NCBI RefSeq assembly: GCF_001905445.1
Contig: NZ_LIVQ01000003.1
Location: 310,102 to 374,101 of the forward strand
From: Streptomyces sp. CB00455
Lineage (GTDB): Bacteria; Actinomycetota; Actinomycetes; Streptomycetales; Streptomycetaceae
Direction: 5' to 3'
Length of the DNA: 64,000 nt
The stretch's first letter is position 1. Each line of letters opens with the position of its first letter. The position numbers were made by a program, and so were the translations under genes. This document shows, one piece after another, positions 1 through 64,000 of this stretch. The notes under the pieces were generated by a model. It was not told the DNA's origin and did no database searches. It saw nothing but the letters and a program-made list of their open reading frames with translations.

Positions 1-429
1 GAGCTGGGCGACGCCGCGTGGGACGTGGGCGTGCCGCCGGACGGGGCGCTGTCGCCGCGCCGGACGGCCGGGCGGATCGTGGAGCTGGGCCGGCTGGACC
101 CGGAGGCGGCGGCCGCCGTCCACCGGGTCGCGGGCGCGGTGGAACGGGCCCTTTACGCGCCTCCGGGCACGGAGGTCTCCTACCCCGGCCTCGGGGACGA
201 CGTCCTGGGGGCACGCGCGGGCCTGCTGGCCTCGGCCGGGCGGGTCACCCGCCTGCGGGCGCTGCTGCTGCCGCGCTCGGCAGCGCGACTGGGCTGGGCG
301 CTCTCGGCCCGCACCACGGCCCTGACCTCGTCCCTCTCCACCCGCTGGACGGCCCTCACCACGAAAACCACCACCCGCCTGACCACGGCCCGCTCCCACC
401 TCCCCCTGGCCAACCGCAAAAGCCCCTGA
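1..429 (+). CDS. C-terminal end of transglutaminase/DUF4129-type membrane protein (partial)
   Basis: The gene enters from the left edge in frame 1 and stops at 427-429, leaving 142 residues. The fragment begins ELGDAAWDVGVPPD and continues with an RTAGRIVELGRLDPEAAAAVHRV stretch split by alanine-rich helix. This pattern is typical of the cytoplasmic C-terminal (DUF4129-like) segment of the large TgpA-type transglutaminase membrane proteins found downstream of MoxR and DUF58 genes in Streptomyces, close to the mraZ/rsmH cell-division region. The last 40 residues are Thr/Arg/Ser-rich and probably disordered. The catalytic transglutaminase core and the membrane segments would lie outside the window, so the family call rests on the tail and on remembered gene order. 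Confidence 0.6.
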   Translation, partial: ELGDAAWDVGVPPDGALSPRRTAGRIVELGRLDPEAAAAVHRVAGAVERALYAPPGTEVSYPGLGDDVLGARAGLLASAGRVTRLRALLLPRSAARLGWALSARTTALTSSLSTRWTALTTKTTTRLTTARSHLPLANRKSP

Positions 430-494
430 CCCCAAACCAAAACCCCCACGCACCCCCGCCGACGCTCGCAGCACAGACCCGGGGGACCCAACAT

Positions 495-667
495 CCAGCC
501 CCGCCGGCGCTTGAGGCGCGGGGTCCGGGGGAGCCGCAATCCAGCCCCGCCGGCGTTTGAGGCGCGGGGTCCGGGGCGGAGCCCCGGGGGTTTGGCGCAG
601 CCACACCCAGCCCCGCCGGCGCTTGAGGCGCGGGGTCCGGGCGGAGCCCCGGGGGTTTGGCGCAGCC
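495..667. repeat. Three copies of a GC-rich Streptomyces intergenic repeat
   Basis: Near-identical units begin at 495, 541 and 607. Each starts CCAGCCCCGCCGGCG and contains TTGAGGCGCGGGGTCCGG. The second and third copies also carry a GGCGGAGCCCCGG self-complementary arm and end TTTGGCGCAGCC. The copies differ by only a few bases. This unit resembles a dispersed intergenic repeat I know from Streptomyces genomes. The self-complementary parts could form hairpins and end transcription after the transglutaminase gene. The rest of the gap, about 668-1012, is GC-rich without a convincing gene or hairpin. Confidence 0.7.
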
Positions 668-1012
668 GGGGCAGGCAGCGGGGCCACGCGGACGCGCGCA
701 CGCGGCGAGGCTCGATCCCCCCGAGCCCCGCCGCGTGCGCGTACCGTCCCGCCGGGCCCCCAGGACCCGGCTCCGGAAGGAGGTGGCCGATCCGCTCCGC
801 AGCCCCGTGTCGGCGGTGCGGACCGGACCCCCTGTCCGTTGCCCCCAGTCTGGCGTCCGCGCAGGCGGGGGCACATCCGCGCACGTACTCAGTTCCGCAC
901 CTGGGTACGGATACTCAGCCACCGCGGCAGGCCCCACCAGTTGTACGGGCTGCCGCGCCGCCACGGCACCGCCGACTGGGGGGTGGCCGGCGCAGCCACC
1001 CCGACCCGGCGC

Positions 1013-1660
1013 TCAGCGGTTCCCGCTGACCCGGCCCCGCAGCAGCAGCGACAGCGCCGAGTGCACGTCGTCCAGGGACCGCTCGCTCTGGAAGGACTGC
1101 CAGTCCAGGGCGGCCACCAGCACCATCCCCACCATCGCGGCAGCGGTGAGCGGCACGTCGATCTCCGCGCTGAGCTCCCCGCGCTCGACGCCCTCCCGCA
1201 GTACCGTCTCGACGACGGCCACCGCCTCCTGCCGGACGACCATCAGCGTGGACTGCCACGTCCGGTTGGTCCGCCACAGCTCGGCGACGTACAGCTGGGT
1301 GAAGGCCGGGTAGCGGTCGATGAAGACGAGGCCGGCCCGGATCATCGCGTCCAGCGCCTCGACTCGGCTGCCGCCGCGTGCCTCCGTCTCCTCGGCCGCC
1401 GCACGGAGCGAGACCGTCAGCAGCCCCACGCCGTGCCTCAACAGCTCTTCGAACAGGTCGTTCTTGCTCGCGAAGTTGTAGTAGACGGTGCCCTTCGCGA
1501 CGCCCGCGCGCTCCGCGATCTCCTCGACCGTGGTCGCGGAGAAGCCCTGCTCGGCGATCAGGGTCACGGCGGCTTCGTAGAGCTTCTGGCGGGTGGCCTG
1601 GCGTCGGGCGCCGCCGGCGCCCGTGCCGGTGCTGCTGCTTTCCATGGCGCTGATTCTCAC
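1013..1660 (-). CDS. TetR-family transcriptional repressor
   Basis: This 215-residue protein has a classical TetR N-terminal helix-turn-helix at about residues 20-68, including TTVEEIAERAGVAKGTVYYN, followed by an all-helical ligand-binding domain. I use the GTG at 1660, which has GAGGA about 11 bases upstream; an internal ATG at 1645 is possible. It is the last gene of a minus-strand operon, only 14 bases after the YhgE/Pip-like membrane protein, itself overlapping an ABC ATPase-like gene. A perfect 28-bp palindrome sits in front of the first gene at 4708-4735. The simplest reading is an autorepressor of a membrane transport or stress operon, relieved by a hydrophobic ligand. The ligand cannot be read from sequence. 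Confidence 0.9.
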   Translation of the reverse strand: MRISAMESSSTGTGAGGARRQATRQKLYEAAVTLIAEQGFSATTVEEIAERAGVAKGTVYYNFASKNDLFEELLRHGVGLLTVSLRAAAEETEARGGSRVEALDAMIRAGLVFIDRYPAFTQLYVAELWRTNRTWQSTLMVVRQEAVAVVETVLREGVERGELSAEIDVPLTAAAMVGMVLVAALDWQSFQSERSLDDVHSALSLLLRGRVSGNR

Positions 1661-1674
1661 AGGTCAACCGGTCC

Positions 1675-3762
1675 TCAGAGGCTCAGTTCCGGGTGCAGCC
1701 GGTCCATGGTCCACACCTGCTTGCCCCGGGCGGCCAGCGCGGTGAGCGCGAGGGCCCCCACGGTGAAGGCCCCAAGGACCGCGCAGCCCTGCCAGACCGG
1801 GGTGAGGTCGCCGCCGGTGATGAGGCGGCGCAGGCCCTGGACGACGTACGACATCGGCAGGTACGGGTGGATGGCGTTGAAGAAGCCGGGACTGGTCTGC
1901 ACGGGGTAGGTGCCGCCGGCGGAGGTGAGCTGGAGCATCAGCAGGGCCAGGACCAGGATGCGGCCGGCGGCGCCGAACTTGGCGTTCAGCCACTGGACGA
2001 TCGCCGCGAAGCAGGCGGTGACGATCATCAGGAAGCCGATGGTCAGGGCCGGCCGGGCCATCTCCAGCCCGAGGCCCCAGTGGAGGACGGACATCAGCGC
2101 GCTCACTTGGAGGGCGCCGAGGCCGGCTACGGGCAGCCAGCCCGCGACGGCGATCCGCCAGGGCGAGGCGCCGGCGGCCAGGGCCCGCCGGTTGAGCGGG
2201 GTGATGAGCATGTAGGCGACCATCGCGCCGACCCACAGGGAGAGCGGGATGAAGTAGGGCGCGAAGCCCGTGCCGTAGTTGGGCGCCTTGTGCAGGGACC
2301 CGTTGGCGAGGCGGACCGGGTCGGCCATGACCTGGGTGCGGGCGTCGCGCGCCTGCTGGTCGTAGTCCGGGATCCGGCCGACGCCCTCGTGGAGGCCGTC
2401 GGCGAGGTCGCGGTTGCCGTCGACGAGCTTGTACATGCCGCCGTCGAGGGTGTGCGCGCCGTCGCCGAGCTTGCCGACGCCCTCGCTCAGGGCTCCGGAG
2501 CCGGTGGTGGCGGTGCCGAGGCCGGTGTGCAGCTGGGCCATGCCACCGGCGACCTTGTGGGCGCCGGAGTTGAGGGCGTTGACCTTGGCGACGGCCTGGT
2601 CGAGGTCGCCGGCGAGGCCGGGGGCCGCCGCGACGAGCCGGCGGGCCTGGGTCTCCAGGTCGCTCAGCTGGGTGCGGAGCTTGCCGACGTCCCCGTTGGC
2701 GTTCTTGACCAGCGTGCTGACGTCCCCGGAGAGCTCGGCGGCCTCGGCGATGTCGTCCCTGACCCTCTTCAGGTCGGGGCAGGAGGCCAGGTGCGGCTCG
2801 CCACCGGGGGTGACGCAGTGCTTGGTGTAGTAGGCGTCGGCGCCGGTCGATGCCTTCCGGGCGACGGCAGCTGCGGCCGGCGCCTTCTCGGCGAAGGTGC
2901 CGAGGTGGTGGTTGACGACCTTGGCGGTGTCGGCGACGAGCTCGGCGGTGTCCGCCAGGTTCTTGGGGTCCTTGACGAAGGGGCGGGCCTTGTCGGCGGC
3001 GCCGTTGACCTTGTCGGCGAGGGTCTGGGTGCCCGCCGCGAGGTCCTTGGTCCCGGTCTCCAGCTGGCCGGCGGCCGAGTTGAGCTTCTTCAGGCCGCTG
3101 TTGAGCTCGCCGGTCTTCTCCTCGGCCGTGTCGAGGCCTTCGGCGAGCTGCTTCGCGCCCTCCTGGGCCTTGCCCGCGCCGTCCTTGAGCTTGTCGGCGC
3201 CGTCGGCGGCCTCGGCGGTCTTGTCGTGCAGGTCGGAGAAGTTGACGAAGATCTTGTCCAGGAAGCCGCGGGAGGCGTTGGCGGAGGCCGCCGAGCGGAC
3301 CTCGGAGAAGACGGTCTTGGAGATCGAGCCGACGATGTAGTTGTTGGCGTCGTTGGTGCGGACCTGCAGGGCGCCGGTGGTGGGGTCCTCGCCTGCGCTG
3401 GAGGCGATCTTCGCGCTGAAGTCGGCGGGCATGGTGAGGGACAGGTAGTACCTGCCGTTCTCCAGCCCCTTCGCGGCCTCCTCGGCGCTCACCTCGCGCC
3501 AGTCGAAGGTCTTGCTGGCGTGGAGCTTCTTGGTGATCTCGCCGCCGGCGTCGAGCCGCTTGCCGTCCACGGTCGTGCCCTGGTCGGCGTTGACGAGGGC
3601 GACGGGCACCTTGTCGAGGCGGCCGTAGGGGTCCCAGAAGGACCAGAGGTACAGGGCTCCGTAGAGCAGCGGCAGCAGGAGCAGCGCGACGAGGGCGGCC
3701 CGGGGCAGCTTCCCCCGCCCGAACCGCTTCAGCTCAAGCGCGGCCAGCTTCGGCGATCGCAT
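1675..3762 (-). CDS. YhgE/Pip-family ABC-2-like membrane protein
   Basis: The ATG at 3762, preceded by GAAGGGGG, gives 695 residues starting MRSPKLAALELKRFGRGKLP. A longer frame would add a low-complexity Pro/Ala/Thr leader and is unlikely. Residues about 20-40 form one membrane helix (AALVALLLLPLLYGALYLW). A long extracytoplasmic region with many Leu-x-x-Gly-Ala helical repeats, probably coiled coil, fills residues about 190-470, and five or so membrane helices follow from about 510 to 680. This is the architecture of YhgE/Pip proteins, relatives of MmpL/ABC-2 permeases and of type VII-associated or phage-receptor proteins. It overlaps the ATPase gene by 29 bases, which suggests coupled translation and a two-part transporter. 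The substrate is unknown. Confidence 0.85.
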   Translation of the reverse strand: MRSPKLAALELKRFGRGKLPRAALVALLLLPLLYGALYLWSFWDPYGRLDKVPVALVNADQGTTVDGKRLDAGGEITKKLHASKTFDWREVSAEEAAKGLENGRYYLSLTMPADFSAKIASSAGEDPTTGALQVRTNDANNYIVGSISKTVFSEVRSAASANASRGFLDKIFVNFSDLHDKTAEAADGADKLKDGAGKAQEGAKQLAEGLDTAEEKTGELNSGLKKLNSAAGQLETGTKDLAAGTQTLADKVNGAADKARPFVKDPKNLADTAELVADTAKVVNHHLGTFAEKAPAAAAVARKASTGADAYYTKHCVTPGGEPHLASCPDLKRVRDDIAEAAELSGDVSTLVKNANGDVGKLRTQLSDLETQARRLVAAAPGLAGDLDQAVAKVNALNSGAHKVAGGMAQLHTGLGTATTGSGALSEGVGKLGDGAHTLDGGMYKLVDGNRDLADGLHEGVGRIPDYDQQARDARTQVMADPVRLANGSLHKAPNYGTGFAPYFIPLSLWVGAMVAYMLITPLNRRALAAGASPWRIAVAGWLPVAGLGALQVSALMSVLHWGLGLEMARPALTIGFLMIVTACFAAIVQWLNAKFGAAGRILVLALLMLQLTSAGGTYPVQTSPGFFNAIHPYLPMSYVVQGLRRLITGGDLTPVWQGCAVLGAFTVGALALTALAARGKQVWTMDRLHPELSL

Positions 3763-4693
3763 CGTCCGCCCCCTTCGTGTCGTCGTCCGCGTGCGCGGTG
3801 CCGGTGCCGGTCCGGGTGCCGGTCTCGGTCTGGGTGCCGGCGCCGGTGCCGGCGTCGGCGTCGGCATCCGCGTCGGCATCCGCGTCCGCGTCCGTCTCCG
3901 TGTCCGCGTCGGCCGACACGGGGGCCGGCTGAGCGGTGGTCGTGCCGCCGTCGCCGTCTGCCGCCTTCCCGGCCGGGGCGTCCGGGCCGGAGAGCTCCGA
4001 TGCGCCGGTCCGTACGACGAGCGCGTCGTCGGGGGCCTCGCTGCACACCGCGATGACGGTGGTGCCGCGGGCGGCGATCGAGCGGAGCAGCGCCCATGCC
4101 TCGTCGCGTTCGGCGTCCGAGAGCTTCAGGTCGAGGTCGTCCAGGGCCAGCAGCCGCGGCGATCCCAGCAAGGCGATCGCCACCGACAGCCGCACGGATT
4201 CCAGGCGTTCCAGGTCCCGTACGGAGGTGCGCGGCCCCTTGGGCAGGGCGGTCAGGTCCAGTCCGGCGGCGGCCAGGGCCTCGTCGACGCGGGCGGCGGC
4301 GCTCGCGCGGCGTTCGGCGCGGGGGCGCAGCAGGGCGCGGACGGGGCCTTCGTAGCGCCGCTGGAGCAGGGCTCCCTCGCGCAGCTGCTCGGAGACGGTG
4401 AGGGCCTGGTCCAGGTCGGTGACGCCGCAGACCGGGCCGAGGGCGGTGATCCGGCGGACCGCGGCCATCTTCTTCGGAAGCCGGTGGCGGCCCACCTCCG
4501 CGTACCCCTCGGTGGGTTTCATCCGCCCGGTGAGGGCAAGGAGCAGACAGGTACGGCCGCTTCCCGAAGGGCCTTCGACCGCGATGAGCGAGCCGGGCGC
4601 CGCGTCGATACCGACCCCGCGGAAGGCCCAGCCGCGCGGGCCCTTGAGTCCGAAGTCCTCGGCTCTGACGGCCGCGCCGTGCGGACTGTCCAC
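3734..4693 (-). CDS. ABC-type ATP-binding protein with degenerate motifs and low-complexity tail
   Basis: The GTG at 4693 with AAGGGGGGG upstream gives 319 residues. Residues about 8-225 form an ABC ATPase-like domain: Walker A is GPSGSGRT, with Arg in place of the usual Lys; Walker B is LLALDDLD; the signature region reads VRDLERLESVRL instead of LSGGQ. Residues about 240-319 are disordered, with an (Asp-Ala)n run followed by Thr/Gly/Thr repeats. The gene leads the operon, overlaps the YhgE/Pip gene and lies just downstream of the 28-bp palindrome. It is probably the partner ATPase of the membrane protein, though the changed Walker A and signature make ATP hydrolysis uncertain. Confidence 0.75.
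   Translation of the reverse strand: MDSPHGAAVRAEDFGLKGPRGWAFRGVGIDAAPGSLIAVEGPSGSGRTCLLLALTGRMKPTEGYAEVGRHRLPKKMAAVRRITALGPVCGVTDLDQALTVSEQLREGALLQRRYEGPVRALLRPRAERRASAAARVDEALAAAGLDLTALPKGPRTSVRDLERLESVRLSVAIALLGSPRLLALDDLDLKLSDAERDEAWALLRSIAARGTTVIAVCSEAPDDALVVRTGASELSGPDAPAGKAADGDGGTTTAQPAPVSADADTETDADADADADADADAGTGAGTQTETGTRTGTGTAHADDDTKGADDAIAEAGRA
3846..3912. repeat. Low-complexity repeat encoding an Asp-Ala run
   Basis: On the plus strand this stretch is built from imperfect GGCGTC and CCGCGT units. It encodes the alternating Asp-Ala segment in the tail of the ATPase. Such hexanucleotide-like runs commonly vary in copy number between strains by slippage, always in frame because the unit is a multiple of three. 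Confidence 0.6.
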
Positions 4694-4707
4694 GCCGCCC
4701 CCCCTTC

Positions 4708-4735
4708 TTTTTGAACTGACCGGTCAGTTCAAAAA
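4708..4735. promoter_or_regulatory. Perfect 28-bp palindrome, probable TetR operator
   Basis: The two 14-base arms TTTTTGAACTGACC and GGTCAGTTCAAAAA are exact reverse complements with no spacer. The site ends 15 bases before the GTG of the ATPase gene, where it would cover the promoter or early transcript of the three-gene operon. AACTGACC/GGTCAGTT arms are common in TetR-regulated efflux promoters. The TetR gene at the end of the same operon is the obvious candidate binder. Confidence 0.85.
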
Positions 4736-4866
4736 CTAGCACTTCCCGGCGCATCCTGCGCGCAGCGGGGGGCAGTTGATCCGTAGGTGACCGAAAACCC
4801 CCAGGTCAGAGTGATTGTCAGTGGGGGCGGTCACGATGATGGGAACGCAACGACAGGAGGTTCGTC

Positions 4867-5385
4867 ATGGCCACACCGTCCCCGTCCCCTGTCCACCCCG
4901 TCCTGCGGAGGTCGTCGGCTCCCCCGGCCGCCCTCGACCTGCTCGCCAAGGCCCGCAGCGGTCTGACCGAGGCCGCCCGCCTGACCCGCCCCAACGAGCG
5001 TTACGCCACCGCCCACCTGGCCGCCCTGCGCACCGCCGCGGCCGTGCTCGCCGCCCGCGGGCGGCCCGAGCCCGTCCACCCCCGCCGCCGGCCCCGGATC
5101 CGCAGCGCGTGGGAGGTCCTGCCGGAGATAGCGCCGGAGCTGGCCGAGTGGAGCGCCCTCTTCGCCTCCGGCGCCGAGCGCCGGGCGCGGGCGGAGGCCG
5201 GCATCGAGGGCGCGGCGACCGGGCGGGACGCGGACGACCTGGTGCGCGCCGTCTCGATGTTCGTGCGCCTCGTGGAGCGGATGCTCGCGATCCAGCCCGG
5301 GCAGCAGCCCCTGCCGCAGCCCTCGTCGCACCCCGCGCCGGCGGCGGTGCCCAAGCCCCGTCCGGAGCGTCCGGACGCGGGATGA
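4867..5385 (+). CDS. SAV_6107-family HEPN domain protein
   Basis: The ATG at 4867 follows a strong AGGAGG at about 4856-4861 and gives 172 residues. Residues about 20-140 are helical and resemble the SAV_6107-type HEPN family conserved in Streptomyces: a Leu/Ala-rich first helix, RYATAHLAALRTAAAVLAARG, then helices with WEVLPEIAPELAEWSALFASG and DLVRAVSMFVRLVERML. An Arg-x4-His element (RYATAH) is present; in other HEPN families a similar motif forms an RNase active site, but activity here is not established. The C-terminal 30 residues are Pro/Gln-rich and disordered. The methyltransferase gene follows 74 bases downstream on the same strand. Confidence 0.7.
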   Translation: MATPSPSPVHPVLRRSSAPPAALDLLAKARSGLTEAARLTRPNERYATAHLAALRTAAAVLAARGRPEPVHPRRRPRIRSAWEVLPEIAPELAEWSALFASGAERRARAEAGIEGAATGRDADDLVRAVSMFVRLVERMLAIQPGQQPLPQPSSHPAPAAVPKPRPERPDAG

Positions 5386-5459
5386 GCTGCACGGCTGTGG
5401 GAGGCCATAGGGTGGGGCACTGACCGCTCATCCTTAACCGCGCCGAGGAGCCATCAGCC

Positions 5460-6218
5460 GTGTCGGACACTTCCCGCCCCCGCGCCTCCCTCCGCACCGC
5501 CGTGGTGTGGGAGGTCCTCAAGGAGGCACTCGACCGCCGGGTGAAGGCGACCGGGCGGGATGTGCTGGACGTGCTCGACACCGGGGGCGGCACCGGCAAG
5601 TTCGCCGTCCCGGTCGCCCGCCTGGGCCACCGGGTCACCGTGGTGGACCCCAGCCCGAACGCACTGTTCGGGCTGGAGCGCCGGGTGGCCGAGGCGGGCG
5701 TGGCCGACCTGGTCCGCGGTGTCCAGGGGGACGCCCAGGGCCTGCTGGAGGTCGTCGAGCGCGACGCCTACGACGTCGTGCTCTGCCACGGCGTGCTGGA
5801 GTACGTGGACGACCCCGCCGAGGGCGTGGCCAACACGGTCGCGGCCCTGCGCGCCGGAGGCACGCTCAGCCTGCTGGCCGCCGGCCTCGGCGGAGCCGTC
5901 CTCGCCCGCGCCCTCGCCGGGCACTTCACCGAGGCCCGGACCGCTCTCACCGACCCGGCCGGCCGCTGGGGCAGCGGCGACCCGGTACCGCGCCGCTTCA
6001 CCGCCGAGCAGCTCTCCGAGCTCGTCGGCGGGGCCGGCCTCGCGGTCGGCGCGGTCCACGGCGTACGGATCTTCGCCGACCTCGTCCCGGGGGTCCTGGT
6101 GGACACCGAGCCGGGCGCGGTCGAAGCGTTGCTGCGCCTGGAGGAAGCCGCCGCGGAGCTGCCGGCCTTCCACGCGGTGGCCACGCAACTGCACGTCCTC
6201 GGCGAGAAGCCTGCCTGA
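5460..6218 (+). CDS. SAM-dependent class I methyltransferase
   Basis: This 252-residue protein starts at a GTG preceded by GAGGAG. Residues about 30-60 carry the class I methyltransferase motif I (VLDVLDTGGGTGKFAVPVA) and the acidic end of strand 2 (VTVVDPSPNAL). DVVLCHGVLEYVDDPAEGV at about residue 100 is motif IV/V of the Ubi/SmtA-like group. The C-terminal part (RRFTAEQLSELVGGAGLAVG) fits the substrate-capping strand region. The methyl acceptor is unknown. The gene follows the HEPN protein and may be cotranscribed with it. Confidence 0.8.
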   Translation: MSDTSRPRASLRTAVVWEVLKEALDRRVKATGRDVLDVLDTGGGTGKFAVPVARLGHRVTVVDPSPNALFGLERRVAEAGVADLVRGVQGDAQGLLEVVERDAYDVVLCHGVLEYVDDPAEGVANTVAALRAGGTLSLLAAGLGGAVLARALAGHFTEARTALTDPAGRWGSGDPVPRRFTAEQLSELVGGAGLAVGAVHGVRIFADLVPGVLVDTEPGAVEALLRLEEAAAELPAFHAVATQLHVLGEKPA

Positions 6219-6290
6219 TCTGCGGTCTTCCGCGCACGGAGTCGGCCGGACACCCTCCGATCCGGCCGTCGGCCCCGTATGCTCGGGGCA

Positions 6291-6374
6291 GTGACCGGCA
6301 TGGTGGACGGGCCGCTGGGGAATAAGCGCCTCAGTGACCGCCCCGCGGCGGCAGGAATGCGCACAGTGGCGTGA
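6291..6374 (+). other. Possible leaderless mini-ORF or gene-start remnant
   Basis: A TATGCT box at 6278-6283 is followed after 7 bases by a GTG that opens a 27-codon frame (MTGMVDGPLGNKRLSDRP, then AAAGMRTVA and stop). The promoter-to-start spacing is that of Streptomyces leaderless genes. The tail MRT could be the relic of a lost gene start; I recall a dinB-type polymerase next to similar methyltransferase genes in some Streptomyces, but nothing of its body remains. The rest of the 275-base gap before the DUF3040 gene holds a GGCGGG/CCCGCC inverted repeat and a TATCCT box near 6437. Confidence 0.3.
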
Positions 6375-6493
6375 GCAGGCTTTGTTTTTCAGAACGTGGC
6401 GTAGAGGGCGGGTGTCACGGGGGCGATTCCCCGCCTATCCTGAAGGGGACCCCTGGTCGCCACCCCCGCGACCGACGGATGAGGAGGACTCCC

Positions 6494-6898
6494 GTGCCGC
6501 TCTCGGAGCACGAGCAGCGAATGCTCGAGCAGATGGAGCGAGCGCTGTACGCCGAAGACCCCAAGTTCGCGACAGCGCTTGAGGGAAGCGGACTGCGCAC
6601 GTACACCCGGCGACGGGTCTACCAGGCAGTCGCGGGCATTGTGGTGGGCATCGCGCTCCTCATGACCGGTGTGATCGTCCCGAACGTACTGTGGATCAGC
6701 GTGGTGGGGTTCCTCGTCATGCTGGGCTGTACGGTCCTCGTGGTCACCGGTTGGCGCAAGGCACCCAAGCCCGGCGAGCAGCCCGTCTCCGGAAGTGCAG
6801 GCGGTTCGGCCCCCGGCCGCAACCACCGGCAGCGTCGGTCGATGATGACCCGCATCGAGGAGCGGTGGCAGCGCCGCCGCGACGAACAGGGGCAGTAG
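6494..6898 (+). CDS. DUF3040 small membrane protein
   Basis: The GTG at 6494 sits 5 bases after GAGGAGGA, an excellent ribosome binding site, giving 134 residues. The protein starts MPLSEHEQRMLEQMERALYAEDPKFATAL, the signature of the DUF3040 family. Two membrane helices follow at about residues 45-90, then a basic cytoplasmic tail. DUF3040 proteins are actinobacterial and often lie near cell-division clusters. No biochemical role can be read from the sequence. Length is normal for the family. Confidence 0.9.
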   Translation: MPLSEHEQRMLEQMERALYAEDPKFATALEGSGLRTYTRRRVYQAVAGIVVGIALLMTGVIVPNVLWISVVGFLVMLGCTVLVVTGWRKAPKPGEQPVSGSAGGSAPGRNHRQRRSMMTRIEERWQRRRDEQGQ

Positions 6899-6921
6899 CC
6901 GCCCCGGACAGCGTGTGTGAA

Positions 6922-6950
6922 GGGGACGGCCGCCCGCAGCGGCCGTCCCC
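6922..6950. terminator. Hairpin terminator after DUF3040 gene
   Basis: GGGGACGGCCGC (6922-6933) pairs with GCGGCCGTCCCC (6939-6950) across a five-base loop, a perfect 12-bp stem starting 24 bases after the DUF3040 stop. There is no T-run, as is common in Streptomyces. Confidence 0.75.
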
Positions 6951-7004
6951 TCGCCGTTGGCGTTCCGCCCGCCCCCGGCACGCCGCCTGCGGCATGATGG
7001 CCCG

Positions 7005-7631
7005 GTGAGTGTGCTCCCCCTGGTCTTCACCAGCGGCTGGGCCAGCGGGATCAACGCCTACGCCGTGGTCCTCCTGCTCGGCATCTTCGGCGCGACCGGT
7101 CTGACCGACGAGGTCCCCGCGTCGCTGCAACGCACCGACGTGCTGATCGTCGCGGCGGTGCTGTTCCTGTGCGAAGCCGTCGCCGACAAGATCCCGTACG
7201 TGGACTCGGTCTGGGACTCCGTCCACACCGTGATCCGGCCGGTGGCCGGCGCCGTGGTGGGTGCGCTGCTGGCCGGACAGAGCGGCTCGCTCTCCGATCT
7301 CGCCGCCGCCGCGGTCGGCGGCTCCACCGCACTGGCCAGCCATGCCGTCAAGGCCGGCACCCGGATGGCGGTCAACACCTCGCCCGAGCCGTTCAGCAAC
7401 GTCGCCGTGAGCACCGCCGAGGACCTCGGGGTGGCGGGCATCGTCACCTTCGCGATGTTCAACCCCCAGGCCGCGGCGGGCATCGCGGCCGTCCTGCTGG
7501 CCGCCGGGCTCGCAATACTGGTCTTCCTCTGGACCCGGATCCGCCGCTTCCTGCGCCGCCGCGCCCAGCGCCGTGAGGAGAAGCGACTGGCCTCCGCGGC
7601 CCACGGGACGACCGGGGCCCCGCCCCCCTGA
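7005..7631 (+). CDS. DUF4126 membrane protein
   Basis: This 208-residue protein starts at a GTG six bases after a CATGAT box (6993-6998), suggesting a leaderless transcript. It begins MSVLPLVFTSGWASGINAY, a conserved DUF4126 start. At least four membrane segments are visible: residues about 5-25, 40-60, 75-95 and 155-185. Conserved FLCEAVADKIPYVDSVWD and VNTSPEPFSNVAVSTAED elements lie between them. The C-terminus is a basic RRFLRRRAQRREEKR tail. The function of the family is unknown; it is conserved in Streptomyces at this position. Confidence 0.85.
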   Translation: MSVLPLVFTSGWASGINAYAVVLLLGIFGATGLTDEVPASLQRTDVLIVAAVLFLCEAVADKIPYVDSVWDSVHTVIRPVAGAVVGALLAGQSGSLSDLAAAAVGGSTALASHAVKAGTRMAVNTSPEPFSNVAVSTAEDLGVAGIVTFAMFNPQAAAGIAAVLLAAGLAILVFLWTRIRRFLRRRAQRREEKRLASAAHGTTGAPPP

Positions 7632-7734
7632 CCTCCGCCGCTTCCGGCCGGCCCCGGGCGCTCCCCTTGCCCGGCGCTCCCCCTGCCCCGGACCCGCCAA
7701 GGCCCCGCCGGCCCCGCTCGGTAGGCTCAGCCGC

Positions 7735-9150
7735 ATGGCACGAATTGCGGTGATCGGCGCCGGGATGGGCGCGATGGCGACGGCGGCCCGGCTGGCCGTG
7801 GCGGGGCACCGGGTGACGGTGTACGAGCGCGGCAGCACCTACGGAGGCGCCGTCGGGCGGTACGAGCGCGACGGCTTCGCCTTCGACACCGGCCCGGGGC
7901 TGCTGCACCTGCCCGCCGTCTACCGCGACCTCTTCGTCAAGACCGGCAAGCGGCCGTTGGAGGACTGCGTCGACATGGTCCAGGCGGACCCGGCGGTCCG
8001 GCACGTCCTCCCCCGCCACGCAGTCGCCGTCACCCTGCCCGGTGCCTCGCGCGGCGGTGTCGCCGCCGCGCTCGACGGCGCCTTCGGCCCGGGCGCGGGC
8101 GAGCGGTGGAACGGCGTGCTCGGGCGGGCCCGGGACGCCTGGGACGCCACCCGGCGCCCGCTGCTGGAAGAGCCGCTGCCCGCGGACCGGCGGGCACTGG
8201 CCTCGGACCCGTACCCCGCCCTGCGCCGCAGCGGGCTGCTGCGCCGCCGCAGCCCCACCCTCGCGGAGGTGGCCGAGCGGGAGCTGGGCGGGGGTCTCGG
8301 GGAGCTGCTGACGGGTCTGGTGCGCACCTACGGGATCGACCCCGGCCGGGCGCCCGCCTCGGCAGCCGTCCTGCCGTACATGGAGCAGACCTTCGGCAGC
8401 TGGTACGTGCGCGGCGGCATGCGGGCGCTGGCGACCGCCGTCCACGAGCGCTGCCTGGAGCGGCGGGTGGAGTTCGTCTTCGGGGCGCAGGTACGGGAGG
8501 TCCTCGTGGCGGACGGCCGCGCGGCCGGGCTGCGGCTGGCCGACGGCAGCGAGGTGGCCGCCGACTCCGTCGTCTGCGGGATCGACCCGCGGCTGCTCCC
8601 CGCCGCTTCCCTGCCCTGGCCGCAGGAGGCCGTCCCGGCCCGCGGGGAGGGCGTGCCCAGCCGGCTGACGCTCTTCCTGGCACTGCGCGGCGGACGTCCG
8701 GCGGACGTCGTGCACCGGACCCTCGTGCACTCCCCCGGCGCTGTCGCCACCGTCCTGCGCCCCGACGACCCGGCCGGCCGCCCCGACGCGGACCACGAGG
8801 CGGTCACGGTGAGCGCGCTGTGCGGACCGCGGGGCGCCGGGGCCGACGAGCTGCTGGAACTGGCCTGCGGGGCCGTGGAGGGACTGCGGGAGCGGCTGCT
8901 GTGGCACGAGGTGCGCACCCCGGCCGACGTGGAGGCGGCGACCGGCGCGCCGGGCGGCTCGGTGCCCCCGCCCGCGCTGGCCGGGGCGGGAGGCCGGCTG
9001 CTGTACCCGGCCAACAGCACGGCGGTGGCGGGGCTCTACCTGGCGGGGGGCTGGGCACATCCCGGCGGCGGGCTGGCGCACGCCGGGATGACCGGGGCCC
9101 TGGTGGCTGGGCTGATCGTGGAGGGCGCGGGATTCCGCGGCTCCCAGTGA
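7735..9150 (+). CDS. CrtI-like phytoene desaturase-family FAD oxidoreductase
   Basis: The ATG at 7735 lies 7 bases after TAGGCT (7722-7727), so the message is probably leaderless; the protein has 471 residues. The N-terminus RIAVIGAGMGAMATAARLAVAGHR is a Rossmann FAD-binding dinucleotide fold, followed by VYERGSTYGG and the GFAFDTGPGLLHLP element of the carotenoid desaturase/isomerase family. The C-terminal FAD-contact region reads LYLAGGWAHPGGGLAHAGMTG. Relatives include CrtI, CrtN and many uncharacterised actinobacterial members. No carotenoid genes are nearby, so a role in carotenogenesis cannot be assumed. The overall fold and cofactor are safe; the substrate is unknown. Confidence 0.85.
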   Translation: MARIAVIGAGMGAMATAARLAVAGHRVTVYERGSTYGGAVGRYERDGFAFDTGPGLLHLPAVYRDLFVKTGKRPLEDCVDMVQADPAVRHVLPRHAVAVTLPGASRGGVAAALDGAFGPGAGERWNGVLGRARDAWDATRRPLLEEPLPADRRALASDPYPALRRSGLLRRRSPTLAEVAERELGGGLGELLTGLVRTYGIDPGRAPASAAVLPYMEQTFGSWYVRGGMRALATAVHERCLERRVEFVFGAQVREVLVADGRAAGLRLADGSEVAADSVVCGIDPRLLPAASLPWPQEAVPARGEGVPSRLTLFLALRGGRPADVVHRTLVHSPGAVATVLRPDDPAGRPDADHEAVTVSALCGPRGAGADELLELACGAVEGLRERLLWHEVRTPADVEAATGAPGGSVPPPALAGAGGRLLYPANSTAVAGLYLAGGWAHPGGGLAHAGMTGALVAGLIVEGAGFRGSQ

Positions 9151-9184
9151 CCGTCCCGGCGCGGCGGGAGCGGTAGCGGGCGGG

Positions 9185-10081
9185 TCAGTAGCGGTACTGC
9201 TCGTACTCGCCGGCGCCCTGGTGGGGGTACGGGTAGGGGTACTGCTGTTGCGGCCCGGGCTGCTCCTGCGGGTAGGGCTGGGCGGCCTCCTCGGTGGACC
9301 GCTGCTGCGGGACCCAGACCCCGCCGGGCGGGGTGTCCGTGGAGTACGGCGCGCCGGGGTCCGCGTACGGGGCGTAGTCGTACGGCTGGGGCGGCGCGAG
9401 CCCGCCGCCGGTGCCGATGTACGGGTCGGAGTACGCGGCGTAGACCTGCTGCTCGCCGGGGTAGCCGCCTGAGTAGTCGTACCCGCCGCCCGAACCGCCC
9501 TGGGCCCCCGGGTCGTAGTACGCGGCGTACTGGTGGGCGTCCTGCTCGGCCGTGGTGAACGGCGAGGCGAACCCCGCGCTCTGGCCCGCATCGGCCGCGG
9601 GCGGCGGCGCGAAGCTCTGGATCCCGTAGGACCCGGTGTCCTCGGGCACCGGCTGAGGACGGTAGACCTCCTCGACCGCGGCCTGGAACTGCCCCTCGGA
9701 TTCCCGCTCTTCGCGCTCGCCCGAGGCGTCGTCCGCGCCCTCGTACTCCAGCGCGGTGACCTGGAGCGCGGGCTGCGACCGCGGAGCGCCGGAGCGGCGC
9801 CGGCCGGACTTGCGCGCGGGTTCGCCGCCGCGGCGCAGCGCCCAGCCGGCCACGAAGCCCTTGCGGAAGGACAGCGTCACCAGGATCTGGCCCAGGGCGA
9901 ACGCGGCCGCGCCGGCGCCGATGACGGGCACCGACGGCAGGACCACTCCGGCGACCACGCCGAGGAAGCCGCCGAAGGCGAGCAGGCGCCAGCGCAGCCG
10001 GGCCTTGTACTGCATCAGGACCTCGGCAAGCAGCCACAGCGCGACGAATCCGAACGCGATGTAGAGGACCGTCATTCCCAT
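9185..10081 (-). CDS. Membrane protein with long Tyr/Pro/Gln/Gly-rich disordered tail
   Basis: The frame has 298 residues, with start ATG at 10081 (GAGAGGGG six bases upstream) or 10075. Two or three membrane helices occupy residues about 3-22, 32-52 and 55-75, followed by a basic RRRSGAPR segment. From about residue 100 the protein becomes acidic and then a low-complexity tail rich in Tyr, Pro, Gln and Gly ending YPYPHQGAGEYEQYRY. Similar conserved but uncharacterised proteins occur upstream of metF in Streptomyces. The Tyr/Gln/Pro tail could mediate weak multivalent interactions; that is inference. Confidence 0.75.
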   Translation of the reverse strand: MGMTVLYIAFGFVALWLLAEVLMQYKARLRWRLLAFGGFLGVVAGVVLPSVPVIGAGAAAFALGQILVTLSFRKGFVAGWALRRGGEPARKSGRRRSGAPRSQPALQVTALEYEGADDASGEREERESEGQFQAAVEEVYRPQPVPEDTGSYGIQSFAPPPAADAGQSAGFASPFTTAEQDAHQYAAYYDPGAQGGSGGGYDYSGGYPGEQQVYAAYSDPYIGTGGGLAPPQPYDYAPYADPGAPYSTDTPPGGVWVPQQRSTEEAAQPYPQEQPGPQQQYPYPYPHQGAGEYEQYRY

Positions 10082-10130
10082 GCGTGGCCCCTCTCGGTAC
10101 GGCCGCCGGCGCGGGAACGGGGACGGCCGC

Positions 10131-11045
10131 TCAGGCCCGCTGGTGCAGGCCCAGGTTCTCGTAGATTTCGAGGGTCGCCGTGGAATTGTTCAGCGTGATG
10201 AAGTGCAGCCCCGGGACACCCTCGGACAGCAGCCGCGCGCAGAACTCCGTGGCGAACTCGATGCCAATGGAGCGTACAGCGGCCTGGTCGTCCTTGACCG
10301 CGAGCATGCGTTCTTTCACGTCCGCCGGGAAGAGCGCGTTGCTGAGCTGGGGCAGCCGGTCGAGCTGCCTGATGCCCACAACAGGCATGACCTCGGGGAT
10401 GATCGGGGTCTCGCAGCCCGCCTTCTCGGCGCTGTCGCGCAGCCGGAGATAATTCTCCGGGTCGAAGAACATCTGCGTGATCGCGTAGTCGGCGCCCGCG
10501 CGGCACTTGTCCACGAAGTGCCGGATGTCCGTGTCCCAGTCCGTGGACCGCGGGTGCATCTCGGGGAAGGCCGCGACGCCGACGCAGAAGTCGCCGGACT
10601 CCTTGACGAGGCGGACGAGGTCGGCGGCGTAGTGCACGCCCTCGGGGTGCGCCACCCACTCGCCCATCGGGTCGCCCGGCGGGTCCCCGCGCACGACGAG
10701 CATGTTGCGGATCCCGGCGTCGGCGAACTGCCCGATGACGTTGCGCAGCTCGGCGACCGAGTGGTCGACGGCGGTCAGGTGGGCGACGGGGGTCAAGGTG
10801 GTGTCCGAGGCGATCTGCTCGGTGGCCCTGACGGTGCCGCCGCGGGTGGAGCCTCCCGCTCCGTAGGTCACGGAGACGAAGCTCGGGGACACCGCCTCGA
10901 CCCGGCGCAGCGCGTTCCAGAGGTTGCGTTCGCCCTTCTCGGTCTTCGGGGCCCAGAACTCGAAGGAGTACGAGCGTCCGGACGCGAGGAGGTCGCGGAC
11001 CGTGTGCGCACGATCCGACCAGGTGGAAGCGGTACCAGAGGCCAT
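10131..11045 (-). CDS. metF: Methylenetetrahydrofolate reductase
   Basis: MetF reduces 5,10-methylenetetrahydrofolate to 5-methyltetrahydrofolate with FAD, supplying methyl groups for methionine synthesis. The 304-residue protein has family landmarks [18 protein letters not shown] (with the conserved Glu), [30 protein letters not shown] and [16 protein letters not shown]. The ATG at 11045 lies six bases from a TAACCT box (minus strand, 11052-11057), so the message is likely leaderless. The gene stands alone between thiE and a membrane protein. Length is normal for bacterial MetF. Confidence 0.97.
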
Positions 11046-11177
11046 ACGGGCAGGTTAGACGGGCCCTGGCGGACGCCGAAGCCCTGTCCGCGTTTTGGAC
11101 ACGTTTTTGGACAGTTCAGCGGGCGGCGAGGCGGTGGGCGCGCGCGGCCGGCCCGTGGGCGCGGTCGGTGCGGTCGG

Positions 11178-11813
11178 TCAGCCGAGCCGGGCGCGGATCC
11201 GCTTCGCGAGGTCCGCGGCGGCCGCGCCCGGGTCGGCGGCCTCGGTGAGGGCGCGGACGACCACCACGCGGGTGGCTCCGGCGTCGAGCACCTGGTCGAG
11301 GTTGCCGCCGTCGATGCCGCCGATGGCGAACCAGGGCCGCTCCTGCTCCAGGGAGGCCGCGTACCGGACGAGGCCGAGGCCGGGGGCGGGGCGGCCGGGC
11401 TTGGTGGGGGTGGGCCAGCAGGGGCCGGTGCAGAAGTAGTCCACGCCGGGCTCGGCTGCGGCCGCGTCGACCTCGGCCTCGGCGTGGCAGGAACGGCCGA
11501 TGAGCACCTCCCGGCCCAGGACGGCGCGGGCGGCGGGGACGGGTATGTCGCCCTGGCCGAGGTGGAGCACGTCGGAGCCGATGGCGTGGGCGATGTCCGC
11601 GCGGTCGTTCACGGCGAGGAGCCTGCCGTGGCGGCGCGCGGCCTCGGCGAAGACCTGGAGGTGTTCGAGCTCCTCCGCGGCCTCCATGCCCTTGTCCCGG
11701 AGCTGGACGACGTCCACGCCTGCCGCGAGCACGGCGTCGAGGAATTGGGGGAGGTCTCCCTGGCGCTTGCGGGCGTCCGTGCACAGGTAGAGCCGGGCGT
11801 CGGACAGCTGCAT
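11178..11813 (-). CDS. thiE: Thiamine-phosphate synthase
   Basis: ThiE joins hydroxymethylpyrimidine diphosphate with the thiazole phosphate to make thiamine phosphate. The 211-residue TIM-barrel protein carries [47 protein letters not shown] and [11 protein letters not shown], all family motifs for substrate and pyrophosphate binding. The start ATG at 11813 is the first in frame. The other thiazole genes thiO, thiS and thiG are about 2 kb away on the other strand. I found no TPP riboswitch directly upstream; only a hairpin at 11834-11866 lies in the short gap. Confidence 0.96.
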
Positions 11814-11833
11814 GGGTGTACCCCCGTGGTGGA

Positions 11834-11866
11834 GCGGCGCACGGCCCGGTGGGGCCCGTGCGCCGC
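11834..11866. terminator. Hairpin between the Rv2175c-type gene and thiE
   Basis: GCGGCGCACGG (11834-11844) pairs with CCGTGCGCCGC (11856-11866) over an 11-base loop. It lies just after the stop of the DNA-binding protein gene on the minus strand and before the thiE start, so it most likely terminates the former. Confidence 0.65.
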
Positions 11867-11888
11867 GATGTAGCCGATGCGGATCAGG

Positions 11889-12254
11889 TCAGAGGGCGAG
11901 CGCCTGAGCGCGGCGCTTCACCTCCGTGCCGCGATTCTCGCTCAGCGCCTGGGCGGGGGTGCCGGGCAGGGTGGGGTCGGCCGTGAAGAGCCACTCCAGG
12001 ATCTCCTCGTCGGAGAAGCCGTCGTCGCGCAGCACGGTCAGGAGGCCGACGAGGCCCTTCACGACCTTGTCGCCGTCGAGGAAGGGGGCCGGCACCTGCA
12101 GGGAGCGGTTCTCGCCGCGGCGTACGGCGATCAGCTGCCCTTCCTTGACCATCTGGCGGACCCGGGTCACCTCGATGCCGAGCATCTCCGCGATGTCGGG
12201 GAGGTACAGCCAGGAGGGGACAAGGGCATCGATCTTTGCGTCAATCTCGGTCAC
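11889..12254 (-). CDS. Rv2175c-family DNA-binding protein
   Basis: I take the GTG at 12254 as start, giving 121 residues that begin MTEIDAKIDALVPSWLYLPDIAEMLGI. Residues about 15-65 form a winged-helix/MerR-like HTH (LPDIAEMLGIEVTRVRQMVKEGQ). The C-terminal half is helical (GLVGLLTVLRDDGFSDEEILEWLF). The family is named for M. tuberculosis Rv2175c, a DNA-binding protein phosphorylated by kinase PknL, whose gene is next door there. Here a PASTA-containing Ser/Thr kinase lies 4 kb away, so a kinase-substrate relation may be conserved. The residues before the HTH include only one Thr. Confidence 0.85.
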   Translation of the reverse strand: MTEIDAKIDALVPSWLYLPDIAEMLGIEVTRVRQMVKEGQLIAVRRGENRSLQVPAPFLDGDKVVKGLVGLLTVLRDDGFSDEEILEWLFTADPTLPGTPAQALSENRGTEVKRRAQALAL

Positions 12255-12324
12255 GGGGACAAGCCTGCCATCTCGGACTGGCCCCCGGTACCCGAGCGGC
12301 ACCGTCCGGGTCCCGGGGGCCGCC

Positions 12325-13545
12325 TCAGGCCGTCGCGGACTTCAGCGGGACCGCCGGGTCGCCGGCCCTGGCGGGGTCGAGGACGGCGCCCGTCTCGATG
12401 AGCTTGCGGCCCTGGGCCAGGTCACGGGGCCGGCCCACGGCCAGGACGGCGACCAGCGCCCCCTCGCGGAGCCAGCACACCGACCAGGCCGGCCCGTCCG
12501 GGTCCCCGCGCCACAGCAGGGTGTCGGCCCCGTCGTGGTGGCCGGCGTACTGGACGAAGCGGCCGAACTGCTCCGACCAGAAGTAGGGCACCGGGTCGTA
12601 CGCCTGCGCCGGCTGCCCGGCCAGGATGTTCGCGGCGACGGTCCTCGGCCCCTGGAGGGCGTTGTCCCAGTGGTGCACGAGCAGCCGGGCCCCGTAGCGG
12701 GCCGAGGGGAAGGAGGCGCAGTCGCCGACCGCGTACACCCCGGGCAGGGAGGTCCTCAGGTGGGCGTCGGCGGTGACGGAGCCGTCGGGGCCCAGTTCCA
12801 CACCGGTCCCGGCGAGCCAGCCGGTGGCGGGGCGGGCGCCGATGCCGACGACCACCGCGCCCGCCGGCAGGGCGCGCCCGTCGGCGAGCAGTACGCGGCC
12901 CTCCTCGATCCCGGCGACCCTCGCGCCGGTGATCAGCTCCGCGCCCGCCTGCGCGTACCAGCGGGCCATGGGCGCGGCGACCTCGGCGGGCAGCGCTCCC
13001 GCCAGGACCCGGTCCGCCGCCTCGACCACGGTCACCTCGCAGCCGGCCCCGCGGGCCGCGGTGGCGAATTCGGCGCCGATCCAGCCCGCGCCGACGACCA
13101 CGGTCGCGGGCGCGGCCGCCAGGACGGGGCGCAGCCGGGCGGCGTCGTCCAGGGTGCGCAGCAGGTGGACGCCGGGGACGCCGCCGGTGCCGGGCAGGGT
13201 CAGCGGCCGCGCGCCGGTGGCCAGTACGAGGACTTCGTACGGGACCGGTCCCGCCTCGGTGTCGAGCTCGTGGTCGGCGGCCCGCAGTCCGGTGACCTCG
13301 GTGCCGAGGCGCAGTTCGATGCCGAGCCCCTCGAAGTCCACGTCGAAGGCGGAGTCCTCGGCCTTGCCGAGCAGCACCGCCTTGGACAGCGGGGGCCGGT
13401 CGTAGGGCTGGTGGGGCTCGGCGCCCAGCAACGTCACGCGGCCGGTGAAGCCCTGCTCGCGCAGGGCGACCGCGGTCTGCACGCCGGCCATTCCGGCGCC
13501 CACGATCACGACGCCGCTCAGTGTCTGTTCCGTCTGCTCGCTCAC
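12325..13545 (-). CDS. FAD/NAD(P)-dependent ferredoxin-reductase-like oxidoreductase
   Basis: The GTG at 13545 lies six bases after a TAGGGT box (13552-13557), giving 406 residues in a probably leaderless message. FAD-binding GVVIVGAGMAGVQTAVAL is at the N-terminus, NAD-binding TVVVGAGWIGAEFATAARG at about residue 150, and the second FAD motif VYAVGDCASF at about residue 270. The C-terminal domain (PYFWSEQFGRFVQYAG) is typical of BphA4/rhodocoxin-reductase-like enzymes that pass electrons from NAD(P)H to ferredoxins. No ferredoxin or P450 gene is adjacent. A 17-bp palindrome overlaps its -35 region. Confidence 0.9.
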   Translation of the reverse strand: MSEQTEQTLSGVVIVGAGMAGVQTAVALREQGFTGRVTLLGAEPHQPYDRPPLSKAVLLGKAEDSAFDVDFEGLGIELRLGTEVTGLRAADHELDTEAGPVPYEVLVLATGARPLTLPGTGGVPGVHLLRTLDDAARLRPVLAAAPATVVVGAGWIGAEFATAARGAGCEVTVVEAADRVLAGALPAEVAAPMARWYAQAGAELITGARVAGIEEGRVLLADGRALPAGAVVVGIGARPATGWLAGTGVELGPDGSVTADAHLRTSLPGVYAVGDCASFPSARYGARLLVHHWDNALQGPRTVAANILAGQPAQAYDPVPYFWSEQFGRFVQYAGHHDGADTLLWRGDPDGPAWSVCWLREGALVAVLAVGRPRDLAQGRKLIETGAVLDPARAGDPAVPLKSATA

Positions 13546-13561
13546 CGGGCCACCCTAGCCA

Positions 13562-13578
13562 CCTGACGATTCGTCAGG
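13562..13578. promoter_or_regulatory. 17-bp palindrome at the -35 region of the flavoprotein gene
   Basis: CCTGACGA and TCGTCAGG flank a single T, a perfect inverted repeat. It lies immediately upstream of the TAGGGT -10 box used by the gene at 13545. CTGACG/CGTCAG arms are usual for TetR-family operators. No regulator gene is adjacent, so the binder must be encoded elsewhere. Confidence 0.7.
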
Positions 13579-13632
13579 GACAGGCGCCCCTTACCCGTCG
13601 TGCCCGGCGGGGTTAGTCTGGCCACCGTACCT

Positions 13633-13724
13633 ATCGCGGGAGTCCGGGCGCACCGGGCTGAGAGGGAGGCTGGCCGGCCTCCGACCGTACGAACCTGATC
13701 CGGGTCATGCCGGCGAAGGGAGGG
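13633..13724 (+). ncRNA. TPP (THI-box) riboswitch
   Basis: The conserved CTGAGAGGGAGG core (13658-13669), the GAACCTGATC element (13691-13700), CGGGTCATGCCGGCGAAGGGAGG and the 5' GGGAGTCCGGG arm match the THI element. A TAGTCT box at 13614-13619 is a plausible -10, placing transcription start near 13626. The GGGAGG at the 3' end also serves as the ribosome binding site of thiO, so thiamine diphosphate binding should hide it and block translation of thiO-thiS-thiG. Confidence 0.93.
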
Positions 13725-13735
13725 GCTGGACGCCC

Positions 13736-14901
13736 ATGCACTCATTGCGGAAGGGATCCGACGTCCTCGTCATCGGGGGCGGGATCATCGGACTCGTCAC
13801 GGCCTGGCGGGCCGCCCAGCGGGGTCTGCGCACCGTCCTGGCCGACCCGGCGCCCGGCGGGGGCGCCGCCCGGGTCGCGGCCGGGATGCTCGCCCCCGTG
13901 ACCGAACTGCACTACGGCGAGGAGGCCCTGCTGGGGCTGGGCCTCGACTCCGCGGCGCGCTATCCGCGCTTCGCCGCCGAAGTGGCCGACGCGAGCGGCG
14001 GCATCGACATCGGCTACCGCGCCTGCGGCACCCTGGCCGTCGCCCTCGACGCGGACGACCGGCTCCACCTGCGCGAGCTGCACGCCCTCCAGCGCCGCTG
14101 CGGCCTGGAGTCGCAGTGGCTCACCGGCCGCGAGTGCCGCCGCCTGGAGCCGATGCTGGCGCCGGGCGTGCGCGGCGGCCTGCGCGTGGACGGCGATCAC
14201 CAGGTCGATCCCCGGCGGCTCGCGGCCGCCCTGCTGGCCGCCTGCGAACGGGCCGGCGTGGGCGTGCACCGCGCGGCCGCGGAGCGTCTGCTCGTCACCG
14301 CCGACCGGGCCGCCGGGGCCCTGCTCGACGACGGTACGCAGCTGCGGGCGGACCAGGTGGTCCTGGCGGCGGGCTCGCTCAGCGGCCGGCTGGCCGGCGT
14401 ACCCGCGGACGTCGTGCCTCCGGTCCGGCCGGTCAAGGGGCAGGTGCTGCGGCTCACGGTGCCGGCGGCGTACGCGCCGTTCCTGTCGCGGACGGTCCGG
14501 GCCGTCGTACGCGGCAGCCACGTCTACCTGGTCCCCCGCGAGAACGGCGAGCTCGTCGTGGGCGCCACCAGCGAGGAGCTCGGCTGGGACACCACCGTCA
14601 CGGCGGGCGGGGTCTACGAACTCCTGCGCGACGCCCACGAGCTGGTGCCCGGCATCACCGAACTCCCCCTCACCGAGACCCTGGCGGGGCTGCGGCCGGG
14701 CTCCCCCGACAACGCCCCGCTCCTGGGCCCGACGGACCTTCCGGGCCTGCACCTGGCCACCGGGCACTACCGCAACGGGGTGCTGCTGACCCCGCTCACC
14801 GGCGAGGTGATGGCGCAGCTGCTGACCACCGGCGAACTGCCGCCGGTCGCACGCCCCTTCAGCCCCCGCCGGTTCTCGGCAGCACGTCAGGAGTCGTACG
14901 C

Positions 14902-14905
<4 letters not shown>
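13736..14905 (+). CDS. thiO: Glycine oxidase ThiO
   Basis: ThiO oxidises glycine to iminoglycine (dehydroglycine) for assembly of the thiazole ring of thiamine. The 389-residue FAD protein has the N-terminal dinucleotide motif VLVIGGGIIGLVTAWRAAQRG, a GGAARVAAGMLAPVTE segment seen in ThiO, and the C-terminal LTETLAGLRPGSPDNAPLLG and HYRNGVLLTPLTG motifs of the D-amino acid oxidase family. The start lies 12 bases after the riboswitch-embedded GGGAGG. It overlaps thiS by four bases (ATGA). Confidence 0.95.
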
Positions 14906-15901
<996 letters not shown>

Positions 15902-15920
15902 CGCCGTCGTGAGCCGCGCC

Positions 15921-15949
15921 CCCGGGCCCGGGAACCGCCCGGGCCCGGG
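15921..15949. terminator. Hairpin after thiG
   Basis: CCCGGGCCCGGG (15921-15932) pairs with the same self-complementary block at 15938-15949 over AACCG. It begins 20 bases after the thiG stop and is the probable end of the thi operon. Confidence 0.7.
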
Positions 15950-16072
15950 CCACGCCGGGCCCGGCCTCCCGGGGCTCCGCCCGGACCCCGTCCGCGGCCG
16001 GGTCCGTCACAGCTGCGCTGCAAGGCGACCCGCCCCGGCCGGCGGGCGCCGCGCCCCTCGTAGAATCGCCGG

Positions 16073-17980
16073 GTGGATACGACCCTGGATGACCCCCTCG
16101 TCGGGCGCGTGCTCGACGGCCGCTACCGCGTCGACGCCCGCATCGCGGCCGGCGGCATGGCCACGGTCTACCGGGCCCTCGACACCCGCCTCGACCGCGT
16201 CCTCGCCCTGAAGGTGATGCACCCGGCGCTCGCCGCGGACGCCGCCTTCGTCGACCGGTTCATCCGGGAGGCCAAGTCCGTGGCCCGGCTCGCCCACCCC
16301 AACGTCGTCGCCGTCTTCGACCAGGGCACGGACGGGCCGTACGTCTTCCTCGCCATGGAGTACGTCTCCGGCTGCACCCTGCGCGACGTGCTCCGCGAGC
16401 GCGGCGCCCTCCAGCCGCGGGCCGCCCTCGACATCCTGGAGCCCGTCCTCGCCGCCCTCGGCGCGGCCCACCGGGCAGGTTTCATCCACCGCGACATGAA
16501 GCCCGAGAACGTCCTGATCGGCGACGACGGCCGGGTGAAGGTGGCCGACTTCGGACTGGTGCGGTCCGTGGACTCGGTGACCCACACCACCGGCTCCGTC
16601 CTCGGGACCGTCTCCTACCTGGCTCCCGAGCAGATCGAGAACGGCGTCACCGACACCCGGGTGGACGTCTACGCCTGCGGCGTCGTCCTCTACGAGATGC
16701 TCACCGGCGCCAAGCCGCACACCGGCGGCTCGGCCGCCCAGGTGATCTACCAGCACCTGCACGAGGACGTGCCGCCCCCGTCCGCGGCCGTCCCGGGCCT
16801 GCCCGTCTGCCTCGACGAGCTGGTCGCGCACGCCGCCGCCCGCAACCCGCAGCTGCGCCCGTACGACGCCGCCGCGCTGCTCGGCCTCGCCCGGGCGGCG
16901 CGCCTGCGACTGAGCGATCCCGAACTGGACGCGGTACCGCCGCAGGCCCGGGCCGAAGCGCGCACGGCCAGCGAGGACCGCACCGGTGTGATCCCGCGGC
17001 CGATGGCCGTGGAGCAGCCCGTGCTCCACACCTCCCGGCTGGAGATGCCGCCCGCACCGCCGGCGCACGTGCCGCCGCACCGGCGCCGCGCGCCGCGCCG
17101 CGGCACGCTCCTGGTCATCGCCGGCGTCCTGCTGTCCCTCGGCCTCGCCATGGGCGTCTGGTACATCAACTCCGGCCAGTTCACCAAGGTCCCCAACCTG
17201 CTCGGCAAGACCGAGGAGCAGGCCAGGTCGCAGCTGTCCGCGGCCGGGCTCGGGGTGAAGCGGGTGGACCGCAAGTTCAGCGACGCCTTCGACCGCGGGA
17301 CGGTGATGAACACCGATCCCCCGGGCGGCAAGCGCATCCGCGGCAACGGAGCGGTGGTGGTCACCCTCTCCCGCGGCCCGCAGGTCGTGGCCGTGCCCAA
17401 CCTCAAGGGCAGGCCGCTGGAGCAGGCCAGGGCCGAGCTGACGAAGGCCGGGCTCGCCCCCGGCGTCGTCACGCAGTCCTTCAGCCAGGACGTCGCCCAG
17501 GGCTCGGTGATCGGCTCCGACCCGGCGGGAGGCGAGAAGCGGGCCCCCGACACGGCGGTCGCCCTGGTCGTCAGCAGGGGCCGTCCCGTCCAGGTCCCGA
17601 ACGTCGCCCAAGTCCCCTTCGAGCAGGCGCGGGCGGCACTGGAGGGCCTCGGCCTCAAGGTCGCGACCGCCCCCGAGCAGGTCAACGCCCCGACGCCGGC
17701 CGGTACGGTCGCCGGCCAGTCCGTCGGCGCCGGCGCCCAGGCCGCGGCCGGGGACACCGTCACGCTGACCCTCTCCAAGGGCCCCCGCCAGCTCCCGGTA
17801 CCGGACGTCACCGGCCAGGACGTGGACGCGGCCCGCAAGGCACTGGAGACCTCCGGCTTCAAGGTGAGGGTGGAGCGGCCCTTCCTGTCCTTCAGCAACA
17901 CCGTGGACGCGCAGTCGGTGCCCGGCGGCCAGAGCGCCCCCGAGGGCAGCACGATCACCATCAGGACCAAGGGGCTGTAG
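16073..17980 (+). CDS. PASTA-domain Ser/Thr protein kinase (PknB/PknL type)
   Basis: The GTG is six bases after TAGAAT (16061-16066), a leaderless arrangement; the protein has 635 residues. The kinase domain spans about 10-270: Gly-loop IAAGGMATVYRA, ALKVM lysine, HRDMKPENVLIG catalytic loop, VADFGLVR and YLAPEQ. A juxtamembrane Pro/Arg-rich segment leads to a membrane helix near residues 342-365 (GTLLVIAGVLLSLGLAMGVW). Four extracellular PASTA repeats follow, each opening with a V-P-N/D motif (KVPNLLG, AVPNLKG, QVPNVAQ, PVPDVTG). PASTA kinases sense muropeptides or lipid II and control growth and division. The Rv2175c-type protein at 11889 is a possible substrate. Confidence 0.95.
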   Translation: MDTTLDDPLVGRVLDGRYRVDARIAAGGMATVYRALDTRLDRVLALKVMHPALAADAAFVDRFIREAKSVARLAHPNVVAVFDQGTDGPYVFLAMEYVSGCTLRDVLRERGALQPRAALDILEPVLAALGAAHRAGFIHRDMKPENVLIGDDGRVKVADFGLVRSVDSVTHTTGSVLGTVSYLAPEQIENGVTDTRVDVYACGVVLYEMLTGAKPHTGGSAAQVIYQHLHEDVPPPSAAVPGLPVCLDELVAHAAARNPQLRPYDAAALLGLARAARLRLSDPELDAVPPQARAEARTASEDRTGVIPRPMAVEQPVLHTSRLEMPPAPPAHVPPHRRRAPRRGTLLVIAGVLLSLGLAMGVWYINSGQFTKVPNLLGKTEEQARSQLSAAGLGVKRVDRKFSDAFDRGTVMNTDPPGGKRIRGNGAVVVTLSRGPQVVAVPNLKGRPLEQARAELTKAGLAPGVVTQSFSQDVAQGSVIGSDPAGGEKRAPDTAVALVVSRGRPVQVPNVAQVPFEQARAALEGLGLKVATAPEQVNAPTPAGTVAGQSVGAGAQAAAGDTVTLTLSKGPRQLPVPDVTGQDVDAARKALETSGFKVRVERPFLSFSNTVDAQSVPGGQSAPEGSTITIRTKGL

Positions 17981-17986
17981 GGCGAC

Positions 17987-18910
17987 GTGGACCATTTGAC
18001 ACCCGCGGAGCGGGCGGAGTACGACGAGCGGGCCGCACAGGCGGCGCGGGCGCTGCGCAATCCCGTCGGCGGGCACATCCCCGTCGCGGGCGGCCTCGCC
18101 TCGGTCGGGCTGGCGTACGCCCGGGAGATGGGCGCCGAGGCGGTCCAGGTCTTCGTCGCCAATCCGCGGGGCTGGGCCACCCCGGCGGGCAATCCGGCCC
18201 AGGACGAACTCTTCCGGGACGGGTGCGCGGCCGAGGGCATCCCGGCCTACGTCCACGCCCCGTACCTGATCAACTTCGGCTCGCACACCGAGGCGACCGT
18301 CGAGAAGTCGGTGGAGTCCCTGCGCCACTCGCTGCGCCGGGGCCGGGAGATCGGCGCCCTCGGGGTGGTCGTCCACACCGGCTCGGCCACCGGGGGCCGC
18401 CCGCGTGAGGAGGCTTACGCCCAGGTCAGCCAGTACATGCTGCCGCTGCTGGACGAGCTGACGCACGAGGAGGACCCCTTCCTGCTGCTGGAGTCCACCG
18501 CCGGGCAGGGCTCCTCGCTGTGCTCCCGGGCCGAGGACTTCGGGCCGTACTTCGAGGCGCTGGACCGCCACCCGAAGCTGGGGATCTGCCTGGACACCTG
18601 CCACGTCTTCGCGGCCGGACACGACCTGGCGGAGCCGGGCGGGACGAAGCTGATGCTGGACCTGCTGGTGGACACGGTCGGCGAGGGGAGGCTGAAGCTG
18701 GTCCACGCGAACGACTCCAAGGAGGGCGCGGGCGCCCACAAGGACCGGCACGCCAACATCGGCCACGGCCACATCGGCCGGGAGCCCTTCGCCGAGCTGT
18801 TCACGCACCCGGCGACGGCGGGCGTCCCGCTGATCACCGAGACCCCGGGGGGCAAGGAGGGCCACACGGCGGACGTGGCCCTGCTGAAGGAGCTGCGCGG
18901 CGCGCGGTGA
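17987..18910 (+). CDS. nfo: Deoxyribonuclease IV (AP endonuclease family 2)
   Basis: The 307-residue TIM-barrel enzyme cleaves DNA at abasic sites during base-excision repair. Motifs GHIPVAGGLASVGLAYAREMGAE, the zinc-site segments LLLESTAGQGSS, LGICLDTCHVFAAGHDL and VHANDSKEGAGAHKDRHANIGHGHIG, and ITETPGG are all present, covering the trinuclear zinc ligands. The GTG start is six bases after the kinase stop, so the two are probably cotranscribed. Confidence 0.93.
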   Translation: MDHLTPAERAEYDERAAQAARALRNPVGGHIPVAGGLASVGLAYAREMGAEAVQVFVANPRGWATPAGNPAQDELFRDGCAAEGIPAYVHAPYLINFGSHTEATVEKSVESLRHSLRRGREIGALGVVVHTGSATGGRPREEAYAQVSQYMLPLLDELTHEEDPFLLLESTAGQGSSLCSRAEDFGPYFEALDRHPKLGICLDTCHVFAAGHDLAEPGGTKLMLDLLVDTVGEGRLKLVHANDSKEGAGAHKDRHANIGHGHIGREPFAELFTHPATAGVPLITETPGGKEGHTADVALLKELRGAR

Positions 18911-18933
18911 GCGGGCGAGGACGCCGGGCCCGC

Positions 18934-19566
18934 CTACAGCTCGGGGCCGTCCCCCGGCTCCTCCTGATAGGAGAAGCGCTGCTCACGCCAGGGGTCGCCG
19001 AGGTTGTGGTAGCCCCGCTCCTCCCAGAAGCCCCGCCGGTCGGCGGTCATGTACTCCACACCGCGGACCCACTTGGGTCCCTTCCAGGCGTACAGGTGCG
19101 GGACCACGAGGCGCAGCGGGAATCCGTGCTCGGCGGTGAGCAGCTCCCCGCCCTGGTGGGTGGCGAACACGGTCCGCTCCGAGGCGAAGTCGGCGAGCCG
19201 CATGTTGGAGCTGAAGCCGTACTCGGCCCACACCATAACGTGCGTGACCTGTGGTGCGGGCGGCGCCAGGGCGAGGATCGTACGGGCCAGCACCCCGCCC
19301 CATTCGGCGCCCTGCATGCTGAACTTGGTCACGCAGTGCAGGTCGGCGACGACGGACTCGAACGGCAAGGCCGCGAAGTCCTCGTGGTTCCAGCAGTGCT
19401 TGTCGCCGTCGGCCGTCGCGCCGAAGACGCGGAACTCCCAGCGCTCGGGCTTGAACTTGGGCACGGGACCGTAGTGGGTGACCGGCCAGCCCCGCTGCAA
19501 CCGCTGCCCCGGTGGAAGCTCCGGCTGCTCTGCTCCCGGAGATTCCCGGCTTTCCGGCTGACCCAT
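18934..19566 (-). CDS. Sulfite-oxidase-like molybdopterin oxidoreductase
   Basis: The 210-residue protein corresponds to a single Moco domain of the sulfite oxidase/MsrP superfamily. The conserved molybdenum-ligand cysteine lies in VADLHCVTKFSMQGAEWGG, followed by the Moco-pocket segments EYGFSSNMRLADF, HGFPLRLVVPHLYAWKGPKWV and FWEERGYHNLGDPW. There is no signal peptide or dimerisation domain, so it is a cytoplasmic minimal form. The physiological substrate is unknown. Its stop is 23 bases from the convergent nfo end. Confidence 0.88.
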   Translation of the reverse strand: MGQPESRESPGAEQPELPPGQRLQRGWPVTHYGPVPKFKPERWEFRVFGATADGDKHCWNHEDFAALPFESVVADLHCVTKFSMQGAEWGGVLARTILALAPPAPQVTHVMVWAEYGFSSNMRLADFASERTVFATHQGGELLTAEHGFPLRLVVPHLYAWKGPKWVRGVEYMTADRRGFWEERGYHNLGDPWREQRFSYQEEPGDGPEL

Positions 19567-19738
19567 GAGTCCATGGTGACAGACCGGGCAGGGTGGTCGT
19601 GACCAGGCACGACCGATTCGGGCAAGTCATGGTAACTCCCACTAAGGAGGTACTTACTGGACTGCCCCCGGCAGCGGTGCGAGGATGCGCGCACCTGCCC
19701 CGTCACATAGCTGACACAGCCTGGAAGGAGCCTCTGCG

Positions 19739-20215
19739 ATGCAGGGCGACCCCGAGGTCCTTGAGTTTCTGAACGAGCAGCTGACCGGTGAGCTGACGGC
19801 CGTCAACCAGTACTGGCTGCACTACCGCATCCAGGACAACAAGGGCTGGACCAAGCTCGCCACGTACACGCGTGAAGAATCCATCGACGAGATGAAGCAC
19901 GCGGACAAGATCACCGAGCGCATCCTGATGCTCGACGGCCTGCCGAACTACCAGCGCCTCTTCCACGTGCGCGTGGGCCAGACGGTCACGGAGATGTTCC
20001 AGGCGGACCGCCAGGTCGAGGTCGAGGCGATCGACCGGCTCAAGCGGGGCATCGACGTCATGCGCGGCAAGGGCGACATCACCTCCGCGCGCCTCTTCGA
20101 GGAGATCCTGGAGGACGAGGAGCACCACATCGACTACCTCGACACCCAGCTGGAGCTCGTCGAGTCGCTGGGTGAGGCGCTGTACATCGCGCAGCTGATC
20201 GAGCAGCCGAGCTAG
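19739..20215 (+). CDS. bfr: Bacterioferritin
   Basis: Bfr stores iron in a 24-mer and binds haem between subunits. The 158-residue four-helix protein carries the ferroxidase ligands in FLNEQLTGELTAVNQYWLHYRI, EESIDEMKHADKI and FEEILEDEEHHIDYLDTQ, and a Met (DGLPNYQRL region neighbour) suited for haem. The ATG follows GGAAGGAG by six bases. The neighbouring bfd encodes the ferredoxin that helps release stored iron; the two are convergent rather than in an operon. Confidence 0.97.
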   Translation: MQGDPEVLEFLNEQLTGELTAVNQYWLHYRIQDNKGWTKLATYTREESIDEMKHADKITERILMLDGLPNYQRLFHVRVGQTVTEMFQADRQVEVEAIDRLKRGIDVMRGKGDITSARLFEEILEDEEHHIDYLDTQLELVESLGEALYIAQLIEQPS

Positions 20216-20239
20216 GCGGGCCGGTCGGCCGGGCCAGGT

Positions 20240-20515
20240 CTAGGCGGCTTCCGCCATCAGGGGCGCTTGCGCCATCAGGGGCGAAGGAGCCGGCCGGACG
20301 TCGGCGGTGAGGACGCCCGCGGCGTCGCCCTTCGCCGGCAGTTCCCGGCGGGGGCACGCACCGCGGCCCAGGATGCCCTGGATGGTGCGCACGCAGGAGC
20401 CGCAGTCGGTGCCGGCCTTGGTCGCCGAGGCGATCTGGCGCGGGGTGCAGGCCCCGTCGGCCGCGTGCTGCCTGACCTGCTGGTCGGTGATGCCGAAGCA
20501 AGAGCAGACGTACAC
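20240..20515 (-). CDS. bfd: Bacterioferritin-associated ferredoxin
   Basis: I choose the GTG at 20515, six bases after GAGAGGTG, giving a 91-residue protein starting MYVCSCFGITDQQVRQHAADG. The [2Fe-2S] ligands are the two N-terminal cysteines (VCSCFG) and the GTDCGSC pair. Bfd reduces the iron core of bacterioferritin so that Fe(II) can leave. The C-terminal 35 residues are an extra disordered extension. Two iron-box-like sites lie just upstream, so expression should rise on iron limitation. Confidence 0.92.
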   Translation of the reverse strand: MYVCSCFGITDQQVRQHAADGACTPRQIASATKAGTDCGSCVRTIQGILGRGACPRRELPAKGDAAGVLTADVRPAPSPLMAQAPLMAEAA

Positions 20516-20560
20516 GCGGTTCACCTCTCTGGGCGGAACGGTTCGGCGGGCCATCCCCTG

Positions 20561-20605
20561 TTCGGTGAGGCTTACCTAACCGTAGCCGAACTTAGGGTGG
20601 CCTAA
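20561..20605. promoter_or_regulatory. Two iron-box-like sites (DmdR/IdeR type) upstream of bfd
   Basis: On the minus strand 20561-20579 reads TTAGGTAAGCCTCACCGAA, differing at only three positions from the consensus TTAGGTTAGGCTCACCTAA of the DtxR-family regulator DmdR1. A second inverted repeat, TTAGG-GTGG-CCTAA, lies at 20592-20605. Both are 45-90 bases upstream of the bfd start, where a repressor would block the promoter under iron-replete conditions. Confidence 0.75.
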
Positions 20606-20624
20606 AAGTCCCGGATACGACAGT

Positions 20625-20653
20625 GGGGCGCGGATCACATGGATCCGCGCCCC
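20625..20653. terminator. Terminator after DAHP synthase gene
   Basis: GGGGCGCGGATC (20625-20636) pairs perfectly with GATCCGCGCCCC (20642-20653) across ACATG. It lies 28 bases after the DAHP synthase stop on the minus strand and insulates it from bfd. Confidence 0.85.
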
Positions 20654-20681
20654 GCTCCCGTAGACGGCTACAGGCCGTTCC

Positions 20682-22037
20682 CTACTGGTCGCGGTACATC
20701 TCGGCGACCAGGAACGCCAGGTCCAGGGACTGGCTGCGGTTGAGCCGGGGGTCGCAGGCCGTCTCGTAGCGCTGGTGCAGGTCGTCGACGAAGATCTCGT
20801 CGCCCCCGCCCACGCACTCGGTGACGTCGTCGCCGGTGAGCTCGACGTGGATGCCGCCCGGGTGGGTGCCGAGGGCCTTGTGGACCTCGAAGAAGCCCTT
20901 GACCTCGTCGAGCACGTCGTCGAAGCGGCGCGTCTTGTGGCCGGAGGCCGCCTCGAAGGTGTTGCCGTGCATCGGGTCGGTGACCCAGGCGACGGTCGCG
21001 CCGGAGGCGGTGACCTTCTCGACGAGCGCCGGGAGCCGGTCGCGGACCTTGTCGGCGCCCATGCGGACGACGAAGGTCAGCCGGCCCGGCTCGCGCTCGG
21101 GGTCGAGGCGGTCGATGTAGGTGAGCGCCTCGTCCACCGTGGTGGTGGGGCCGAGCTTGATGCCGATCGGGTTGGAGATCTGCGAGCAGAACTCGATGTG
21201 CGCGTGGTCCAGCTGGCGGGTGCGCTCGCCGATCCAGACCATGTGGCCCGAGGTGTCGTACAACTTGCCGGTCCGCGAGTCGGTGCGGGTCAGCGCGCCC
21301 TCGTAGTCGAGCAGCAGCGCCTCGTGGGAGGCGTAGAACTCGACGGCCTTGAACTCGGCCGGGTCGGTGCCGCACGCCTTCATGAAGTTCAGCGCGTTGT
21401 CGATCTCCCGCGCGAGCTGCTCGTAGCGCTGCCCGGACGGGGAGGACTTCACGAAGTCCTGGTTCCAGGCGTGCACCTGGCGCAGGTCGGCGTAACCGCC
21501 GGTGGTGAAGGCGCGCACCAGGTTCAGCGTCGAGGCCGAGGCGTGGTACATGCGCTTCAGCCGCTCGGGATCCGGGATCCGGGCCTCTTCGGTGAAGGGG
21601 AAGCCGTTGACGGAGTCACCGCGGTAGGTCGGCAGGGTGACGCCGTCGCGGGTCTCGGTGTCCTTGGAGCGCGGCTTGGAGTACTGGCCGGCGATGCGGC
21701 CGACCTTGACGACGGGCACGGAGGCCGCGTAGGTCAGGACGGCGCTCATCTGGAGCAGCGTCTTCAGCTTGGCGCGGATGTGCTCGGCCGACACGGCGTC
21801 GAAGGCCTCGGCGCAGTCGCCGCCCTGCAGGAGGAACGCCTCGCCCTTGGCGACGGCTCCCAGACGGGCGCGCAGCTGGTCGCACTCACCCGCGAAAACG
21901 AGCGGAGGATACGACTCGAGGTCCGCGACGACAGCGCGCAGAGCCTCGGCATCGGGGTACGAAGGCTGCTGCGCCGCGGGAAGGTCTCGCCAGGTCGCCT
22001 TTGCGGCGGGGGCTTGGGTCTCAGCGTTCACGGTCAC
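20682..22037 (-). CDS. aroH: 3-deoxy-7-phosphoheptulonate (DAHP) synthase, class II
   Basis: The enzyme joins phosphoenolpyruvate and erythrose 4-phosphate, the first step of the shikimate pathway. The GTG at 22037 is seven bases after TAATGT (minus strand, 22045-22050), so the transcript is likely leaderless; the product is 451 residues starting MTVNAETQ. Class II (plant-type) motifs include PLVFAGECDQLRARLG, FLLQGGDCAEAF, VVKVGRIAGQYSKPRS, MVWIGERTRQLDHAHIEF and WVTDPMHGNTFEAASGHKTR. It sits divergent to the trp leader and anthranilate synthase gene, placing the first aromatic step beside the first tryptophan step. Gene symbol as used in Streptomyces annotation; AroG in mycobacteria. Confidence 0.95.
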   Translation of the reverse strand: MTVNAETQAPAAKATWRDLPAAQQPSYPDAEALRAVVADLESYPPLVFAGECDQLRARLGAVAKGEAFLLQGGDCAEAFDAVSAEHIRAKLKTLLQMSAVLTYAASVPVVKVGRIAGQYSKPRSKDTETRDGVTLPTYRGDSVNGFPFTEEARIPDPERLKRMYHASASTLNLVRAFTTGGYADLRQVHAWNQDFVKSSPSGQRYEQLAREIDNALNFMKACGTDPAEFKAVEFYASHEALLLDYEGALTRTDSRTGKLYDTSGHMVWIGERTRQLDHAHIEFCSQISNPIGIKLGPTTTVDEALTYIDRLDPEREPGRLTFVVRMGADKVRDRLPALVEKVTASGATVAWVTDPMHGNTFEAASGHKTRRFDDVLDEVKGFFEVHKALGTHPGGIHVELTGDDVTECVGGGDEIFVDDLHQRYETACDPRLNRSQSLDLAFLVAEMYRDQ

Positions 22038-22199
22038 CCCGTACACATTACGGCGTCCCACCCCCCGTCCGGCCCTGTGCCCACAACGTGAGACAGATAT
22101 CCCCCGTACCGGTCCACCCGTGGGCGGAGTGCACAATTCCGCCCGCGGCGGGGTTCGGACGCTTCGCTTCCGCCCCGGGCGTGGGCTAGGGTCGCCCCC

Positions 22200-22271
22200 A
22201 TGTACGCGCACTCGAACCAGAACTGGTGGTGGCCCGCTCCCGGCGGCCCACTCCTCGCGCGTACCCACTGA
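22200..22271 (+). CDS. trpL: trp leader peptide (23 residues, three consecutive Trp)
   Basis: The frame reads MYAHSNQNWWWPAPGGPLL then ARTH and stop. Three successive TGG codons are the hallmark of a tryptophan attenuator. TAGGGT at 22187-22192 lies 7 bases before the ATG, so the leader transcript itself appears leaderless. Ribosome stalling at the Trp codons should prevent formation of the downstream terminator. Confidence 0.9.
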   Translation: MYAHSNQNWWWPAPGGPLLARTH

Positions 22272-22282
22272 CGACCGACGCG

Positions 22283-22306
22283 AAGGCCGCCCCCAGGGGC
22301 GGCCTT
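22283..22306 (+). terminator. trp attenuator hairpin
   Basis: AAGGCCGCCCC (22283-22293) pairs with GGGGCGGCCTT (22296-22306). It begins 11 bases after the leader peptide stop and lies between the leader and the anthranilate synthase gene, the position of an attenuation terminator. Confidence 0.85.
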
Positions 22307-22370
22307 CCGCATGTGGTGGACGACCGCCGCAGAGCAGGGCCGCTCCTCCCACCGGAAGGACGCCCACCCC

Positions 22371-24260
22371 ATGAACGCGGTACTCAGCCGACTGCTCGAA
22401 GACTCCTGCCCGCCGTTCGCCCTGCTGCGACGGCGTACCCCCGGCCGCGACCACGACACCGTCGAAGTGCTCATCGGCACCGTCCACGAGGCCCAGCGCC
22501 TCGCCGACCTGCCCGTCGGCGAGCTGCCCACCCTCGCCCTCGTCCCCTTCCGGCAGATCCGCGAGCGCGGCTTCGACGTGCGCGACGACGGCACCCCGCT
22601 GAGCGTGCTCGTCGCCGCGGAGGCGCACGAGATCCCGCTCGCCGAGGCGCTGGAGCGGCTGCCCGCGCACGAGGTCCGGGTCGGGGGCGGCGCCTTCGAC
22701 GTGCCCGACGCCGACTACGCGGCCACCGTCGAGCGCGTCATCCGGGACGAGATCGGGCGCGGCGAGGGCGCGAACTTCGTCATCCGGCGCACCTTCGAGG
22801 GCCGGATCGAGGGCTTCGGCCGGGCCGACGCCCTGGCGCTCTTCCGCCGGCTGCTGGTGGGCGAGCGGGGCGCGTACTGGACGTACGTGGTCCACACCGG
22901 GGAGCGCACCCTGGTCGGGGCCAGCCCCGAGGTGCACGTGCGGATGTCCGGGGGCACGGTCGTGATGAACCCGATCAGCGGGACGTACCGCTATCCCGCC
23001 GCCGGCCCGACGGCCGAGTCGCTGCTCGCCTTCCTCGGCGACCGCAAGGAGACCGAGGAGCTGTCGATGGTGGTCGACGAGGAGCTGAAGATGATGTGCA
23101 CCGTCGGCGACATGGGCGGGGTCGTCGTGGGGCCCCGGCTCAAGGAGATGTCCCACCTCGCGCACACCGAGTACGAGCTGCGCGGCCGCTCCTCGCTGGA
23201 CGTACGGGAGGTGCTGCGGGAGACGATGTTCGCGGCGACGGTCACCGGCTCGCCGGTGCAGAACGCCTGCCGGGTGATCGAGCGGTACGAGAGCGGCGGC
23301 CGCGGCTACTACGCGGGCGCGCTGGCCCTGCTGGGGCGGGACGGCGAGGGGGCGCAGACGCTGGACTCGCCCATCTTGATCCGCACGGCCGACATCGACC
23401 GTCAGGGGCTGCTGCGCGTGCCGGTCGGAGCGACCTTGGTGCGCCACTCCGATCCGGCGGGCGAGGTGGCGGAGACACACGCGAAGGCGGCGGGGGTGCT
23501 CGCGGCGCTCGGGGTCCGGCCCGCGGCCCCGCGCCCGGCCTTCGAGGGGGCGCACCTGGCCGACGACCCCCGGGTGCAGGCGGCGCTGGCGGCCCGGCGG
23601 GCGGACCTGGCCCCCTTCTGGCTCCGCATGCAGGAACGGCCCTGCGCCCCGGCCGGGCACGCCCTGGTGGTGGACGGCGAGGACACCTTCACCGCGATGC
23701 TGGCGCACGTGCTGCGGGTGGCCGGGCTGGAGGTGACCGTACGGCGCTACGACGACCCGGGGCTGCGGGCGGCGGCCCTGGCCTGGGAGGGGCCGGTCGT
23801 GCTGGGTCCGGGCCCCGGGAACCCGGCGGACGCGGGCGACCCGAAGATGCGGATGCTGCGCTCCCTGGCGGCCGCGCTGCTGGCCGGGCACCGCCGCGGC
23901 CTGGTCGGGGTCTGCCTGGGCCATGAGCTGCTGGCGGCCGAGCTGGGCCTGCCGCTGGTCCGCAAGGCGGAGCCGGCGCAGGGGGCGCAGATCCGGATCG
24001 ACCTGTTCGGGGCGCAGGAGGTGGTCGGCTTCTACAACACGTACACCGCGCACTGCGACGCCCCGGCGGCGGCCCGCCTGGCCGCGCAGGGGGTGGAGGT
24101 CGCGCGCGATCCGGCGACGGGCGAGGTGCACGCCCTGCGCTCGGCCGCCGCGGGTTTCGCGGGGGTCCAGTTCCACCCGGAGTCGGTGCTGACGCTGCGC
24201 GGCGCGGACCTGCTGCGCGACCTCGTCGCCGCCGTCACGGCCCCGGCCCAGCCGGTATGA
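22371..24260 (+). CDS. trpE: Anthranilate synthase, fused TrpE-TrpG type
   Basis: The ATG at 22371 follows GGAAGGA; the product has 629 residues. Residues about 1-420 are the chorismate-utilising domain, with GASPEVHVRM, VMNPISGTYRYP, DEELKMMCTVGDMGG and FAATVTGSPVQNACRVIE. Residues about 435-629 are a class I glutamine amidotransferase, with GPGPGNPADAGD, the nucleophile Cys in LVGVCLGHELLAAELG and the His-Glu pair in GVQFHPESVLTL. The enzyme converts chorismate and glutamine to anthranilate. The fusion resembles PhzE as well as TrpEG, but the Trp-rich leader peptide argues for a tryptophan role. Confidence 0.92.
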   Translation: MNAVLSRLLEDSCPPFALLRRRTPGRDHDTVEVLIGTVHEAQRLADLPVGELPTLALVPFRQIRERGFDVRDDGTPLSVLVAAEAHEIPLAEALERLPAHEVRVGGGAFDVPDADYAATVERVIRDEIGRGEGANFVIRRTFEGRIEGFGRADALALFRRLLVGERGAYWTYVVHTGERTLVGASPEVHVRMSGGTVVMNPISGTYRYPAAGPTAESLLAFLGDRKETEELSMVVDEELKMMCTVGDMGGVVVGPRLKEMSHLAHTEYELRGRSSLDVREVLRETMFAATVTGSPVQNACRVIERYESGGRGYYAGALALLGRDGEGAQTLDSPILIRTADIDRQGLLRVPVGATLVRHSDPAGEVAETHAKAAGVLAALGVRPAAPRPAFEGAHLADDPRVQAALAARRADLAPFWLRMQERPCAPAGHALVVDGEDTFTAMLAHVLRVAGLEVTVRRYDDPGLRAAALAWEGPVVLGPGPGNPADAGDPKMRMLRSLAAALLAGHRRGLVGVCLGHELLAAELGLPLVRKAEPAQGAQIRIDLFGAQEVVGFYNTYTAHCDAPAAARLAAQGVEVARDPATGEVHALRSAAAGFAGVQFHPESVLTLRGADLLRDLVAAVTAPAQPV

Positions 24261-24424
24261 CCCGCCCGGTCGGCCGTCCGGCCGCCGGCTCCGGGCGGCG
24301 TCCGGAGGGCGGCGGGCGGCGGGCGGCGGCGTCAGGAGGGCGGGGGAACCAGGGTCTTCTCGGACTGGCGGTCCGCGAGGCAGCCCGCCGGGTAGGACCC
24401 GTGGTTCGCGGGCGCCGCCCGGCG

Positions 24425-25453
24425 TCATCCGAAGAAGACGCCGACCTCCCGGTACAGCGCCGGGTCCACCGTCTTCAGCTTCGCCGTGGCCTCGGCGATC
24501 GGCACCCGCACGATGTCCGTCCCCTTCAGCGCGACCATCTTGCCGAAGTCCCGGTCACGCACCGCTTCGATCGCGTGCAGCCCGAACCGGGTCGCCAGCC
24601 ACCGGTCGAAGGCGCTCGGCGTGCCGCCCCGCTGGATGTGACCGAGCACCGTCGTGCGGGCCTCCTTGCCGGTCCGCGCCTCGATCTCCTTGGCCAGCCA
24701 CTCGCCCACGCCGGACAGCCGGACGTGGCCGAAGGAGTCCTTCGTGGCGTCCTTGAGGACCATCTCCCCGTCCTTGGGCATCGCGCCTTCCGCCACCACC
24801 ACGATCGGCGCGTAGCTCGCCTTGAAGCGGGAGGCCACCCAGGCGCACACCTGGTCCATGTCGAAGCGCTGCTCCGGGATGAGGATGACGTTGGCGCCGC
24901 CCGCGAGCCCCGAGTGCAGGGCGATCCAGCCGGCGTGCCGGCCCATCACCTCGACGACCAGGACCCGCATGTGGGACTCGGCCGTGGTGTGCAGCCGGTC
25001 GATGGCCTCGGTCGCGATGCCGACGGCGGTGTCGAAGCCGAAGGTGTAGTCCGTCGCGGACAGGTCGTTGTCGATGGTCTTCGGCACGCCGACGCAGGGG
25101 ATGCCGTAGTCCTCGTACAGCCTCGCCGCGACGCCGAGGGTGTCCTCGCCGCCGATCGCGATGAGCGAGTCCACCTCGTATTTGGCGAGGTTCTCCTTGA
25201 TGCGCCGTACGCCGTTCTCCGTCTTGAACGGGTTGGTGCGCGAGGAGCCGAGGATGGTGCCGCCGCGGGGCAGGATCCCGCGCACGGCGGGGATGTCGAG
25301 GGGGACCGCGGCCCCCTCGACCGTGCCGCGCCAGCCGTCCTTGAATCCGATGAACCCGTAGCCGTACTCCTGCTCGCCCTTGCGGACGACGGCCCGGATC
25401 ACCGCGTTGAGCCCGGGGCAGTCGCCGCCGCCGGTCAGCACTCCGACCTTCAT
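24425..25453 (-). CDS. pfkA: ATP-dependent 6-phosphofructokinase
   Basis: PfkA phosphorylates fructose 6-phosphate in glycolysis. I start at the ATG 25453 after AAGGGAGA, giving 342 residues (MKVGVLTGGGDCPGLNAVIRAVV). Active-site segments PKTIDNDL (catalytic Asp), VEVMGRHAGWIA and GHIQRGGTPSAFDRWLATRFG are present. A Gly-Asp pair follows in IGGEDTLG; with PKTIDNDL this fits the group of actinobacterial PfkA with ATP or PPi use, so the phosphoryl donor deserves checking. A TAGCGT box at 25480-25485 on the minus strand predicts a start about 27 bases upstream of the ATG. A Crp-like site overlaps the promoter. Confidence 0.93.
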   Translation of the reverse strand: MKVGVLTGGGDCPGLNAVIRAVVRKGEQEYGYGFIGFKDGWRGTVEGAAVPLDIPAVRGILPRGGTILGSSRTNPFKTENGVRRIKENLAKYEVDSLIAIGGEDTLGVAARLYEDYGIPCVGVPKTIDNDLSATDYTFGFDTAVGIATEAIDRLHTTAESHMRVLVVEVMGRHAGWIALHSGLAGGANVILIPEQRFDMDQVCAWVASRFKASYAPIVVVAEGAMPKDGEMVLKDATKDSFGHVRLSGVGEWLAKEIEARTGKEARTTVLGHIQRGGTPSAFDRWLATRFGLHAIEAVRDRDFGKMVALKGTDIVRVPIAEATAKLKTVDPALYREVGVFFG

Positions 25454-25487
25454 GGAATCTCCCTTCGCCATGACGGTCACGCTAGTG

Positions 25488-25501
25488 GTGACTCAGGTCA
25501 C
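25488..25501. promoter_or_regulatory. Crp-like palindrome in the pfkA promoter
   Basis: GTGAC-TCAG-GTCAC fits the GTG(N)6GNCAC pattern I recall for S. coelicolor Crp. It lies just upstream of the TAGCGT -10 box of pfkA, over the -35 region. The 164-base gap downstream of pfkA (24261-24424) shows no gene or clear hairpin. Confidence 0.5.
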
Positions 25502-25598
25502 AGCAAGGGGTCCGGATCGCGCAATTCAGGTGGAATCGCGGGGCGTTGCGTACGCCCGTTCACTCGGACGGGGAGGTAAGTACGACGTACGCACGCGG

Positions 25599-26306
25599 CT
25601 ACGCGTCGTCGAGGCCCCGCTCTATCGCGTAGCGGACGAGCTCGACCCGGTTGTGCAGCTGGAGTTTGCCCAGGGTGTTCTGGACGTGGTTCTGCACCGT
25701 GCGGTGCGAGATGACCAGCCGTTCCGCGATCTGCTTGTACGAGAGCCCCTTGGCCACCAGCCGCAGCACCTCGGTCTCGCGGTCGGTCAGCCGCGGCGCC
25801 TTCGGCTCGTCGGAGGCGGCCGGGGCCGGGTCGGTGGCCAGGCGCCGGTACTCGCCGAGGACCAGTCCGGCCAGGCCCGGGGTGAACACCGGGTCGCCCG
25901 CCGCCGTGCGGCGGACCGCGTCGATCAGCTCCTGGGCGCCGGCGGACTTCAGCAGGTACCCGGTCGCGCCGGACTTCACTGCCTCCAGGACGTCCGCGTG
26001 CTCGCCGCTGGCCGACAGCACCAGGACCCGCAGTGCGGGGTGGGCGCCGACCAGTTCCCTGCAGACCTGCACGCCCGGCATGCCGGGGAGGTTGAGGTCG
26101 AGGACCAGGACGTGCGGGGTGACCGCGGGGGCGCGGCGGACCGCCTCCGGGCCGTCCCCGGCGGTGGCCACCACGTCGAAACCCGCGGCGGCCAGGTCGC
26201 GGGCGACCGCGTCCCGCCACATCGGGTGGTCGTCGACGACCATCACCCTGATCCCGCCCGGTCCGGCCGGCTCGTCCCACGGGTGCAACTCGGTGTGCTC
26301 GTTCAT
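25599..26306 (-). CDS. macR: Response regulator MacR, NarL/LuxR type
   Basis: The 235-residue protein has a receiver domain (residues about 18-135) with acidic pocket VMVVDDHPMW, phospho-acceptor Asp in HVLVLDLNLPGMPG and LLKSAGAQELI lysine. A LuxR-type HTH follows at about 170-230 (LTDRETEVLRLVAKGLSYKQIAERL...). It overlaps the histidine kinase gene by four bases. Position and sequence match SCO2120, the regulator of the MacRS system that controls morphogenesis-related membrane protein genes and actinorhodin in S. coelicolor. Confidence 0.9.
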   Translation of the reverse strand: MNEHTELHPWDEPAGPGGIRVMVVDDHPMWRDAVARDLAAAGFDVVATAGDGPEAVRRAPAVTPHVLVLDLNLPGMPGVQVCRELVGAHPALRVLVLSASGEHADVLEAVKSGATGYLLKSAGAQELIDAVRRTAAGDPVFTPGLAGLVLGEYRRLATDPAPAASDEPKAPRLTDRETEVLRLVAKGLSYKQIAERLVISHRTVQNHVQNTLGKLQLHNRVELVRYAIERGLDDA

Positions 26307-27529
26307 CTCTTGTCCGTCCTGGCCCTCGGTACCTTCAGTTCCACTTCGGTGCCCTGCCCGGGGACGGACACCAGCTCGGCACTGCCGCCGAGGTCACGCA
26401 GCCGGCCGCGGATGGACAGGGCCACCCCCATCCGGCCCTCGCCCTCGGCCTGGTCGAGCCGGCCCGCCGGGATGCCCGGCCCGTCGTCCCGGACGGTCAC
26501 GACCACCTCGTCGCCCCAGTCCTCGACCAGGATCCAGGCACGGGCCCCCTCCCCCGCGTGCCGGCGCACGTTGTCGAGCGCCGCGCCCACCGCCGCGGCC
26601 AGCTCCCTGGCCGCGGGCACCGGCAGCGGAACCGGGGTGCCCGGTTCGGCGAAGCTCACCCGGGACCCGGCGTGCGGGGCCAGGAGGGTGCGCAGGTCCA
26701 GCTCGCCGCCGTCCGCGCCGGTCTCCTCCTCCTCATAGGTGTCCACCAGCGCGCCGCGCGACCCGTCGCGCGAGACCCGGGAGGGGTGCACCAGCCCGGT
26801 GGAGACCAGGGTGCGCAGCGCCACCTCCTGCTCCCCCGCCATCCGGCCCAGCTCGGCGGCCTCGCCGCCCAGTTCCGTGCCGCGGCGCTGGACCATGGCG
26901 AGGACCTGGAGCACTCCGTCGTGGATGTCGCGGGCGAGCCGCTCGCGCTCGCGGGTGGCGGCCTCGATCTCCAGGGCGCGGGCGAGGGTGGCCTCGCTGG
27001 CGCGGGCGACCTCGACGACGTAGCCGATCGCTATGGAGGCGACCCAGACCAGCAGGACGTTGTGCAGGGTGTCCCGGGTGGGCTCGCCGCCGTGGATGAC
27101 GATGTTGGCGGCGGCGACGAAGGTGGAGGCGAACCCCGCCCAGCGCCAGCCGCCTTTGATCGCGAAGGCGAGGACCGAGCCCGCCGTCCAGATGGAGGGG
27201 AGCGTGGGACCGCCGGCGGTGATCCGCTGCGCGGTGTCGGCGAGGGGGGTCAGCAGGATCCCGAGGAGGGCGACGCCGAGGTCCGCGCCGAGGAAGCGCC
27301 TGGTGCAGCCGGCGGCGCCGGCCACCTTGCGGTGCGTGGCCAGGGTCCAGGCCGCGAGGACGGCGAGGTAGCCGGCCGCGACCCAGGGGCGCCCGTACTC
27401 CTCGTACGCGGAGGCGAACAGCAGCGCCGCGTAGAGCGCCGTCAGCAGCCGATAGCCCGTCAGGGCCTGCCACAGCGGCTGCTCGACCGACATGCGCACG
27501 ACGCGTTCGCGTCTGGCCATCTCCCCCAC
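26303..27529 (-). CDS. macS: Sensor histidine kinase MacS
   Basis: The frame has 408 residues; internal ATGs at 27520 and 27493 (MSVEQPLWQALTGYRLL) are alternative starts. Five or six membrane helices fill residues about 20-180. The HisKA_3 phospho-acceptor is RERERLARDIHDGVLQVLAM at about 205, and the HATPase domain includes LDNVRRHAG and VTVRDDGPGIPAGRL near 340-370. It overlaps macR and follows plsC by 24 bases, so plsC-macS-macR are likely one operon linking membrane lipid synthesis and membrane sensing. The signal is unknown. Confidence 0.9.
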   Translation of the reverse strand: MGEMARRERVVRMSVEQPLWQALTGYRLLTALYAALLFASAYEEYGRPWVAAGYLAVLAAWTLATHRKVAGAAGCTRRFLGADLGVALLGILLTPLADTAQRITAGGPTLPSIWTAGSVLAFAIKGGWRWAGFASTFVAAANIVIHGGEPTRDTLHNVLLVWVASIAIGYVVEVARASEATLARALEIEAATRERERLARDIHDGVLQVLAMVQRRGTELGGEAAELGRMAGEQEVALRTLVSTGLVHPSRVSRDGSRGALVDTYEEEETGADGGELDLRTLLAPHAGSRVSFAEPGTPVPLPVPAARELAAAVGAALDNVRRHAGEGARAWILVEDWGDEVVVTVRDDGPGIPAGRLDQAEGEGRMGVALSIRGRLRDLGGSAELVSVPGQGTEVELKVPRARTDKR

Positions 27530-27553
27530 CCCCCGCGGACGCAGATCCCGCCG

Positions 27554-28282
27554 TTACTCCGCCTTGCCGTCGGCCTTTTCGTTCCTGGCGGCCTTCTCGG
27601 CGTCGGCGATCTGGCGCTTGGCCGCCGTCGCGTAGATGTCGACGTACTCCTGGCCGGAGAGCTTCATGATCTCGTACATGACCTCGTCGGTCACCGAGCG
27701 CAGGATGAAGCGGTCGCCGTCCATGCCCTGGTAGCGGCTGAAGTCCAGCGGCTTGCCGATCCGGATGCCCGGGCGCATCAGCTTGGGGACCACCTTGCCG
27801 GGCGGCTGGATCTTCTCGGTGTCGATCATCGCCACGGGGATCACGGGGGCGCCGGTGGCCAGGGCCACGCGGGCCAGACCGCCGGGCTTGCCGCGGTAGA
27901 GGCGTCCGTCGGGTGAACGCGTCCCCTCGGGGTAGATACCGAACAGTTCACCCCGCTCGATGACGTCGATGCCGCTCTTGACGGCGGCCTCACCGGCTCC
28001 GCGCGCTCCGGAGCGGTCCACCGGGAGCTGGCCGACGCCCTTGAAGAAGGCGGCCGTGAGCCTGCCCTTGACGCCTGGGGAGGTGAAGTACTCCGCCTTC
28101 GCGATGAAGGTGACCTTCCGGTCCAGCACCGCCGGCAGGAAGAAGGAGTCCGAGAAGGACAGGTGGTTGCTCGCGAGGATCGCCGGCCCCTCGTCGGGAA
28201 TGTTCTCGAGGCCCTCCACCCACGGCCTGAAGGCGAGCTTCAGCGAACCGCCGATGGAGAACTTCATTGCGCCGTAGATCAA
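27554..28282 (-). CDS. plsC: 1-acyl-sn-glycerol-3-phosphate acyltransferase
   Basis: PlsC-type enzymes acylate lysophosphatidic acid to phosphatidic acid. The TTG at 28282 with AGGAAGG eight bases upstream gives 242 residues (MIYGAMKFSIGG). Signature blocks I-IV are visible: ILASNHLSFSDSFFLP (NHX4D), GVGQLPVDRSG, LFGIYPEGTRSPDG and VIPVAMIDT. It leads the plsC-macS-macR set. The C-terminal 30 residues are charged and Ala/Lys-rich. Confidence 0.93.
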   Translation of the reverse strand: MIYGAMKFSIGGSLKLAFRPWVEGLENIPDEGPAILASNHLSFSDSFFLPAVLDRKVTFIAKAEYFTSPGVKGRLTAAFFKGVGQLPVDRSGARGAGEAAVKSGIDVIERGELFGIYPEGTRSPDGRLYRGKPGGLARVALATGAPVIPVAMIDTEKIQPPGKVVPKLMRPGIRIGKPLDFSRYQGMDGDRFILRSVTDEVMYEIMKLSGQEYVDIYATAAKRQIADAEKAARNEKADGKAE

Positions 28283-28437
28283 CTCGAAAGCCTTCCTGTG
28301 TCTGTCGAACAGACCTTAACCCGTGGCTCACGCAGGAGCGGCCCGACGGCCCTGGTCGGTGTCACCCCGGTCGCGTACGGTGAAGTCACACAGAGCAACG
28401 CACACACCCGACGTACATCATGATCAAGGAGACCCTG

Positions 28438-29217
28438 GTGCCCGTCCTCCCTGGAGCCGAGCCGTTCCGCCACGAGGGCGGAGAGGTCGGCGTCCTCCTC
28501 TGCCACGGCTTCACCGGCACCCCGCAGTCGCTGCGCCCCTGGGCCGAGTACCTGGCGGGGCGGGGCCTGACGGTGTCGCTCCCGCTGCTGCCCGGGCACG
28601 GGACGCGCTGGCAGGACATGCAGCTCACGGGCTGGCAGGACTGGTACGCCGAGGTGGACCGCGCGCTGCGGGAACTGCTCGACCGCTGCACGCGGGTGTT
28701 CGTCTTCGGCCTGTCGATGGGCGGCGCGCTGACGCTGCGGCTGGCGGCCCGCCACGGGGAAGCCATCAGCGGCATCGTCCTGGTCAACCCGGTCAACAAG
28801 GTGCACGACCCGCTCGCCTTCGCGCTGCCGGTGGCCCGGCACTTCGTCCGCTCGACGCCGGGCATCGCCAGCGACATCGCCAAGCCGGGCTCGCACGAGG
28901 TCGGGTACGACCGGGTACCGACGCGGGCGGCCCACTCGCTGCGGCAGTTCCTGCGGCTGGTGGACACCGAGCTGCCGCAGGTGACGCAGCCCGTGCTGCT
29001 GCTGCACAGCCCGCAGGACCACGTCGTGCACCCGGCCGACTCGGCGCGGATCCTGGCGCGGGTGTCGTCGACGGACGTCACCGAGACCCTGCTGGAACAG
29101 AGCTACCACGTCGCGACGTTGGACCATGACGCGGAGCGGATCTTCGCGGACAGCTATGCGTTCGTCGGCCGGCTGGCGGAGAGCGTGGGCAGGGAGGGGG
29201 CGCAGGCGGGTGGCTGA
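28438..29217 (+). CDS. Alpha/beta hydrolase (carboxylesterase/monoacylglycerol lipase-like)
   Basis: The GTG at 28438 is six bases after AAGGAGA and gives 259 residues (MPVLPGAEPFRHEGGEVG). Catalytic residues: nucleophile Ser in FVFGLSMGGALTLRL, Asp in LLLHSPQDHVVHP and His in EQSYHVATLDHDAERI. Oxyanion motif HGFTGTPQSLRP is typical of the Est30/YvaK esterase group. Its end overlaps the next gene by eight bases. The substrate is unknown; neighbours in lipid metabolism suggest an acyl ester. Confidence 0.88.
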   Translation: MPVLPGAEPFRHEGGEVGVLLCHGFTGTPQSLRPWAEYLAGRGLTVSLPLLPGHGTRWQDMQLTGWQDWYAEVDRALRELLDRCTRVFVFGLSMGGALTLRLAARHGEAISGIVLVNPVNKVHDPLAFALPVARHFVRSTPGIASDIAKPGSHEVGYDRVPTRAAHSLRQFLRLVDTELPQVTQPVLLLHSPQDHVVHPADSARILARVSSTDVTETLLEQSYHVATLDHDAERIFADSYAFVGRLAESVGREGAQAGG

Positions 29218-29809
29218 GCACGAGGAGCAGTCGGGCGGGGTGCCGCCGCTGGACGAGGAGGCGGCCTGGGCGGCCATCGTCGCCGGGTACGGGCAGGAGC
29301 CGCCGGACCCGCCGGGGTCCAGACCGTACAGGCCGATCGAGAACCTCCTGCTGCCGGAGGAGGACGTGAAGCCCCCGGAGATGGACGTGAAGCCGCCGGA
29401 GAAGGACCCGGCTCCGGATCCGGAGAAGGAGAGCGAACCGCCGGTCACCGCGCTGGGCGGCTCGGTGGTCTTCGCGCCGGGCGTGGGGCTCTCGGGCCCC
29501 CGGGACCACTCGCTCGCGCAGCCGCAGGACGACGGTGCGGCGGTCCCGGCCGACCCCGCGGAGGAGGGCCATTTCGTCCCTCCGGAGCCGGAGCTCCCGC
29601 CGGCGGACACGACGGCGAAGTTCGCGTGGCTGGCGGTGGTCGGCGGGCCGGTGCTCCTGCTGGTGGCGGTGCTGCTGCAGTGGGACATGACCTGGTGGCT
29701 GGCGACGCTGTGCATCGGCGGTTTCCTGGGCGGGTTCGCGACCCTGGTGGCGCGGATGGCGCACGGCGACGACGAGGACGACGACCCGGGCCGCGGCGCG
29801 GTGGTCTGA
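29210..29809 (+). CDS. Acidic Pro-rich protein with two C-terminal membrane helices
   Basis: The GTG at 29210 overlaps the hydrolase end, giving 199 residues. Residues 1-130 are acidic and Pro/Glu-rich with a short repeat (EDVKPPEMDVKPPEKD) and look disordered. Two membrane segments follow at about 142-162 (WLAVVGGPVLLLVAVLL) and 165-185 (WWLATLCIGGFLGGFATLVA), then an acidic DDEDDDPG tail. It is conserved next to the hydrolase in Streptomyces as far as I recall; no function is known. Confidence 0.75.
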   Translation: MAEHEEQSGGVPPLDEEAAWAAIVAGYGQEPPDPPGSRPYRPIENLLLPEEDVKPPEMDVKPPEKDPAPDPEKESEPPVTALGGSVVFAPGVGLSGPRDHSLAQPQDDGAAVPADPAEEGHFVPPEPELPPADTTAKFAWLAVVGGPVLLLVAVLLQWDMTWWLATLCIGGFLGGFATLVARMAHGDDEDDDPGRGAVV

Positions 29810-29925
29810 GGCGGGGGACGGGCACGGCCGGAGCCGGGCCCGCCCCGCGGCGGCTCCTGCCCGGGGCTGTGCGTGCCCCCGGGCGAAGACCCCCGTCAGC
29901 GCCGGCGCGGGCCGACTCCGCGGAG

Positions 29926-30687
29926 CTACGGCGTGGCCGGGAGGTGCAGGGCGGCCAGTACCGGCAGGTGGTCGGAGGCCGACCGCAGGTCGCCGGGCGA
30001 GATCCCCGCCAGCCCCGCGGGGACACCGCAGCCCAGCACCCGCACGTCCCGGCTCGCGAAGACCGCGTCGATCCGGCGCTCCGGCGCTCCCGCCGGGAAG
30101 GTCCCCTCCCCGCCCCACGGCGCCACCGTCCGGCAGTCCTGGAAGGCGGCGGCCAGCTGCCCGAAGGCCGGGCCGCCGGGGCCCTCGTTCAGGTCGCCCG
30201 CGACGATCGTGTGCGGGGCGTCCAGGGTGGCGGCCCGCTCCAGCAGCATCGCGGCCTGGGCCCGCCGTTCCGCCGGGTCCAGCGACAGGTGCGCCGAGAC
30301 CAGGCCCACCCGCGCCGCCCCGATCCGGACCACCGCCGTGGCGAGGCCCCTGCGGTGCAGGCCGGGGGTGAGCGGCAGCAGCACGTCCTCGGTCCGCTCC
30401 ACGAAGACCCGCAGCGAGCACATCAGCAGGGGCCCGGCCGCCGTGGCGCCTCCGCCGAGGACCACCAGATCGCAGGTGGCGGCCAGACGGGCCGCGTGTT
30501 TGCGCCATCGGAAGAACCGCGGCGCCTCCTGCACGAGGACGAGGTCGGGTGCGCAGGCCCGGATGACCCGGGCCAGCGCCTCCTCGTCGTCGCGCAGCGA
30601 GCGGATGTTGTAGGTGAGCACGCGGATCACGGCAGAACCGTCGGGCTCCGTACGAGACTTCGGCAGCGAAGGCAGCAGCTGGTCCAT
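29926..30687 (-). CDS. Endonuclease/exonuclease/phosphatase (EEP) family protein
   Basis: The ATG at 30687 is six bases after TATGTT (minus strand), a leaderless pattern, giving 253 residues. EEP motifs are present: VLTYNIRSLR, LVLVQEAPRFF (metal-binding Glu), AHLSLDPAERR, VAGDLNEGPGG (Asp-x-Asn) and SASDHLPVLA (catalytic Asp-His). The fold acts on phosphodiesters in DNA, lipids or cofactors. There is no signal peptide, so it is cytoplasmic. The substrate cannot be assigned. Confidence 0.85.
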   Translation of the reverse strand: MDQLLPSLPKSRTEPDGSAVIRVLTYNIRSLRDDEEALARVIRACAPDLVLVQEAPRFFRWRKHAARLAATCDLVVLGGGATAAGPLLMCSLRVFVERTEDVLLPLTPGLHRRGLATAVVRIGAARVGLVSAHLSLDPAERRAQAAMLLERAATLDAPHTIVAGDLNEGPGGPAFGQLAAAFQDCRTVAPWGGEGTFPAGAPERRIDAVFASRDVRVLGCGVPAGLAGISPGDLRSASDHLPVLAALHLPATP

Positions 30688-30755
30688 GCCCGCAACATAC
30701 GCAGATGCCCGCCGCTCCCCCAAGGGGCGCGGCGGGCAGTCGCGTCACGGGCGGG

Positions 30756-31697
30756 TCAGCCCTGGCGGGCCAGGTCCGCGGCGCCGACGAGTCCGGCCTT
30801 GCCGCCCAGCTGGGCGGCGAGGACCTGCGCGTGCGGGCGCCAGGCCCCACCGATCAGCCAGCGCTTGAACGACTTGCGGATGGGGTCCAGCACGAGGTCG
30901 CCCTCGTCCGAGACGCCGCCGCCGACGATGAAGGCCGACGGGTCGAAGAGCGAGGCGAGGTCGGCCAGGCCCGCGCCGGCCCAGCGGGCCAGCTCGCGGA
31001 AGGAGTCGACGGCCACGGGGCAGCCCTGCCGGGCGGCCTCGCTGATGTGCTTGCCCTCGATGCCGTCGGGGGTTCCGTCGCCGAGCCCGAGCAGGACCGT
31101 CGCGTTCTCGGGGGTGGCGTTGGCGCGCTGCTTCGCGTACCGCACGAGCGCCCGGCCGGAGGCGTACTGCTCCCAGCAGCCCTGGCTGCCGCACCCGCAC
31201 AGCAGGCCGTCCGGGACGACCCGGATGTGGCCGAACTCGGCGGCGACGCCGAAGCGTCCGCGGCGCAGCTTGTTGCCGATGATGATGCCGCCGCCCAGGC
31301 CGGTGCCGAGCGTGATGCAGATGACGTCCTCGTGGCCCTGGCCGGCGCCGAAGCGGTACTCGCCCCAGGCCGCGCAGTTCGCGTCGTTCTCGACGACGAC
31401 GGGCAGGCCGATGCGCTGCTCGACCTTGTCCTTGAGCGGCTCGTGCCGCCAGTTGATGTTCGGCGCGAAGAGCACGGTGGCGCGCTTGTCGTCCACGTAA
31501 CCCGCGGCGCCGATGCCGACGGCGTCGATGGTGTGGTTGCTGCTGACTTCCGAGACGGCGGCGCAGATCGCCTCCGTCACTCCGTCCGCGGTCGGCGGGG
31601 TGGGCACCTTGTACGTCTCAAGGATGGTGCCCTCTTCGTCGACCACGCCGGCCGCGATCTTCGTGCCGCCGATGTCGACGCCGATGGTGAGTCCCAT
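30756..31697 (-). CDS. glkA: ROK-family glucokinase
   Basis: GlkA phosphorylates glucose and in Streptomyces is required for glucose repression. The 313-residue protein has the ATP-binding GVDIGGTKIAAGVVDEEG motif, the substrate loop VENDANCAAWGEY, the GTGLGGGIIIG motif and the ROK zinc-binding CGCGSQGCWEQYASG. The ATG is close behind GAGGGA. The SCO2127-like gene lies just upstream on the same strand with a 61-base gap. Confidence 0.96.
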   Translation of the reverse strand: MGLTIGVDIGGTKIAAGVVDEEGTILETYKVPTPPTADGVTEAICAAVSEVSSNHTIDAVGIGAAGYVDDKRATVLFAPNINWRHEPLKDKVEQRIGLPVVVENDANCAAWGEYRFGAGQGHEDVICITLGTGLGGGIIIGNKLRRGRFGVAAEFGHIRVVPDGLLCGCGSQGCWEQYASGRALVRYAKQRANATPENATVLLGLGDGTPDGIEGKHISEAARQGCPVAVDSFRELARWAGAGLADLASLFDPSAFIVGGGVSDEGDLVLDPIRKSFKRWLIGGAWRPHAQVLAAQLGGKAGLVGAADLARQG

Positions 31698-31758
31698 TAG
31701 TCCCTCGGTTTCCGGTCAAACCCCGCCACGGCCAACCGTACCCGAGGGCGGCCGGGGT

Positions 31759-32223
31759 TCAGTCGAGATCGATCCGCTCGGTCGGGCCTTCACCGGGGCC
31801 CTCCTTGCGGGGACCGCCCTCCTCGGGTGCCCGGCGGGGCGGCGGGGGCTCGTCGCGCGTCCAGCGGCGTTCGTGGCCCTCGACGGCCGAGCGGTAGGCG
31901 GCGAGCAGTTCGGATCCGGCGGCCGCGAGGTGGTCGAAGACCTCGGGGTTGCGCTCGATGACGGGCTGGGCGGCGGTCTTGGCCTGGTTGACGAACTGGC
32001 GTACGGCTTCTTGTGCGGTGGCGCCGAGGAGCGGGTTGTTCAGGCCCGAGACCTTGTCGGCGACAGCTCCGAAGAGCTTGAACAGTTCCTCGGCGGCGGT
32101 GCCGGTGGCGGCGCCGCCCGCCCCGCCCCGCCCGCGCAGTCGCTCCTTCTCGGCCGCGAGGTCCTCGGCGCAGGCCCTGGCCCAGGCGTCGTCGTCGGTG
32201 GGGCGGTCGGTGGCCTCGCTCAT
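31759..32223 (-). CDS. SCO2127-like DUF5304 protein
   Basis: This 154-residue protein follows CAGGAGAG and has an acidic start, a helical middle (AAEELFKLFGAVADKVSGL, QEAVRQFVNQAKTAAQPVIE) and a charged Pro/Glu-rich disordered tail. It is the neighbour of glkA in Streptomyces; in S. coelicolor the equivalent SCO2127 is reported to stimulate glucose uptake and glucokinase and to interact with BldKB in carbon repression. The sequence alone shows no enzyme motif. Confidence 0.75.
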   Translation of the reverse strand: MSEATDRPTDDDAWARACAEDLAAEKERLRGRGGAGGAATGTAAEELFKLFGAVADKVSGLNNPLLGATAQEAVRQFVNQAKTAAQPVIERNPEVFDHLAAAGSELLAAYRSAVEGHERRWTRDEPPPPRRAPEEGGPRKEGPGEGPTERIDLD

Positions 32224-32328
32224 GGCGGACTCTCCTGCGGCAGCTGCTGTGCGTGCGGTACGGGCTACCTTCGACGGTACCCGAACGGGGGTACGGGGTT
32301 CAGGTGCCGGGACGTGCGCGTGGCGGGT

Positions 32329-33528
32329 TCAGGGCGTGCGGGGCCACAGGCCCGGGTCCGGGGTGAAGCGGATGCGCAGGACGTCCTCGGCCAGGGCGGC
32401 GCCGGAGACCGTGCAGCGGCGCAGCGCCGCGGGCAGGGGGACGATCCTGCGGTACGGGCCGACCGTGAGCAACAGCTCGTCGCCGCGGCGGATCAGGTCG
32501 AGGTCGCTCTTGCGGGCGCCGGGCAGGGGCACGGACCAGACGAGCACGCCGTCCGCGGCGAGCCGGTCCTCGACCTGCCAGGCCGGGCGTGGCGCGGGCG
32601 CGCCGGGGAGGAGTCCGGCGGCGGCGAGCGCCCGCAGGTCCTGCGGGCCGCGCGGGTCCCTGCCGAGGTGGCCGAGCCGGACCACGGGGAGCTCTGCGGC
32701 CCACTGGGCCGCGTACTTCTCCTGCTGGGCGGCGAGCCCGGCGAGCCAGGTGTCCGCGGAGTCCTGCGGGAGGAGGCGGTTGGCGAGGAGGGCGGAGACC
32801 GGCAGCTGCTGGAGGGCGAGTCCGAGCCGGCCCAGCCGGAGCGCGTCGTCGGCGGCGGGTCCCGGTTCGGCGACCAGCCGCACCTCGGTGGCGTCGTCCT
32901 CGATGACGGCCTGGACGGCGGCGAGCTCCTCGTCCCAGCGGGCGGCGGCCTCGTAGAGCCACTGCGCGGGCATGGGCACACCGGCCAGCTGGGCCAGTAC
33001 GGGCCGCAGGGCGCGGGCAGCCTGCCGCTCGGCGGGGAGCAGCCGGGTGAGGTAGCGGCGCAGCTGGGCGGGCAGGGCCAGGGTGGCCACGGTCTGGTGG
33101 ACCGGCGGCATGTCGACGACGACGAGGTCGGTGCCGGGCGCGGCGGCGGCCCGCCGCAGGGCGCGCAGCAGGGCGAACTGCTCGGCGCCGGGCAGTTCGG
33201 TGAGTTCTTCTGCGCCGAGCGGGCGGGCGCCGACCATGCCGAGGAGGGCGGAGCCGCGCGCCTGGAGGGCGACGAGCTCCTCGCGGAACTCCTCGCCGGA
33301 GTCCACCCGGGCCACCCTCAGCCCGTCGGCCACCGGCAGGGCCCGCAGTCCGGGTGCGGCGTCGGCGATCTGCCCCGTGGCCCCTCCGACGAGGGCGGCG
33401 GCCGGGTCGCCGGGGTCCGCGGACAGCAGCAGCACCCGCCGGCCCTCCCGGGCCGCCGCGAGGGCGGTGGCCGCGGCCGCGGTGGTCCGGCCGGCGCCGC
33501 CGGGGCCGGTGATCAGCAAGGTGTGCAT
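32329..33528 (-). CDS. ArsA/GET3-like ATPase with altered P-loop
   Basis: The 399-residue protein looks like an ArsA-family (anion-transporting/TRC40-like) ATPase: N-terminal HTLLITGPGGAGRTTAAAATALAA, VLLLSADPGDP (A' switch I-like), DLVVVDMPPVHQT (switch II-like). The family P-loop is normally KGGVGKT; here the first Lys is Pro and the second is Arg, so both conserved lysines are lost. Actinobacterial members at this locus (mycobacterial Rv2184c) are single-domain homologues of unknown role, not arsenic pumps. It follows the SRPBCC gene by 22 bases. Confidence 0.8.
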   Translation of the reverse strand: MHTLLITGPGGAGRTTAAAATALAAAREGRRVLLLSADPGDPAAALVGGATGQIADAAPGLRALPVADGLRVARVDSGEEFREELVALQARGSALLGMVGARPLGAEELTELPGAEQFALLRALRRAAAAPGTDLVVVDMPPVHQTVATLALPAQLRRYLTRLLPAERQAARALRPVLAQLAGVPMPAQWLYEAAARWDEELAAVQAVIEDDATEVRLVAEPGPAADDALRLGRLGLALQQLPVSALLANRLLPQDSADTWLAGLAAQQEKYAAQWAAELPVVRLGHLGRDPRGPQDLRALAAAGLLPGAPAPRPAWQVEDRLAADGVLVWSVPLPGARKSDLDLIRRGDELLLTVGPYRRIVPLPAALRRCTVSGAALAEDVLRIRFTPDPGLWPRTP

Positions 33529-33550
33529 GGTGCGTGCGCTCCGGGTCGGG

Positions 33551-33994
33551 TCAGCCGGTCGACTCGACGCGCTTCTTCAGGCCCGCGAGGGCGCGGTCGA
33601 TGATGACCTTCTCGGCCTTGCGCTTGATCATGCCGAGCATGGGGATCTTGACGTCCACGGTCAGCTGGTAGGTGACCTCGGTGCGCGTGCCGCCCTCCAC
33701 CGGGGCCAGCCGGTAGGAGCCGTCCAGCTGGCGCAGCATCTGGGACTTGTCCAGGGTCCAGCTGACCTCGTCCGCGCCCTTCCAGGTGTAGGCGAGGGTG
33801 TGGTCGTCCTTGATCGCGCCGGCGTCGAGCAGCAGCCGGACCCTTTCGGCCCGTCCCTCGGCGTCGGTGGCGAGCACCTCGGCCTCCTTCACCTCGCCGG
33901 TCCACTCGGGGTAGCGGGCGAAGTCGGCGATCACGGCCATCACGTCGGCCGGGGCGGCGTCGATCGTGATGCTTGAGCTGGTGTGTTCCGCCAT
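33551..33994 (-). CDS. SRPBCC (polyketide cyclase/START-like) protein
   Basis: This 147-residue protein follows GGAGGAG. It shows the START-like helix-grip pattern: SSSITIDAAPADVMAVIADFARYPEWTGEVKEAEVL, a set of beta strands (RTEVTYQLTVDVKIPMLG) and a C-terminal helix (KVIIDRALAGLKKRVES). Such proteins bind lipids or hydrophobic ligands. The mycobacterial equivalent at the same place is Rv2185c. It is cotranscribed with the ArsA-like gene. Confidence 0.88.
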   Translation of the reverse strand: MAEHTSSSITIDAAPADVMAVIADFARYPEWTGEVKEAEVLATDAEGRAERVRLLLDAGAIKDDHTLAYTWKGADEVSWTLDKSQMLRQLDGSYRLAPVEGGTRTEVTYQLTVDVKIPMLGMIKRKAEKVIIDRALAGLKKRVESTG

Positions 33995-34100
33995 CGCGGT
34001 CGCTCCTCCGGGCCGGGGGTACCTCCCAGCGGCAGCTGGGGGAGTTCGGGGAAGTGTGCGGCCTGGGGCCGCCGCTGGAAGGCTACCGTGCGTGCGGAGC

Positions 34101-34916
34101 TCACCACTCCAGGGCCCAGGGCCTTCCGGTCGCGGCGAAGTGGCCGACGTTCACGCACTCCGTGCGCCCGATGCGCATCCGCCGTGCGAGCGGCTGGTGG
34201 ACGTGTCCGAAGAGGGCGTAGCGGGGGCGGGTGCGGCGGATGGCGGCCAGCAGGGCTTCGCTGCCGCGTTCGAACCGGCGGGCGACGGTGTCGTAGCAGA
34301 GCTCGGGCACCTCGGGCGGGATGTGCGAGCACAGGACGTCCACCTCGCCCAGCGCCTCGACCTTGGCCGCGTACGCCTCCACGTCCACCTCGTAGGGGGT
34401 CCGCATGGGCGAGGGCAGTCCGCCGCCCACGAAGCCGAAGACGCGGCCGCCGATCTCGACGCGCTGCCCGTCGAGCACGGTGATGCCGGGGCGGTCGGCG
34501 TACTCGGGCCACAGGGCGGGGATGTCGACGTTGCCGTAGGTGGCGTAGGTGGGGGTGGGGAAGGCGGCGAACATCTCGGCGTACTGGCGGCGCACCGCGC
34601 CCTCGATCAGCCGCTCGCGGTCCAGCCCGGACCACAGCCGCCGGCCGAGGGCGTGGGCCTCGGCGAAGCGGCGGGCGGTGCGCAGCTCGACGATCCGGTC
34701 GGCGTTCTCCACGCCGAAGAGGTCGGGGAAGATGCCGCGCGAGTGGTCGGCGTAGTCGAGGAAGAGGACGAGGTCGCCGAGGCAGATCAGCGCGTCGGCG
34801 CCGTCTCCCGCCTTGGCGAGGGCCTGCGCGTTGCCGTGCACGTCGCTCACGACGTGGACGCGCGTGCGGCTCGATCCGCTCTTGCCCGTCATCCCGTCCC
34901 TCATGCTGCCAGCCAT
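34101..34916 (-). CDS. Calcineurin-like metallophosphoesterase
   Basis: The ATG at 34916 is seven bases after TAGGGT (34924-34929), giving 271 residues in a probably leaderless message. Metal-binding motifs: VVSDVHGNAQAL, ALICLGDLVLFLD, YGNVDIP (GNxD/E type), LCSHIPPE and LFGHVHQP. This set defines the YfcE/MPP superfamily. The substrate is unknown. It stands alone between the SRPBCC operon and the divergent ligase gene. Confidence 0.88.
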   Translation of the reverse strand: MAGSMRDGMTGKSGSSRTRVHVVSDVHGNAQALAKAGDGADALICLGDLVLFLDYADHSRGIFPDLFGVENADRIVELRTARRFAEAHALGRRLWSGLDRERLIEGAVRRQYAEMFAAFPTPTYATYGNVDIPALWPEYADRPGITVLDGQRVEIGGRVFGFVGGGLPSPMRTPYEVDVEAYAAKVEALGEVDVLCSHIPPEVPELCYDTVARRFERGSEALLAAIRRTRPRYALFGHVHQPLARRMRIGRTECVNVGHFAATGRPWALEW

Positions 34917-35146
34917 GCGCTCCACCCTAGGGGGAGCGGGTGGACGCGGGTAGAGGGGGTCGCGGAGGCGGCCGGACCTGCGGTTACTTCCGCGTCGCCG
35001 AGGCGGTCGACTAGTGTCGGCCGGACAGTGCCGCGACGTGTGACGCACCGAACATCTGGCCGGTTCCCTCTATCGGGAACCCACTACCGGTGGGTAACGT
35101 CCGGTCGGTCCACATGGTGGCGATGGCGCCCAGAGGAGCAGCAGTC

Positions 35147-36943
35147 TTGCGCGAGTTCAGCCTTCCGGCCCTGTACGAGGTCCCGTCGGACGGGAACCTG
35201 ACGGATCTCATCCGCCGCAACGCCGCTCAGCATCCCGATACCGCCGTCATGAGCCGCAAGGTCGACGGCCGGTGGCAGGACGTGACCGCGACGCAGTTCC
35301 TGGCCGAGGTCCGGGCGGTGGCCAAGGGCCTGATCGCGGCCGGCGTCCGGCCCGGCGACCGGGTCGCCCTGATCTCCCGCACCCGCTACGAGTGGGTGCT
35401 GGTCGACTTCGCGATCTGGAGCGCGGGCGGCGTCACCGTCCCCGTCTACGAGACCAGCTCCCCCGAGCAGATCCAGTGGATCCTCGGCGACTCCGGCGCG
35501 GTCGCCGCGGTGGTCGAGAGCCCCGGGCACAGCGAGGCCGTGGCCGCGCTGCGCGACCGGCTGCCGGAGCTGCGCGAGGTCTGGGAGATCGAGCGGGGCG
35601 ACCTGGCGGAGCTCAGGACTGCGGGCTCCGCGGTCACCGACGCGGAGGTCGACGCCCGCAGCAGCCTCGCGGGCGCCGACGACCCGGCCACCATCGTCTA
35701 CACCTCGGGCACCACCGGCCGCCCCAAGGGCTGCGTGCTGAGCCACCGCAACTTCTTCGCCGAGTGCGGCAACGCGGTGGAGCGCCTGAAGCCGCTGTTC
35801 AAGACCGGCGAGTGTTCCGTCCTGCTCTTCCTCCCGGCGGCGCACGTCTTCGGCCGCCTGGTCGAGGTGGCGGCGGTCCTGGCGCCGATCCGGCTGGGCT
35901 GCGTACCGGACATCAAGAACCTCACCGAGGAACTCCAGTCCTTCCGCCCCACCCTGATCCTCGGTGTCCCCCGGGTCTTCGAGAAGGTCTACAACTCGGC
36001 GCGCGCCAAGGCGCAGGCCGACGGCAAGGGCAGGATCTTCGACGCCGCGGCCGACACCGCCATCGCGTACAGCCGTGCGCTGGACACCCCGCGCGGCCCG
36101 TCCTTCGGGCTGAAGCTCAGGCACAAGGTCTTCACGAAGCTGGTCTACAGCAAGCTGCACGCGGTCCTCGGCGGTCGCGGCGAGTACGCGATCTCCGGCG
36201 GCGCGCCGCTGGGCGAGCGGCTGGGCCACTTCTTCCGCGGCATCGGCTTCACGGTGCTGGAGGGCTACGGCCTGACCGAGTCCTGCGCGGCGACGACCTT
36301 CAACCCGTGGGACAAGCAGAAGATCGGCACGGTCGGCCAGCCCATGCCGGGCTCCGTGGTGCGCATCGCGGACGACGGCGAGGTGCTGCTGCACGGCGAG
36401 CAGATCTTCTCGGGGTACTGGAAGAACGAGACGGCGACCGCCGAGGCGCTGACCGACGGCTGGTTCCACACCGGCGACGTCGGCACCCTCGACGAGGACG
36501 GCTACCTCACGATCACCGGCCGCAAGAAGGAGCTCATCGTCACCGCGGGCGGCAAGAACGTCGCCCCCGCCGTGATCGAGGACCGGATCCGGGCGCACGC
36601 GCTGGTCGCGGAGTGCATGGTGGTGGGTGACGGGCGGCCGTTCGTGGCCGCGCTGGTCACCATCGACGAGGAGTTCCTCGGCCGGTGGGCCGTGGAGAAC
36701 GGCAAGCCGGCCGGTGTGACGGCGGCGGAGCTGCGGGAGGACGCGGAGCTGCTCGCCGCCGTGCAGAAGGCCGTGGACGACGGCAACGCGGCGGTTTCCA
36801 AGGCGGAATCGGTGCGGAAATTCCGCATTCTCGGCTCCCAGTTCACGGAGGAGTCGGGCCACATCACGCCGTCGCTGAAGCTGAAGCGCAACGTGGTGGC
36901 GAAGGACTTCGCGGACGAGATCGAGGCGCTGTACCGGGGCTGA
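35147..36943 (+). CDS. fadD: Long-chain fatty-acid-CoA ligase (FadD15-like)
   Basis: I take the TTG at 35147, eight bases after GAGGAG, giving 598 residues (MREFSLPALYEVP). Upstream ATGs at 35114 and 35123 are alternatives. AMP-binding motifs: IVYTSGTTGRPKGCVLSHRN (P-loop), LEGYGLTESCAATT, GWFHTGDVGTLDEDGYLTITGRKKE and the C-terminal catalytic Lys region PSLKLKRN. The enzyme activates long-chain fatty acids to acyl-CoA. Mycobacterial fadD15 occupies the matching place beside pimB. Confidence 0.94.
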   Translation: MREFSLPALYEVPSDGNLTDLIRRNAAQHPDTAVMSRKVDGRWQDVTATQFLAEVRAVAKGLIAAGVRPGDRVALISRTRYEWVLVDFAIWSAGGVTVPVYETSSPEQIQWILGDSGAVAAVVESPGHSEAVAALRDRLPELREVWEIERGDLAELRTAGSAVTDAEVDARSSLAGADDPATIVYTSGTTGRPKGCVLSHRNFFAECGNAVERLKPLFKTGECSVLLFLPAAHVFGRLVEVAAVLAPIRLGCVPDIKNLTEELQSFRPTLILGVPRVFEKVYNSARAKAQADGKGRIFDAAADTAIAYSRALDTPRGPSFGLKLRHKVFTKLVYSKLHAVLGGRGEYAISGGAPLGERLGHFFRGIGFTVLEGYGLTESCAATTFNPWDKQKIGTVGQPMPGSVVRIADDGEVLLHGEQIFSGYWKNETATAEALTDGWFHTGDVGTLDEDGYLTITGRKKELIVTAGGKNVAPAVIEDRIRAHALVAECMVVGDGRPFVAALVTIDEEFLGRWAVENGKPAGVTAAELREDAELLAAVQKAVDDGNAAVSKAESVRKFRILGSQFTEESGHITPSLKLKRNVVAKDFADEIEALYRG

Positions 36944-36965
36944 GCGTCCCCCGGCGCCCGGCCCC

Positions 36966-38262
<1,297 letters not shown>

Positions 38263-38297
38263 CGCCTGCCGACAGTACCGGACGCGTGCGGACGCAC

Positions 38298-39425
38298 TCA
38301 GCGCAGTTCGGCCCGCAGGTCCTCCTGCCAGGCCGTCGTGAGCCCGGCCGGGTCCACGCCCAGCGTCCGCTCCAGCGCCGCCCCCAGCGCCTCCCGCCCG
38401 GCCTGCTCGTAGAGCCCGGCCAGCGCCTCCTCGCCCCACTTCTCCGCGATCAGCCGGCAGGCCAGCCACGCGCCCTCGTAGGCGCGGGCCGCGGCCTGCG
38501 GGTCGCCGCCGAAGGCGAACGCCTCCGCCGGGGGCAGCTGCGCCGGCACCTCACCCCGCCGTACGGCCCGGCCCAGCGCGGGGGCGCCCTGCGCGGGGGT
38601 GGTGGAGCCGCCCCGGTACGCCGCCCAGTCCGCGAAGCCCTCGGAGAGCCACAGGGGGGTCGTCGCGGTGGTCGCCGCCCGGGTGGCCACGTGGGTGACC
38701 TCGTGGGCCAGGATGATCCGCCGGCCCGTCCCGCCCAGTTCGGCGTACCCCTCCGGGTTGACCACCACCCGGTCCGCGGGCCCGGGCACCGCGCCCACCC
38801 GGCCGGTGGTGACCGCTGCCAGCCCGCGGTAGGTGTCGGCCCGCCCGCCGAGCAGCTCGGCCATCCGGTCCAGGGAGCCGGGGACCAGCACCACCGCCCG
38901 GCCCGCCCACGGCCGCGGCCAGGCGGCGCTCGCGGCGGGCACCGCCCGGTCGGCCTCGTCCGCGATCTCCCGCAGGGTCTCCCGGCTCTGCCCGGCGCCG
39001 CCGAGGACCAGGCAATGCGCGCCGGGGACCACCGACACCGGGCCCTGGTCCCACAGCTGCGGCGGCGCGCCGGGGGCCGGCCGGTCCGTGCGGACGCGCC
39101 AGTTCCCGTCCTGCCCGGTCAGTTCGAGCTCGCGGGCCGAGCCGGCGGGAGCGGTGTCGTAACCGGTGAGCCGGTAGCGCAGCTGCGCCCGTACGACGGC
39201 CCGTGCGCCCTCCCGCCGCACCGAGGCGACCTCGTACGCCCAGTCCTGGAGCGGGATCCCGGCGAGCGGGGCGGGCACGGCCCGCGCCCAGTCGGCGACG
39301 GCCCGGCGGACGTCCCGCTCGGCCGGGCCGTCGCCGCCGGGGGCCCGCCCGGCGCATCCGGCCACGGCGAGCAGGGCGCACAGCAGGAGCGGCAGTGCCC
39401 GCAGGAGATGACGACCGGAAAGCAT
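38298..39425 (-). CDS. Secreted lipoprotein, putative zinc metallopeptidase
   Basis: The 375-residue protein begins with a lipoprotein signal (LLRALPLLLCALLAVAGC, Cys at about 24). Near residue 240 is an HExxH zinc motif (ILAHEVTHVATRA) followed by a gluzincin-type third ligand in LWLSEGFADWAAY, as in peptidase MA-like domains. An NTF2-like N-terminal region (AVADWARAVPAPLAG...VVRAQLRYRLTGYDT) precedes it. It lies upstream of the PimB-like gene on the same strand with a 35-base gap. Function in the cell envelope is likely; the substrate is unknown. Confidence 0.8.
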   Translation of the reverse strand: MLSGRHLLRALPLLLCALLAVAGCAGRAPGGDGPAERDVRRAVADWARAVPAPLAGIPLQDWAYEVASVRREGARAVVRAQLRYRLTGYDTAPAGSARELELTGQDGNWRVRTDRPAPGAPPQLWDQGPVSVVPGAHCLVLGGAGQSRETLREIADEADRAVPAASAAWPRPWAGRAVVLVPGSLDRMAELLGGRADTYRGLAAVTTGRVGAVPGPADRVVVNPEGYAELGGTGRRIILAHEVTHVATRAATTATTPLWLSEGFADWAAYRGGSTTPAQGAPALGRAVRRGEVPAQLPPAEAFAFGGDPQAAARAYEGAWLACRLIAEKWGEEALAGLYEQAGREALGAALERTLGVDPAGLTTAWQEDLRAELR

Positions 39426-39548
39426 CCGCCGATCGTACGCAGGGCCGGACGCGCCCCGGTCCGGCCCCGGGTTCCGCCGCCGGGGCTCCCCCGGGGTCAG
39501 GGCCCCGGCATGGCCCCGCTCAGGACGCCCGGATCTCAGGACGCCCGG

Positions 39549-40592
39549 TCAGGGCCGGGTCACCGAGGAGACCGGCATCATCCCGACCGGGTCGTAGCGG
39601 ACCCGGGCCCCCGGGTACGGGGCGTGGACCACCTGGCCGTTGCCGACGTACATGGCGACGTGACTGGCGTCCGAGCGGTAGGTGACCAGGTCGCCGGGGC
39701 GTGCCTGCGACAGCGGCACCCGGCGGCCGGCGTACCGCTGCGCCTGTGAGGTGCGCGGCAGTGAGACGCCCGCCTGGCGGTAGGACCAGACCATGAGCCC
39801 CGAGCAGTCGAAGCCGGAGGGGCCGGTGGAGCCCCACACGTAGGGGCGGCCGACCGCCGAGCGGGCGGCCATCACGGCGGTCGCGGCGCGGCCGGCGGGC
39901 AGGCCCCCGGCGGAGGGGTCGGGCAGCGCGTCGGCCCGGCCCGCCGAGCGGGAGGTGCGCTCGAATGCGGCCCGCTCCGCGGAGGGCATGGCGGCCAGCA
40001 GCCGGCGGGCGGCAGCCAGCTTCGCGGTGACGGCGCGCTTGTGCCGGGCCACGTCGGCGCGCAGGGCGTCCAGTTCGGCGAGTTTGCGCGATGCCTCCCG
40101 GCGCTCCTGGCCGAGGCGGCGCTGTTCCTCGCGCAGTTCGTCCAGCTGGCGGGCCTGGCGGCCGGTCAACCGGGCCAGTGCGGCGGCCTGTTCGAGGTAG
40201 GCGTCGGGGTCCTCGGACAGCATCAGGCCGACGGCGGGGTCGATGCCGCCGCTGCGGTACTGGGCTCCGGCGAAGGTGCCGAGGATGCCGCGCATCGTGT
40301 TGATGCGCTCCTGGCCGCGGGCGACGGCGTCCTGGGCCCGGCTGACCTCGGCGCGCAGCCGGTCGGCCTTCTCCCCCGCCTCGTTGAAGTGCTCGGTGGC
40401 CCGCTCGGCCTCTTCGAAGAGCCGGTCGACCTGGGCACGTGCTCCCACGGCGGGGTCCTGCCGGAGGCCGGGGGCGGCACTCGCGGGCGCCCCGGCCATG
40501 GCGACCGCGGCGGTCGCCGCGGCGGCGGTGAGGACGGTGAATCTCGTGCTCCGGTCGAGGCCGTTGAGCCCGGGCCGGCGATGGGACGCCAC
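39549..40592 (-). CDS. NlpC/P60 cell-wall endopeptidase (first of two)
   Basis: The GTG at 40592 follows GGAAGGGAG; the product has 347 residues. It has a signal peptide (FTVLTAAAATAAVAMAGAPASAAPG), a coiled-coil region (residues about 45-200) and a C-terminal NlpC/P60 domain with Cys in FDCSGLMVWSYRQAG, His in SDASHVAMYVGN and the third polar residue in VVHAP. These enzymes cut stem peptides of peptidoglycan. The coiled coil is like that of mycobacterial RipA/Rv2190c. The downstream paralogue at 40814 differs but shares architecture. Confidence 0.92.
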   Translation of the reverse strand: MASHRRPGLNGLDRSTRFTVLTAAAATAAVAMAGAPASAAPGLRQDPAVGARAQVDRLFEEAERATEHFNEAGEKADRLRAEVSRAQDAVARGQERINTMRGILGTFAGAQYRSGGIDPAVGLMLSEDPDAYLEQAAALARLTGRQARQLDELREEQRRLGQERREASRKLAELDALRADVARHKRAVTAKLAAARRLLAAMPSAERAAFERTSRSAGRADALPDPSAGGLPAGRAATAVMAARSAVGRPYVWGSTGPSGFDCSGLMVWSYRQAGVSLPRTSQAQRYAGRRVPLSQARPGDLVTYRSDASHVAMYVGNGQVVHAPYPGARVRYDPVGMMPVSSVTRP

Positions 40593-40813
40593 GTGGAACC
40601 GCTCCCTTCCGCTGCGCGGGGCCCGGGTCCGCCCTCCGTGGACGGCCGTGTGCCGGGTTCCGCGCTGGCAGACAGTAGCGGCGCCACCGGTCACCGGCCA
40701 ACGACCGCCGGCGGGCACGCAGGGTGACGCCCCGCCGCAGACGCAGGTCACCGGCGGGGCGTGGGGTCACAGCGGGGCCCCGCAATTCGCCCGGATGGGC
40801 GGTGTGCGGCGCG

Positions 40814-41842
40814 TCAGCCGACGCGGACGCCGAACTGGAAGGGCATGTTGTCCATCGACTCGTACTTGATGCCACTGCGCGGGTTGGAGGCGTGCAGGGT
40901 CATGTTGTTGCCCGCGTAGAGGCCGACGTGGTGCAGGTCGTCGTAGAAGAAGACCAGGTCGCCGGGCTGGAGCTGGCTGCGGCTGATGCGGGTGCCGTCG
41001 TTGACCTGGGTGAAGGTGACGCGGCTGATGTTCACGCCGGCCTGCCTGTAGGCCCACTGGGTCAGCCCGGAGCAGTCGAAGGCGCTCGGGCCGGTGGCGC
41101 CGGACTGGTAAGCGCCGCCCAGCTTGGTCTTCGCGGCCGCCAGAGCCGCTCCGGCACGGCCGGAGGCCTTGACGTCGCCGAGGTCGACGCGGGAGCTGTC
41201 GCTGCGGCTGGCTCGCGATTCCTCGTCCTTGAGCGCCGCACGCTCCTGCGTGGTCAGGCTGTTGAGCAGGGCCTGGGCCGCGGTGAGCTTGTCCGTCGAG
41301 ATCTTCTTCTTCTCGCCGAGTTCCTTGCGGGTCGCGTCGAGGTCGGCGAGCTTGCCGGCGGCCTCCTGGCGCTGCTGCGCGAGGGTGCGCTGCTTGGCCT
41401 GGATCTTCTGGACCGCTTCGACCTGATTGCCGGTCAGGTGCTCCAGGGAGGAGGCCTTGTCGAGGTAGCCGTCGGGGTCCTCGGAGAGGAGGAGGGCCAG
41501 GGAGGGGTCGATGCCGCCGCTGCGGTACTGGGCGCTGGCCATCGAACCGAGCGTGTTGCGCAGCTCGTTGAGGTCACCCTGGCCGCGCGCGACCTGGTCC
41601 TGGAGGTACCCGATCTCCTTTTCGAGCTTCTCCTGGCGCTCCTTGGCCCCGTTGTACTTCTCGGTGGCCTGCTCCGCCTCTTCGTAGAGCGCGTCGACCT
41701 GGCTCTTGACCTCGTCCTTGCCCGGCTTCGCCGGAGCGGCGGAGGCGCTCTGGGCGGACAGGGCGACGACCGCGGCCGCAGTGGCGGTGAGCACGGTCAC
41801 ACGAGCACGGTTCGGCTGCTTGGGTCGACGGTGGGACGCCAC
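40814..41842 (-). CDS. NlpC/P60 cell-wall endopeptidase (second of two)
   Basis: The 342-residue paralogue shares the MASHRRP start, a Sec signal peptide, coiled coil (EEAEQATEKYNGAKERQEKLEKE...), the GSMASAQYRSGGIDPSLALLLSEDPDGYL segment and a C-terminal NlpC/P60 domain with FDCSGLTQWAYRQAG (Cys) and LHHVGLYAGNN (His). Synteny with mycobacterial Rv2190c suggests a division or growth hydrolase. A TAGGGT box at 41944-41949 (minus strand) is a plausible promoter in the 250-base gap upstream. I looked there for a c-di-AMP riboswitch and found none. Confidence 0.92.
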   Translation of the reverse strand: MASHRRPKQPNRARVTVLTATAAAVVALSAQSASAAPAKPGKDEVKSQVDALYEEAEQATEKYNGAKERQEKLEKEIGYLQDQVARGQGDLNELRNTLGSMASAQYRSGGIDPSLALLLSEDPDGYLDKASSLEHLTGNQVEAVQKIQAKQRTLAQQRQEAAGKLADLDATRKELGEKKKISTDKLTAAQALLNSLTTQERAALKDEESRASRSDSSRVDLGDVKASGRAGAALAAAKTKLGGAYQSGATGPSAFDCSGLTQWAYRQAGVNISRVTFTQVNDGTRISRSQLQPGDLVFFYDDLHHVGLYAGNNMTLHASNPRSGIKYESMDNMPFQFGVRVG

Positions 41843-42094
41843 GGAGGCGAGCTCCTTCTTCCTAGAGCCGCCGAAGAACGCAACTCGGCAGCACCTTCGC
41901 CGCCACCCCGAATGAGTGATCTACCGCACGAAGGTTTGAACAGACCCTAGTGACCTTCCTGTGATCAGTTCAAATCCTGCCGCGAAAAACTTCGGTCCCC
42001 GACCAGGTTCTTTACCCGCAGCGCACGCTGTGTGCCAACCACTTGACGGACCGTTCCCCTACCGCCCTGCCAATTACGGCAAGGCGGACAGGAG

Positions 42095-43456
42095 TTACGA
42101 AACGCGCGAAAGCCGCTTCAGGAGCAATGCGGACGTCACCGGCCGGGCACCCGCCTTGGCCACCCCGTCGGCGACCTCGCGGTCCGTCGAGACCACGACC
42201 ACCGGCCGGCCGGGCGGCTCCGCGCGCACCAGCTGGCGGATCAGTTCGTCCGCCGTCACCCCGGCCTTGGAGAACAGCACCCGCACCCCGCGCGGCGGGG
42301 CCAGCAGCACCGGCGCCGCCAGTTCCGCCCCGTCGAAGACGCAGGTCATCTCCGCGCCCGTCTGCGCGGCGAGCATCGACAACCCGCCCAGCAGCCGCAG
42401 CCGCTGCTTCTCCAGCGGCATCGTCGGATAGCCGGTCTTGGTGACGTTGTAGCCGTCGACCACCAGATGGGCCTGGGGCAGCGCCAACAGCTGGTCCAGC
42501 AGCGCCGGATCGGTCTCCGACAGGGCGCGCGCCGCGATGTCCTTCGGCGTCATCCGGCCCGGTTCCACCGCCTCCACGGTGTCCGCGGGCCGGGTCGAGA
42601 CCGGCGGCAGCGCCAACTCGCGGCGCAGCCCCTGGGCCGCGTCCAGCACGGTGTCCAGCAGCAGCCGCAGCCGCATGTCCTCGATGCTGCGCCCCTCGCG
42701 GGTCGCCCGGCGCGAGGTCTCCAGCGACGACTCCACCTCCGCGAGCCGGGACTTGAGCCGGCGGGACTCGCTCTCGGCGGCGGCCACCCGGGCGGCCGCC
42801 TCACCGCGGATGCCGTCGACCTCGGCGTTCACCTTGCGCAGGGCCGCCTCACCGCGCTTGACGTCGCTGAGCGCGCTGCGCAGCTTGCGCTGAAGCGATT
42901 CCGCTTCCCTGCGCGCGGCCTCCAGATCGGCCCGCACCTGCTCGCCGCCCGTGCGCTGCGTCTCCCGCAGGTGGACCAGTTCCTCGCGGAGCCGGTCCAG
43001 TTCGCGCCGGGTCTCCTCGCCGACCCGCTCGGCGTCGGCGCGCTGCGCCTCCTCGCCCGCGGCGGCCACCAGCTTGACCCAGCCGGCCGGCCGCAGGACG
43101 TACGCGGCAGCCGCCACGTCCAGCGGATCGGCTGCGGCGGGCGGGGCCCCGGACTCCAGCGCCCCGGCCAGGTCCACCTGTGCCTCGCGCACCTTCTCGG
43201 CCACCCTGCCGCGGAACACGGGATCGCTCTCGACCGCCGCGGCCATGGCGTTGCCCGCGAACTTGGCACGCCGGGTCGGGGTGAAACGGGCATACTGGCG
43301 CAGCTGCGCCGGGAGGTCCGCGACCGTCAGCCCGCCGAAGGCGTCCGAGACGAGCGCGACGACCCGGCGCCGCACGCCTTCCGGCAGCGGGCGGTCGAGC
43401 ACCTCGGCGGCGTCGCCGGCCGCGTCGGCCGGCTCAGCGCCGCTTGCTGGCTCCAC
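42095..43456 (-). CDS. NYN-domain (YacP-like) putative RNA-binding nuclease
   Basis: The 453-residue protein starts at a GTG. The N-terminal half is helical with a long coiled coil (about residues 130-260, AERVGEETRRELDRLREELVHLRETQ...). The C-terminal domain from about 325 is NYN/PIN-like: HLVVDGYNVTKTGYP (first acidic residue), TCVFDGAELA, and VVVVSTDREVADGVAKAGA. NYN domains act as metal-dependent ribonucleases. The coiled coil suggests oligomer or partner binding. The small zinc protein gene upstream is 43 bases away. Confidence 0.87.
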   Translation of the reverse strand: MEPASGAEPADAAGDAAEVLDRPLPEGVRRRVVALVSDAFGGLTVADLPAQLRQYARFTPTRRAKFAGNAMAAAVESDPVFRGRVAEKVREAQVDLAGALESGAPPAAADPLDVAAAAYVLRPAGWVKLVAAAGEEAQRADAERVGEETRRELDRLREELVHLRETQRTGGEQVRADLEAARREAESLQRKLRSALSDVKRGEAALRKVNAEVDGIRGEAAARVAAAESESRRLKSRLAEVESSLETSRRATREGRSIEDMRLRLLLDTVLDAAQGLRRELALPPVSTRPADTVEAVEPGRMTPKDIAARALSETDPALLDQLLALPQAHLVVDGYNVTKTGYPTMPLEKQRLRLLGGLSMLAAQTGAEMTCVFDGAELAAPVLLAPPRGVRVLFSKAGVTADELIRQLVRAEPPGRPVVVVSTDREVADGVAKAGARPVTSALLLKRLSRVS

Positions 43457-43499
43457 AATCCGTCACCCCTACCGTGATCTACCTGCGGGCCCGGCTCCC

Positions 43500-43739
43500 T
43501 CAGGAGTCCGCGCCCGGCCTGTCCACGAGCTCGATCTGGTCCACCGCGTTGCACCAGCGGCAGCGGACCGACTCGATGGTCTCATTGACCACCTCGCGCT
43601 CCTCGACCTTGGGCTCACCGGCGAGGTCCAGATGGACGTACTCCACGACCTTCGACGAACGGGTGACATCGAACCGCGTGAGGTTGCCGCACAAGGTGCA
43701 GCGCCACCGGGTGCTGTCGGTCGGCAGGGGAACCGTCAT
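43500..43739 (-). CDS. Small zinc-ribbon-like conserved protein
   Basis: I choose the ATG at 43739 behind GAAGGAG, giving 79 residues (MTVPLPTDSTRWRCTLCGNL). Two CxxC pairs (CTLCGN and CRWCNA) separated by about 45 residues should bind one metal. It is strongly conserved in Streptomyces beside the NYN-domain gene and is likely in one operon with it. A nucleic-acid or protein adaptor role is plausible but not shown. Confidence 0.8.
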   Translation of the reverse strand: MTVPLPTDSTRWRCTLCGNLTRFDVTRSSKVVEYVHLDLAGEPKVEEREVVNETIESVRCRWCNAVDQIELVDRPGADS

Positions 43740-43864
43740 CAGGCCGCTCACTCCTTCGTAGCTGATTCAATCAAAGCCGTCTGCGCCGGTCCGGGAGACC
43801 GCAGCTCGTAACCCTACGGCCTGCCACCGCTTCAGGCGGGGCCGCTTGCGTCATGCTCTGTCAC

Positions 43865-44587
43865 ATGATCGTAAGGTGGCAGGCCCTTCGCGGGGCCGCC
43901 CGGGGACCGGTGGTCACCCGCACGCTGATCGCGGGCTGCGCCCTGGTGTTCGTACTGGGCCCGGCCTCGGGGCTGAACCCGGTCCACGGCACGGGCGAGC
44001 AGCTGCTCGCCGCCGGGACGGACTACTTCCGGCGCTGGGGGGTGGTCCCGGACGAGCTGTTCACGGACACCCCGAGAGCCTGGCTGACGCCCCTGACGGC
44101 GCTGTTCGTGCACGGCAGCTGGCTGCACCTGCTCGGCAACATGCTCTTCCTCCACGTCTTCGGCGCGATGGCGGAGGAGCGGATGGGCCGTCCGGCGTTC
44201 CTCGTCTTCTACCTCTGCACGGGGTACGTGGCCCTGGCGGCCTACGCGGCGGCCAACACCGGCTCCTCGCAGACCCTGGTCGGGGCGTCGGGAGCCATCT
44301 CGGCGGTGCTGGGCGCCTTCCTCTACCTCCTCCCGCGGTCCCGGGTGACGAGCCTGTTCCCCTTCCTGTTCTTCCTGCCGCTGCGGTTCCCGGCCTGGCT
44401 CGTGCTGCTGTTCTGGTTCGCCCTGCAATGGGTGGCCGCGCACCGGGCGGGCAGCGGGCCGGGGGTCGCCTATCTCGCCCACGTGGTGGGCTTCTCGGTG
44501 GGCTTCCTGTACGCGTGGGCCCGCTATCGGCGTACGACTAGAGTGAGGCGACCAGCGACGGCCACCGAGGGAGACAGCCAGCCGTGA
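43865..44587 (+). CDS. Rhomboid intramembrane serine protease
   Basis: I prefer the ATG at 43865, seven bases after a CATGCT box, giving 240 residues; the ATG at 43853 is an alternative. Six membrane helices are visible. The catalytic Ser lies in VGASGAISAVLGAF, the His in YLAHVVGFSVGF, and the WLTPLTALFVHGSWLHLLGNMLFLHVFG segment is the family L1/helix 2 element. Substrates are unknown. It overlaps the next gene by four bases (GTGA). Confidence 0.92.
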   Translation: MIVRWQALRGAARGPVVTRTLIAGCALVFVLGPASGLNPVHGTGEQLLAAGTDYFRRWGVVPDELFTDTPRAWLTPLTALFVHGSWLHLLGNMLFLHVFGAMAEERMGRPAFLVFYLCTGYVALAAYAAANTGSSQTLVGASGAISAVLGAFLYLLPRSRVTSLFPFLFFLPLRFPAWLVLLFWFALQWVAAHRAGSGPGVAYLAHVVGFSVGFLYAWARYRRTTRVRRPATATEGDSQP

Positions 44588-44865
44588 TCACCGCGATCGT
44601 GCTCATCAAGACCAGCGTGGACCGTATCCCCGAGATCGCCGAGTCCATCGCCGCGCTGGACAGCGTCAGCGAGGTCTACTCCGTGACGGGGACCTACGAC
44701 CTGATCGCGATGGTCCGCGTGGCCCGTCACGAGAACCTGGCCGACGTCATCCCCGGCCGCATCAGCAAGATCCCGGGCGTGGAGGCGACGGACACGCACG
44801 TGGCGTTCCGCACGTACTCGCAGCACGACCTGGAGGCGGCGTTCGCGATCGGCCTCGACGCCTGA
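44584..44865 (+). CDS. Stand-alone Lrp/AsnC ligand-binding (RAM) domain protein
   Basis: The 93-residue protein (MITAIVLIKTSVDRIPEIAESIAALDSV...) consists only of the RAM fold of Lrp/AsnC regulators: no HTH is present. TGTYDLIAMVRVARHENLADVI and HVAFRTYSQHDLEAAFAI are typical. Such stand-alone RAM proteins bind amino acids and may modulate full-length Lrp proteins. It is translationally coupled to the rhomboid gene. Confidence 0.92.
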   Translation: MITAIVLIKTSVDRIPEIAESIAALDSVSEVYSVTGTYDLIAMVRVARHENLADVIPGRISKIPGVEATDTHVAFRTYSQHDLEAAFAIGLDA

Positions 44866-44912
44866 CACCCGGGCCCCGGGCCGTCGCCCGGGCCCGCGCC
44901 ACCGGCACGCGG

Positions 44913-44953
44913 ACGCCCCCGGCCCCCGGAATCCGCCCTCGGGCCGGGGGCGT
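44913..44953. terminator. Bidirectional terminator between RAM protein and SufS-like gene
   Basis: ACGCCCCCGGCCC (44913-44925) pairs with GGGCCGGGGGCGT (44941-44953), a perfect 13-bp stem between two convergent genes. Confidence 0.85.
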
Positions 44954-44962
44954 CGTGGTGCC

Positions 44963-46384
44963 TCAGGACGTGGGGACGCAGCGGCCCCCCTCCGTGTGGT
45001 ACTGCCACTTCGCGCCGTCCTCGACGAGCTCCCGCACCGCGCGGACGAAGCGCTCCACGTGCTCGTCGGGTGTGCCCGCTCCGAAGCTGACGCGGATCGC
45101 GTTCAGCCCGGCGCTCCCCCCGGACGAGGTCCGGGCAGGCTCTCCCGGCGCCGCGTCCGGCCCTCCGCACTCGCCCGGGTCCTGCGGCTCGCTGCCCAGC
45201 AGGGTGCGTACCAGCGGGTGGGCGCAGAACAGGCCGTCGCGGACGCCGATGCCGTATTCGGCGGAGAGGGCGGCCGCGAAGTGGGAGCTGTTCCAGCCGT
45301 CCACGACGAAGGAGATGACGCCCACCCGCGGCGCGTCGTCCCCGAACAGCGAGAGCACGCGGACGGCCGGGACGCCGGCCAGCCCCTCGCGGACCTTGTC
45401 GATCAGGTGGCGCTCGCGGGCGACGAGGCCCTCGAAGCCGGCCTCGGTCAGCGCCTTGCAGGCGGAGGCGATGGAGTAGACGCCGATCACGTTCGGGGAG
45501 CCGGCCTCGTGGCGGGCGGCGGTGGTGTGCCACTCGACGTCCACGCCGCCGTCCTCGCGCCGGGCGACCGTGCGGGAGGCGCCACCGCCCGCGAGGTACG
45601 GCTCGGCCTGCTGCAGCCAGTCGGCGCGGCCGGCGAGGACACCGGAGCCGAACGGGGCGTACAGCTTGTGCCCGGAGAAGGCGACCCAGTCCACGTCCAG
45701 CTCCTGCACGGAGACGGGGTGGTGCGGGGCGAGCTGGGCGGCGTCCAGGACGATTCGCGCGCCGTGGGCGTGCGCGGCGGCGGCGAGCTCCCTGACCGGC
45801 CACAGCTCACCGGTGACGTTGGACGCGCCGGTGACGCACACCAGCGCCGGGCCGTGGGGCTCGCGCCCGGCCAGCGCCCCTTCCAGGGTCGCGACCGCCT
45901 CGGCCGGGGTGCGCGGCGCGTCCAGGTAGGTGACCTGCGCGTTCGTCCAGGGCAGGAGCGAGGCGTGGTGCTCGGTCTCGAAGACGAAGACCTGGCAGCC
46001 GGCGGGGAGCGCGGCGGCGAGCAGGTTCAGCGAATCGGTGGTGGACCGGGTGAAGACCACCTGATCGCAGGGCCGGCAGTCGAGGAACTCGGCGACCGTG
46101 GCCCGGCTCTGCTCGAAGAGGTCGGTGGACAGCTGCGAGAGGTAGCCCGCCCCGCGGTGGACGCTGCCGTAGTAGGGGGCGTATGCGGCCACGTCGTCCC
46201 AGACCCGCTGGAGGGCGGGGGCGCTGGCCGCGTAGTCGAGGGCCGCGTAGGTGACCTCGCCGCCGGTGACCAGGGGGACGGTGACGTCCCGCCCGAGGAC
46301 CGGCAGCGGCCGGGCACAGGCCGGGTCGGCCGGGGCTGCGGTGGCGATGGCGGCGGTCGCGGTGGCGTTCAGGGATGCGGACAT
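44963..46384 (-). CDS. SufS-like class V aminotransferase / cysteine desulfurase
   Basis: This 473-residue PLP enzyme starts after GGGAGA. The lysine motif is in VDWVAFSGHKLYAPFGSGVL, the PLP-binding VVFTRSTTDSLNLLAAAL, and DAAQLAPHHPV. A cysteine in the SufS-like position is present at about residue 387 (RDGLFCAHPLVR), so desulfurase activity is plausible. An insert of about 30 residues rich in Gly, Pro and Glu follows it. A SAM-IV-type riboswitch with a terminator precedes the gene, linking it to methionine or sulfur metabolism. Confidence 0.87.
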   Translation of the reverse strand: MSASLNATATAAIATAAPADPACARPLPVLGRDVTVPLVTGGEVTYAALDYAASAPALQRVWDDVAAYAPYYGSVHRGAGYLSQLSTDLFEQSRATVAEFLDCRPCDQVVFTRSTTDSLNLLAAALPAGCQVFVFETEHHASLLPWTNAQVTYLDAPRTPAEAVATLEGALAGREPHGPALVCVTGASNVTGELWPVRELAAAAHAHGARIVLDAAQLAPHHPVSVQELDVDWVAFSGHKLYAPFGSGVLAGRADWLQQAEPYLAGGGASRTVARREDGGVDVEWHTTAARHEAGSPNVIGVYSIASACKALTEAGFEGLVARERHLIDKVREGLAGVPAVRVLSLFGDDAPRVGVISFVVDGWNSSHFAAALSAEYGIGVRDGLFCAHPLVRTLLGSEPQDPGECGGPDAAPGEPARTSSGGSAGLNAIRVSFGAGTPDEHVERFVRAVRELVEDGAKWQYHTEGGRCVPTS

Positions 46385-46564
46385 GGCGGAATCTCCCGGC
46401 AGGCAGGGGTGAATGGCTTCGGTGTGCCGTACGCGGCCGCGGCGTGCGCGCCGTGCGGGGTACGGAGATCCCCCCGGAGCGACCGGGTACGCGGAAGTGA
46501 CCCTGGTCCGAGGGGGTGAAGAGGGGGCGAGTCGCCCTATCGCATTCGCTTGCTCACGGAAAAA

Positions 46565-46599
46565 CGCTCCTCGAGAAACCAGGACCCCTGGTGTCGAGG
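46565..46599 (-). terminator. Intrinsic terminator downstream of the SAM riboswitch
   Basis: On the minus strand CCTCGA...TCGAGG (outer) and ACCAGG...CCTGGT (inner) form a hairpin, followed by GCGTTTTTCC with a run of five T. This is one of few hairpins in the window with a true T-tract. It lies between the aptamer and the SufS-like gene, so SAM binding likely promotes termination. Confidence 0.75.
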
Positions 46600-46716
46600 G
46601 ATCCGCGCTTGCCGTAGACCTCGCTGCCTACGGCCTGGTCATCACCCGGGGCACCCCGCCACGGAAGGAGGGTTGCCGGACAGCAAGCCGGGGCCTGAAC
46701 GCTGTCACTCGTGACC
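46600..46716 (-). ncRNA. SAM-IV-type riboswitch
   Basis: The minus strand reads GGTCACGAGTG, CAGCGTTCAGGCCCCGGCTT, GCTGTCCGGCAACCC, GGCGGGGTGCCCCGGGTGATGACC and TCTACGGCAAGCGCGGATCC in order. P1 (GGTCA/TGACC) closes, and the GCAACC core, the GGGGTGCC element and the 3' CGGCAAGCGCG pseudoknot segment match my memory of the SAM-IV class found in Streptomyces. It lies about 215 bases upstream of the SufS-like gene and needs confirmation with a covariance model. Confidence 0.8.
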
Positions 46717-46752
46717 TGCTCAGCATCCTGCCACATGATCCTCCGGACGCAA

Positions 46753-46781
46753 GACCCCGGTCCGCATCGTGGACCGGGGTC
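46753..46781. terminator. Terminator after trpD
   Basis: GACCCCGGTCC (46753-46763) pairs perfectly with GGACCGGGGTC (46771-46781). It lies 100 bases past the trpD stop on the minus strand, before the SAM riboswitch. Confidence 0.8.
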
Positions 46782-46881
46782 CTGGCCCGGAACGACCGGG
46801 CGCGTCCGGGCGCCGCAGAACGACCCCGGACGCGCCCCGCGGCCACCGCACGCGGCACGACCGGTGCGCGGCGCACCGGCG

Positions 46882-47946
46882 CTACGCGTTGCTGGCGGCC
46901 ACCCACCGCTCCAGGGCGGCCAGGGCCGCGCCCGAGTCCACGGCCTGCGCGGCGCGGGCGATGCCGGCCGCGAGCTGCTCCTCCAGCGTGCCCGTACCCG
47001 GGTCCAGGGCCACCAGCGCCGCAGCCGAGTTGAGCAGGACCGCGTCACGGACCGGGCCGGTCTCGCCGGCCAGCAGCCGGCGGGCGACGTCCGCGTTGTA
47101 CGAGGCGTCCGCGCCGCGCAGGGCGGACACGTCCACCAGCGGGATACCGATGTCGCGCGGGTCGAACGACTGCTCCGCGACCCCGCCGTCCCGTACCCAC
47201 CACACCCGCGAGGTCGCCGTCGTGGTCAGCTCGTCCAGGCCGTCGTCGCCGCGGAAGACCAGCGCGGAGGAGCCCCGCTCGGCGAGCACGCCCGCCACGA
47301 TGGGGGCCACCCGGGCGTCGGCCACGCCGGTCGCCTGGGCGCGCACCCGCGCCGGATTGGTCAGCGGGCCGAGGAAGTTGAAGGTGGTCCGGATGCCGAG
47401 CTCCTTGCGGGCCGCGGCCACGTGCCGCAGCGCCGGGTGGAACTTGACCGCGAAGCAGAAGGTGACGCCGGCCTCCTCCGCGACCTCGACCACCCGCGCC
47501 GGGGTGAGGTCGAGGTTGACGCCCAGCTTCTCCAGCACGTCGGAGGCCCCGCTCGCGGAGGAGGCGGCCCGGTTGCCGTGCTTGACCACCTTGGCGCCCG
47601 TACCCGCCACCACGATCGCCGACATCGTGGAGATGTTCACCGTTTTGGCCCCGTCGCCGCCCGTGCCGACGATGTCCACGGTCCGGCCGGGCACCTCGAT
47701 CAGGTTGGCGTGCGCGTACATGGCCCGTACCAGGCCGTTGATCTCGGCGACCGTCTCCCCCTTGGCCCGCAGCGCGACCACGAAGCCGGCGATCTGGGCG
47801 TCGGTGGCTTCCCCGCGCATGATCCGGTCCATGGCCCAGGAGGTGTCGTCCGCGCTCAGGTCCCGCCCGGTCAGCAGGGCGTCGAGGACGCCCGGCCAGC
47901 CGCGGGCCGCCACGCTGTCGCCGCCCGCCGGGGTCACAACGTTCAT
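46882..47946 (-). CDS. trpD: Anthranilate phosphoribosyltransferase
   Basis: TrpD transfers phosphoribosyl from PRPP to anthranilate, the second step of tryptophan synthesis. The 354-residue protein has the PRPP-binding [41 protein letters not shown] and [17 protein letters not shown]. The ATG follows AGGAG. TAGGCT near 48009-48014 (minus strand) is a candidate promoter. It lies apart from trpE at 22 kb, as in other Streptomyces where trpD adjoins the qcr genes. Confidence 0.96.
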
Positions 47947-48035
47947 GGTCCGCTCCTGCGCTAGTGGGCCGCCCCGTACTCGCCGCCCACGTCGAATGGG
48001 AAGGGCTTCAGCCTATCCAGCCCTGGGGACGGCAA

Positions 48036-48066
48036 AGAGCCCCGTCCGGACACTGGACGGGGCTCT
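48036..48066. terminator. Terminator of the ctaE-qcrCAB operon
   Basis: AGAGCCCCGTCC (48036-48047) pairs perfectly with GGACGGGGCTCT (48055-48066). On the minus strand the stem is followed by TTTGCC. It lies about 80 bases after the qcrB stop. Confidence 0.85.
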
Positions 48067-48106
48067 CGCCGTGGCGACACCAGGACTGACCGAAATCAGT
48101 CCCTCA

Positions 48107-48143
48107 TGCGGTCGTGCGGTCGTGCGGTCGTGCGGTCGTGCGG
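48107..48143. repeat. Tandem 8-bp repeat immediately after qcrB
   Basis: Four perfect copies of TGCGGTCG run from 48107 to 48138, followed by a partial copy. The array ends just before the qcrB stop codon (minus strand) and is likely to vary in copy number by slippage. Confidence 0.8.
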
Positions 48144-48147
48144 GAGG

Positions 48148-49779
48148 TCAGTGGTGGCCGTGGCCGCTCTGGATCTCCTTGTACTCCTCCACCGTGGGCT
48201 TCGGAATCTGGCTGTCCTCGGCGTAGTAGCCCTTGCTGAGCTTCGCCCGCAGCTTCTCGCCCATGGAGACCTTGCGCTCCACGCCGTTCTCGTCGACCGT
48301 CGGGCCGACCTCGTACGGCTCGTACTGCGTGTGCGAGGTCAGCGTGTGCAGCTGGCTCTGCGGCAGCGGTTCGTGGATCTCGACGAACTCACCGTGCGGC
48401 AGGCGCTTGATGATGCCGGTCTCACGACCGTGCAGCACCTTGTCCCGGTCCCGGCGCTGGAGGCCGAGGCAGATCCGCTTGGTGACGATGAAGGCGATGA
48501 CCGGACCGACGAAGAAGCCGACGCGGGCGAACCAGGTGATCGAGTTGATCGACAGGTGGAAGTACTGCGCGAACATGTCGTTGCCACCGGCGATCAGCAG
48601 GATCACGTACCAGGTGAGCCAGGCGACGCCGAAGGCCGTACGGGTCGGGACGTTGCGCGGGCGGTCCAGGAGGTGGTGCTCGCGCTTGTCACCGGTGACC
48701 CAGGACTCGATGAACGGGTACACCGCGATCGTGGCCAGGACCAGCGGGAAGATCACCAGCGGGACGAAGACACCCAGGACGAGGGTGTGGCCCCACAGGT
48801 TGATCTCCCAGCCCGGCATGGCACGGATCAGGCCCTCGGAGAAGCCCATGTACCAGTCGGGCTGCGCGCCGGTGGACACGTGGTCCGGGCGGTACGGCCC
48901 CAGGGCCCAGATCGGGTTGATCGAGGCGAGCGCCGCGATGGCCGCGATGACACCGAAGACCAGGAAGAAGAAGCCTCCGGCCTTGGCCATGTAGACCGGC
49001 AGCAGCGGCATGCCGACGACGTTGTTGTTCGTCTTGCCGGGGCCCGGGAACTGGGTGTGCTTGTGGTAGAAGACCAGGATCAGGTGGGCCACCAGCAGGC
49101 CCATCATGATGCCGGGCAGCAGCAGGATGTGGATCGAGTAGAACCGCGCGACGAAGTCGCCGCCGGGGAACTCTCCGCCGAAGAGGAAGAACGACAGGTA
49201 CGTGCCGACGACCGGCACGGACAGGATCGCGCCCTCCATGAAGCGGACACCGGTACCCGAGAGCAGGTCGTCCGGCAGCGAGTAACCGGTGAAACCGGTG
49301 AACATGCCGAGGACCAGCAGCAGGAAGCCGAAGATCCAGTTGACCTCGCGCGGCTTGCGGAACGCGCCGGTGAAGAAGACGCGCATCATGTGCACGAGCA
49401 TCGCCGCGACGAAGATCAGCGCGGCCCAGTGGTGGATCTGACGGATCAGCAGGCCGCCGCGGACGTCGAAGCTGATGTCCAGCGTCGAGGCGAAGGCCTC
49501 GGACATCGTGACGCCCTGCATCGGCACGTACGAGCCGTGGTAGACGACCTCGTTCATGCTCGGGTGGAAGAACAGCGTCAGGTACACACCCGTGAGGATG
49601 ATGATGATGAAGCTGTAGAGGCAGATCTCACCCAGCATGAAGGACCAGTGGTCCGGGAAGATCTTGCGCATGTTGGACTTGGCCAGGCTGTAGATGCCGA
49701 GGCGTCCGTCCGCCCAGTCCGCTACGCGCTCGCCGGCCGGCGCTTTGCGCGCCGAGTTGGTTTCAGTGGCAGTGCTCAT
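48148..49779 (-). CDS. qcrB: Cytochrome bc1 complex cytochrome b subunit
   Basis: QcrB is the quinol-oxidising diheme subunit of complex III. The 543-residue protein has eight or so membrane helices, the haem-ligand His pairs (LLIRQIHHWAALIFVAAMLVH, FYSIHILLLPGIMMGLLVAH) and the Qo-site motif PDWYMGF, the actinobacterial form of PEWY. The C-terminal extension past about 400 is longer than in proteobacteria. It overlaps qcrA by four bases and is last in the ctaE-qcrC-qcrA-qcrB operon. Confidence 0.97.
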   Translation of the reverse strand: MSTATETNSARKAPAGERVADWADGRLGIYSLAKSNMRKIFPDHWSFMLGEICLYSFIIIILTGVYLTLFFHPSMNEVVYHGSYVPMQGVTMSEAFASTLDISFDVRGGLLIRQIHHWAALIFVAAMLVHMMRVFFTGAFRKPREVNWIFGFLLLVLGMFTGFTGYSLPDDLLSGTGVRFMEGAILSVPVVGTYLSFFLFGGEFPGGDFVARFYSIHILLLPGIMMGLLVAHLILVFYHKHTQFPGPGKTNNNVVGMPLLPVYMAKAGGFFFLVFGVIAAIAALASINPIWALGPYRPDHVSTGAQPDWYMGFSEGLIRAMPGWEINLWGHTLVLGVFVPLVIFPLVLATIAVYPFIESWVTGDKREHHLLDRPRNVPTRTAFGVAWLTWYVILLIAGGNDMFAQYFHLSINSITWFARVGFFVGPVIAFIVTKRICLGLQRRDRDKVLHGRETGIIKRLPHGEFVEIHEPLPQSQLHTLTSHTQYEPYEVGPTVDENGVERKVSMGEKLRAKLSKGYYAEDSQIPKPTVEEYKEIQSGHGHH

Positions 49780-50834
49780 CCGCGCTCCCAGAATGCAGGG
49801 CCGACGGGCTCTTCGAAGTCGCCGAGCGCTTCGAGGAAGCCTTCGTCATTCACGCCGATCCGCAGCTGCGGGAGCGCGTGACCGGCCGGGCCGAAGATGA
49901 CACGGGCGCCGTCGGAGAGGTCGAAGGTGGACTGGTGGCACGGGCAGAGCACGTGGTGCGTCTGCTGCTCGTACAGGCTGATCGGGCAGCCGACGTGGGT
50001 GCAGATCTTGGAGTAGGCCACGATGCCGTCGTGGGACCACTCCAGCTCCCGCTTGTCCTTGATGTCCTCCGGCTGGATACGGACGATCATCAGGGCGGCC
50101 TTGGCGATCTGGACCTGGAAGTCGTGCTGCTCCTCTTCCAGGCCTTCCGGCATGGCGAAGGTCAGCGAACCGACGACCACGTCCTCGGGACGCAGCGGCT
50201 CCATCGTGTTCTGGTTGATGAGCAGCTTGCCCTTGGCCCACACGGTCTTGCGCAGCTTCACCTCGGGCAGCGGGCCGAGGTCGCGCAGGATCATGACGGC
50301 GGACAGCGGCAGCATGGCCAGCGCGCCCAGCATCGTGTTGCGGATCAGCGGCCGGCGCCCGATCGCGGACTCCTTGGCGCCATCGGCGAAGTCCTGCAGG
50401 ACCTTCGCCTTGACCTCCGGCTCGGCGGCGATCGGGTGGCGCTCGTCGGCGACCTCGACGTCGGACATCAGGGTGCGGGCCCAGTGGACCGCGCCCGCGC
50501 CGATGCAGAAGAGGGCCGTACCCAGGGTCAGACCCAGGGAGAAGTTGAGCGCGCTCACCTTCCCGATCGGGAAGATGTACACGATCTTGTCGACCGGGAA
50601 GGTCACGTAGGACGCGATGAAGCCGATCGTGGCCAGCATCGAGAGCGTGAACAGCATCGCGACGGTGCGCTCGGAGCGCTTCGCCGCACGCTCGTCGATG
50701 TCCTGGATGCGCGGCTTGTGGACCGGAAGGCCCGGGTCGGCGAACGGGTCGTCCGCGACCGCTACGGCACCGTGGTGCGCGTCGCCCTGCTCGCTCGGCA
50801 GGTGCTTGTCTTCGGGAATGTCTTGGCTACTCAT
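49776..50834 (-). CDS. qcrA: Cytochrome bc1 complex Rieske iron-sulfur subunit
   Basis: The 352-residue subunit has three N-terminal membrane helices (residues about 60-215), as is usual for actinobacterial QcrA, and a C-terminal Rieske domain with [2Fe-2S] ligands CTHVGCP and CPCHQSTFD. It passes electrons from quinol to the cytochrome cc subunit. It overlaps both qcrC and qcrB by four bases. Confidence 0.97.
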   Translation of the reverse strand: MSSQDIPEDKHLPSEQGDAHHGAVAVADDPFADPGLPVHKPRIQDIDERAAKRSERTVAMLFTLSMLATIGFIASYVTFPVDKIVYIFPIGKVSALNFSLGLTLGTALFCIGAGAVHWARTLMSDVEVADERHPIAAEPEVKAKVLQDFADGAKESAIGRRPLIRNTMLGALAMLPLSAVMILRDLGPLPEVKLRKTVWAKGKLLINQNTMEPLRPEDVVVGSLTFAMPEGLEEEQHDFQVQIAKAALMIVRIQPEDIKDKRELEWSHDGIVAYSKICTHVGCPISLYEQQTHHVLCPCHQSTFDLSDGARVIFGPAGHALPQLRIGVNDEGFLEALGDFEEPVGPAFWERG

Positions 50835-51640
50835 GACTTCTTGGCCTTAGCGGTGTGGGCCGCGACCCAGACGGCGACAGCGATCAGCGCACCCAGTCCG
50901 AAGATCCAGCCGAACAGACCCTCGGAGACGGGGCCGAGGCCACCGAGCTTCAGGCCGCCGGGGCTGACCGACTTCTCGCCGTTGACGTTCTGGAGGTACG
51001 CGATGATGTCCTTCTTCTGCTTCTCCGGCATGGTGCTGTCGGGGAAGGAGGGCATGTTCTGCGGGCCGGTGAGCATGGCCTCGTAGATGTGCTTCGGCTC
51101 GACGCCCTCGAGGTTCGGGGCGTACTTGCCGTTCGTCAGCGCGCCGCCCTCGCCGGTGAAGTTGTGGCACTGCGCGCAGTTGTTGCGGAACAGCTCACCA
51201 CCAGCGGCGATGTCGGCGCCCTTCGGGTCGTACTGCTTCTCGGTCGGCACGCTGGGGCCGGCGCCGAGGGACGCGACGTACGCGGCCAGCTGGTCGATCT
51301 GCGCCTGCGTGTAGATGACCGGCTTCTTCGGGACCTGCACGCCAGGCTGCTGCGCGGGCATGCGGCCCGTGCTCACCTGGAAGTCGACGGCCGCGGCGCC
51401 GACGCCGACCAGGCTCGGGCCGTCAGAGGAACCCTGACCGCCGGTTCCGTGGCAGCTTGCGCAACCCACGGCGTACAGCTTCTTGCCCTCCTCGATGGCG
51501 AGGGACTGGGCGGTTTCATCGGCCTGCGCCTTGCCCGCGGGGGCGAAGGCGGCGTACAGCCCCCCAGTGGCCGCCAGCGCGAGGAGTAGAACGACGACCG
51601 CCGCCAGCGGATGGCGTCGTCGTGCGGAGAGCTTTTTCAC
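50831..51640 (-). CDS. qcrC: Cytochrome bc1 complex diheme cytochrome c subunit
   Basis: QcrC replaces soluble cytochrome c in the actinobacterial bc1-aa3 supercomplex. The 269-residue protein has an N-terminal membrane anchor/signal (AAVVVLLLALAATGGLYAAF), two haem motifs (GCASCHGTG and NCAQCHNFTG) and a C-terminal membrane helix (LFGWIFGLGALIAVAVWVAA). The GTG start is at 51640. Confidence 0.97.
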   Translation of the reverse strand: MKKLSARRRHPLAAVVVLLLALAATGGLYAAFAPAGKAQADETAQSLAIEEGKKLYAVGCASCHGTGGQGSSDGPSLVGVGAAAVDFQVSTGRMPAQQPGVQVPKKPVIYTQAQIDQLAAYVASLGAGPSVPTEKQYDPKGADIAAGGELFRNNCAQCHNFTGEGGALTNGKYAPNLEGVEPKHIYEAMLTGPQNMPSFPDSTMPEKQKKDIIAYLQNVNGEKSVSPGGLKLGGLGPVSEGLFGWIFGLGALIAVAVWVAAHTAKAKKS

Positions 51641-51716
51641 GGATTACCCCGGTGTCAGGATCTTCTGCGTCGGTGTTTCTGGATGGAGTGCCGGGTCGTG
51701 CCCGGTGACGTGTTCG

Positions 51717-52337
51717 CTACTTGATCAGGTAGATCGTGGCGAAGAGGCCGATCCAGACGACATCGACGAAGTGCCAGTAGTAGGACACGACGATGGCCGA
51801 CGTGGCCTGTTCGTGGGTGAACCTCTTGGCCGCGTACGTCCGGCCGAGGACCAGCAGGAAGGCGATGAGACCGCCCGTCACGTGCAGACCGTGGAACCCG
51901 GTGGTCAGGTAGAAGACCGAGCCGTACGGACCGGACGAGAGGCTCATGCCCTCGTGCTTGACCAGCTCGGTGTACTCGAACACCTGGCCGCCAATGAAGA
52001 TCGCACCCATGACGAACGTGATGATGAACCACGTCCGGAGCTTCTTCACGTCACCGCGCTCGGCTGCGAATACGCCGAGCTGGCAGGTGAGCGAGGAAAG
52101 CACCAGGATCGTCGTGTTCGTCGCCGAGAAGGGCAGATTCAAGGCCGAGGCCTGTTCTGTCCAGTACTCGGCGCCCGTCACGGATCGCAGGGTGAAGTAC
52201 ATCGCGAAGAGGGCCGCGAAGAACATCAGCTCGGAACTCAACCAGATGATGGTTCCGACGCTGACGAGGTTCGGCCGGTTGACCGTCGGGTGCGCGTGCC
52301 CGGTATCTACTGTCGTTGCTGTCGCCACGACCGACAT
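51717..52337 (-). CDS. ctaE: Cytochrome c oxidase subunit III
   Basis: The 206-residue subunit III has five membrane helices, with [26 protein letters not shown] and the C-terminal [22 protein letters not shown] typical of CtaE. It leads the ctaE-qcrC-qcrA-qcrB operon. The ATG at 52337 and a GTG at 52328 are both possible starts. A 21-bp perfect palindrome covers this start region, and TAATGT at 52334-52339 (minus strand) within it could be a -10 for a leaderless message from the GTG. Confidence 0.95.
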
Positions 52338-52348
52338 TATGTCGGTCG
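52328..52348. promoter_or_regulatory. 21-bp perfect palindrome over the ctaE start
   Basis: CGACCGACAT (52328-52337) and ATGTCGGTCG (52339-52348) are exact reverse complements around one T. The site contains the ctaE start codons and a TAATGT -10-like box. A protein bound here would block initiation of the operon encoding oxidase subunit III and the whole bc1 complex. Confidence 0.75.
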
Positions 52349-52464
52349 CTTATCCCGCCCTCACCCCGGGGGGTGCCGTTCGGAGTGTCCGAGGGGTGTG
52401 CAAGGCCCGAACGGCCCATCAGACGAGGCTCCCGGGAGGGGGTGCGGGGCTGCGCGAACCGATG

Positions 52465-52526
52465 TTGACAGCGCATCGGGAGGAGTAGCATCCCGCGCAA
52501 CACCAACGTGATTCACATGCCATGTG
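52465..52526 (+). promoter_or_regulatory. Promoter and RBS-overlapping palindrome of the pseudo-receiver gene
   Basis: TTGACA (52465-52470) and TAGCAT (52486-52491) form a promoter with a short 15-base spacer. Downstream CACATG (52514-52519), C, CATGTG (52521-52526) form a palindrome whose right arm merges into the ribosome binding site GTGGAGG. It could be an operator or an RNA hairpin that hides the ribosome binding site. Confidence 0.55.
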
Positions 52527-52536
52527 GAGGAACGAA

Positions 52537-52941
52537 ATGCGGGCGACTGCGCGGGTTCTGGTCTACAGCGACGACGCGGGCACCCGGGAGCAGGTGCGGC
52601 TGGCGGCCGGGCGCAGGCCGGCCGCGGACCTGCCGCCGGTGGAGTTCCTGGAGTGCGCGACCCTGCCTGCGGTCCTGACGGCGCTGGACGCGGGCGGCAT
52701 CGACGCGTGCGTGCTGGACGGCGAGGCGGTTCCGGCCGGGGGCATGGGCGTGTGCCGGCAGATCAAGGACGAGATCTTCCGGTGTCCCCCGGTGCTGCTG
52801 CTGATGGGGCGCCCCCAGGACGCCTGGCTGGCGACCTGGAGCCGCGCGGACGCCGCGGTGACCCTTCCGGTGGACCCGGTGGCCTTCCCGGACGCCCTGG
52901 CGGCCCTCCTGCGGTCCCGGCTGTCCTCCTCGGCCGCCTGA
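52537..52941 (+). CDS. Pseudo-receiver (response-regulator-like) protein
   Basis: The ATG at 52537 follows GGAGG by six bases, giving 134 residues. The fold is that of a CheY-like receiver: RVLVYSDDAGTREQVRLAA, an Asp at the phospho-acceptor place in IDACVLDGEAVPAGGMGVC, PPVLLLMGRPQDAWLATWSRADAAV, and VDPVAFPDALAALL. The conserved lysine at the end of strand 5 is replaced (AVTLPVDP), and the switch Thr/Ser is not clear. There is no output domain. It lies alone, divergent from ctaE and between the two respiratory operons, so a link to respiration is tempting. Confidence 0.75.
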   Translation: MRATARVLVYSDDAGTREQVRLAAGRRPAADLPPVEFLECATLPAVLTALDAGGIDACVLDGEAVPAGGMGVCRQIKDEIFRCPPVLLLMGRPQDAWLATWSRADAAVTLPVDPVAFPDALAALLRSRLSSSAA

Positions 52942-52990
52942 CCGCCGGAGCGGGCGCGGGGTCACCCGTACGGGCGCTCCCGCAAGCCCA

Positions 52991-53017
52991 CCGCCCGTGC
53001 GCGGGACGCACGGGCGG
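52991..53017. terminator. Bidirectional terminator
   Basis: CCGCCCGTGCG (52991-53001) pairs perfectly with CGCACGGGCGG (53007-53017) between the convergent pseudo-receiver and L,D-transpeptidase genes. Confidence 0.85.
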
Positions 53018-53061
53018 GTGAACGGGACGGGTAGGGCGCAGGGTGGACGGGCGGGCGGGCG

Positions 53062-54309
53062 TCAGACGGTCGGCCGCAGGCGGGTCTGGTCGATCGTGGA
53101 GTGGCCTTCCCGGGTGCCCTTGAGGAGGGCGCTGCCCTCGCGCCACTCCTTCCAGTCCATGTTCCAGTCGCCGAAGCCGTTGCCGAAGGTGTCCATGTCG
53201 TCGCCGATGCTGTTGATCACCTTGACGATGTCGCCCTCGGTGATGTTCTCGTAGAACCAGGCGGCGTTGCCGGTGCTCATGCCGGTGCAGCCGTGGCTGA
53301 CGTTCTCGTAGCCCTGCGATCCGACGGACCACGGCGCGGCGTGGACGTACTCACCGCTCCAGGTGACCCGGGTGGCGTAGTAGACGGGCAGGTTGTAGTA
53401 CTCGCTGCCGCCGATGCCGACGGTGTCGCCCCGCATCTGGACGAAGTACTGCTTGCCGAGCACCACCTTGACCCCGTTGCGGGTGGAGAAGCCGGGCTTT
53501 CCGGTGGTCACCGGAATGGTGTTGATCACTTCTCCGTTGCGCTTGAACGTGAGGTAGTGCGAGGAGGCGTCCGTCGTGACCTCGACGCGGTCGCCGATCT
53601 CCAGCTTCAGCGGCTTGGCCGCGGCGCCGTAGAGGTGGTCGGCGATCCTCACGCCCTCCAGGTTGCTGCGGACGGAGACCTCCGTGTGGGCGGGCCAGTA
53701 ATCCTTGGGCCGGTAGTGGAGCTTCTTGTCGTCGACCCAGTACCAGGCGCCCTCGACCCCGGCGGGGGCGGTGACGACCAGCCCCCGCTCCACGACGGCC
53801 CGGGCGGCCTTGTCCTTGACCGGTTCGCTCAGTTCGGCCGTGAGGGGCTGTCCGACGCCGTACTTGCCCTCGTCCGGGCCGAATTCCACCCTCAGGACGC
53901 CTTTGGCCGGGGTGGTGTCGAAGGCGAGCGTGCGCTGCCCGGGGGCGCCATCGCCGTTCTCGGTGGTGACGGTGACCGTGTAGCGGACGCCCGCGGCCAT
54001 GGGGACCGTACTGTGCCAGCGGTCCCCTTTGGCGGAGAGCTCGCCGGCCAGGCGGCGGCCGTGGGTGTCGACGGCCGTGACGTCGGTGATGCGTGCCTCA
54101 CCCCCCTTCGTGGTGACTTCGAGGGGCTTGTCGGGGTCCACGGGGCGCCCCCCGGCCGCCTGGTTGAAGGCGACTTGCTCGCCCGCGTCGTACGGGCGGG
54201 CTGACAGCGGGTTCTTCTCGCCGGACCCGCATGCGGTGGCGCCGGCCCCGAGGGACGCGACCAGCAGGGAGCAGCTGAGTACCGTCCAAAGACGCGGTGA
54301 GTGCTTCAT
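53062..54309 (-). CDS. L,D-transpeptidase with Ig-like domains
   Basis: The ATG at 54309 is seven bases after TAGCGT, a leaderless pattern, giving 415 residues. A signal peptide ends in a lipoprotein-like GATACGS. Ig-like/CARBO-type domains (about 45-255) precede the YkuD domain, with the catalytic His and Cys in SVGSQGYENVSHGCTGMSTG. L,D-transpeptidases make 3-3 crosslinks or attach proteins to peptidoglycan. Its place inside the cytochrome oxidase region is conserved in Streptomyces. Confidence 0.92.
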   Translation of the reverse strand: MKHSPRLWTVLSCSLLVASLGAGATACGSGEKNPLSARPYDAGEQVAFNQAAGGRPVDPDKPLEVTTKGGEARITDVTAVDTHGRRLAGELSAKGDRWHSTVPMAAGVRYTVTVTTENGDGAPGQRTLAFDTTPAKGVLRVEFGPDEGKYGVGQPLTAELSEPVKDKAARAVVERGLVVTAPAGVEGAWYWVDDKKLHYRPKDYWPAHTEVSVRSNLEGVRIADHLYGAAAKPLKLEIGDRVEVTTDASSHYLTFKRNGEVINTIPVTTGKPGFSTRNGVKVVLGKQYFVQMRGDTVGIGGSEYYNLPVYYATRVTWSGEYVHAAPWSVGSQGYENVSHGCTGMSTGNAAWFYENITEGDIVKVINSIGDDMDTFGNGFGDWNMDWKEWREGSALLKGTREGHSTIDQTRLRPTV

Positions 54310-54364
54310 GGAGTCAACGCTATGAAGGTATGACAATTCCGGCGCGCGGGATGACTGCAAACGA

Positions 54365-54400
54365 GGAGCCCGGACCCCTCCGAAGAGGTGTCCGGGCTCC
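54365..54400. terminator. Terminator of the ctaCDF operon
   Basis: GGAGCCCGGAC (54365-54375) pairs with GTCCGGGCTCC (54390-54400), with an inner CCTC/GAGG stem. It lies 34 bases after the ctaF stop on the minus strand. Confidence 0.85.
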
Positions 54401-54433
54401 AGGTTGCCGCGCGGCAGGGCCGCGGGGGATGCG

Positions 54434-54832
54434 CTACTGGTTGGCGTTCTCGCCGCGGTAGTACTCGTACACCCAGCCCCACAGGCCGATCAGGATGACC
54501 GGAGCCGAGAAGTACATGAGCCACCAGCCGAAGATGACGCCCGAGAAGGCGAGGGCGCCGCCGATCGCCAGCGAGAGCGGCTGCCAGCTGTGCGGGGAGA
54601 AGAACCCCAGCTCGCCCGCCTCGTCGGCGACATCGGCCTCCAGGTTGTCCTGGGCCATCTGGTCCACGCGCTTGGCCGTGAAGGCCAGGTAGTAGCCGAT
54701 CATGACGCTCAGGCCGAAGGCCAGGAAGAGCGCGGTGGTGCCGACGGGCTCCTTCGACCACACGCCGTACACGACGGCCATGATCAGGATGAAGAAGGAG
54801 AGCCAGAGGAACATCTTGCCCTGGATCTTCAC
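54434..54832 (-). CDS. ctaF: Cytochrome c oxidase subunit IV
   Basis: CtaF is the small actinobacterial fourth subunit of the aa3 oxidase. The 132-residue protein has four membrane helices (about 6-26, 34-52, 83-103, 105-122) and starts [23 protein letters not shown]. It overlaps ctaD by four bases and is last in the ctaC-ctaD-ctaF operon. Confidence 0.93.
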
Positions 54833-56565
54833 TTGCCGGCCTCCTTGTCACCGGTGAGCGCCTTGGTGCCACCGGCGGTGTGGTCCTCGAGGTGGTCGAG
54901 GGCCGCGATCTCCGGGTGGTGCAGGTCGAACGCCGGGGACTCGGAACGGATCCGCGGCAGGGTGATGAAGTTGTGCCGCGGCGGCGGGCAGGACGTCGCC
55001 CACTCCAGCGAACGGCCGTAGCCCCAGGGGTCGTCGACCTCGATCTTCTTGCCGTACTTCGCCGTCTTCCAGACGTTGTACATGAAGGGCAGCATCGACA
55101 TGCCGAGCAGGAACGAGCTGATCGTCGAGACGGTGTTCAGCGCGGTGAAGCCGTCGGCCGCGAGGTAGTCCGCGTACCGGCGCGGCATGCCCTCGGCGCC
55201 CAGCCAGTGCTGCACCAGGAACGTGCCGTGGAAGCCGACGAACAGCGTCCAGAAGGTGATCTTGCCCAGGCGCTCGTCCAGCATCTTGCCCGTGAACTTC
55301 GGCCACCAGAAGTGGAAGCCGGCGAACATCGCGAAGACCACGGTGCCGAAGACGACGTAGTGGAAGTGCGCGACGACGAAGTACGAGTCGGAGACGTGGA
55401 AGTCCATCGGGGGCGAGGCCAGGATGACGCCGGTCAGACCACCGAAGGTGAAGGTGACCAGGAAGCCGATCGTCCAGAGCATCGGGGTCTCGAAGGACAG
55501 CGAGCCCTTCCACATGGTGCCGATCCAGTTGAAGAACTTCACACCGGTCGGTACCGCGATCAGGAAGGTCATGAAGGAGAAGAACGGCAGCAGCACGCCG
55601 CCGGTGACGTACATGTGGTGGGCCCACACCGTCACCGAGAGGCCGGCGATCGCGATCGTCGCGCCGATCAGGCCGATGTAGCCGAACATCGGCTTGCGGC
55701 TGAAGACCGGGATGATCTCCGAGACGATGCCGAAGAACGGCAGCGCGATGATGTACACCTCTGGATGGCCGAAGAACCAGAAGAGGTGTTGCCAGAGCAG
55801 CGCTCCGCCGTTCGAGGCGTCGAAGACGTGCGCACCGAACTTCCGGTCGGCCTCCAGCGCGAAGAGCGCGGCGGCGAGCACCGGGAAGGCGAGCAGGACC
55901 AGGACACCGGTCAGCAGGACGTTCCAGGTGAAGATCGGCATGCGGAACATCGTCATGCCGGGTGCGCGCATGCAGATGATCGTGGTGATGAAGTTGACCG
56001 AGCCGAGGATCGTGCCGAAGCCCGAGAAGGCCAGACCCATGATCCACATGTCGGCGCCGATGCCCGGCGAACGGACGGCGTCCGACAGCGGGGAGTAGGC
56101 GAACCAGCCGAAGTCGGCGGCGCCGTTCGGCGTGACGAAGCCGGCCACCGCGATGCTGGAGCCGAAGAGGTACAGCCAGTACGCGAACATGTTCAGCCGC
56201 GGGAACGCCACGTCGGGCGCGCCGATCTGCAGCGGCATGATCCAGTTGGCGAATCCGGCGAACAGCGGCGTCGCGAACATCAGCAGCATGATCGTGCCGT
56301 GCATCGTGAACGCCTGGTTGAACTGCTCGTTCGACATGATCTGCGTGCCCGGACGGGCCAGCTCGGCGCGCATGAAGAGCGCGAGCACGCCGCCGATGAG
56401 GAAGAACACGAACGAGGTGACCAGGTACATCGTGCCGATGGTCTTGTGGTCGGTGGTGGTGAGCCACTTGATGACCACGTTGCCCGGCTGCTTGCGCCGT
56501 ACCGGCAGCTCGTTCTCGTACGAGTCGGCTGCGGCGGCACCCTGGGGTTCGTTGAGGATGCTCAC
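54829..56565 (-). CDS. ctaD: Cytochrome c oxidase subunit I
   Basis: CtaD carries haem a and the haem a3-CuB site. The 578-residue, 12-helix protein has the haem a ligand in [12 protein letters not shown], the cross-linked His-Tyr pair in [13 protein letters not shown], CuB ligands in [10 protein letters not shown], and the haem a3/a ligands in [14 protein letters not shown]- and D-pathway residues appear typical. The GTG start overlaps ctaC (GTGA). Confidence 0.97.
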
Positions 56566-57536
56566 AGTTTATTCGTCTCCGCGTTCCGGGCCGGGTCGGT
56601 CTGCTTGATGCCGGCCGGGAGGAAACCGGTCTGCCCCTTCTCCGCCAGCTCCTTCAGGTACGCCTGGTACTTCTCGGGCGAGACGACCTTGACGTTGAAG
56701 AGCATCCGGGAGTGGTCGACGCCGCAGAGCTCGGCACACTTGCCCATGAAGGTGCCTTCTTCGGTCGGGGTGACCTCGAAGACGTTGGTGTGGCCCGGGA
56801 TGACGTCCTGCTTGAACAGGAAGGGGACCACCCAGAAGGAGTGGATGACGTCGTTCGACGACAGGATGAAGCGGACCTTCTCGCCCTTGGGCAGCACCAG
56901 GGTCGGCCCCGGGTTGTCCGTCTGGGGGTTCCGGTCGCCGGGGACACCCTTCTGGTAGACGCCTTCGGCGCCCGCGGGGAAGTCCTTGGTGAAGCGGTCC
57001 GGGATGTTGGCGAGCTCCTTGGGGACCTCGCCCGCCTTCGGAGTCGCTCCGTCGCCGTCGACGTTCTCGATGTAGTTGAAGCCCCAGCTCCACTGGAAGC
57101 CGACCACGTTGATGGTGTGCGCCGGCTTCGGGGTGAGGGCGAGGAGCTTGGACTCGTCACGCGCGGTGAAGTAGAAGAGCACCGAGACGATGATGAGCGG
57201 GACCACGGTGTACAGCGCCTCGATGGGCATGTTGTACCGGGTCTGCGGAGGGACCTGCACCTTCGTCCGGCTGCGCCGGTGGAAGATGACGCTCCAGATG
57301 ATCAGGCCCCACACGAGGATGCCCGTGACGAGCGCGGCAGCCCAGGAGCCCTGCCACAGGGAGAGGATGCGCGGCGCCTCCTCGGTGACCGGAGTGGGCA
57401 TACCGAGGCGGGGGAAATTTTTCCAGTTGGACGAGCAACCAGTGGCGGTCGCCAGGACCGCGCCCGCAGTCAGCGCCTGCAGCAGCTTCCGCCGCATCGG
57501 GCGCCGCGGCGAGCGGTCGGAGCCGTAGGGACTCAC
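56562..57536 (-). CDS. ctaC: Cytochrome c oxidase subunit II
   Basis: CtaC accepts electrons through its CuA centre. The GTG at 57536 with GGGAAGG six bases upstream gives 324 residues. A lipoprotein signal ([19 protein letters not shown]) precedes two membrane helices (about 65-90 and 110-130). The CuA ligands are in [10 protein letters not shown] and [13 protein letters not shown]. It leads the ctaC-ctaD-ctaF operon; the 362-base gap upstream carries an inverted repeat overlapping a TAGGGT box. Confidence 0.96.
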
Positions 57537-57616
57537 GTAGCGCCTTCCCGAGAGTCTCGGCCCGCGCGGCCGGCCGCGGCCGTGTTCGGGTCGGTCGCCG
57601 GCCCTGACGCAGGCAG

Positions 57617-57645
57617 GGGTTTGGATGTTTATGCGGACCAAACCC
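57617..57645. promoter_or_regulatory. Inverted repeat at the ctaC promoter
   Basis: GGGTTTGG (57617-57624) and CCAAACCC (57638-57645) are perfect inverted arms 13 bases apart. On the minus strand the right arm overlaps a TAGGGT -10 box (57644-57649), about 100 bases upstream of ctaC. The rest of the 57537-57898 gap shows no other clear element apart from the leaderless promoter of the desulfurase gene. Confidence 0.6.
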
Positions 57646-57898
57646 TACTGGACGCTATTTGGGGTCGCGCGGGGAGGGTGCCCAACGCGCCGCTACTGCC
57701 CCCGAAGGGATGGATCCGCCGTCCGGGGGACGGGGCAAGCGGCCCTGAACGGCGCCTTCCGCGGGCATCTGACGACCACTGACCCCGGGCGCCGGCCGGT
57801 CGCCGCCCGGTCCGCGGCCCCCGGGAGCCGCGCCCTCGCAGGGCCCCGGACTGCGGCCGGCCGGACGGCGCACGCCGCCGCTCCCTTACGGTGGCCGG

Positions 57899-59281
57899 AT
57901 GCCGTACTTCGACAGCGCGTCCGCCGCTCCCCTGCACCCCGTGGCCCGGCAGGCGCTGCAGGCCGCCCTGGACGAGGGCTGGGCCGATCCGGCCCGGCTC
58001 TACCGGGAGGGAAGGCGGGCGCGGCTGCTGCTGGACGCGGCGCGGGAGGCGGCGGCGGAGTCGGTCGGCTGCCGTCCCGACGAGCTCGTGTTCACTCCTT
58101 CGGGGACGCACGCGGTTCACGCGGGGGTCTCGGGGGTCCTGGCGGGGCGCCGGCGCGTGGGCGGCCACCTGGTCGTGTCGGCGGTCGAACACAGTTCCGT
58201 ACTCCATGCGGCGCAGGTGCACGAGGCCTCCGGCGGGACGGTGAGCGAGGTCCCGGTGGACCGGACGGGCGCGGTGGAGGCGGCGGGCTACCGGGAGGCG
58301 CTGGGCGCCACCACCGCCCTGGCCTGCCTGCAGTCCGCCAACCACGAGGTGGGCACGGTCCAGCCGGTGGCGGAGGTGGCCGGCCTCTGCGCGCAGGCCG
58401 GGGTGCCGCTCCTGGTGGACGCGGCGCAGTCACTGGGCTGGGGGCCGGTGGAGGGCCCCTGGTCCGTCCTGGCCGCCAGCGCGCACAAATGGGGCGGCCC
58501 GCCGGGGGTCGGCCTGCTGGCGGTCCGCAAGGGGGTGCGCTTCTCGCCCCAAGGCCCGGCGGACGAGCGGGAGTCGGGCCGCTCCCCCGGCTTCGTGAAC
58601 CTCCCCGCGATCGTGGCGGCGGCCGCCTCCCTGCGGGCGGTACGGGCCGAGGCCGACGCGGAGGCGGCCCGGCTGCGGGTCCTGGTGGACCGGATCCGGC
58701 GGCGGGTGGCGCGGCTGGTGCCGGACGTGGAGGTGGTCGGGGACCCGGAGCGCAGGCTCCCGCACCTGGTCACCTTCTCCTGCCTCTACGTCGACGGCGA
58801 GGCGCTCCTGCACGAGCTGGACCGGGCCGGGTTCTCGGTGTCCTCCGGCTCCTCGTGCACGAGCTCGACGCTGACCCCCAGTCACGTCCTGCGGGCGATG
58901 GGGGTGCTGTCGGAGGGGAACGTACGGGTCTCCCTGCCTCCGGGGACCACCGCGCAGGAGGTCAACGCGTTCCTGGAGGTGCTGCCGGGCGTGGTGGCGG
59001 GAGTACGGGAACGCCTCGGGGTGCGCGAGCCCGGCCCGCAGGTGCCGCCGGTGGCGGACTCCCTGGAACTGGACGCGCTCGGGCTGCGGTGTCCGCAGCC
59101 GGTGATCGAGCTGGCCCGGGCCGTCGTCACCGTCCCGGTGGGCGGCACGGTGACCGTCGTGTCGGACGACGAGGTGGCCCGGCTCGACATTCCGGCGTGG
59201 TGCGCGATGCGCGGCCACGCCTACCTCGGCGAGGCCGAACGGCCCGCGGGCGTCGCCTACACGGTCCGGCGTCTGCGCTGA
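57899..59281 (+). CDS. IscS-type cysteine desulfurase fused to TusA sulfurtransferase domain
   Basis: The ATG is six bases after TACGGT (57887-57892), so the message is probably leaderless; the product has 460 residues. Residues about 1-370 form a class V PLP desulfurase: FDSASAAPLHPVARQAL, SGTHAVHAGVSGVL, VDAAQSLGW, the PLP lysine in LAASAHKWGGPPGVGLL, and the catalytic Cys near residue 320 in SVSSGSSCTSSTLTPSHVLRAMG. Residues about 385-460 are TusA-like: LDALGLRCPQPVIELARAV (Cys about 398, CPxP), DEVARLDIPAWCAMRGH. The fusion puts donor and acceptor of a persulfide relay in one chain. Confidence 0.9.
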   Translation: MPYFDSASAAPLHPVARQALQAALDEGWADPARLYREGRRARLLLDAAREAAAESVGCRPDELVFTPSGTHAVHAGVSGVLAGRRRVGGHLVVSAVEHSSVLHAAQVHEASGGTVSEVPVDRTGAVEAAGYREALGATTALACLQSANHEVGTVQPVAEVAGLCAQAGVPLLVDAAQSLGWGPVEGPWSVLAASAHKWGGPPGVGLLAVRKGVRFSPQGPADERESGRSPGFVNLPAIVAAAASLRAVRAEADAEAARLRVLVDRIRRRVARLVPDVEVVGDPERRLPHLVTFSCLYVDGEALLHELDRAGFSVSSGSSCTSSTLTPSHVLRAMGVLSEGNVRVSLPPGTTAQEVNAFLEVLPGVVAGVRERLGVREPGPQVPPVADSLELDALGLRCPQPVIELARAVVTVPVGGTVTVVSDDEVARLDIPAWCAMRGHAYLGEAERPAGVAYTVRRLR

Positions 59282-59294
59282 CCCGGCCGCAGCC

Positions 59295-59316
59295 CCCGCC
59301 CGGACGCCCGGGCGGG
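59295..59316. terminator. Bidirectional terminator
   Basis: CCCGCCCGG (59295-59303) pairs with CCGGGCGGG (59308-59316) between the convergent desulfurase and kinase genes. Confidence 0.75.
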
Positions 59317-59326
59317 AGGGGCGCGG

Positions 59327-60301
59327 TCAGGCCAGGTGCGCCCGGACCTCGGCGGCCGCCTCGTCCCCGTAGGCCTTGGTGAAGCGCTCCATGAAGTGGG
59401 CGCGCGCCAGGGTGTACTCCTGGGTGCCGAGCGTCTCGATGACGAGGGTGGCGAGCATGCAGCCCAGCTGCGCCGCCCGCTCCAGGCCGACGCCCCAGCC
59501 CAGGCCGGTCAGGAACCCGGCGCGGAAGGCGTCGCCGACACCCGTCGGGTCGACCTTCGCGGTCTCCTCCGGGCAGCCGACCACGACCGGCTCCTGGCCG
59601 GTCCGCTCGATCCTGACGCCGTTGGAGCCCAGGGTGGTCACGCGGGTGCCGACCTTCGACAGGATCTCGGCGTCCGACCAGCCGGACTTCGACTCGATCA
59701 GGCCCTTCTCGTACTCGTTCGAGAAGAGGAAGGTCGCGCCCTCCATCAGGGTGCGGATGTTGTCGCCGTCCATGCGGGCGATCTGCTGGGAGAAGTCGGC
59801 GGCGAAGGGGATCCCCCGCGTCCGGCACTCCTCCGTGTGGCGCAGCATCGCCTCGGGGTCGTCCGCGCCGATGAGGACCAGGTCGAGGCCGCCCACCCGG
59901 TCGGCGACGGCCTTGAGCTCGATCAGGCGGGCCTCGCTCATGGCGCCCGTGTAGAAGGAGCCGATCTGGTTGTGGTCGGCGTCGGTGGTGCACACGAAGC
60001 GCGCGGTGTGCAGCACCTCGGAGATCCGGACGGACTCGGTATCGACGCCGTGCCGCTCGAGCCAGGCGCGGTATTCGTCGAAGTCGGATCCGGCCGCTCC
60101 GACCAGGATCGGGCGGCTGCCGAGCTGCCCCATGCCGAAGCAGATGTTCGGGCCGACACCGCCCCGCCGGACGTCGAGGTTGTCGACGAGGAAGGAGAGG
60201 GAGACCGTGTGCAGCTGGTCCGCGACCAGCTGGTCGGCGAAACGGCCGGGGAAGGTCATGAGGTGGTCGGTGGCGATGGAGCCGGTGACTGCGATGCGCA
60301 C
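59327..60301 (-). CDS. PfkB-family kinase, probable adenosine kinase (AdoK-like)
   Basis: The GTG at 60301 behind CAGGAG gives 324 residues (MRIAVTGSIATDHLMTFPGRF). It closely follows the mycobacterial adenosine kinase Rv2202c in my memory: VSLSFLVDNLDVRRGGVG, GAMSEARLIELKAV, IGADDPEAMLRHTEECR, ADFSQQIARM and the PfkB anion-hole/catalytic motif DPTGVGDAFRAGFLTG. The active-site Asp is in GVGDAF. Databases often call it carbohydrate kinase, but the similarity favours adenosine salvage. A ribokinase role cannot be excluded from sequence. Confidence 0.85.
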   Translation of the reverse strand: MRIAVTGSIATDHLMTFPGRFADQLVADQLHTVSLSFLVDNLDVRRGGVGPNICFGMGQLGSRPILVGAAGSDFDEYRAWLERHGVDTESVRISEVLHTARFVCTTDADHNQIGSFYTGAMSEARLIELKAVADRVGGLDLVLIGADDPEAMLRHTEECRTRGIPFAADFSQQIARMDGDNIRTLMEGATFLFSNEYEKGLIESKSGWSDAEILSKVGTRVTTLGSNGVRIERTGQEPVVVGCPEETAKVDPTGVGDAFRAGFLTGLGWGVGLERAAQLGCMLATLVIETLGTQEYTLARAHFMERFTKAYGDEAAAEVRAHLA

Positions 60302-60434
60302 GGCGTGGACGCTCCTGCGGAGGACGGCAAGGGGGACAGTCAAAACTACCCGGTCGACGGCCCCGGGCCGACCGGACGAAACTACCCCGTAGTAGCTCTT
60401 TCTTCCCGCGCGGCGCGGTGCCTACGGTGCCTTC

Positions 60435-60671
60435 ATGACCTCTACCGACGGCTTCGGCTCCACCGAGTACACCGCCGACACGCGCGGCGCGGAAGCTGCG
60501 CGGCAGCCCGGCTTCGCGCGGCTGCTGGGCGACTGCGCCCGGATGGCCCCGCACTGGGCGGCTCCGCAGGGTCCGCGGCCGGTGCGCGTGACTCCCTCGC
60601 AGATCCACGGGATCAGCGTCCCGCCGGCCTCGGCGCGGCTGATCGCCTCCACCGTGGCCTACGGCGACTGA
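60435..60671 (+). CDS. Small conserved hypothetical protein
   Basis: The ATG is six bases after TACGGT (60423-60428), a leaderless pattern that supports this as a real gene. The 78-residue product (MTSTDGFGSTEYTADTRGAE...) has no membrane helix, signal or known motif; SQIHGISVPPASARLIAS near the end is the best-conserved-looking part. A long-looped inverted repeat follows its stop. I do not recognise a function. Confidence 0.65.
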   Translation: MTSTDGFGSTEYTADTRGAEAARQPGFARLLGDCARMAPHWAAPQGPRPVRVTPSQIHGISVPPASARLIASTVAYGD

Positions 60672-60736
60672 GCCTGTCGTCACACGTGCGTCGTCGCCCG
60701 GAGGGCGGCCCTGCGGCCGGGAGTGTGACGACAGGC
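60672..60736. repeat. 14-bp inverted repeat with 37-base loop
   Basis: GCCTGTCGTCACAC (60672-60685) and GTGTGACGACAGGC (60723-60736) pair perfectly. The loop contains a further GCCC/GGGC-type hairpin (CGCCCGGAGGGCGG). It starts right after the small gene's stop and may be its terminator; the arms are unusually AT-rich in TGTCGTCACAC for this genome. Confidence 0.7.
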
Positions 60737-60823
60737 CCGGCGCGCCGGGCCGGGGGAACCGGTTGGGCCCGCGTTCCGTCACACCCGCGTCAGGCAGGAC
60801 GTGAGAGGTGAAGGAGCGATGCG

Positions 60824-62269
60824 GTGACCAGCGAAGAACCCGACACATCACGCGGCGCACGGCGGCGGCCGCCCTGGGCCGTCGGCGCGGTGGCGGCCGC
60901 CGTCCTGCTGACGGGCGGCGGTACCGCGTACTGGGCGTCCACGGCCTACGGCGACGCCGGGTCGGGCCGCGGTACGCAAAAGGGCGCGGCCTCGGCGGCC
61001 CGTGACGCCGGGAGCCCTTCGGGGCCGGGCATCGCGCCCGGGGAGCCCGACCCGTCCGGTGGCGGTGTGGTCTACCGGGCGGACGTGGCGCTCCCGCAGG
61101 CCCCGGCCTCGGCGCCCCGCTTCAGCGCGTCGGGGGAGGTCACCTCGGCGGAGGTGGCCCGTCTCGCGGCGGCCCTCGGGATCCAGGGCGAACCGCGGCA
61201 GAGCGGTGACGGCTGGCTGGCCGGGGAGGGTGCCGACGGCTCCGGCCCGCGGCTGACGGTGACCCGTACGGCCCCGGGAACCTGGAGCTTCAGCCGCTTC
61301 CAGGGGCGCGGCGACGGTTCGGGCAGCGGCGCGGGGGATGCCTGCGTGCGCGGCAAGGACACCTGCGGGCCCGCCACGCTCCCCGGGGGCTCCGGGAACG
61401 GGGAGGCGGGCGCCGGCGAGCCGGTGTCCGAGGAGGCCGCCAAGGCGGCTGCCGCTCCGGTGCTGGCCGCCGCCGGCCAGTCGGGGGCCCGGCTGGACGC
61501 CCGGCTTCTTCAGGGCTCGGTGCGGGTGGTGACGGCGGACCCGGTGGTCGGCGGGCTCCCCACACAGGGCTGGTCCACCAAGGTGAGCGTGGCCGGGGAC
61601 GGTGCGGTGCTGGCCGGCAGCGGCGAGCTGAAGGCCCCGGTGCGGGCGTCCGACCAGCCGGTGGTCGGGGCGACCGAGGCGCTGGCCCGGCTGAACGCGA
61701 AGTCGGGCGGTTCGGACGGCACGGGCCCCGGGCCGAGCGGCTGCGCGACCTCGGTGCCGCTGGACCCGGACCACCCGGTGGGCGCGACGGACACTCCGCC
61801 GTGCAATCCGGAGCCGCGGCCGATGAAGCCCCCGCGTACGGAGACGGTCAAGGGCGCGGCTCTCGGCCTGGTCCCCGGGTCGGTGGACGGCTCCCGCGGT
61901 CTGGTTCCGGCCTGGCTGTTCGAGGTGGCGGGGCAGGGCGGTGCTCCCGGTCACACGGTGGCGCAGCCGGCCGGCGAGGAGGACGCGCCCGCTCCCGGGG
62001 GCGGGCGCACGGTGCCCGGATTCTCGTACGCGCAGGCCGACCGGCAGCTGACGGTGAACTTCTGGGGCGGGGCGTGCAGCACCTACGCGCTGGAGGTCCG
62101 CGAGGAGACCGCCGCGGTCATGGTGAAGATCACCGATACCCCGGACAAGCCGGGCCGGGCCTGCATCATGCTGGCCGAGGAGAGGTCCCTGACGGCGACG
62201 CTCCAGCAGCCGCTGGGCGACCGGAAGGTCGTCGACGCCACGACGGGCAAGGCGCTGCCCGGGCGGTGA
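60824..62269 (+). CDS. Single-pass membrane protein with large extracellular domain
   Basis: The GTG follows AAGGAG by seven bases, giving 481 residues. An N-terminal basic segment and one membrane helix (about 18-40, AVGAVAAAVLLTGGGTAYWAS) anchor a large Gly/Ala/Pro-rich exported domain. Cysteines occur in two pairs (ACVRGKDTCGP and the SGCAT...PCNPEP, GGACST...RACIML segments) that could form disulfides. No enzyme motif is visible. It resembles Streptomyces SCO2160-type conserved proteins in position. Role unknown. Confidence 0.8.
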   Translation: MTSEEPDTSRGARRRPPWAVGAVAAAVLLTGGGTAYWASTAYGDAGSGRGTQKGAASAARDAGSPSGPGIAPGEPDPSGGGVVYRADVALPQAPASAPRFSASGEVTSAEVARLAAALGIQGEPRQSGDGWLAGEGADGSGPRLTVTRTAPGTWSFSRFQGRGDGSGSGAGDACVRGKDTCGPATLPGGSGNGEAGAGEPVSEEAAKAAAAPVLAAAGQSGARLDARLLQGSVRVVTADPVVGGLPTQGWSTKVSVAGDGAVLAGSGELKAPVRASDQPVVGATEALARLNAKSGGSDGTGPGPSGCATSVPLDPDHPVGATDTPPCNPEPRPMKPPRTETVKGAALGLVPGSVDGSRGLVPAWLFEVAGQGGAPGHTVAQPAGEEDAPAPGGGRTVPGFSYAQADRQLTVNFWGGACSTYALEVREETAAVMVKITDTPDKPGRACIMLAEERSLTATLQQPLGDRKVVDATTGKALPGR

Positions 62270-62283
62270 CGCCGGACGTGCGC

Positions 62284-62325
62284 GAGGGCCCGCCCCCGGT
62301 CGGATGCGACCGGGGGCGGGCCCTC
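62284..62325. terminator. Strong bidirectional terminator
   Basis: A perfect 19-bp stem, GAGGGCCCGCCCCCGGTCG (62284-62302) with its complement at 62307-62325 over GATG, separates the convergent membrane protein and erpA genes. Confidence 0.9.
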
Positions 62326-62344
62326 GTCGTGCGGGGCGGCGGGC

Positions 62345-62701
62345 TTAGCTGAAGGAGTCGCCGCAGGCGCAGGAACCCGTGGCGTTCGGGTTGTCGATGG
62401 TGAAGCCCTGCTTCTCGATGGTGTCGACGAAGTCGATGGAGGCACCGTGGAGGTACGGGGAGCTCATCCGGTCGGTGACGACCTTCACACCGTCGAAGTC
62501 CTTGACCACGTCGCCGTCGAGGGAACGCTCGTCGAAGAAGAGCTGGTAGCGCAGGCCGGAGCAGCCGCCGGGCTGGACGGCGACGCGGAGCGCCAGGTCA
62601 TCGCGGCCTTCCTGCTCCAGCAGGGTCCTGACCTTTTCGGCGGCGGCGTCGGACAGGAGGATGCCGTCGCTCACGGTGGTCTTGTCGTCCTGTACGGACA
62701 T
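62345..62701 (-). CDS. erpA: Iron-sulfur cluster insertion protein ErpA
   Basis: ErpA (A-type carrier, HesB/IscA family) delivers Fe-S clusters to apoproteins. The ATG at 62701, eight bases after GGGAG, gives 118 residues. Ligand cysteines are at LRVAVQPGGCSGLRYQLFF and the C-terminal GSCACGDSF. The gene is divergent from nadA, whose product is a 4Fe-4S enzyme and a likely client. Mycobacterial Rv2204c is the matching gene. Confidence 0.95.
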   Translation of the reverse strand: MSVQDDKTTVSDGILLSDAAAEKVRTLLEQEGRDDLALRVAVQPGGCSGLRYQLFFDERSLDGDVVKDFDGVKVVTDRMSSPYLHGASIDFVDTIEKQGFTIDNPNATGSCACGDSFS

Positions 62702-62875
62702 CTGCATTCACTCCCGAAGTGGGCGGCTCCCCGCCGGAGCAGGGAAACGTCGGACTCTTGCCGTCGGTGGCAACGAGCGGGGCCGCGGATTCATTCCGGG
62801 ACCCGACGCTTGTTTCAGACATTCATGCTCGCACACCGCGGGCCGAGGCGGCCGCTGTCCGGCGGTCGGCTCATT

Positions 62876-62945
62876 CGTCACATTGACACTATGGCCATCG
62901 TCAAAGTGACGTGAAGCGGTTATGATAGATAGCGTCAAATAGACG
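62876..62945. promoter_or_regulatory. Three CGTCA-N3-TGACG-like sites in the nadA promoter
   Basis: CGTCACATTGACA (62876-62888), CGTCAAAGTGACG (62899-62911, perfect) and CGTCAAATAGACG (62933-62945) share one pattern. A TATGAT -10 box lies at 62921-62926, so the middle copy covers the -35 region and the last copy lies just downstream of the -10. This is a classic layout for repression of nadA by an NAD-responsive regulator. Start-to-start distances are 23 and 34 bases. Confidence 0.7.
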
Positions 62946-63004
62946 AGAAGTCGAAGTGATGCCTCCAGTCCCCCCCTTGTCGCAGAACAGAAAGGGTGCG
63001 TGTC

Positions 63005-64000
63005 GTGACCACCGCCCAGCCCTTGGACGTCCAGCCGACGCCCCTCGCCCTGCTGCTGCTCGGCCGTGAGGCCGACCCCAAGAGCGAGCGCGGGGTGGAA
63101 TGCCCCGGTGACCTGCCCTCGCCGTCCGACCCGGACCTCGTGGCGCGCGCCCGTGCGGCGAAGGAGAAGCTCGGGGACAAGGTCTTCATCCTCGGCCACC
63201 ACTACCAGCGTGACGAGGTCATCGAATTCGCCGACGTCACCGGTGACTCCTTCAAGCTGGCCAAGGACGCCGCCGCCAAGCCGGAGGCCGAGTACATCGT
63301 CTTCTGCGGCGTGCACTTCATGGCCGAGTCCGCGGACATCCTCACCTCGGACGACCAGAAGGTGGTCCTGCCGGACCTGGCCGCCGGCTGCTCGATGGCC
63401 GACATGGCCACCGCCGAGCAGGTCGCCGAGTGCTGGGACGTGCTGAGCGAGGCCGGCGTCGCCGGTGCGACGGTCCCCGTCTCGTACATGAACTCCTCCG
63501 CCGACATCAAGGCCTTCACCGGCAAGCACGGCGGCACGATCTGTACGTCCTCCAACGCGAAGAAGGCCCTGGAGTGGGCCTTCGAGCAGGGCGAGAAGGT
63601 GCTCTTCCTCCCGGACCAGCACCTGGGCCGCAACACCGCCGTCCGCGACATGGGCATGTCCCTGGACGACTGCGTCCTGTACAACCCGCACAAGCCGAAC
63701 GGCGGCCTGACCGTCGAGCAGCTGCGCAACGCCAGGATGATCCTGTGGCGCGGGCACTGCTCGGTCCACGGCCGTTTCTCGGTGGACTCGGTCAACGACG
63801 TGCGCGCCCGGATCCCCGGCGTGAACGTCCTCGTCCACCCCGAGTGCAAGCACGAGGTCGTGGCCGCGGCGGATTACGTCGGCTCGACGGAGTACATCAT
63901 CAAGGCGCTGGAGGCGGCCCCGGCCGGGTCCAAGTGGGCCATCGGCACCGAGCTGAACCTGGTCCGCCGCCTGGCGAATCGATTCGCCGCGCAGGACAAG
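63005..64000 (+). CDS. nadA: Quinolinate synthase NadA (partial at right edge)
   Basis: NadA condenses iminoaspartate and dihydroxyacetone phosphate to quinolinate using a 4Fe-4S cluster, the de novo NAD pathway. The first 332 residues from the GTG are present. Motifs include VFILGHHYQRDEVIEFADVTGDSFKLA, the cluster cysteine in IVFCGVHFMAESADIL (Cys 1), LAAGCSMADM, MNSSADIKAFTG, LFLPDQHLGRN, WRGHCSVHGRF and LVHPECKHEVV (further cluster Cys). It continues past the window; nadB and nadC usually follow. Confidence 0.97.
   Translation, partial: MTTAQPLDVQPTPLALLLLGREADPKSERGVECPGDLPSPSDPDLVARARAAKEKLGDKVFILGHHYQRDEVIEFADVTGDSFKLAKDAAAKPEAEYIVFCGVHFMAESADILTSDDQKVVLPDLAAGCSMADMATAEQVAECWDVLSEAGVAGATVPVSYMNSSADIKAFTGKHGGTICTSSNAKKALEWAFEQGEKVLFLPDQHLGRNTAVRDMGMSLDDCVLYNPHKPNGGLTVEQLRNARMILWRGHCSVHGRFSVDSVNDVRARIPGVNVLVHPECKHEVVAAADYVGSTEYIIKALEAAPAGSKWAIGTELNLVRRLANRFAAQDK

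Follow-up and report, generated by a model that had tools for sequence, protein, structure and literature searches.

A cysteine desulfurase-TusA fusion of the Streptomycetaceae, its adjoining gene pair in other actinomycetes and a DsrE protein as candidate partner

The fusion protein and its locus

The window, the whole stretch of 64,000 nucleotides from Streptomyces sp. CB00455 that was analysed, derives from a strain whose closest named relatives are Streptomyces goshikiensis, S. virginiae and S. avidinii. Close to its end, a single open frame encodes a cysteine desulfurase followed by a TusA domain, with the following features in and around it.

56562..57641, minus strand: ctaC, divergent neighbour encoding cytochrome oxidase subunit II (NF050117, 334.5 bits)
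57899..59281, plus strand: fusion frame of cysteine desulfurase, linker and TusA, 460 aa plus stop (Pfam, NCBIfam)
57899..59014, plus strand: class I cysteine desulfurase domain of NifS/IscS type, residues 1-372 (Pfam, phmmer against PDB, model)
58487..58489, plus strand: Lys197 of SAHKWGG, predicted PLP-binding lysine (alignment with E. coli IscS)
58856..58858, plus strand: Cys320 of SSGSSCTS, equivalent to Cys328 of E. coli IscS (alignment)
59015..59059, plus strand: linker, residues 373-387 (pLDDT below 50 at residues 378-382)
59060..59272, plus strand: TusA domain, residues 388-458 (PF01206 at 390-457; phmmer to E. coli TusA structures)
59090..59092, plus strand: Cys398 of CPQP, equivalent to Cys19 of E. 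coli TusA (alignment)
59327..60343, minus strand: PfkB-family kinase, convergent neighbour, recurrent at the locus (Pfam, NCBIfam)
62345..62707, minus strand: ErpA-type Fe-S insertion protein (NF010147, 118.2 bits, cut-off 117)
62996..64000, plus strand: NadA, running past the window end (PF02445)

The Aminotran_5 profile covers residues 3-358 (148.9 bits, Pfam cut-off 21.5) and PF01206 matches residues 390-457 of the same frame (60.1 bits, cut-off 28.6), which, together with both cysteines, makes the protein a natural desulfurase-TusA fusion, and the only PF01206 match in a profile search of the genome. The larger half has the Aminotran_5 fold, the PLP lysine and the mobile-loop cysteine of a class I desulfurase, as recognised by profile, alignment and model, and matches IscS/NifS chains in the PDB (phmmer); His98, Lys197 and Cys320 fall at the expected places in the alignment to E. 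coli IscS (L161, positions read by eye), while Asp424 and Asp430 align with Asp45 and Asp51 of E. coli TusA (by eye). The structure model, built from 24 close sequences with a mean pLDDT of 71, is modest and was therefore used for secondary structure and as a fold check only; IscS/NifS structures are its best 50 matches in a structure search, the last helix of the desulfurase domain spans residues 352-372 and the order beta-alpha-beta-alpha-beta-beta is found at residues 388-457. The earlier note on this DNA, which described a complete IscS-like domain with its catalytic cysteine followed by a TusA domain with the CPxP cysteine, is thus borne out in position and strand, and a different fold of the small domain is not borne out, as it is TusA by sequence and the modest model agrees on the order of strands and helices.

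Neither half, on the other hand, passes an equivalog threshold, as the NCBIfam model nearest to the desulfurase domain, the NifS model TIGR03402, gives 267 bits (cut-off 530.75) and the NCBIfam TusA model gives 44.9 bits with the small domain (cut-off 78). Judged by its sequence, the desulfurase half is a member of the enzyme family, but no IscS or NifS orthologue by this cut-off, and the TusA half is assigned to the TusA family by PF01206 and the CPxP cysteine, yet fails the E. coli-type equivalog cut-off.

All neighbours named in the earlier note are present, ctaC and ErpA by NCBIfam, the PfkB kinase and NadA by Pfam, and a gene that we take by eye to be ctaD. With ctaC, pfkB, erpA and nadA recurring around a desulfurase-TusA pair in many families, these genes constitute the conserved context of the locus, and ctaC is no part of a relay. 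The note had also seen in the neighbours a hint at the sulfur acceptor, which is not supported, as seven loci of family f15 (L121-L127) have lost the desulfurase and retain TusA, ctaC, pfkB and erpA. The old neighbourhood outlasts the loss of the desulfurase, so that the nearby ErpA and oxidase genes say little in favour of an Fe-S or oxidase role and were discarded as clues to function. At positions 60824-62269 (plus strand) the window also encodes a 481-aa protein, secreted-looking by eye, without a Pfam or NCBIfam match; L096, L102 and L108 show partial matches to it at the corresponding position.

One frame or two adjoining genes

The fused frame is found in 81 of 81 Streptomycetaceae genomes from 17 genera. 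In 69 of these the match reaches the TusA part directly, and the remaining 12, read one by one, all combine both cysteine motifs in one frame with longer linkers. Likewise, both motifs share a frame in 80 of 80 named relatives, which as the best 80 of 560 matches carry no information on taxa outside the family. As the frame recurs in both sets, the fusion is no artefact or chance event; it is a family-wide trait in the Streptomycetaceae sample, ordinary for its family and of a type already known in print. A TusA match was obtained for 144 of the 150 genus genomes, most of the listed best matches lying in open frames of approximately 450-530 aa. The linker varies greatly in length across the family (L141-L152), with repeats visible by eye in L141 and L146.

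Outside the family the same order is met with two genes. In Nonomuraea gerenzanensis ctaC (minus), desulfurase (plus), TusA (plus), pfkB (minus), erpA (minus) and nadA (plus) follow each other, with desulfurase and TusA encoded separately, and among the best 40 of 371 matches in a plasmid collection there was no fusion, the top match being an unfused pair of Nonomuraea. Desulfurase and TusA positions were compared among the matches listed for 246 genomes sampled from the class, and TusA lies at most 600 bp downstream on the same strand in 117 of the 136 genomes with a listed best desulfurase match. Twenty-three of these 117 pair-bearing genomes, all of the window's genus, have one open frame and 94 have separate genes. 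A domain survey of actinobacterial fusions, as proposed in the earlier note, gives 81 of 81 fused Streptomycetaceae and 94 unfused pairs in the class sample. Desulfurase and TusA lie apart in 6 of the other 19 genomes and 13 lack TusA among the matches listed, at least six of which (G150, G188, G233, G238, G318 and G354) nevertheless carry TusA at the locus.

The 48 loci submitted for junction reading gave 28 junctions from 26 genomes. A possible start codon of TusA overlaps the desulfurase stop codon in 22 of 26 unfused junctions, by 4 nt in 19 cases and by 1 nt in three, while in four neither overlap is possible. A small shift at such overlapping genes would give the fusion, which may have arisen at the ctaC-pfkB-erpA-nadA locus from two older neighbouring genes that often overlapped, with the joining taking place in the Streptomycetaceae, probably once, by bringing the overlap into one frame. 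That desulfurase and TusA are dedicated partners with a relay between them is well supported by these gene arrangements. The claim of the earlier note that the desulfurase hands its persulfide to TusA gains from the fusion, the 94 adjoining pairs and the 22 of 26 overlaps as far as dedicated partnership is concerned, whereas its wording that the fusion shows this directly was overstated.

DsrE proteins and their distribution

In many actinomycetes TusA is accompanied by a DsrE-type protein (PF02635) of approximately 120 aa with the motif CxQCxxRR. The motif is present in 19 of 20 DsrE matches with fetched surroundings (exception L181), in two further sequences (L212, L214) and in 17 of 19 additional sampled PF02635 matches, the exceptions being the second DsrE of G346 and the match in G191; as the motif served to select sequences, its constancy rests on these match counts. 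A phmmer search of DsrE against the PDB gave nothing credible.

Across the class sample, DsrE is found in 156 of 246 genomes, and 148 genomes possess TusA and DsrE, 16 TusA only, 8 DsrE only and 74 neither (phi 0.79, as compared with 0.29 for MoaC and 0.31 for FdhD), counts that include every kind of TusA and are uncorrected for ancestry, with Fisher values that ignore shared descent. The co-inheritance to be expected from a relay that includes both proteins is thus present at class level, uncorrected for ancestry as it is. Furthermore, DsrE is present in 112 of the 117 pair-bearing genomes. In family f21 (genomes of 1.2-2.2 Mb, n=23), the same five genomes have both TusA and DsrE, 18 have neither and none has one of the two; family f22 (n=20) has 12 genomes with both, one with TusA only and seven with neither, f14 has two with both, one with DsrE only and five with neither, and the TusA/DsrE counts of f9 are 1, 1 and 3. 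Family f29 shows an opposing pattern, with three genomes with both, six with TusA only, two with DsrE only and one with neither, and those of its TusA loci that were read have a gene context that differs from the fusion locus. DsrE is also present in all 14 f15 genomes that have TusA without a listed close desulfurase (locus read in seven), while G211, G153 and G176 have a desulfurase match (41-58% identity) and no DsrE match; G211 and G153 have no TusA at the desulfurase locus, with no room for it in G211, which has a PF01206 match elsewhere in the genome. DsrE follows TusA and not the desulfurase.

Other settings of TusA were observed on the way. A stand-alone TusA of families f20 and f29 (L128, L134, L135, L136) is accompanied by a molybdopterin oxidoreductase, a ferredoxin-type subunit and a rhodanese-metallo-beta-lactamase protein, and in three of these four loci by a DsrE-like protein, all as read by eye, which makes this a different sulfur cluster. 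At L130, L132 and L133 the TusA gene is next to a gene for a YeeE-like membrane protein (by eye), an arrangement that presumably resembles the thiosulfate uptake pair YeeE-YeeD.

At a Streptomyces locus (L163) the neighbours of DsrE are a two-domain rhodanese, DUF1416, DUF3099, nitrobindin, Fur and YgfZ, most of which recur, with gaps, at other DsrE loci. Much of this neighbourhood is present without DsrE in the TusA-less G169 and G232, and as it persists in loci from which DsrE is missing (L208, L210), it says little about the final target. Profile and protein searches detected no DsrE in the genome of the window's strain, where approximately 3 kb of other genes lie between DUF3099 and nitrobindin (L196:3159-6188), as in G266. 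The genes in this slot (L196:3159-6188, L199) look membrane-anchored or secreted by eye.

Inside the genus, DsrE is present in 134 of 150 genomes and missing in 16, with 128 genomes having TusA and DsrE, 16 TusA only (the window's strain and 15 of the 149 others), 6 DsrE only and none neither, so that co-inheritance is not found among these 150 genomes and TusA and DsrE are not associated. Of the six with DsrE and no TusA match (G008, G050, G079, G099, G112 and G130), G079 is 78% complete and the others are split into at least several hundred contigs, although the completeness of three is given as 98-100%. In the best tree calculated for 38 fusions from the desulfurase columns, with G145 as a long branch, DsrE changes state four times (the 13-genome clade that includes the window; G081, G059 and G103; G086; G354), two of which are forced by well-supported branches, while the fusion is retained throughout. 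Fusion and TusA motif are intact in 18 of 18 DsrE-less genomes read, and in six of these the TusA domain is under purifying selection (pN/pS 0.17-0.54). As the fusion is kept without DsrE, DsrE is neither indispensable nor the sole reason for its retention, and the DsrE link is a new lead at the class level with counter-evidence in the genus and in the window's strain.

Two sequence features were considered as signatures of DsrE. Among the 38 genus sequences, a charged residue follows DIPAWC in 18 of 20 DsrE-bearing and in none of 18 DsrE-less genomes, but this candidate was refuted in a set of 50 named genomes, where 15 of 15 non-CPQP genomes with A, T or G at this position have DsrE. CPQP is found in 15 of 18 DsrE-less and none of 20 DsrE-bearing genus sequences, and among the 50 named genomes all nine with CPQP lack DsrE and all 41 others possess it. 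However, those nine are the nearest named relatives of the window (86-91% identity), four of them probably identical to G039, G042, G046 and G078 of the genus sample, and three DsrE-less genomes (G081, G086 and G354) do not have the Q; confounded by descent and with too few independent pairs, CPQP was rejected as a signature of DsrE loss. The Q occupies the site of E. coli TusA Glu21, part of the contact with IscS (PMC2854127, excerpt), and may therefore not report on DsrE.

Sulfur acceptors and known systems

The genome of the window's strain has 17 PF00266 matches, counting fragments and other enzymes. One of these, away from the fusion, is SufS (L002, 611 bits, NCBIfam cut-off 475), next to a gene recognised by eye that we take to be SufC-like. 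A further, IscS-type desulfurase adjoins mnmA (L004/L089; MnmA 416.8 bits, cut-off 284), which gives MnmA a candidate donor of its own; this enzyme (L089:5305-6468) belongs to the same family as the fusion, both being closest to the NifS model, but is without TusA. Within the window, a SufS-type PLP protein (44963-46384, minus strand; 247 bits, cut-off 475) lies approximately 11.5 kb from the fusion. At least two desulfurase matches of the fusion's type (E <= 1e-30) are present in 116 of the 117 pair-bearing genomes, with one in G221, and among the matches listed the second has 38-42% identity to the desulfurase half of the fusion.

Several destinations of the sulfur can be weighed against these data. 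The TusA domain could act within the enzyme, as an activator, a persulfide reservoir or in H2S release, with no dedicated downstream protein and with DsrE co-occurring by lineage, as is suggested by its conservation and purifying selection in DsrE-less genomes and by the lack of association inside the genus; this is unlikely in view of the f15 genomes, which all have DsrE with TusA in the absence of a close desulfurase, and the joint absence of TusA and DsrE in 18 of 23 f21 and 7 of 20 f22 genomes. Equally doubtful is that TusA supplies Moco through the MoaD/MoeZ or FdhD systems, a role that has been put forward for the E. coli protein. In profile searches 218 of the 246 class genomes had MoaC and 199 had FdhD, as did 112 and 109, respectively, of the 117 pair-bearing genomes, a mild association of both with the pair, and in the window's strain, with one FdhD and one MoaC match and no DsrE, this route may apply. 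However, five of the 117 pair-bearing genomes (G159, G160, G178, G192 and G213, from three families) have neither, 52 class genomes hold both and no TusA match, and phi is 0.21-0.31 for the Moco genes against 0.64-0.79 for DsrE. Moco is thus neither required nor sufficient for the pair, and of the Moco acceptor suggested in the earlier note the mild association remains, while an obligatory role does not.

The tRNA pathway, also brought up in the note, has the precedent of the E. coli IscS-TusA route to tRNA (PMC2854127, excerpt), but provision of sulfur for 2-thiouridine via MnmA is improbable, given the separate desulfurase beside mnmA and the second desulfurase nearly always at hand in pair-bearing genomes. 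A TusD-like DsrE-family partner, as in an E. coli-type Tus relay, was not found in the window's genome and is present in 134 of 150 genus genomes. Least of all is the fusion expected to be a general Fe-S cluster desulfurase working with the neighbouring ErpA. In the window erpA lies approximately 3 kb from the fusion, and many families likewise have it close to the pair; the gene keeps its place in the seven loci without desulfurase, the genome holds the SUF-type desulfurase, and the alignment finds in the fusion no counterpart of the C-terminal segment of IscS bound by IscU in E. coli (PMC2854127, excerpt). On present evidence the acceptor is accordingly not reached through MnmA, and Moco is not obligatory.

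The reading towards which we lean, if not strongly, is that of a self-contained sulfur-charging unit, descended from the adjoining gene pair and serving a separate route with DsrE as the next carrier in many actinomycetes. The PLP-dependent desulfurase half would transfer sulfur from L-cysteine onto Cys320 and, by analogy with E. coli IscS-TusA, the persulfide would pass from there to Cys398 of the TusA half, with the linker as a tether. The route would be separate from the SUF desulfurase and from the one beside mnmA and run from cysteine via desulfurase, TusA and DsrE to a further target, whereby the next carrier is most likely the CxQCxxRR DsrE, frequently accompanied by genes for rhodanese, DUF1416, nitrobindin, Fur and YgfZ. 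As DsrE is missing in the window's clade, TusA would there have to deliver to something else. A wider version of this proposal, tentative and rather less probable, sees a third sulfur line besides the SUF and MnmA-linked ones, in which the fused or coupled unit charges DsrE and which has been rewired in the clade of S. goshikiensis, S. virginiae and S. avidinii; loss of DsrE, the change from CP(I/V/L)P to CPQP and a new acceptor would mark this rewiring. With respect to significance, the fusion would mark a dedicated sulfur route in a large class, with CxQCxxRR DsrE as candidate partner, Moco unlikely as the only target and tRNA 2-thiolation unlikely, and species that naturally lack DsrE or the desulfurase are at hand for tests.

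Natural fusions of cysteine desulfurase and TusA have been recorded in a 2025 review (PMC11763069), which cites a 2023 survey (10.1093/jxb/erad065). The same two domains are combined in one chain as here, though the available part of the review names no taxon, locus, unfused ancestor or partner, whereas here the fusion could be assigned to a single family and a single locus and connected with an adjoining gene pair and a co-inherited DsrE. In the literature consulted, in part and mostly outside subscription journals, no function was noticed for TusA or CxQCxxRR DsrE in Streptomyces, nor a link between the two.

With E. coli IscS-TusA the fusion shares a class I desulfurase with a loop cysteine and a TusA with the CPxP cysteine and both aspartates. 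It differs in being a single chain, in having no counterpart of the IscU-binding tail, which is the C-terminus of IscS, and in the location of mnmA beside another desulfurase. In E. coli the transfer occurs in trans, with TusA being charged by the opposite subunit of the dimer (PMC2854127, excerpt). The charges of the central salt bridge between IscS Glu49 and TusA Arg27 and Arg31 are absent in the fusion, where the respective sites are non-polar (Leu43; Ala406 and Val410; alignments, by eye). TusA together with DsrE-family sulfur carriers, as proposed here, is also found in sulfur-oxidising bacteria with DsrEFH and TusA (PMC3397948, PMC11763069, excerpts); unlike in these, the DsrE of actinomycetes is a stand-alone protein of approximately 120 aa with CxQCxxRR, and its sulfur would supposedly come from the fused or adjoining desulfurase.
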